A DNA stretch of 20,460 nt from a virus: positions 1-20,460 of IMG/VR virus record IMGVR_UViG_3300034068_000356. One strand, given 5' to 3'. Position numbers and translations under genes: made by a program. The notes beneath the pieces are model-generated. The model was not told the DNA's origin, searched no databases, and saw nothing but the letters and a program-made list of their open reading frames with translations. Below, piece after piece: positions 1-20,460 of the stretch (within the stretch, counting starts at the first letter, position 1; each line of letters opens with the position of its first letter).

Positions 1-2863
1 CAGGTATTAAATTTATTGACACAGAATCATCAAACTGTATCGGTAATGTACTATTAAAAATGTTAGCATCAAATGTTGATGTGAAAGAGTAAACAATAAC
101 ATTATTAATAGATATTGACCCACTAGTATCCGCCGCAGCACAATCACTCCAATTTCTTAAATTAATTGGGGCTCCACAATTTGTTTTAGGTGTTACCGGA
201 ATACTACCCTGACAATCAACGCAAGCAGTCGTACCATTAAATATTGTTCCAGAAATACTATCAAAGAAATTATAACTATAAGTGACACTACCACCATAAG
301 TGTTTTGTAATTGAGTTAAATTAGTACCTATTTCAATTAATTCCCAACAAGTATTCCTAATCAACTCTAATATAACATCACCAACAACATTATTCGGAAT
401 CGCAGGAACTGTTTGGATTATAATATCACCATCATCTAAAATAGTACCACATAATTGATAAACATAATAAGATTGTTTAGTTGATGATGTTGGTGTCATA
501 GTCATTGTTGGTGTTGGTGTCATTGTTTTTGTCGGTGTTACTGTAGGAGTCATTGTTGGTGTTTTAGTCGGTGTTGGCGTTTGAGTTGGTGTTTTAGTCG
601 GTGTTTGAGATGGTGAAGCTCCCGGAGTTATTGTAGGTGTAGGTGTTTGAGTCATCGTTGGTGTCATCGTTGGTGTTGGTGTCATTGTAGGTGTTTGAGT
701 TGGTGTAGGACTTGATTTAGGACAAACACAATTAATCCCATAATCAATTCTCATTTCCACTAAAACATTAGAATTATGTAATGATTCAGGGTCACAATTT
801 GTTGTAACTGTAATAGAATTTGTAAGTGGGTCAATCACAACATTACCCGGACCAATTTGAGGACAAGATTCTATCAATGAAGTAATTGTTGAGAACCATA
901 AACTATCCGCAGGATAATCATTTAATGTTGTTGCTGTATAAAATGTCGTCGAATTAACACAATCACCAATCGTAGTTTGAGCTAAAAATGTCGCACCTGT
1001 CAAGTCACAATTAGTATACCCCGGATATAATGATATTACTTCATCATAACCCTCATTTAAATATTGTTTAGGGCCTGAGTAAATTGTTATCGGCTCATTC
1101 AAGACTCCATCACAAACATTATAATATCCTACTTGATTTTGATATAAGTTAGCTCCTTTAATTGCCATCTTTTTAGATTTGGAACATCCTGAACTATCAA
1201 CAATTCTAACAGAGTAATCCCCCACCGGTAAATCCGGTATTGTCATAACTGACGTTCCCACAGTATCACCATTAAAATATAACGTGAATGGCGGTGTTCC
1301 ATTAGTAATGTAAGACGTAATTAAACCATCATTATTCTCTGAGTCAATACCTAATAAATGGAAATCAATCGTATTTGATTCATCTATGGTAAATGGTTGT
1401 ATTTGTTTACAAAATAATGAATCTGTCACACTAGCAACATAATTACCACTAAACAAGTTATTAAAAGTATATGATGTTAACGAAATATTATTAACGGATT
1501 GCCCATCAATTTCGTACTTATATGGTGGTGTACCCCCACTTGTTATCACTAACATAACTGACCCATCTTTACCGTTACACGTTGTTCCCGTAGTTGATGT
1601 AGCCATATCAAAAGTTATTACATTATTAACAGTGTACGCACTTGTAAAAGTACAACCACCATTATCAGTAATATCTAAATTATAATCACCTGATGATAAA
1701 TTATTAAATATCCAATTCGACTGATAAACCGTATTTGAAGTTTGATTACCTAATGAATCAGTTAAAGTGAATGTATATGGAGATGTACCCCCAAAAACAA
1801 CAGGACTAATCGCACCGGATAAATCATTACAAGTCGAATTTGTAATATCAACAGAAATTGTTGACATACCTTTTGGTGTTAATAAACTTGTCGATGTTGT
1901 AAAAGTACATAACCCCGCATCTACGACTTGAATTGTAAATCCACCCGGACCTAATCCTGTAAACACAACACTTCTATCAAACGTAACATTTGTAACACCA
2001 TTTGAACCTAAATAATAAAATGGTGGTGTACCATTAACAATTATAATCTCAATTTCACCATCTGCGGTAAAACAAGTTGGTTGTGTCAAGTATATCGCAC
2101 CTAAGGCAACAGGAGATATCGTATATAATACCGCCGAATTACTTATCGAACAATTACTACTATCAGTTACAGTCACTGAATATGTACCTTCGGTTAGACC
2201 TGATATGTTATCAGTCGTAGCACCATTAGACCATAAATAAGTATACGGTGGTGTTCCGGTTAAACCCGTTACAAATATTTTACCAGAATTAACTGAACAA
2301 CCAGCATCATCTACGGTATAAAGACCAAATGTTAAATTTGAAGAATTTTTAACAATCACACTCTCCGATTTTCCGGTACACCCACCACCATCATTAGCAA
2401 TTACGTAATACGTTCCAACCGATAAATTGTCAAAAACATATGAATTATTTGCCGGATAAAATGTTGAGATTAATCCTGTAATATCATTATATAATGAAAA
2501 GACAGCGTTCCCATAAAAATTACTAGTAACCGCTGTTAATGAACCATTATTTGAATCACAGACCGTATTATTCACATTTGATATCGACACACAAGTACCA
2601 CTAGATATATAAATGTTTGCCGGTATTATCGTATTAGTTGGAGAACAACTATCAAGAATGTTGAATGAGTATGTTCCCGCAGATAAATTTGTTACGGTAT
2701 ATGCTGTTACACCAGCCCCTAACGCAATGGTTGTGGCAGATGGTGATAACCACTGAATGGTGTAATCAGGAGCATCCCCAAAAACATTAATGGTAAATGA
2801 ACCCGAGTTAATATTAGTACAATCTCCCGTTATACTAGCGTTATATGATAAAATACAAGACAT
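1..2863 (-). CDS. SprB-repeat / Thr-Pro-rich adhesin-like virion protein (3' end outside window)
   Basis: The frame is open from the ATG at 2863 to the window edge with no stop, giving 954 residues of a longer protein. Residues 1 to about 562 hold seven repeats of 75-85 aa, each ending in a G-T/D-Y-x-v-x-v-x-D-x-x-x-C pattern (for example [17 protein letters not shown]). Five contain GTPPY/GTSPY-type cores such as [12 protein letters not shown]. This is the SprB-type repeat known from Bacteroidota gliding and surface adhesins. Residues about 563-718 are a unique Cys-containing region, 719-792 a Thr-Pro linker, and 793 onward a new domain with a YYVYQLCG start, a CWEL motif and a CVDC pair. 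There is no signal peptide, which fits a virion protein rather than a secreted one. It starts 10 bp after the stop of the 1010-aa tail gene, so it is probably co-transcribed. Most likely a tail-fibre or host-binding adhesin; the role is inferred from architecture and position. Confidence 0.85.
488..709 (-). repeat. Thr-Pro low-complexity tract (TPTPTxTPT)
   Basis: These 222 bp encode 74 residues (719-792 of the adhesin-like protein) made almost only of Thr and Pro with interspersed Met, Gln, Lys, Val and Ile, as in [13 protein letters not shown]. On the plus strand it appears as degenerate tgttggtgt units. It is interrupted once by an ITPGASPSQ segment near the middle. Such tracts usually form extended stalks or linkers between folded domains, and they are prone to length change by slippage or recombination. 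Confidence 0.9.
1178..2860 (-). repeat. Seven tandem SprB-like protein repeats
   Basis: These are repeats at protein level within the adhesin-like gene, with periods of about 225-255 bp. The plus-strand signature ggtggtgt(a/t)cc or a close variant, encoding G-T-P-P, recurs near 1290, 1523, 1779, 2021 and 2246. The two N-terminal copies lack that core but keep the G-T-Y...D...C end. Terminal Cys residues fall near residues 75, 161, 238, 318, 404, 485 and 560. DNA identity between copies is low, so the duplications look old. Confidence 0.8.
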
Positions 2864-2873
2864 TAATTAATTG

Positions 2874-5800
2874 TTAACAAGTTATTGTAAAGTTTATTCC
2901 TACATTTATAGTTATTGTTTCCTTCAATGAGATAGGAGAACAATTTGTGTTCCATATTCTAACAGTATAATCATCCTCATACTTGTAATCATACCCCAAT
3001 GAAATTAGTTGTTGTAAACAGAAGTCCAAAGCATCGTTCCATTCAGATGCACAAGGCATAGCATCACTACAAAGTTGACTCGGTAATGGATTATAAAATC
3101 CTTGACCTTCAAAAAATGGATATTCAATAATATTAGTATCATTAATACTTATGTCAACAAACCAACTACTATTAATTGTTGAGTAATCACACACCCCATT
3201 TCTAATTGAGTTACTCTCTTCCCATTTACCTATAACCTTAGTAAATACCTCACTAAACCCAATATCGATACTCACACCCCAAGGATATCTATAACATAAA
3301 GTTGATTGGGCGGTACAGTCAAGTAAGTAAAGACTACCCGTAAATTTACAAGGTTTACAAAGTATTGGCACTAATTCACAACCTCTTTGTCTTCTCCAAA
3401 CAAATTTTTGTCTGTGAAAAATAGAATTCTCTAATTTAATACCAGTATTCCAAATTGTTGTAGCAGGTATCATTTGTTCCACCAATCTAATCCAATAATC
3501 CCCCATACCTTCAACATATTCAATCATTGTTTTGTATGTGAAGTTATCGTTTGGAATACCAGCCAAAGATTCCGATTCTAAATAATTCCAATAGATTGAT
3601 GATAACGTTGGATAACCACTCGTTCCACCATCTGTCGCAAATTGTCGATTTCTAACATTAATTGTGTTTTTCCAAAATGTTTGAGCAAATTCAAAAAAAG
3701 TTTCTTTTCTTGGTTGAGGATTAATAACAGTCGAATCAACACCACCCGTATGTGGATAAGACGATACCGGATTAGGGTCGCATCTCGTTGGTACAACATA
3801 ACCTAAACCTTCATTAGCAATGGGGAAGTTATATTCTCTTGACATATACCAAACATCATAAGACAATCCTTGAGCGGGGTTTAAATATAAGTCAATATTT
3901 TTGACATTAATAACTAAATCTTCCGCACCAACATTATATAATGCGTCATACCCACCATCTAAATTACGTCTATCACCAATTTCAGTATCAACCCAAGTTT
4001 TGTTATTATCAATTGTTGTTCTTAAATTATAACCTAAATCAGTAAATGGGAATGATTTATAAACATTCAAATATTCCTGACCGTAAGTAAACGGTGATAA
4101 TTTTGTTTGATAGTTAGGGTTTGACCCAGTGAAAACACTATTAGTTAAATCCGGTTGTTCCGGCGACCTATGTTTAGGTGTCGATTCAAACCAACCAGCA
4201 CCCATCTGATAAAAATATGTTTCAGAATTAACTGGTGACACAGGATATCCACTATCACTAATTGGGTAGTCACCTTTACTTAAATCAACTTCTTGAAGAA
4301 CCGATGTTGTTGTAAAACCTGAGTATTGATACCCTTGAATATTAAACGTATAACCCCCATCCAAAGTTGGCAATGTTTTAGAATATGTACCTCCCGATAT
4401 ATTCGCGTATTGAGAGTCAAATTCTGACATATTTATTTTTTGGTCCGCCAAACAAACATACTCATTAAACTCAACCAAAGCGTCCGGAGCACCAATCAAC
4501 CTCATTAAAGTTTCTATCGATTTTCTTGTTCCTTTTGACTTAAATAAGTAAGCAGAATTAAGAACTAAATTCTTATAATATTGGTAATTTAACTCATCCG
4601 GTGTTTGAGATTGACCCACACCACTAAACGCAGATTTATCCACATTCGTTTGTCCGAATATTGACCCTAAAAAGTCATCATTACTGATTGGCGACATATT
4701 AGTGGACCACCCTAATGTTTGGGATAAATTCTTTAATAATTGTGAAGGAATATCATTACCAGTGTTATAATTCACCGAATTCATATACGCTAGTCCATTA
4801 ATGAATTTTTTAGTTTCATCAAAACTTCTACCGTAAATTTGTAATATTTTTTCAATTTTTTGGTCGGATGTATCAAACTCTTTAAGAGAATCTGTCGTTA
4901 AAAATCTCGACACAAGATTTGTTTGATACCCATCAAAAGATACACTAACATTATTTAATGTTGTCAAATAAACCGTGAACGAATTTGTTAATATATCCAA
5001 ATTCCAATTACCATATAACGGCCAAGTCACTAATTTATTTTGAATATAATAAGTCCCATCATCATTTTCATTTGGAACTTGGAAATTTGCCGTATAAACT
5101 GGCACAACATTTCTATTTAATAGAAATCTTTGAACCTCATCTAAATCTTCATTAAAAACTCTATTAACTTGGTAATCATTTGGCCTAACAACCAAATCGT
5201 CATAAATTTCTGTTTCACCTAAAAACACATCCCCTTTAAGATATATTCTAAGAGTACCCGATGTTAATGATGTTGTTGGGTCAATATGAACTACGTCATA
5301 ACCAACACCACTATAATATAAAGAGTATTTAGCAAATTGTGTTGTCATATTTCTCAACGGTGAAACTTGAATTTCTCTTAATTCTAAATTTCTTGTAGAG
5401 TTAACCGTAAAATCAACATCAAATGGGTTTCTAATCCTTGAAACGTCTAAACTAATACCCGTCTCATTCGTAATTGGATTATAAGATATATTAAAGGCTG
5501 TAACACCTGTCAAATAATTCTCATCCATAAAAGTGACTTCTAAGGCTGCCGGGAATTTACTAATAATTATTTCAACGGATGTCGAAATTCTTTTAACCAT
5601 TGACCCATATGACGTAAAATTAGTTACTTGTGTTAAATCAAAATTTGGATAAACTTTAAAGTTATTCTCAAAAATCGCTTTTGATTGCGCAACACTATTA
5701 ACACCTAACCCTTCTAAATTAATTGGGTTTGAAAACGCACCCGTTGTAAAAGTTCGATTAGATTTTTCAGTAACACTTGTTGTAAATTCAAAATTACCCT

Positions 5801-5906
5801 GAGTCAAACCACCTCCAGCAACTAGTTGGAAACCAACTGAATTATCGGAGAATGTACCTGCACCGGATGCTGTCTGTGGTGGACACGTAAATTTTTCTAT
5901 CGCCAT
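2874..5906 (-). CDS. Large tail/baseplate protein with tail protein I-like core and Cys-rich C-terminus (1010 aa)
   Basis: The ATG at 5906 shares one base with the TAA of the upstream gene (TAATG), suggesting translational coupling. Residues about 345-500 carry a helical region (DQKIEKILQIYGRSFDETKK near 348, then GTRKSIETLMRLIGAP from 459). Its KGT...(I/L)..L..L.G pattern resembles phage tail protein I (P2 gpI type), which joins baseplate to tail fibres. Residues about 804-819 (YWIRLVEQMIPATTIW) are followed by a basic FVWRRQRGCE stretch, CKPC at 850-853, and a C-terminal tail with many cysteines. The N-terminal 340 residues are beta-rich by appearance and I do not recognise them. P2 gpI is far shorter, so this is a much enlarged relative or only a local resemblance. 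The position between baseplate genes and the adhesin-like protein fits a connector role. Confidence 0.85.
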   Translation of the reverse strand: MAIEKFTCPPQTASGAGTFSDNSVGFQLVAGGGLTQGNFEFTTSVTEKSNRTFTTGAFSNPINLEGLGVNSVAQSKAIFENNFKVYPNFDLTQVTNFTSYGSMVKRISTSVEIIISKFPAALEVTFMDENYLTGVTAFNISYNPITNETGISLDVSRIRNPFDVDFTVNSTRNLELREIQVSPLRNMTTQFAKYSLYYSGVGYDVVHIDPTTSLTSGTLRIYLKGDVFLGETEIYDDLVVRPNDYQVNRVFNEDLDEVQRFLLNRNVVPVYTANFQVPNENDDGTYYIQNKLVTWPLYGNWNLDILTNSFTVYLTTLNNVSVSFDGYQTNLVSRFLTTDSLKEFDTSDQKIEKILQIYGRSFDETKKFINGLAYMNSVNYNTGNDIPSQLLKNLSQTLGWSTNMSPISNDDFLGSIFGQTNVDKSAFSGVGQSQTPDELNYQYYKNLVLNSAYLFKSKGTRKSIETLMRLIGAPDALVEFNEYVCLADQKINMSEFDSQYANISGGTYSKTLPTLDGGYTFNIQGYQYSGFTTTSVLQEVDLSKGDYPISDSGYPVSPVNSETYFYQMGAGWFESTPKHRSPEQPDLTNSVFTGSNPNYQTKLSPFTYGQEYLNVYKSFPFTDLGYNLRTTIDNNKTWVDTEIGDRRNLDGGYDALYNVGAEDLVINVKNIDLYLNPAQGLSYDVWYMSREYNFPIANEGLGYVVPTRCDPNPVSSYPHTGGVDSTVINPQPRKETFFEFAQTFWKNTINVRNRQFATDGGTSGYPTLSSIYWNYLESESLAGIPNDNFTYKTMIEYVEGMGDYWIRLVEQMIPATTIWNTGIKLENSIFHRQKFVWRRQRGCELVPILCKPCKFTGSLYLLDCTAQSTLCYRYPWGVSIDIGFSEVFTKVIGKWEESNSIRNGVCDYSTINSSWFVDISINDTNIIEYPFFEGQGFYNPLPSQLCSDAMPCASEWNDALDFCLQQLISLGYDYKYEDDYTVRIWNTNCSPISLKETITINVGINFTITC

Positions 5907-6814
5907 TATTGAGTTATATTTGTAAAGTTTTTACTAAAATCTATGTTATTTCCTCTATCTTGTCTAACCTCATATAATAACTCATTAAATTGGTCTCTAA
6001 TTTCATATAGGTTATACTGTTTGTAAATATTATAACTATTATCATAATATGTGTAGATACCATCATCCATAGATTTGGTTTGATTGCCATAAATACCAAT
6101 CGCTAACGTTGAGAAGTCATGTTCCCCAATTTCAACATCCAAAGTAATTGGGTTGAAAAAGGTGTTAGTTATAATAACATTCTGATTTGGTTGTCCGATA
6201 TACGGTGTTGCGTTCGGCTTATTTGTTGGTGCTGAAGATGGTGATAACGTACAGAATAATAAATTAGAGTTATTATCAGTATATTTATATCTTATCGCCT
6301 TTTGAGATGAATTGGTTAAGTTTTGAATAACCGGTTCACAAAAGAATGATGATGTAATGATTCTAAAAAAATTAGGTATTTTTGTTCCATCAGAATTTAG
6401 ATACTCAATTCTAAACCCAACCAATCCTTGACTAACAAATTTATTTCTATAATTTGAGGGAACTTGATTTAAATCAAAAATTAACCCTTTAACATTAGGA
6501 AGAGAACTCAAAACACCACAATCTAATATCGTCGTTCTTATTTGAGCAGGTCTTATAAATAAAGTATAAATACCAATTTGATTAAATTGTTCTGCAGGAA
6601 GTTTTAAATTATATAAACCACCTAATATCTCAACACCTGAGTTACCCCCTGTATTATCATTATTGAAGTAAGGTTTTAAAATAGACAAGGCATCCAATTT
6701 TGTTAATACAAAATTATCTGTTTCATCTCTTGATGGTGTATAATTTAAAATTATCTCAACATCTTCCGGACTTACGTCAGCCGGTCTTATTGTTCCGTAT
6801 GTTCCTGTACTCAT
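5906..6814 (-). CDS. Hypothetical structural protein (302 aa)
   Basis: I do not recognise a family. The protein is soluble in character, rich in Asn, Tyr, Thr and Ile, with no signal peptide or membrane segment. The N-terminal 60 residues contain a charged, possibly helical stretch (DVSPEDVEIILNYTPSRDET). The middle is likely beta-rich, and the C-terminus turns into a Tyr-rich helical stretch ending near YEIRDQFNELLYEVRQDRG. The start is the ATG at 6814, one base after the upstream stop (TAA-A-ATG), and its own stop overlaps the next start, so it is locked into the structural operon. A role as a baseplate or tail-accessory subunit is inferred from position only. Confidence 0.8.
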   Translation of the reverse strand: MSTGTYGTIRPADVSPEDVEIILNYTPSRDETDNFVLTKLDALSILKPYFNNDNTGGNSGVEILGGLYNLKLPAEQFNQIGIYTLFIRPAQIRTTILDCGVLSSLPNVKGLIFDLNQVPSNYRNKFVSQGLVGFRIEYLNSDGTKIPNFFRIITSSFFCEPVIQNLTNSSQKAIRYKYTDNNSNLLFCTLSPSSAPTNKPNATPYIGQPNQNVIITNTFFNPITLDVEIGEHDFSTLAIGIYGNQTKSMDDGIYTYYDNSYNIYKQYNLYEIRDQFNELLYEVRQDRGNNIDFSKNFTNITQ

Positions 6815-6815
6815 T

Positions 6816-7979
6816 TTATATACTAGTATTTACATTAAAAAATTTATATCCGTATTTGACTAAATCACCTACGTTATCAACCTCACCTAATCTCTCAACT
6901 CTTTCAAGTGCTGAGTTCTTACCCCTCTCAATAAATATATTGGATTGCACTTCTGCCTCATCAATTATACCTAATAATAACTCATTTTTTATAATTGGTT
7001 CACAAACTACCATATCAGAGGTTAAACCCATAGATTTTACAACAAAAAGTGTGGTTCCATCAGGATAATCATAATAATCAATACCATTAATTGTATAGGA
7101 AGTTACTAAACCATCCGAACTTACCCCTTTATATGTACCAACCATTCCGGTATTCCCTGTTACCTCAATACCTGGTTTATATAACAGAGTCCCATATTGT
7201 TTTAAATCACTTAACGATGATGTAGTATAACCGGTAATTAAAAATGGAACAGTATTCACCGGGTTAAATAAATCAATATCATTTAACGTCGCCCCACAAC
7301 TTGAATCACCACTAAATATATAATCATATGATAATAAGGTATTGGACCAATTACCACCCGCAGGTTGGAAATGAGCGATCCCTTTAACATTTGAGATTGT
7401 CACACCCGTAAATGGTGTTGTTACAGTTTTTGTTATTATATTTGTTCCCCAAGGACTCATACCCGACATAGTGATTGTATATGACGTAGCATTTGGATAA
7501 TTATGAATTAATGTTGTCGATGTTACCGGTTCAACAACCCCATCCCCCCAATCAATAGTATATGTTGAAAATTCTAAATATTTTTTAAACTCAATATCGG
7601 ATGTGTTATAAAAATAACACCTATTGGGGTTTAAACTATTACCTGAAAAAACAAAATTTAACATAGTATCCTGTTGTAACACCATACCATCAAATGTGGA
7701 ATAATACCCAACATCAATCGTATTTTCTGTGAATAATATAGGTATCGTTAATCCGGTTAATAATGACGAACCATTAGTTCCACCAGACAATACTTCCGTC
7801 ATTGATGAATAAACATAAGACGTACCCGTTAAATCGATTTTAAAGGTCTCTGCCGGTATTATACAACACTCATTAACTATTCCGGTTCCTGTTATGGAAC
7901 CAGCGTTATAAGTGACTTTAAAAATGTCCCCATTAATAAATTCTGGCGATATTTTAATACGATAATCTCTTTCTGTCAT
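6816..7979 (-). CDS. PKD-like domain structural protein (387 aa)
   Basis: Residues about 135-175 have the hallmark of a PKD-type Ig-like domain: a YTIDWGDG strand (WGDG at 144-147), then HNYPNATSYTITMSG at 159-173, matching the WGDG...H.Y...Y.v.v pattern. PKD domains are surface binding or spacer modules, common in Bacteroidota extracellular proteins and in some phage fibres. The N-terminus (MTERDYRIKISPEF) has no signal peptide. CC at 38-39 and single Cys residues elsewhere are present, with no evident metal site. The rest is beta-rich and unrecognised. It sits one base after the upstream stop and one base before the downstream gene. It is probably an exposed baseplate or fibre component. 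Confidence 0.85.
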   Translation of the reverse strand: MTERDYRIKISPEFINGDIFKVTYNAGSITGTGIVNECCIIPAETFKIDLTGTSYVYSSMTEVLSGGTNGSSLLTGLTIPILFTENTIDVGYYSTFDGMVLQQDTMLNFVFSGNSLNPNRCYFYNTSDIEFKKYLEFSTYTIDWGDGVVEPVTSTTLIHNYPNATSYTITMSGMSPWGTNIITKTVTTPFTGVTISNVKGIAHFQPAGGNWSNTLLSYDYIFSGDSSCGATLNDIDLFNPVNTVPFLITGYTTSSLSDLKQYGTLLYKPGIEVTGNTGMVGTYKGVSSDGLVTSYTINGIDYYDYPDGTTLFVVKSMGLTSDMVVCEPIIKNELLLGIIDEAEVQSNIFIERGKNSALERVERLGEVDNVGDLVKYGYKFFNVNTSI

Positions 7980-7980
7980 A

Positions 7981-8814
7981 TTACGGATTTATATATTCAT
8001 ACCATTTTATTGAACTTGTCGTTCCAACTCTTGTGTTTACATTATTAAAAACTTCATACGTTTTTTCCGTATAGTTTAATCTAACTTCATAGTAAAAAAA
8101 ATCTTCCGGATTAAACCTGAATTTTGAAGGAATATCACTTTGAGGTGTGTTAGTCATTTTAACAAAAACTCCTAATCTTGCATCAAAGAATTTTGCCGTC
8201 ATATAAAACTTACTAATATCCAAAAATTTCGTATTTCTTAACCAATACAAGAAGAACCCCTCTTTATCCCCAACATAATCTAACTTAAATGATGGTATTT
8301 TAATATCAACAGATGGTTTATATGAACTGGTCGATGCCGTTACAGTATATCCTTGTTGAACGGGTATTATTACAGTAAAATAATTGGTCTGTGTAATAGT
8401 GTCTTTACTATCATAAAAATCCAATTTAAAAAACGATTTGGTGAATGGTTTCACATAATAATATACTTCAATTGTCGTAAATCCTTCCGGAATATAACTA
8501 GTCACCCAAGCATTCGATGATGCCGTGGTAACTTGTGTTGACGGATTTGATGGAACACTCCCATTAACACTAAAAAAATGAAAATCATATTTAATGTCAG
8601 TTTTCGTATCATTATTATACGGTGAATGAGCAAATCTAAACACCTCGAAATCCCCAGGGAATCCAATAATATCCTCAACAACATTCTGTTGGTATTCCTC
8701 AACAGCATCATCCTGCCCAAGAATATCCCATTTAATCTCAATCGGTATATTGATATATTTGTCGTTACCTTTTGGTAAGGTAAATTTATAACTGTTATTA
8801 TTCACAATCGTCAT
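7981..8814 (-). CDS. Hypothetical structural protein (277 aa)
   Basis: The start is the ATG at 8814, inside the end of the 607-aa gene (17-bp overlap, different frame), giving the N-terminus MTIVNNNSYKFTLPKGNDKY. No known domain is visible. The composition is aromatic-rich (many Phe and Tyr) with alternating hydrophobic residues, suggesting beta-sandwich folds (for example GFTTIEVYYYVKPFTKSFFK). There is no signal peptide, membrane span or cysteine cluster. The overlapping start and the 1-bp gap to the PKD gene imply coupled translation with neighbours in the structural operon. A tail or baseplate accessory role is inferred from context. Confidence 0.8.
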   Translation of the reverse strand: MTIVNNNSYKFTLPKGNDKYINIPIEIKWDILGQDDAVEEYQQNVVEDIIGFPGDFEVFRFAHSPYNNDTKTDIKYDFHFFSVNGSVPSNPSTQVTTASSNAWVTSYIPEGFTTIEVYYYVKPFTKSFFKLDFYDSKDTITQTNYFTVIIPVQQGYTVTASTSSYKPSVDIKIPSFKLDYVGDKEGFFLYWLRNTKFLDISKFYMTAKFFDARLGVFVKMTNTPQSDIPSKFRFNPEDFFYYEVRLNYTEKTYEVFNNVNTRVGTTSSIKWYEYINP

Positions 8815-10621
8815 TTATTGGTTGAGCCGCTCCGTAAAGAGTCGAATAATTATGTAAACTACTTTCTATATAATTAGTTCCTTCCGGTATTATTCTAAAA
8901 ATAAAATTCTCATATGGATAATGTTTTCCATTTAAAAATGGATAATCAACACCATTACCCCCACCGTCCTTAAAACCATAGGTATATAAATCTCTCCAAA
9001 TAAACGAATTATAGGTTGTTGAGAAATATGAATAATCCGGAACATCCGCCATATTCTTAATACTACCTGTCTCAATATAGTCAGAATAATCTCTAATCAT
9101 CATTCTATTGTGAGGTTGGTAATAATACCCCATTTGATTATTATTATCGTCCGTTGAGCTAATATCAAAAACATAACTGTTAAACGTAAATTTATGAGAA
9201 ACATCACTAATTAATCTTTCCATTTGTTCGTAATCATTCCACTCATAAATTCCACCATCAACAACATCACCTTCTTTTAATGATTCCATATATTTAAAAA
9301 CAATCGAACTAGCTGTTGCCGGTGTAAATGTTCCCAAAGGGTAAGGTAAATTATTTTCATCAACAAAATTGGACGGTGAGTTAGATGCACTCCACCAAGA
9401 ACTAGGCGTTCCAAGAGGTGATAACGGTAAATTAAAACCGTACCCCTGTTTTAATCCAACATACACACCTTGATTATTTTTTGACCCAAGAGTCAACCCA
9501 AAATACCCTTTCCATATTGTTGTAACATATAAATCAGTTATCGGTCTCTTTTGGTTATCCCTTAATGGACTAACATCAATGTCTTTATTAAAAGATAAGG
9601 TATACGATTGAGCACCTTCTTTAATAGAAACTCTTTTAACATTATTAGGAGTATAAACAGAACTTTCAAATTTCTTTTTAGCTCCAAATATATTTTGCTC
9701 AAACCCCGCATTAACCATCACCGCATCATTAACATTAGTCAATAATTTATGTTGTAAAACATAATACTTAGACGTTGTATCACCAGGGTTTTCATAATTA
9801 ATTATTCTTTTAAATGTTCCATTATACCCCGCAACAAATGAACTCGACGAATAACCAATATTGTAAATGTTAAAAACATATTCTTTTGTACCCGGCATAC
9901 CATTACCTAACTCAAATACTTGATATGTCCCATCAATAATTGTCACCCCATCAACAACTATCTTAATCTTTGCAAATTCACTAACCGATAATCCGTGTTT
10001 AACCGGACATACAAACTGAACCACTTTATTACCATTCACAAATGTATTGTTTGATTTAATAACAAAAGGAATACCATCTGAAACTGTCCACTTTACCGAC
10101 TGTAAATGCACCCCATCGTAATACTCTAAAACTTTATCATAGGAATTTTTATAAGGATAACTCATAAAAAAATTCCAATTATATGTTGAAGCACTTCTCG
10201 ATACAAAATTAATATGATTGTTTGGTGGTTGAGTATAACCACTAACACTATAATCACTACGAACAAAATCAAACTCACTATATTGGGGGAAACCTTCCCA
10301 CCAAACCGCGTCCGGAGTCGAATTGCATTGTAATAACAACGACTTAGTTTCATTTATGTAGTATAAGTTATTCTCTAATGGTGTGTAATTTGTTGTTCCC
10401 GTATACGCATTTTCATACAACAACTGAAACTTACAAACAGGCCTAAATGTTGTTGATTTTTGTCTTTCATCATCAAACACTTGTGCAAGATTAACATCAA
10501 CACTCCTATCAAATTCTTGTAAATTTTTTGTATTTTGAACTAACGGTGTCGGTATCGATAAATCAGTATTGGTCGCCGTTTTATATCGTAATGAACCTAA
10601 AACAATTCTAATGTCATCCAT
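8798..10621 (-). CDS. Hypothetical baseplate/tail structural protein (607 aa)
   Basis: It starts at the ATG at 10621, one base after the stop of the giant 1772-aa gene, and ends inside the next gene. I recognise no family. The sequence is rich in Tyr, Asn, Ser and Phe and looks almost wholly beta, with no signal peptide and no membrane segment. Visible landmarks are CPVKHGLSVSEFAKIKIVVD in the first half, QKRPITDLYVTTIWKGYFG in the middle, and an Asp/Glu-containing C-terminus PINDDCE. By position (gp25, gp6, giant protein, this gene) it occupies a slot comparable to T4 gp8, but I see no sequence support for homology and it is nearly twice that length. Confidence 0.8.
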   Translation of the reverse strand: MDDIRIVLGSLRYKTATNTDLSIPTPLVQNTKNLQEFDRSVDVNLAQVFDDERQKSTTFRPVCKFQLLYENAYTGTTNYTPLENNLYYINETKSLLLQCNSTPDAVWWEGFPQYSEFDFVRSDYSVSGYTQPPNNHINFVSRSASTYNWNFFMSYPYKNSYDKVLEYYDGVHLQSVKWTVSDGIPFVIKSNNTFVNGNKVVQFVCPVKHGLSVSEFAKIKIVVDGVTIIDGTYQVFELGNGMPGTKEYVFNIYNIGYSSSSFVAGYNGTFKRIINYENPGDTTSKYYVLQHKLLTNVNDAVMVNAGFEQNIFGAKKKFESSVYTPNNVKRVSIKEGAQSYTLSFNKDIDVSPLRDNQKRPITDLYVTTIWKGYFGLTLGSKNNQGVYVGLKQGYGFNLPLSPLGTPSSWWSASNSPSNFVDENNLPYPLGTFTPATASSIVFKYMESLKEGDVVDGGIYEWNDYEQMERLISDVSHKFTFNSYVFDISSTDDNNNQMGYYYQPHNRMMIRDYSDYIETGSIKNMADVPDYSYFSTTYNSFIWRDLYTYGFKDGGGNGVDYPFLNGKHYPYENFIFRIIPEGTNYIESSLHNYSTLYGAAQPINDDCE

Positions 10622-10622
10622 C

Positions 10623-13600
10623 TTAATTTACTATATTACTTGTGTTTATCCATTTAGTTCTAAATCTATCAAACGATGACGCTCCTCGTCTTAAACCAAA
10701 GTAAAAATGGAAAGGAGCTCCCGCAGTCACTAATTGGGGACTAATCGGATTATTATCCCAATTACCTGAGCTAGCTGTAATATCAACCGAACTACTACTC
10801 GTTGTAACCGCATATATATACCCTTTTTGATATTGTGTTTGGGTACTACCATCAGTTCTGAAGTATCTCGAATCTTGCTCTAATCTATCTAATGATTGAT
10901 ATTTTTTTGAAAAAATGGTCTTACCATTAACCGAATAATCCCAATTATTTGATTGTAATCCAAATATATAATCAGTATCTTTAATTAACCATTGAGAGAT
11001 TGGAACTCTTTGTGAATACACCGGGAAATTATTAAAAGTACAATTACTCGTTGACGTTCCCGAAGGATTTATAATAGTTCTTTTTGGTGTAATATAATCT
11101 CTCAATTGAGTGTCTGATGAAAAGAAAATACCCAAGACATTATCACAATCAAAAAAGATTGGATTTTGTTTTAATGGGTCAGGATTATCAGGGTAATTTC
11201 CAGATAAGAAAGGAGCAACACCCAATTCCGAGTTAATCGATATTAATTGAGCATAATCAGCATCAATTTGAAAATTAGTTCCACCAATACCAGCGTCACT
11301 TCGGTCATTAGAAAAATACGTTAAAATATTAAGAGAACCCATCAACGATTTTAAAGCCGTACTACTAATAAAACGACTAACAATAAATAAATTAAGGATA
11401 TCATCAACAGTCCCAAAAGACGACGAATCTAATTTATTCACAACATATCCATCATATTCATCTGACATAACGATTTCTTGTATATAATCCGTTCTCGGAC
11501 CTAAATCCATAATAGTTGTAGGAAAACCAATATTACCATTTGAATTTGTTTCAAATTCATTTGTTGTGGTATTATATGGTACTCCTCGATAATAGAAATT
11601 CTTTGATTGAGCATGATATTTAATTGTTTCCGAACAATAAGACATTATTGGTTGATTTGGTGTGTCAGACGTTGGAGATGTATAACCTTTAACCTCATTT
11701 TTAAATGGAAACGCATATAATACCCCATTAACCCAATTATTAACAAATCGATGAGAAAACACATTTCGACACGCACCTAACATTACCATATTTCGAGCAA
11801 TCCATTCAAACATTAAAAGCCAATCATTCCCTAACGATAAAAATATTGTTGTAACGAATCTATAACACCCATATTCAAATATAGTCTCACCCAAATATTC
11901 TTGACAAGAATGACTTTTAATATCAATTGTACCATTAGATGTTCCCGGAGTTCTTTTACAACCATAACATTCTAAATTAACAGAACCATTACACGTAAAC
12001 GAATCAAACACTTTGGTAATACCTGTTGAACCTTGTAAATCCTGATAAACATAAGTTAAATCACCTGAACTAGCACTACCTGTTGAACCTTGACTACTAC
12101 TAATATTTAAAACACCATCTTCCGGAATTAAATATATTTGAAATTTACTATTTTTTTGTAATACCATACCATTACAACAATATTCCTCAACATTTGTTGA
12201 TGTTGGTAATCTATCACCTCTCATAATAATTTGATTACCACTCGAACCTGATGAGAAATTTAAAGTATTCCCTGTTGTATCATATATTGGACTAAAATAA
12301 TTTGATGTTATATAAAAATAATAAACATCACCGCTTTTTATACCTCTGGTATTATAGTTATAATAAAACTGAACACCAATAGGTGGTTCTCCGGTTTCCC
12401 AACAACCAATATTAAGATTAGTATACATAATTGGCCCACCTTCAATTACCTCATTTGGGAAATACCCTTGATTATAACCTGTATTCGCTGAATAAGGACG
12501 TGACCCATCTAAATGATTACTTAAATAAGAACTATTATTAACATAGGTTTGATAAATTCGACAACTAAATCGATTATTTGAATTAACTGTAATCCCTGTC
12601 GTTGGATTAACCGTAACTACATTACCAGTATTTAAGTTTGTCACATTAATAACATTACTCCCCCCACATTGTGGTTGAAAATTAACAGAGTTTTTATCCA
12701 TACTAGAATAATAACTAATTAAATTTGAATTAAATGCGGAATAACCGGAATTTAACACTCCATTAGGGGTTACAACTGGTTGACCTCCTGTATATCCCGT
12801 AGTTGGACCTGTAATTGTCTGAATTTGGGGTTTATATGAAAATGAATTAAAATATAATTTTTGATTTACACCATTATAAGTATCTATCCCAACATTACTA
12901 CCCGCAGTTATTGTGGTAGAACCACTTATAATTATTGATTGAGGATAATTAGTACTTTTATGACTAATATTTAAAAATGAGCCCTGAATTGGTATATTCA
13001 TATGATACCAACCTGTAACTATTTTACTTGAATAATCATTATTACCAAATAATTTACCTAAACCATATGATATAGGAACTTTGGGCGTGTAAGGGTCAAC
13101 ACCTCGATTTAGAATAACAACACAAAGATTATTATGGTCTTCAATAAAATCAAGTGGTTGGAAGGAATTGTTATATTCGGGAGAACCGTAAAAACAATAA
13201 CCACCATATCCAGATTCCCCCATTAAAGTAGTATTACTAAGAAATCGATTATTTAATGAATCATACCCTAAATCCCCACTACATTGTCCACTAAATTGAT
13301 TGTAAGTCATTGCGGTAATTACTTGAAAATATTCAATATCCGTTGGGAACTTATGATAATTATTGACAGTATCCGCAGTAATATTAACGGAAGAATACGT
13401 TTTTGTTAAATTCCCCATTCCATTAGTGTTAGCATAAGTTACGGTTACATTAGTTGAACCTGTTGATGTTACACCGGTAATTGAATTATTACCATATATG
13501 TTAGTTATCCCTCCCGTAAGATTAATGTCTTTACTAATTGTTGGGTCTTGAAACGATATTAATTGACCTGAACTTAAATTTTGAATCGTTGATTTATCAC

Positions 13601-15941
13601 AAATTATAACCATTGTATTATCCGTATGATAAGATTGTTGCCCCGGTTGAAAATTAACCGAAATTTGGTTTACCCCACCACCCGGATTAGTTGTACCACC
13701 ATTAAAATATTTTGCCTTAACATTAAATAAATTAACTCTGTCGGCCAACGGTAAACTTGTGGTGTAAATCCATCTATCCTCAACAGAAGGTTCCCCATTA
13801 GCCTCACTACTAACAACATACTGCATATAAGGAGCACCAATATTATTTGACGCATATTGACCATCATAAATAATACCTGTTAAATTTTGTTGATAAACAA
13901 TAGCTTTTTCCGATGGAAATCCATTAGGGACATCCGGAGTACGAGTTGGGATTTGAAATGTTGACGATTGGAATAAAGTCGATATACCAGGAGATAAACT
14001 TATCGAGGTTATTTTAGTATCTGAGATTATTGACACACACGGAACTAATTTATTACCCGTATTTACATCTGTATTTCCTACGGCATCACCAACATTCTCA
14101 TTTGTACTAGAATCAGGACTACAAGAACATAATTCACAATCCGGATATGTTAAAATAGGAACCTTAACACCCGATAGATTCAACTTAAAAAATAAGATAA
14201 TCACAAGAACAATAAATGCCGCCAATAATAAATAAGCCAAACCGGCCAAGAAAATACCAGCGCTAAACACAACACCAAAACCATAACTAAAAGCACCAAT
14301 ACAAGTATTAACACCAATTATACCATAATAAAGAGCTAAACCTGGTAACAATACTGTCCTTAAAATCCAAACAGCAAAATATAAAATGTGCATCACCAAT
14401 ATTAACGCAAAAAACACAGGTGTTAATATAATACTAAAAAACATAAAAATGATATATAAAATATCAAATCTAAAATTTCCGTCATTTGTTGGGAATCTAT
14501 TATTAAGACCCGAACAAGTATCATCTAATATATTTTTAATACCAATATATCTTTCCATTCCGGAACCACTTGTTGTTCCGTTAATAAATTGAGAAACCGT
14601 ATAAACTTTATTATATTGCATCATATAAAATCTATCTTCACAATCAATCGCTTCTCTAATTATTTTTTGAGATAAAACATTATTAACATCACCAGGTGTA
14701 GCACCTGTATAGGCATAATCAGACCAATCAGTACTAAACGAATAGGATTCATCAATATTAGGTGAAATATATTCTTTAATATTTGGAACTAAAAAATACC
14801 CACGTCTTGTCGACTCACTTAATGATGGTGATTGAGACCATTTAATTTTAAACCTATATTTACCTTTTGTTGGTATACCCTTTTCAGGGTCATTAGATAA
14901 TACTTGTTCCCCAAACTCATTCGTTATATAATAATCCATATTCATAGGAACATCGATTAACCACGTACCGTTTTCATCAATAACCTTACCACCACCTTCT
15001 AAACTAAAATTTTCTAAAATTGGTCTACCACTCGAATCTTGTTGAATTGTCTGTCTAATTGCTAATATATCCCCCGGACCAACGGTTAAATTACATAAAT
15101 GTCCCGACGAACTTGTTGGACGACATCCTGTTGAAAGGGAACTACTATTTGGTCCCGATATGATAGACCCCATAAAAATAGATGTTGGTCGAATATCGAC
15201 ATTCGAGTCACTACTTAAATCAAAATCTGTTCTTGTAATACCTAAATTACAAATTTCAGGTTGACCCCATAACGGTTCCACTTCAATAGATTTATTAAGA
15301 TTAATAATTTGAGGTAACTCACGTAAATTGTTTGATGATTTAAAATTAGTTCCCGCCACTTGTGATTCAGTAGCAATACCCATTCTAATTAAATCCTGAG
15401 GTGATAATGAGAATTCCCCAATATCTGATAAATCAACGTCCATTACGATAGTATGAGACCCCACCGGAACCCCAAATATCATATAATCACCACTATCATT
15501 AGTAATTGTATTATATTTGTAATATTTGTCGTAAACCTCAATTAATGTTGGGTCAGTTAAAACATCCTTTCTAGTAAAGAAAGTTCCTGTCGGAACGTGA
15601 GCACTATATGATTTAACATAAGGTAATAAGTTATATCTATAACCATCATCATTAATATCTAATAATGTTTTATACGGATATAATTCAGAGATAATTGGAT
15701 TTGTTTGGTCTTGACTATCAATGGGAATAAAAATAGACACCTTAGCATTTGGAATACCAAATCCATTATTTACACTAACACGACCAACAATGACACCGTA
15801 ATCGGCACATTGTCTTGTGTAGATATCAGTTTGTAATATTTTTAAGGATAGAATTTCTAAATGCTCGAATTCTTGTTCGATTAATACCTTCAAAGAAGTA
15901 TCCACACCGACCTTCGTTCTTATTCTATATGATTTTGACAT
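10623..15941 (-). CDS. Giant virion protein with carboxypeptidase-regulatory-like N-terminus and internal membrane-like segment (1772 aa)
   Basis: The ATG at 15941 is preceded by the only sizeable gap in the structural block. Residues about 48-75 (YGVIVGRV...IPNAKVSIFIP) and 147-170 (TNDSGDYMIFGVPVGSHTI) fit a carboxypeptidase-regulatory-like Ig fold. Residues 494-585 are an almost uninterrupted hydrophobic block, perhaps three or four membrane helices, followed at 602-607 by CELCSC. Residues 650 to about 1320 are Ser/Thr/Asn/Gly-rich and beta-like. Residues 1346-1411 form a second helical, partly hydrophobic stretch with several Cys. The C-terminus ends in a basic segment (RRGASSFDRFRTKWIN). 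Following gp25 and gp6, it sits where T4 has the large wedge protein gp7, but I see no sequence evidence of homology and it is about 1.7 times longer. It is probably a baseplate-periphery or membrane-engaging component. Confidence 0.85.
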   Translation of the reverse strand: MSKSYRIRTKVGVDTSLKVLIEQEFEHLEILSLKILQTDIYTRQCADYGVIVGRVSVNNGFGIPNAKVSIFIPIDSQDQTNPIISELYPYKTLLDINDDGYRYNLLPYVKSYSAHVPTGTFFTRKDVLTDPTLIEVYDKYYKYNTITNDSGDYMIFGVPVGSHTIVMDVDLSDIGEFSLSPQDLIRMGIATESQVAGTNFKSSNNLRELPQIINLNKSIEVEPLWGQPEICNLGITRTDFDLSSDSNVDIRPTSIFMGSIISGPNSSSLSTGCRPTSSSGHLCNLTVGPGDILAIRQTIQQDSSGRPILENFSLEGGGKVIDENGTWLIDVPMNMDYYITNEFGEQVLSNDPEKGIPTKGKYRFKIKWSQSPSLSESTRRGYFLVPNIKEYISPNIDESYSFSTDWSDYAYTGATPGDVNNVLSQKIIREAIDCEDRFYMMQYNKVYTVSQFINGTTSGSGMERYIGIKNILDDTCSGLNNRFPTNDGNFRFDILYIIFMFFSIILTPVFFALILVMHILYFAVWILRTVLLPGLALYYGIIGVNTCIGAFSYGFGVVFSAGIFLAGLAYLLLAAFIVLVIILFFKLNLSGVKVPILTYPDCELCSCSPDSSTNENVGDAVGNTDVNTGNKLVPCVSIISDTKITSISLSPGISTLFQSSTFQIPTRTPDVPNGFPSEKAIVYQQNLTGIIYDGQYASNNIGAPYMQYVVSSEANGEPSVEDRWIYTTSLPLADRVNLFNVKAKYFNGGTTNPGGGVNQISVNFQPGQQSYHTDNTMVIICDKSTIQNLSSGQLISFQDPTISKDINLTGGITNIYGNNSITGVTSTGSTNVTVTYANTNGMGNLTKTYSSVNITADTVNNYHKFPTDIEYFQVITAMTYNQFSGQCSGDLGYDSLNNRFLSNTTLMGESGYGGYCFYGSPEYNNSFQPLDFIEDHNNLCVVILNRGVDPYTPKVPISYGLGKLFGNNDYSSKIVTGWYHMNIPIQGSFLNISHKSTNYPQSIIISGSTTITAGSNVGIDTYNGVNQKLYFNSFSYKPQIQTITGPTTGYTGGQPVVTPNGVLNSGYSAFNSNLISYYSSMDKNSVNFQPQCGGSNVINVTNLNTGNVVTVNPTTGITVNSNNRFSCRIYQTYVNNSSYLSNHLDGSRPYSANTGYNQGYFPNEVIEGGPIMYTNLNIGCWETGEPPIGVQFYYNYNTRGIKSGDVYYFYITSNYFSPIYDTTGNTLNFSSGSSGNQIIMRGDRLPTSTNVEEYCCNGMVLQKNSKFQIYLIPEDGVLNISSSQGSTGSASSGDLTYVYQDLQGSTGITKVFDSFTCNGSVNLECYGCKRTPGTSNGTIDIKSHSCQEYLGETIFEYGCYRFVTTIFLSLGNDWLLMFEWIARNMVMLGACRNVFSHRFVNNWVNGVLYAFPFKNEVKGYTSPTSDTPNQPIMSYCSETIKYHAQSKNFYYRGVPYNTTTNEFETNSNGNIGFPTTIMDLGPRTDYIQEIVMSDEYDGYVVNKLDSSSFGTVDDILNLFIVSRFISSTALKSLMGSLNILTYFSNDRSDAGIGGTNFQIDADYAQLISINSELGVAPFLSGNYPDNPDPLKQNPIFFDCDNVLGIFFSSDTQLRDYITPKRTIINPSGTSTSNCTFNNFPVYSQRVPISQWLIKDTDYIFGLQSNNWDYSVNGKTIFSKKYQSLDRLEQDSRYFRTDGSTQTQYQKGYIYAVTTSSSSVDITASSGNWDNNPISPQLVTAGAPFHFYFGLRRGASSFDRFRTKWINTSNIVN
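14187..14462 (-). other. Region encoding a 92-residue hydrophobic, multi-helix membrane-like segment
   Basis: This encodes residues 494-585 of the giant protein, from ILYIIFMFFSIILTPVFFAL to AAFIVLVIILFF. R528 is the only clearly charged residue, with one His at 518. The length allows three or four transmembrane helices. Gly/Ala-rich stretches in the middle (GAFSYGFGVVFSAGIFLAG) suggest close helix packing. Large soluble regions flank it on both sides. Confidence 0.85.
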
Positions 15942-16013
15942 TTTTTATCTTTTTTAATAAATAGTTTATACACTATTTTTAAAAGATAATTCATTATTAT
16001 TAAAAATAAATTA
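15942..16013 (-). promoter_or_regulatory. 72-bp AT-rich intergenic region with hairpin (15959-15978); possible promoter or processing site
   Basis: This is the only non-trivial gap inside the structural block. It contains a perfect 7-bp inverted repeat, aaatagt at 15959-15965 and actattt at 15972-15978, with a 6-nt loop. On the minus strand TATAAA (15970-15965) lies 23 bp upstream of the ATG at 15941. It resembles the core of T4-type late promoters (TATAAATA), though the last two bases differ. There is no Shine-Dalgarno motif before the start. The 10-mer cactattttt at 15971-15980 recurs upstream of the gp25-like gene. Whether this is a promoter, an RNA hairpin or both cannot be decided from sequence. 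Confidence 0.4.
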
Positions 16014-17852
16014 TTATGAGAAGTTAACAGTTTTTAAGTTTTTAACCCTAATATTGATATCTTTGTTTGGATATTTGATTTGATAAGTTTGATTTGGTTC
16101 CGCAAAAATTGTATCATCAATCAATTCTATTTGATGTGTCGTACTATCTAAATATCGTTGAGATGTTTGAGATGATGAATATTGACCCCCAACTTGGTTG
16201 AATACTTGGATATCTGATAATGAAATTACACCATTTTCACTTTGTATCAACCTTCTTAATTCAGAAATATTAACATTCTCACCCATTTGTCTATTTGTTG
16301 GGTCAAAATACTCTGATACAATCGTAATAATTTGAGAAATAACTGTCCCTTGGTTTTGAGTATTATCTAAAACAACATCAATATTAAAACTTAAATCAAT
16401 AACATTAGCACTTTGGATAGAAACATAATCATTTATCATACGATAGTTTGATAAATAATTTGCAACATTATTTTTTAATGTATTTGAAATTACTTCCGTT
16501 AATCTACCAGTTTCATCATAAGATAACATTTGAACTATTATCTTATTATTATTTTCTGTAATCGATACCTTAGCCGGAGCTCCAAATTGTGACGGCATTG
16601 TTCTAATTATTGACTCATAATCATTCACGGTAACAGCTCTCTTTTGTGATGAAAAATTATACGAAACTAAATTTCTAACTTCTTCTGTTGTTGGGAAACT
16701 AGCCCCACCAATCGCCGCAGTTACATTCGTACATCTTAATGAATTTACGACAGTTGTATTAACACTATCCGAAGGTCCATTAACAAAGAATGAAACTGTG
16801 CCTATTTGAGTAATAGCATTTACCCCAATATTACTACCAACACCACCACCTACTCTATATTGTATGAATAATGTTGTGTTTGGTTTTAATGTACTACCTA
16901 ATGCTAAATTATTTGAATATTTATATAAATTTAATTGAAATCCGTCTCTCGCAAATTCTCTTAACTGTTCGTCCGCCGATTGTGAACCACCACCAAAAGT
17001 AATTTTTAAAAAACCCTCAGGTGTAAATTCAGTTATAAATTTAGTACTAGTCTGAATATACTTACCAACTTTAATCCCCGGAGAATCCGATACTTTTGTC
17101 GGGTCTTCAACAAATACTCTATCTTCCGCCAAAGCATCTACTTCGTACCATCTATTATTTAACCCTAAAAATTCTTGTGCTGACGGAATATTAGTATATT
17201 GAGTACTATCTTTTAGTAAAACGCTAGTAATCCCTAAAACATTCTTATCCGGTAAAAATAATTCGTAAAAAGGTTTAACATCATTTGGTGTTATTACTTT
17301 TTTAAACACTTTTGTCGTTCCATTAACAACAGTTTCTCGTTTAGTGATAGTATAATTTAATAATTTGTTATTTGAATCAAAATTAGGTATTTTTAATCTA
17401 TTAGGGTAACCCTCAGCGTTGATTGGTGAAGCAAAATCAATATCGTAAACTGTTTCAAATACTTGTCCCGCACCATTAACCTGCGAACCTCTCCTTAAAA
17501 TACCACAATACCTTAAATCTTCTTTATCACCATAAGCCGGAACTGTAATTGAGAAATCAACCAAAGCCACCGATGGTCTCATCCCCGGAACTTTCAAACC
17601 GTAGGTTTTTGCAATATTAAAAACAGACGACCTTTGTTGGGCAAATTGTAGGACCGTTTCTTGAATACTTCTATCAATGTTAAATTGTAAATTATCCGTT
17701 ACTGCAGCATTTAAATCTAATAATACCGAAAAAACTGACGCATCATTAAAGTTTTGAATCGTATCAGGATAATACGTTTTAGTAAAGTTAATTAACTCTG
17801 TTCTAATTGATTGGAAATCCCTTGTAGTATAGGAAATTTTCTTATTTGCCAT
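16014..17852 (-). CDS. Baseplate wedge protein, T4 gp6 / baseplate J-like (612 aa)
   Basis: Residues 9-95 fit the N-terminus of gp6/baseplate-J proteins: YTTRDFQSIRTELINF, then FNDASVFSVLLDLNAAVTDN, then an Asp-Arg-x3-Glu-Thr helix and an R..V.N.AK.YG.KVPG segment. Residues from about 403 (RAVTVNDYESIIRTMPSQFG) match the conserved R-A-V-T-x-x-D-Y-E motif of the family. The C-terminal third contains the expected alpha/beta repeat region (NVIDLSFNIDVVLD). At 612 aa it is close to T4 gp6 (660 aa). gp6 dimers tie baseplate wedges into a ring around the hub. The gene starts 4 bp after the gp25-like stop, the same order as in T4. The start MANKKISYTT is at the first ATG of the frame, with an AT-rich upstream and no Shine-Dalgarno. 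Confidence 0.92.
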   Translation of the reverse strand: MANKKISYTTRDFQSIRTELINFTKTYYPDTIQNFNDASVFSVLLDLNAAVTDNLQFNIDRSIQETVLQFAQQRSSVFNIAKTYGLKVPGMRPSVALVDFSITVPAYGDKEDLRYCGILRRGSQVNGAGQVFETVYDIDFASPINAEGYPNRLKIPNFDSNNKLLNYTITKRETVVNGTTKVFKKVITPNDVKPFYELFLPDKNVLGITSVLLKDSTQYTNIPSAQEFLGLNNRWYEVDALAEDRVFVEDPTKVSDSPGIKVGKYIQTSTKFITEFTPEGFLKITFGGGSQSADEQLREFARDGFQLNLYKYSNNLALGSTLKPNTTLFIQYRVGGGVGSNIGVNAITQIGTVSFFVNGPSDSVNTTVVNSLRCTNVTAAIGGASFPTTEEVRNLVSYNFSSQKRAVTVNDYESIIRTMPSQFGAPAKVSITENNNKIIVQMLSYDETGRLTEVISNTLKNNVANYLSNYRMINDYVSIQSANVIDLSFNIDVVLDNTQNQGTVISQIITIVSEYFDPTNRQMGENVNISELRRLIQSENGVISLSDIQVFNQVGGQYSSSQTSQRYLDSTTHQIELIDDTIFAEPNQTYQIKYPNKDINIRVKNLKTVNFS

Positions 17853-17856
17853 AATT

Positions 17857-18315
17857 TTATATATTAATTATTACAAAGTCACTACTATTAAACACATCAT
17901 TATTGATGGTGTAATCAATCTTAACTTTTGCTGTATGTTCTTTATCCGACATATTTGGTACACGAAATATTCTTTCATCATTATCATTAATGTAACTACC
18001 CTTATCTTCATCACCATCTGAGGCCGCCTGAATACTAATGTTAGTTATTGTTATTCCGGGTAAATATGTTCCCGCAGATTCTCTTATTTCCGATTCTATT
18101 TCAGAAAATGTTGGACCATCCAAAGGTTCAAAAATAAATTCATATAACCTTGTACCAAAATCAGGTAAATAATATCTACTACCTTTTTTAGATAATAAAA
18201 GGTGTATTAAATTAGACCTAATCTCTTGGTCGTTATAATCCGATAAATCTAAATATTTTCCATCAAAAGAATCTCTGAACGGAAAAGTTAAACCATATGT
18301 TGTTCCATCTGCCAT
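17857..18315 (-). CDS. Baseplate wedge protein, T4 gp25 / GPW_gp25-like (152 aa)
   Basis: I chose the ATG at 18315 (MADGTTYGLTFPFRD). The in-frame upstream GTG at 18372 lies inside the stem of the nrdA terminator and would add 19 unlikely residues. Residues 31-66 carry the family core: EIRSNLIHLLLSKKGSRYYL, then PDFGTRL and FEPLD, equivalent to the GEr...P.yG..l...lFEp pattern of the gp25-like superfamily shared with type VI secretion TssE. T4 gp25 is about 132 aa, so the length fits, with an acidic insertion (ASDGDEDKGSYINDNDER) near residues 98-115. In contractile systems this subunit starts sheath assembly at the baseplate wedge. It is the first gene of the structural block, directly upstream of the gp6-like gene. 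Confidence 0.92.
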   Translation of the reverse strand: MADGTTYGLTFPFRDSFDGKYLDLSDYNDQEIRSNLIHLLLSKKGSRYYLPDFGTRLYEFIFEPLDGPTFSEIESEIRESAGTYLPGITITNISIQAASDGDEDKGSYINDNDERIFRVPNMSDKEHTAKVKIDYTINNDVFNSSDFVIINI

Positions 18316-18366
18316 AACAATAAATATAGTGTCGTCACTATTTTTTATAAATACCCCAAAATAAAA
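18316..18366 (-). promoter_or_regulatory. Leader / probable promoter region of the structural operon, with hairpin at 18326-18341
   Basis: Between the nrdA terminator and the gp25-like ATG lies a 6-bp inverted repeat (atagtg 18326-18331, loop tcgt, cactat 18336-18341). On the minus strand a TATAAA (18349-18344) lies 28 bp before the start. The flank cactattttt (18336-18345) is identical to that at 15971-15980. Because a terminator lies just upstream, a promoter is expected here, but its exact elements are not certain. No Shine-Dalgarno motif is present. Confidence 0.45.
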
Positions 18367-18388
18367 AATCACGACCGAAGTCGTGATT
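18363..18388 (-). terminator. Rho-independent terminator of nrdA (UUCG loop)
   Basis: Read on the minus strand, AATCACGAC (18388-18380), loop TTCG, and GTCGTGATT (18375-18367) form a perfect 9-bp stem closed by the highly stable UUCG tetraloop. A TTTTTT run follows (18368-18363), overlapping the end of the stem. It lies 15 bp downstream of the nrdA stop (18404-18406), as expected for an intrinsic terminator of minus-strand transcription. Confidence 0.93.
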
Positions 18389-18403
18389 ATTATTTTAATT
18401 CAA

Positions 18404-20460
18404 TTAAGAACCACATCCAAAACACTCAAATTCCGTGTCAGTTGGTTTTGTTGTTAAATCAACAGTTGGTTTTTCTATCGTCTTAGGTTGTTGAACTTTT
18501 GTAATATCAACAGCCAAGTGTTTTGCTCCGGTTGATATCGCCTTTGTTCTAACATAATAACAAAGAGTTTTCAATCCTTTACCCCAAGAATGGAAGTGTG
18601 AAGATGAAATTTTTGATAATGTTGGTTCAGACATATAGATATTCATCGATTGTGATTGGTCTATAAATGGTGCTCTGTCTGCCGCCATATCAATAAGTTC
18701 TCTTTGAGATATCTCCCAAATTGTTTTATATTTTGGGATTAAATGCTCAATTCTTTTAACCTTTTTGTTGTAATTTTTATCTTCCGGGTCTAAATAATGA
18801 TTAAAGTTAATGTTCTGAACAGAACCTTCATTCATAATAATTTCATTTTTCAAATCCTCACACCAAACACCTAACTTTTCAAAATCGTTAATTAAGTACT
18901 TGTTTACGATTAAAATTTCTCCACCAACAACACGACGATTAAATAATGCCGAGTGAGCTGGCTCAGTCATTTCAAATGAACCTGTAATCTTAGCTGAAGA
19001 TGCTACCGGCATCTGAGCCGTTAATAATGAGTTACAAACCCCGTGGTTGGATACTTCTAACTTAAGTGAGTCCCAATCCCACATTTTACCTAATCCTTTG
19101 TAATCTAATCCCCACATATCAAATTGGAATATACCTTTTGACATTGGCGAACCTTTAAAGAATTTATATGGTTTGTATTCCCCTGATTTACATAATTCCA
19201 TACTTTCAGTGATTGCAGCAAAATAGATAGTTTCAAAAATCTCTTTATTTAACGTTTTCGCTTCTTCTGACGTGAAGATATAATCCATTAAGTAGAAGAC
19301 ATCAGCAAGACCTTGTGTTCCGATGGCAATTGCTCTTTGTTCCAACCCACCTTTTCTTCCTTGTTCGGTTGAATAACTATTGATGTCGACAACTTTGTTA
19401 AGAGCTCTCACAACTTTTCTAACCTCACTATAAAGTAATTTGAAATCAAACTCTCCTTTTATTATGAAGTTTTTTAATACCATAGATGATAACGTGCAGA
19501 TTGCTGTGGTGTCCTCATCAGTATATTGGTAAATCTCATTACATAGGTTAGATTGTTTAATCACCCCGATGTTTTGATGGTTTGTCTTTCTGTTAGCACT
19601 ATCCTTAGAACATAAGTAAGGAACTCCGGTCTCAACCTGTGATTCAATAATTTTATTCCAAATTGTTTGAGCCTTTACTTTTTTACCAAGTCCAAGTTCA
19701 ACCGCTTTGTTATAATTTGATTCGTACTCATCTCCGTAAGCCTCTTGTAATGGTTTGATACCCGCTTTAATAATGTCATTTGGACAGAATAAATACCAAT
19801 CATCGTTGTTCTTAACCGCATTCATAAAGTTGTCCGGTAACCAAATTGAGGTAAATAAATCTTTTGCTCTCAATTCCTCGGCACCTGTATTCTTTTTGAT
19901 TTCAAGTAAGTCTATAATGTCTTTATGCCAAGGTTCAATATAGATAGCCGCACTACCTGGTCTTCTTCCTTGTTGGTTAAAGAAACGTAATCCTTCATTA
20001 ACAATCTTTAAGTATTTCAATAAACCACCAGCAAATCCTCCTGATGAGTTAATACGACTCTCTTTACTACGAACATTAGACATACATAATCCAATTCCCG
20101 CAGCATCTGATGAATACGTGGAAATATCATTAAATGTTTGTAATAACCCTTCTCTTGAATCCCCATTATTGTATTTCAAGACACAAGACGCTAGTTGAGG
20201 TGTTTTAGTTCCCGCATTAATCATAATTGGTGTCGCCGGAGAAATAAGTTGATTTGATAATGAATTATAGTATTCAACAGCCTCCTCAAATGATTTAGTC
20301 ACCCATAGAGCCACTCTCATATACATATGTTGAGGTCTCTCAATTACCACGCCTTTCGGAGTTTTCAATAAATACATTTCCTGTAATGATTTCCACGCAA
20401 AATAATCAAAATTGTAATCATTCTCGTGATTTATTACAGAATCAATATCCCCCCAACCAT
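18404..20460 (-). CDS. nrdA: Ribonucleoside-diphosphate reductase, class Ia large (alpha) subunit (5' end outside window)
   Basis: The enzyme reduces ribonucleoside diphosphates to deoxynucleotides with a radical-bearing beta subunit. The frame stays open upstream of the ATG at 20377: 27 more residues (GWGDIDSV...FDYFAWKSLQE) reach the window edge and match the family, so the true start and any ATP-cone lie outside. Numbering from Met at 20377: the redox Cys is C65 (QLASC), the active-site triad is N277, C279 and E281 (NLCNEI), the second redox Cys is C294, radical-transfer tyrosines are Y607-Y608, and the swinging-arm Cys pair is C652 and C655 (CFGC). The phosphate-binding loop is visible as MPVASSAKITGS. 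The 15-residue C279-C294 spacing resembles the eukaryotic-type clade rather than E. coli (23). All key residues are intact, so it should be active. It is followed by its own terminator. Confidence 0.96.
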   Translation of the reverse strand, partial: GWGDIDSVINHENDYNFDYFAWKSLQEMYLLKTPKGVVIERPQHMYMRVALWVTKSFEEAVEYYNSLSNQLISPATPIMINAGTKTPQLASCVLKYNNGDSREGLLQTFNDISTYSSDAAGIGLCMSNVRSKESRINSSGGFAGGLLKYLKIVNEGLRFFNQQGRRPGSAAIYIEPWHKDIIDLLEIKKNTGAEELRAKDLFTSIWLPDNFMNAVKNNDDWYLFCPNDIIKAGIKPLQEAYGDEYESNYNKAVELGLGKKVKAQTIWNKIIESQVETGVPYLCSKDSANRKTNHQNIGVIKQSNLCNEIYQYTDEDTTAICTLSSMVLKNFIIKGEFDFKLLYSEVRKVVRALNKVVDINSYSTEQGRKGGLEQRAIAIGTQGLADVFYLMDYIFTSEEAKTLNKEIFETIYFAAITESMELCKSGEYKPYKFFKGSPMSKGIFQFDMWGLDYKGLGKMWDWDSLKLEVSNHGVCNSLLTAQMPVASSAKITGSFEMTEPAHSALFNRRVVGGEILIVNKYLINDFEKLGVWCEDLKNEIIMNEGSVQNINFNHYLDPEDKNYNKKVKRIEHLIPKYKTIWEISQRELIDMAADRAPFIDQSQSMNIYMSEPTLSKISSSHFHSWGKGLKTLCYYVRTKAISTGAKHLAVDITKVQQPKTIEKPTVDLTTKPTDTEFECFGCGS

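Follow-up and report, generated by a model that had tools for sequence, protein, structure and literature searches.

Gp7 of phage T4 is a soluble monomer that assembles from solution into the baseplate wedge (PMC3004832). The preliminary description of the locus studied here had taken T4-type wedge proteins to be soluble. This is true of gp7 itself, but residues 881-904 of that protein (NC_000866, T4p152) make up a 24-residue hydrophobic segment, with a 19-mer Kyte-Doolittle mean of up to 2.07, and the GenBank note reads 'C-terminus is predicted integral membrane domain'. Moreover, contractile machines with attached membrane helices are already known. In the thylakoid-anchored contractile injection systems of Anabaena, the tail-fibre-like protein Cis13 has a predicted transmembrane helix that anchors the baseplate, and the deletion of this predicted helix leaves the injection systems free of the thylakoid membrane (PMC8894136). 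T6SS baseplates are reported to be recruited to a membrane complex (PMC4604203). The tape measure of phage TP901-1 has multi-span hydrophobic regions that could not be tied to membrane insertion and for which the recruitment of a chaperone is possible (PMC5099701). Given Cis13 and the TP901-1 tape measure, the earlier statement that the block reported below has no described counterpart was too strong. In the literature searched, no description of a phage wedge protein with membrane helices was found and, as far as these searches show, a multi-helix membrane-like block inside a phage giant encoded next to a wedge protein is undescribed.

Genomic context of the giant protein

The window, that is, the whole stretch of DNA that was analysed, consists of the 20,460 bases of IMG/VR virus record IMGVR_UViG_3300034068_000356. 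The gene order on its minus strand, where the giant and all of its features given below are located, is ribonucleotide reductase large subunit, a gp25-like protein, a gp6-like protein and a giant of 1772 aa, followed downstream by proteins of 607, 277, 387, 302, 1010 and more than 950 aa. The gp25-like baseplate wedge protein (17857..18315, 152 aa from an internal ATG) matches Pfam GPW_gp25 (E 2e-8), whereas the gp6-like baseplate wedge protein (16014..17852, 612 aa) matches Pfam Baseplate_J (E 7e-8) and a PHROG baseplate wedge subunit (E 1.5e-23). The open reading frame of the giant (10623..15941) comes directly after the gp6-like gene and is followed by the 607-aa protein (8798..10621), which has no assigned function. 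This order is conserved: in most loci of both the near and the divergent sets of relatives, the giant lies between homologues of gp25 and gp6 on its upstream side and a homologue of the 607-aa protein on its downstream side. The giant thus occupies a gp7-type position, immediately downstream of gp6 in a baseplate cluster that also includes gp25, and its description as a putative baseplate protein rests on this gene position and not on homology.

Two other parts of the window deserve mention. The listed open reading frame of gp25 starts at a GTG, while most relatives are about 152 aa long and start at an ATG 19 codons further in; the extra codons (18316-18400) overlap a terminator-like hairpin and T-run that would serve the upstream ribonucleotide reductase gene. 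SprB repeats (Pfam E 1.6e-14) are present in the protein encoded at 2-2863 of the window, and a stretch partly resembling it is found at position 145451 of a 308-kb relative (G002). SprB is a surface adhesin of Bacteroidota, and these repeats are a hint that the protein is fibre-like and that the host belongs to the Bacteroidota.

The giant itself had no match in PHROGs at E<=0.1, none above the cut-off of any Pfam family and none by tblastn among the 50,697 phage records of INPHARED, where five of its divergent relatives (L080, L187, L231 and the block-less L156 and L158) had none either. Large proteins encoded beside gp6 in Flavobacterium phage immuto (1265 aa), Microcystis phage Mel-JY01 (1336 aa) and the huge phage LR756508 (1404 aa) were considered as possible relatives, but they are unrelated by profile and no membrane-like block was found in them. 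The only match of the family profile among PDB sequences, a region of an ABC transporter (E 0.15), was taken as a match of composition. Since neither Pfam nor PHROGs nor the phage records that were searched describe the superfamily, it could usefully mark this group of phages.

A hydrophobic block in the giant

Residues 494-585 of the giant (14187..14462) form a hydrophobic block, delimited by composition, conservation and predicted helices. Its composition (no D, E or K, a single R at 528 and a single H at 518) and its coordinates agree exactly with the preliminary description, in which one charged residue was reported ahead of a CELCSC motif (residues 602-607, 14121..14138). Identity, column and length counts divide it into block A (residues 494-527, 14361..14462), a conserved hydrophobic unit with P508 and H518 (codon at 14388..14390), and block B (residues 528-585, 14187..14360), which is hydrophobic and variable in sequence and length. 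The low charge is only mildly unusual because the giant is charge-poor: a run of at least 92 residues with at most one D, E, K or R arose in 7 of 5000 composition shuffles, and low charge was rejected as too weak to serve as sole evidence. The hydrophobicity of the block, on the other hand, exceeds chance, its best 19-mer reaching -17.7 on an octanol-type scale, whereas none of 500 shuffles went beyond -15.8. The 19-residue Kyte-Doolittle mean has a maximum of 2.99 in the block and of 1.29 in the rest of the giant. Four non-overlapping segments are found in the block on the octanol scale, as in hydrophobic helices of about 20 residues that span a bilayer, and the block is hydrophobic on every face (moment 0.01-0.21, mean hydrophobicity 0.61-1.02). 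A tape-measure-like coil is disfavoured for the window's block, since it lacks a polar face.

A second, weaker hydrophobic stretch lies at 11769-11864 (residues ~1360-1391; octanol-type score of -6.8 at 1360-1378). A 22-residue helix is predicted there, just ahead of an N-N-W-V-N-G element (residues 1401-1406, 11724..11741). On visual inspection, this element is recognizable in several distant homologues, among them L156, which lacks the block.

Conservation of the block in the near family

The IMG/VR contigs contain 207 relatives of the giant according to one pattern set and at least 584 according to another. The near-family alignment contains 111 distinct sequences, window included, with 41-79% identity to the window over aligned columns. 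All 111 have a hydrophobic block at this site, and the block is not due to chance composition because all of the aligned sequences have kept it. The idea that homologues would keep it in the gene after gp6 was thus borne out across hundreds of related viral contigs. P484, H518, C602 and C605 are invariant (111/111), C607 is present in 108/111 and P508 in 91/111; the consensus of the cysteine motif is P-x-L-x-Y-P-D-C-x-x-C-x-C. One relative, L053, might have pointed to an artefact, be it a sequencing error, a wrong frame or a composition due to chance, since its giant is split by a frameshift inside the block (7440-7620). Nevertheless, this break corresponds to the loss of one base in a T run with respect to L059 and likely reflects a sequencing or assembly error; the other relatives that span the block are open through it and independent metagenomes agree, so the artefact is refuted by conservation and its probability is negligible.

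The two parts of the block evolve differently. Among the nearest 41 sequences, the mean pairwise identity of block A (0.83) is similar to that of the N-domain (84%), and its charged fraction in the near clade is 0.001. Block B has a mean pairwise identity of 0.33 in the same sequences, yet 67% of its residues are hydrophobic, and residue 494 and P595 lie 48-145 residues apart in the near family. One way to explain the conservation of block A is that the block serves as a structural helix that stays buried, packed against wedge proteins or its own copies and never meeting lipid, as seems to be the case for the hydrophobic segment of T4 gp7. This scenario, the main rival to membrane insertion, is plausible but doubtful. 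A helical bundle does exist in the (gp6)2-gp7 and (TssF)2-TssG wedges, and block A is as conserved in the near clade as the N-domain; yet the sequence and length of block B drift as those of a packed core would not, a behavior that would suit a lipid-facing helix better. Conversely, charged residues are present in block B of more distant relatives, which would count against insertion into a membrane.

Structure prediction

The AlphaFold2 model of residues 1-1150 (87 sequences, mean pLDDT 72, pTM 0.48) contains two helices in the block, at residues 494-552 and 561-586, mostly with a pLDDT of 73-87. They are flanked by linkers of very low confidence (pLDDT < 50), one before the block (residues 450-493, 14463..14594) and one after it (residues 594-651, 13989..14162) that holds the cysteine motif. 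A buried soluble helical bundle had been named as the prediction that would speak against a membrane-like block, and the model does not bury the block in a soluble domain, although it does not fix the placement of the block relative to the domains. The low-confidence linkers on either side are a further point against a buried structural helix. The block alone gave no informative match in the fold search.

Ahead of the block, residues 46-249 (15195..15806) are modelled as a transthyretin-like beta-sandwich of the CarboxypepD_reg type with insertions, according to VIA-align matches to 2nsm (Z 10.4, 79 aligned residues, 2.0 A) and 5aq0 (Z 10.0). The corresponding Pfam family, CarboxypepD_reg, scores 13.8 bits on the giant (E 0.076), below its gathering cut-off of 32.3. 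The model of residues 640-1772 is beta-rich (pLDDT 78, pTM 0.61); its fold search returned no confident match and nothing above chance, which is no proof of a new fold. Since the structural role of the giant is deduced from gene position only, it could be imagined as a non-virion membrane protein of the phage, or as a tail-assembly chaperone, that happens to be encoded in the tail operon. In both sets its place is fixed, with gp6 on one side and the conserved gene of the 607-aa protein on the other; its size, its beta-rich domains and its transthyretin-like domain suit a structural protein, and these observations make such a non-virion role very improbable.

Divergent and block-less homologues

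A more divergent set of 83 loci was gathered by a search with L156, a homologue that lacks the block. In 73 of them, a strongly hydrophobic segment comes right after the N-domain, in the same place as the block; of the other 10, six end at a contig edge before the segment, one has a weak segment (L242) and three have no block. These last, which are homologous to the N-domain of the giant, are L156 (2867-5110, 748 aa) and L158 (9998-12184, 729 aa), which are complete, and L165 (from ~5995, a 752-aa frame cut at its 3' end); the contigs of L156 and L158 were binned to Wolfebacteria and Bacteroidota genomes. The preliminary description had considered that homologues lacking the block would contradict its interpretation: none was found in the near family, but these three do occur at the edge of the superfamily. 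They are natural block-less comparisons, and the complete ones, L156 and L158, would count against membrane insertion. Judging from its distribution, the block is widespread and would either have been lost in some lineages or gained after the root.

Several sequences of the divergent set have a single hydrophobic stretch of 35-40 residues followed by a Cys-rich region. The segment of this set is amphipathic, with a polar G/N/H face (moment 0.39), a point in favor of the buried structural helix: such a segment of ~35-40 residues would also suit protein packing. In L166, L172, L183 and L205, 20-33 cysteines lie between the block and an N-D-W-V-x-G element, and this stretch might be a metal or disulfide domain.

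The phage group and its tail genes

A terminase is present in relatives of 272-322 kb, and a contractile sheath is matched in six of the seven relative records tested, in two below the Pfam cut-off. In the 308-kb relative, the ORFs of at least 90 aa in the 60 kb around the giant were scanned for membrane-like segments (19-mer above 1.8), and in these tail genes of one relative the giant was the only ORF to pass. A 2308-aa ORF of the same relative is likely the tape measure, by its size and place only, and no membrane-like segment was found in it. In locus L161 of this relative (G002 179000-198999), tail proteins are unusually large, with a sheath open frame of ~1200 aa, and neither the 2308-aa ORF nor another of 1646 aa has family matches. 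The giant was also considered as a tape measure and set aside: it is beta-rich outside the block, it comes after gp6 and the 2308-aa candidate lies elsewhere in the relative.

A putative membrane-inserting module

Several scenarios may explain these observations. The one that we tentatively prefer, with a probability of about 0.48, takes the block for a helical module that inserts into a membrane, carried by a giant of the baseplate periphery and used at some stage, be it host entry or assembly at the membrane. Membrane insertion is favored because the block is hydrophobic all round, because block B drifts while its hydrophobicity is kept and because the flanks are flexible. The presence of the giant in the virion, the insertion itself, its timing and the roles of the histidine and the cysteines are what we infer. 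Block A, as a helix kinked or folded into a hairpin near P508/H518, would provide the functional core, and block B would be an additional hydrophobic helix that tolerates drift. The flexible linkers might keep the module tucked away in the assembled baseplate; upon rearrangement of the baseplate on the host, the module would emerge and dock the baseplate or the mouth of the tube in a membrane of the host. The cysteine motif might bind a metal or form a disulfide and so cap the module. Alternatively, the module could be used earlier, while baseplates are being assembled on the inner membrane of the cell that produces the phage.

A more restrictive version of this earlier use would have the block tether the growing baseplate to the inner membrane of the infected cell during assembly, with no role in entry. 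The Cis13 systems, which float free once the predicted helix is deleted (PMC8894136), are a precedent, as is the reported recruitment of T6SS baseplates to a membrane complex (PMC4604203). Yet free particles would have to leave the membrane at lysis, and no release feature was recognized in the sequence. Such an anchor seems quite unlikely to us, even if sequence data cannot separate it from the entry model.

The entry model can itself be made more specific: the giant would be a virion-borne insertion device whose hairpins, pushed into the host membrane as the baseplate rearranges, would build or line a docking collar or a channel for the tail tube, which we regard as rather unlikely. In some other phages, the membrane step is thought to be done by tape-measure proteins. 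If the insertion device were real, the giant would take over this step from the tape measure and would mark a group of contractile phages that is both widespread and uncultured. To our knowledge, the contact of contractile tails with the inner membrane and the passage of DNA through it are still poorly understood. The block is a concrete candidate for this contact, encoded by hundreds of large uncultured phages and unique among the tail genes of the relative scanned.

Comparison with known systems

The CarboxypepD_reg domain shares its fold with residues 46-249 in the model, but the giant has large insertions, and this likeness concerns the N-domain only and is silent on the block. Tape-measure proteins such as that of TP901-1 and pb2 of T5 resemble the giant in having several adjacent membrane-like segments in a large tail protein; in contrast to them, the giant follows gp6, is beta-rich and coexists with a separate 2308-aa candidate that has no such segment. 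By analogy with TP901-1, hydrophobic tail regions can serve assembly instead of membranes, which would count against insertion.

T4 gp7 (PDB 5hx2, 5iv5, 5iv7) is also encoded directly after gp6 and is a large multi-domain wedge protein with one hydrophobic helix. Since this segment is annotated as a membrane domain in what is a soluble wedge monomer, gp7 would be the strongest counter-argument to membrane insertion and an argument for a buried helix. Nevertheless, its segment is single, near the C-terminus and weaker (2.07 vs 2.99), whereas the 92 aa of the block form a longer stretch with 3-4 segments, and gp7 has 1032 aa versus the 1772 of the giant. The giant-family profile does not match gp7 in hhalign (probability 0.5%, E 0.13), gp7 being represented by a single sequence, and the gp7 fold, with its helical core bundle and its trifurcation domain, is not among the PDB matches listed for either model of the giant, in searches that are weak with models of this size. 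Cis13, for its part, is trimeric, has its helix at the C-terminus and belongs to a cellular injection system, while the block is internal to a phage protein. The likeness lies in a baseplate-associated protein of a contractile machine that carries a predicted membrane helix, and as such Cis13 supports, by analogy, the reading of the block as a membrane-inserting module.
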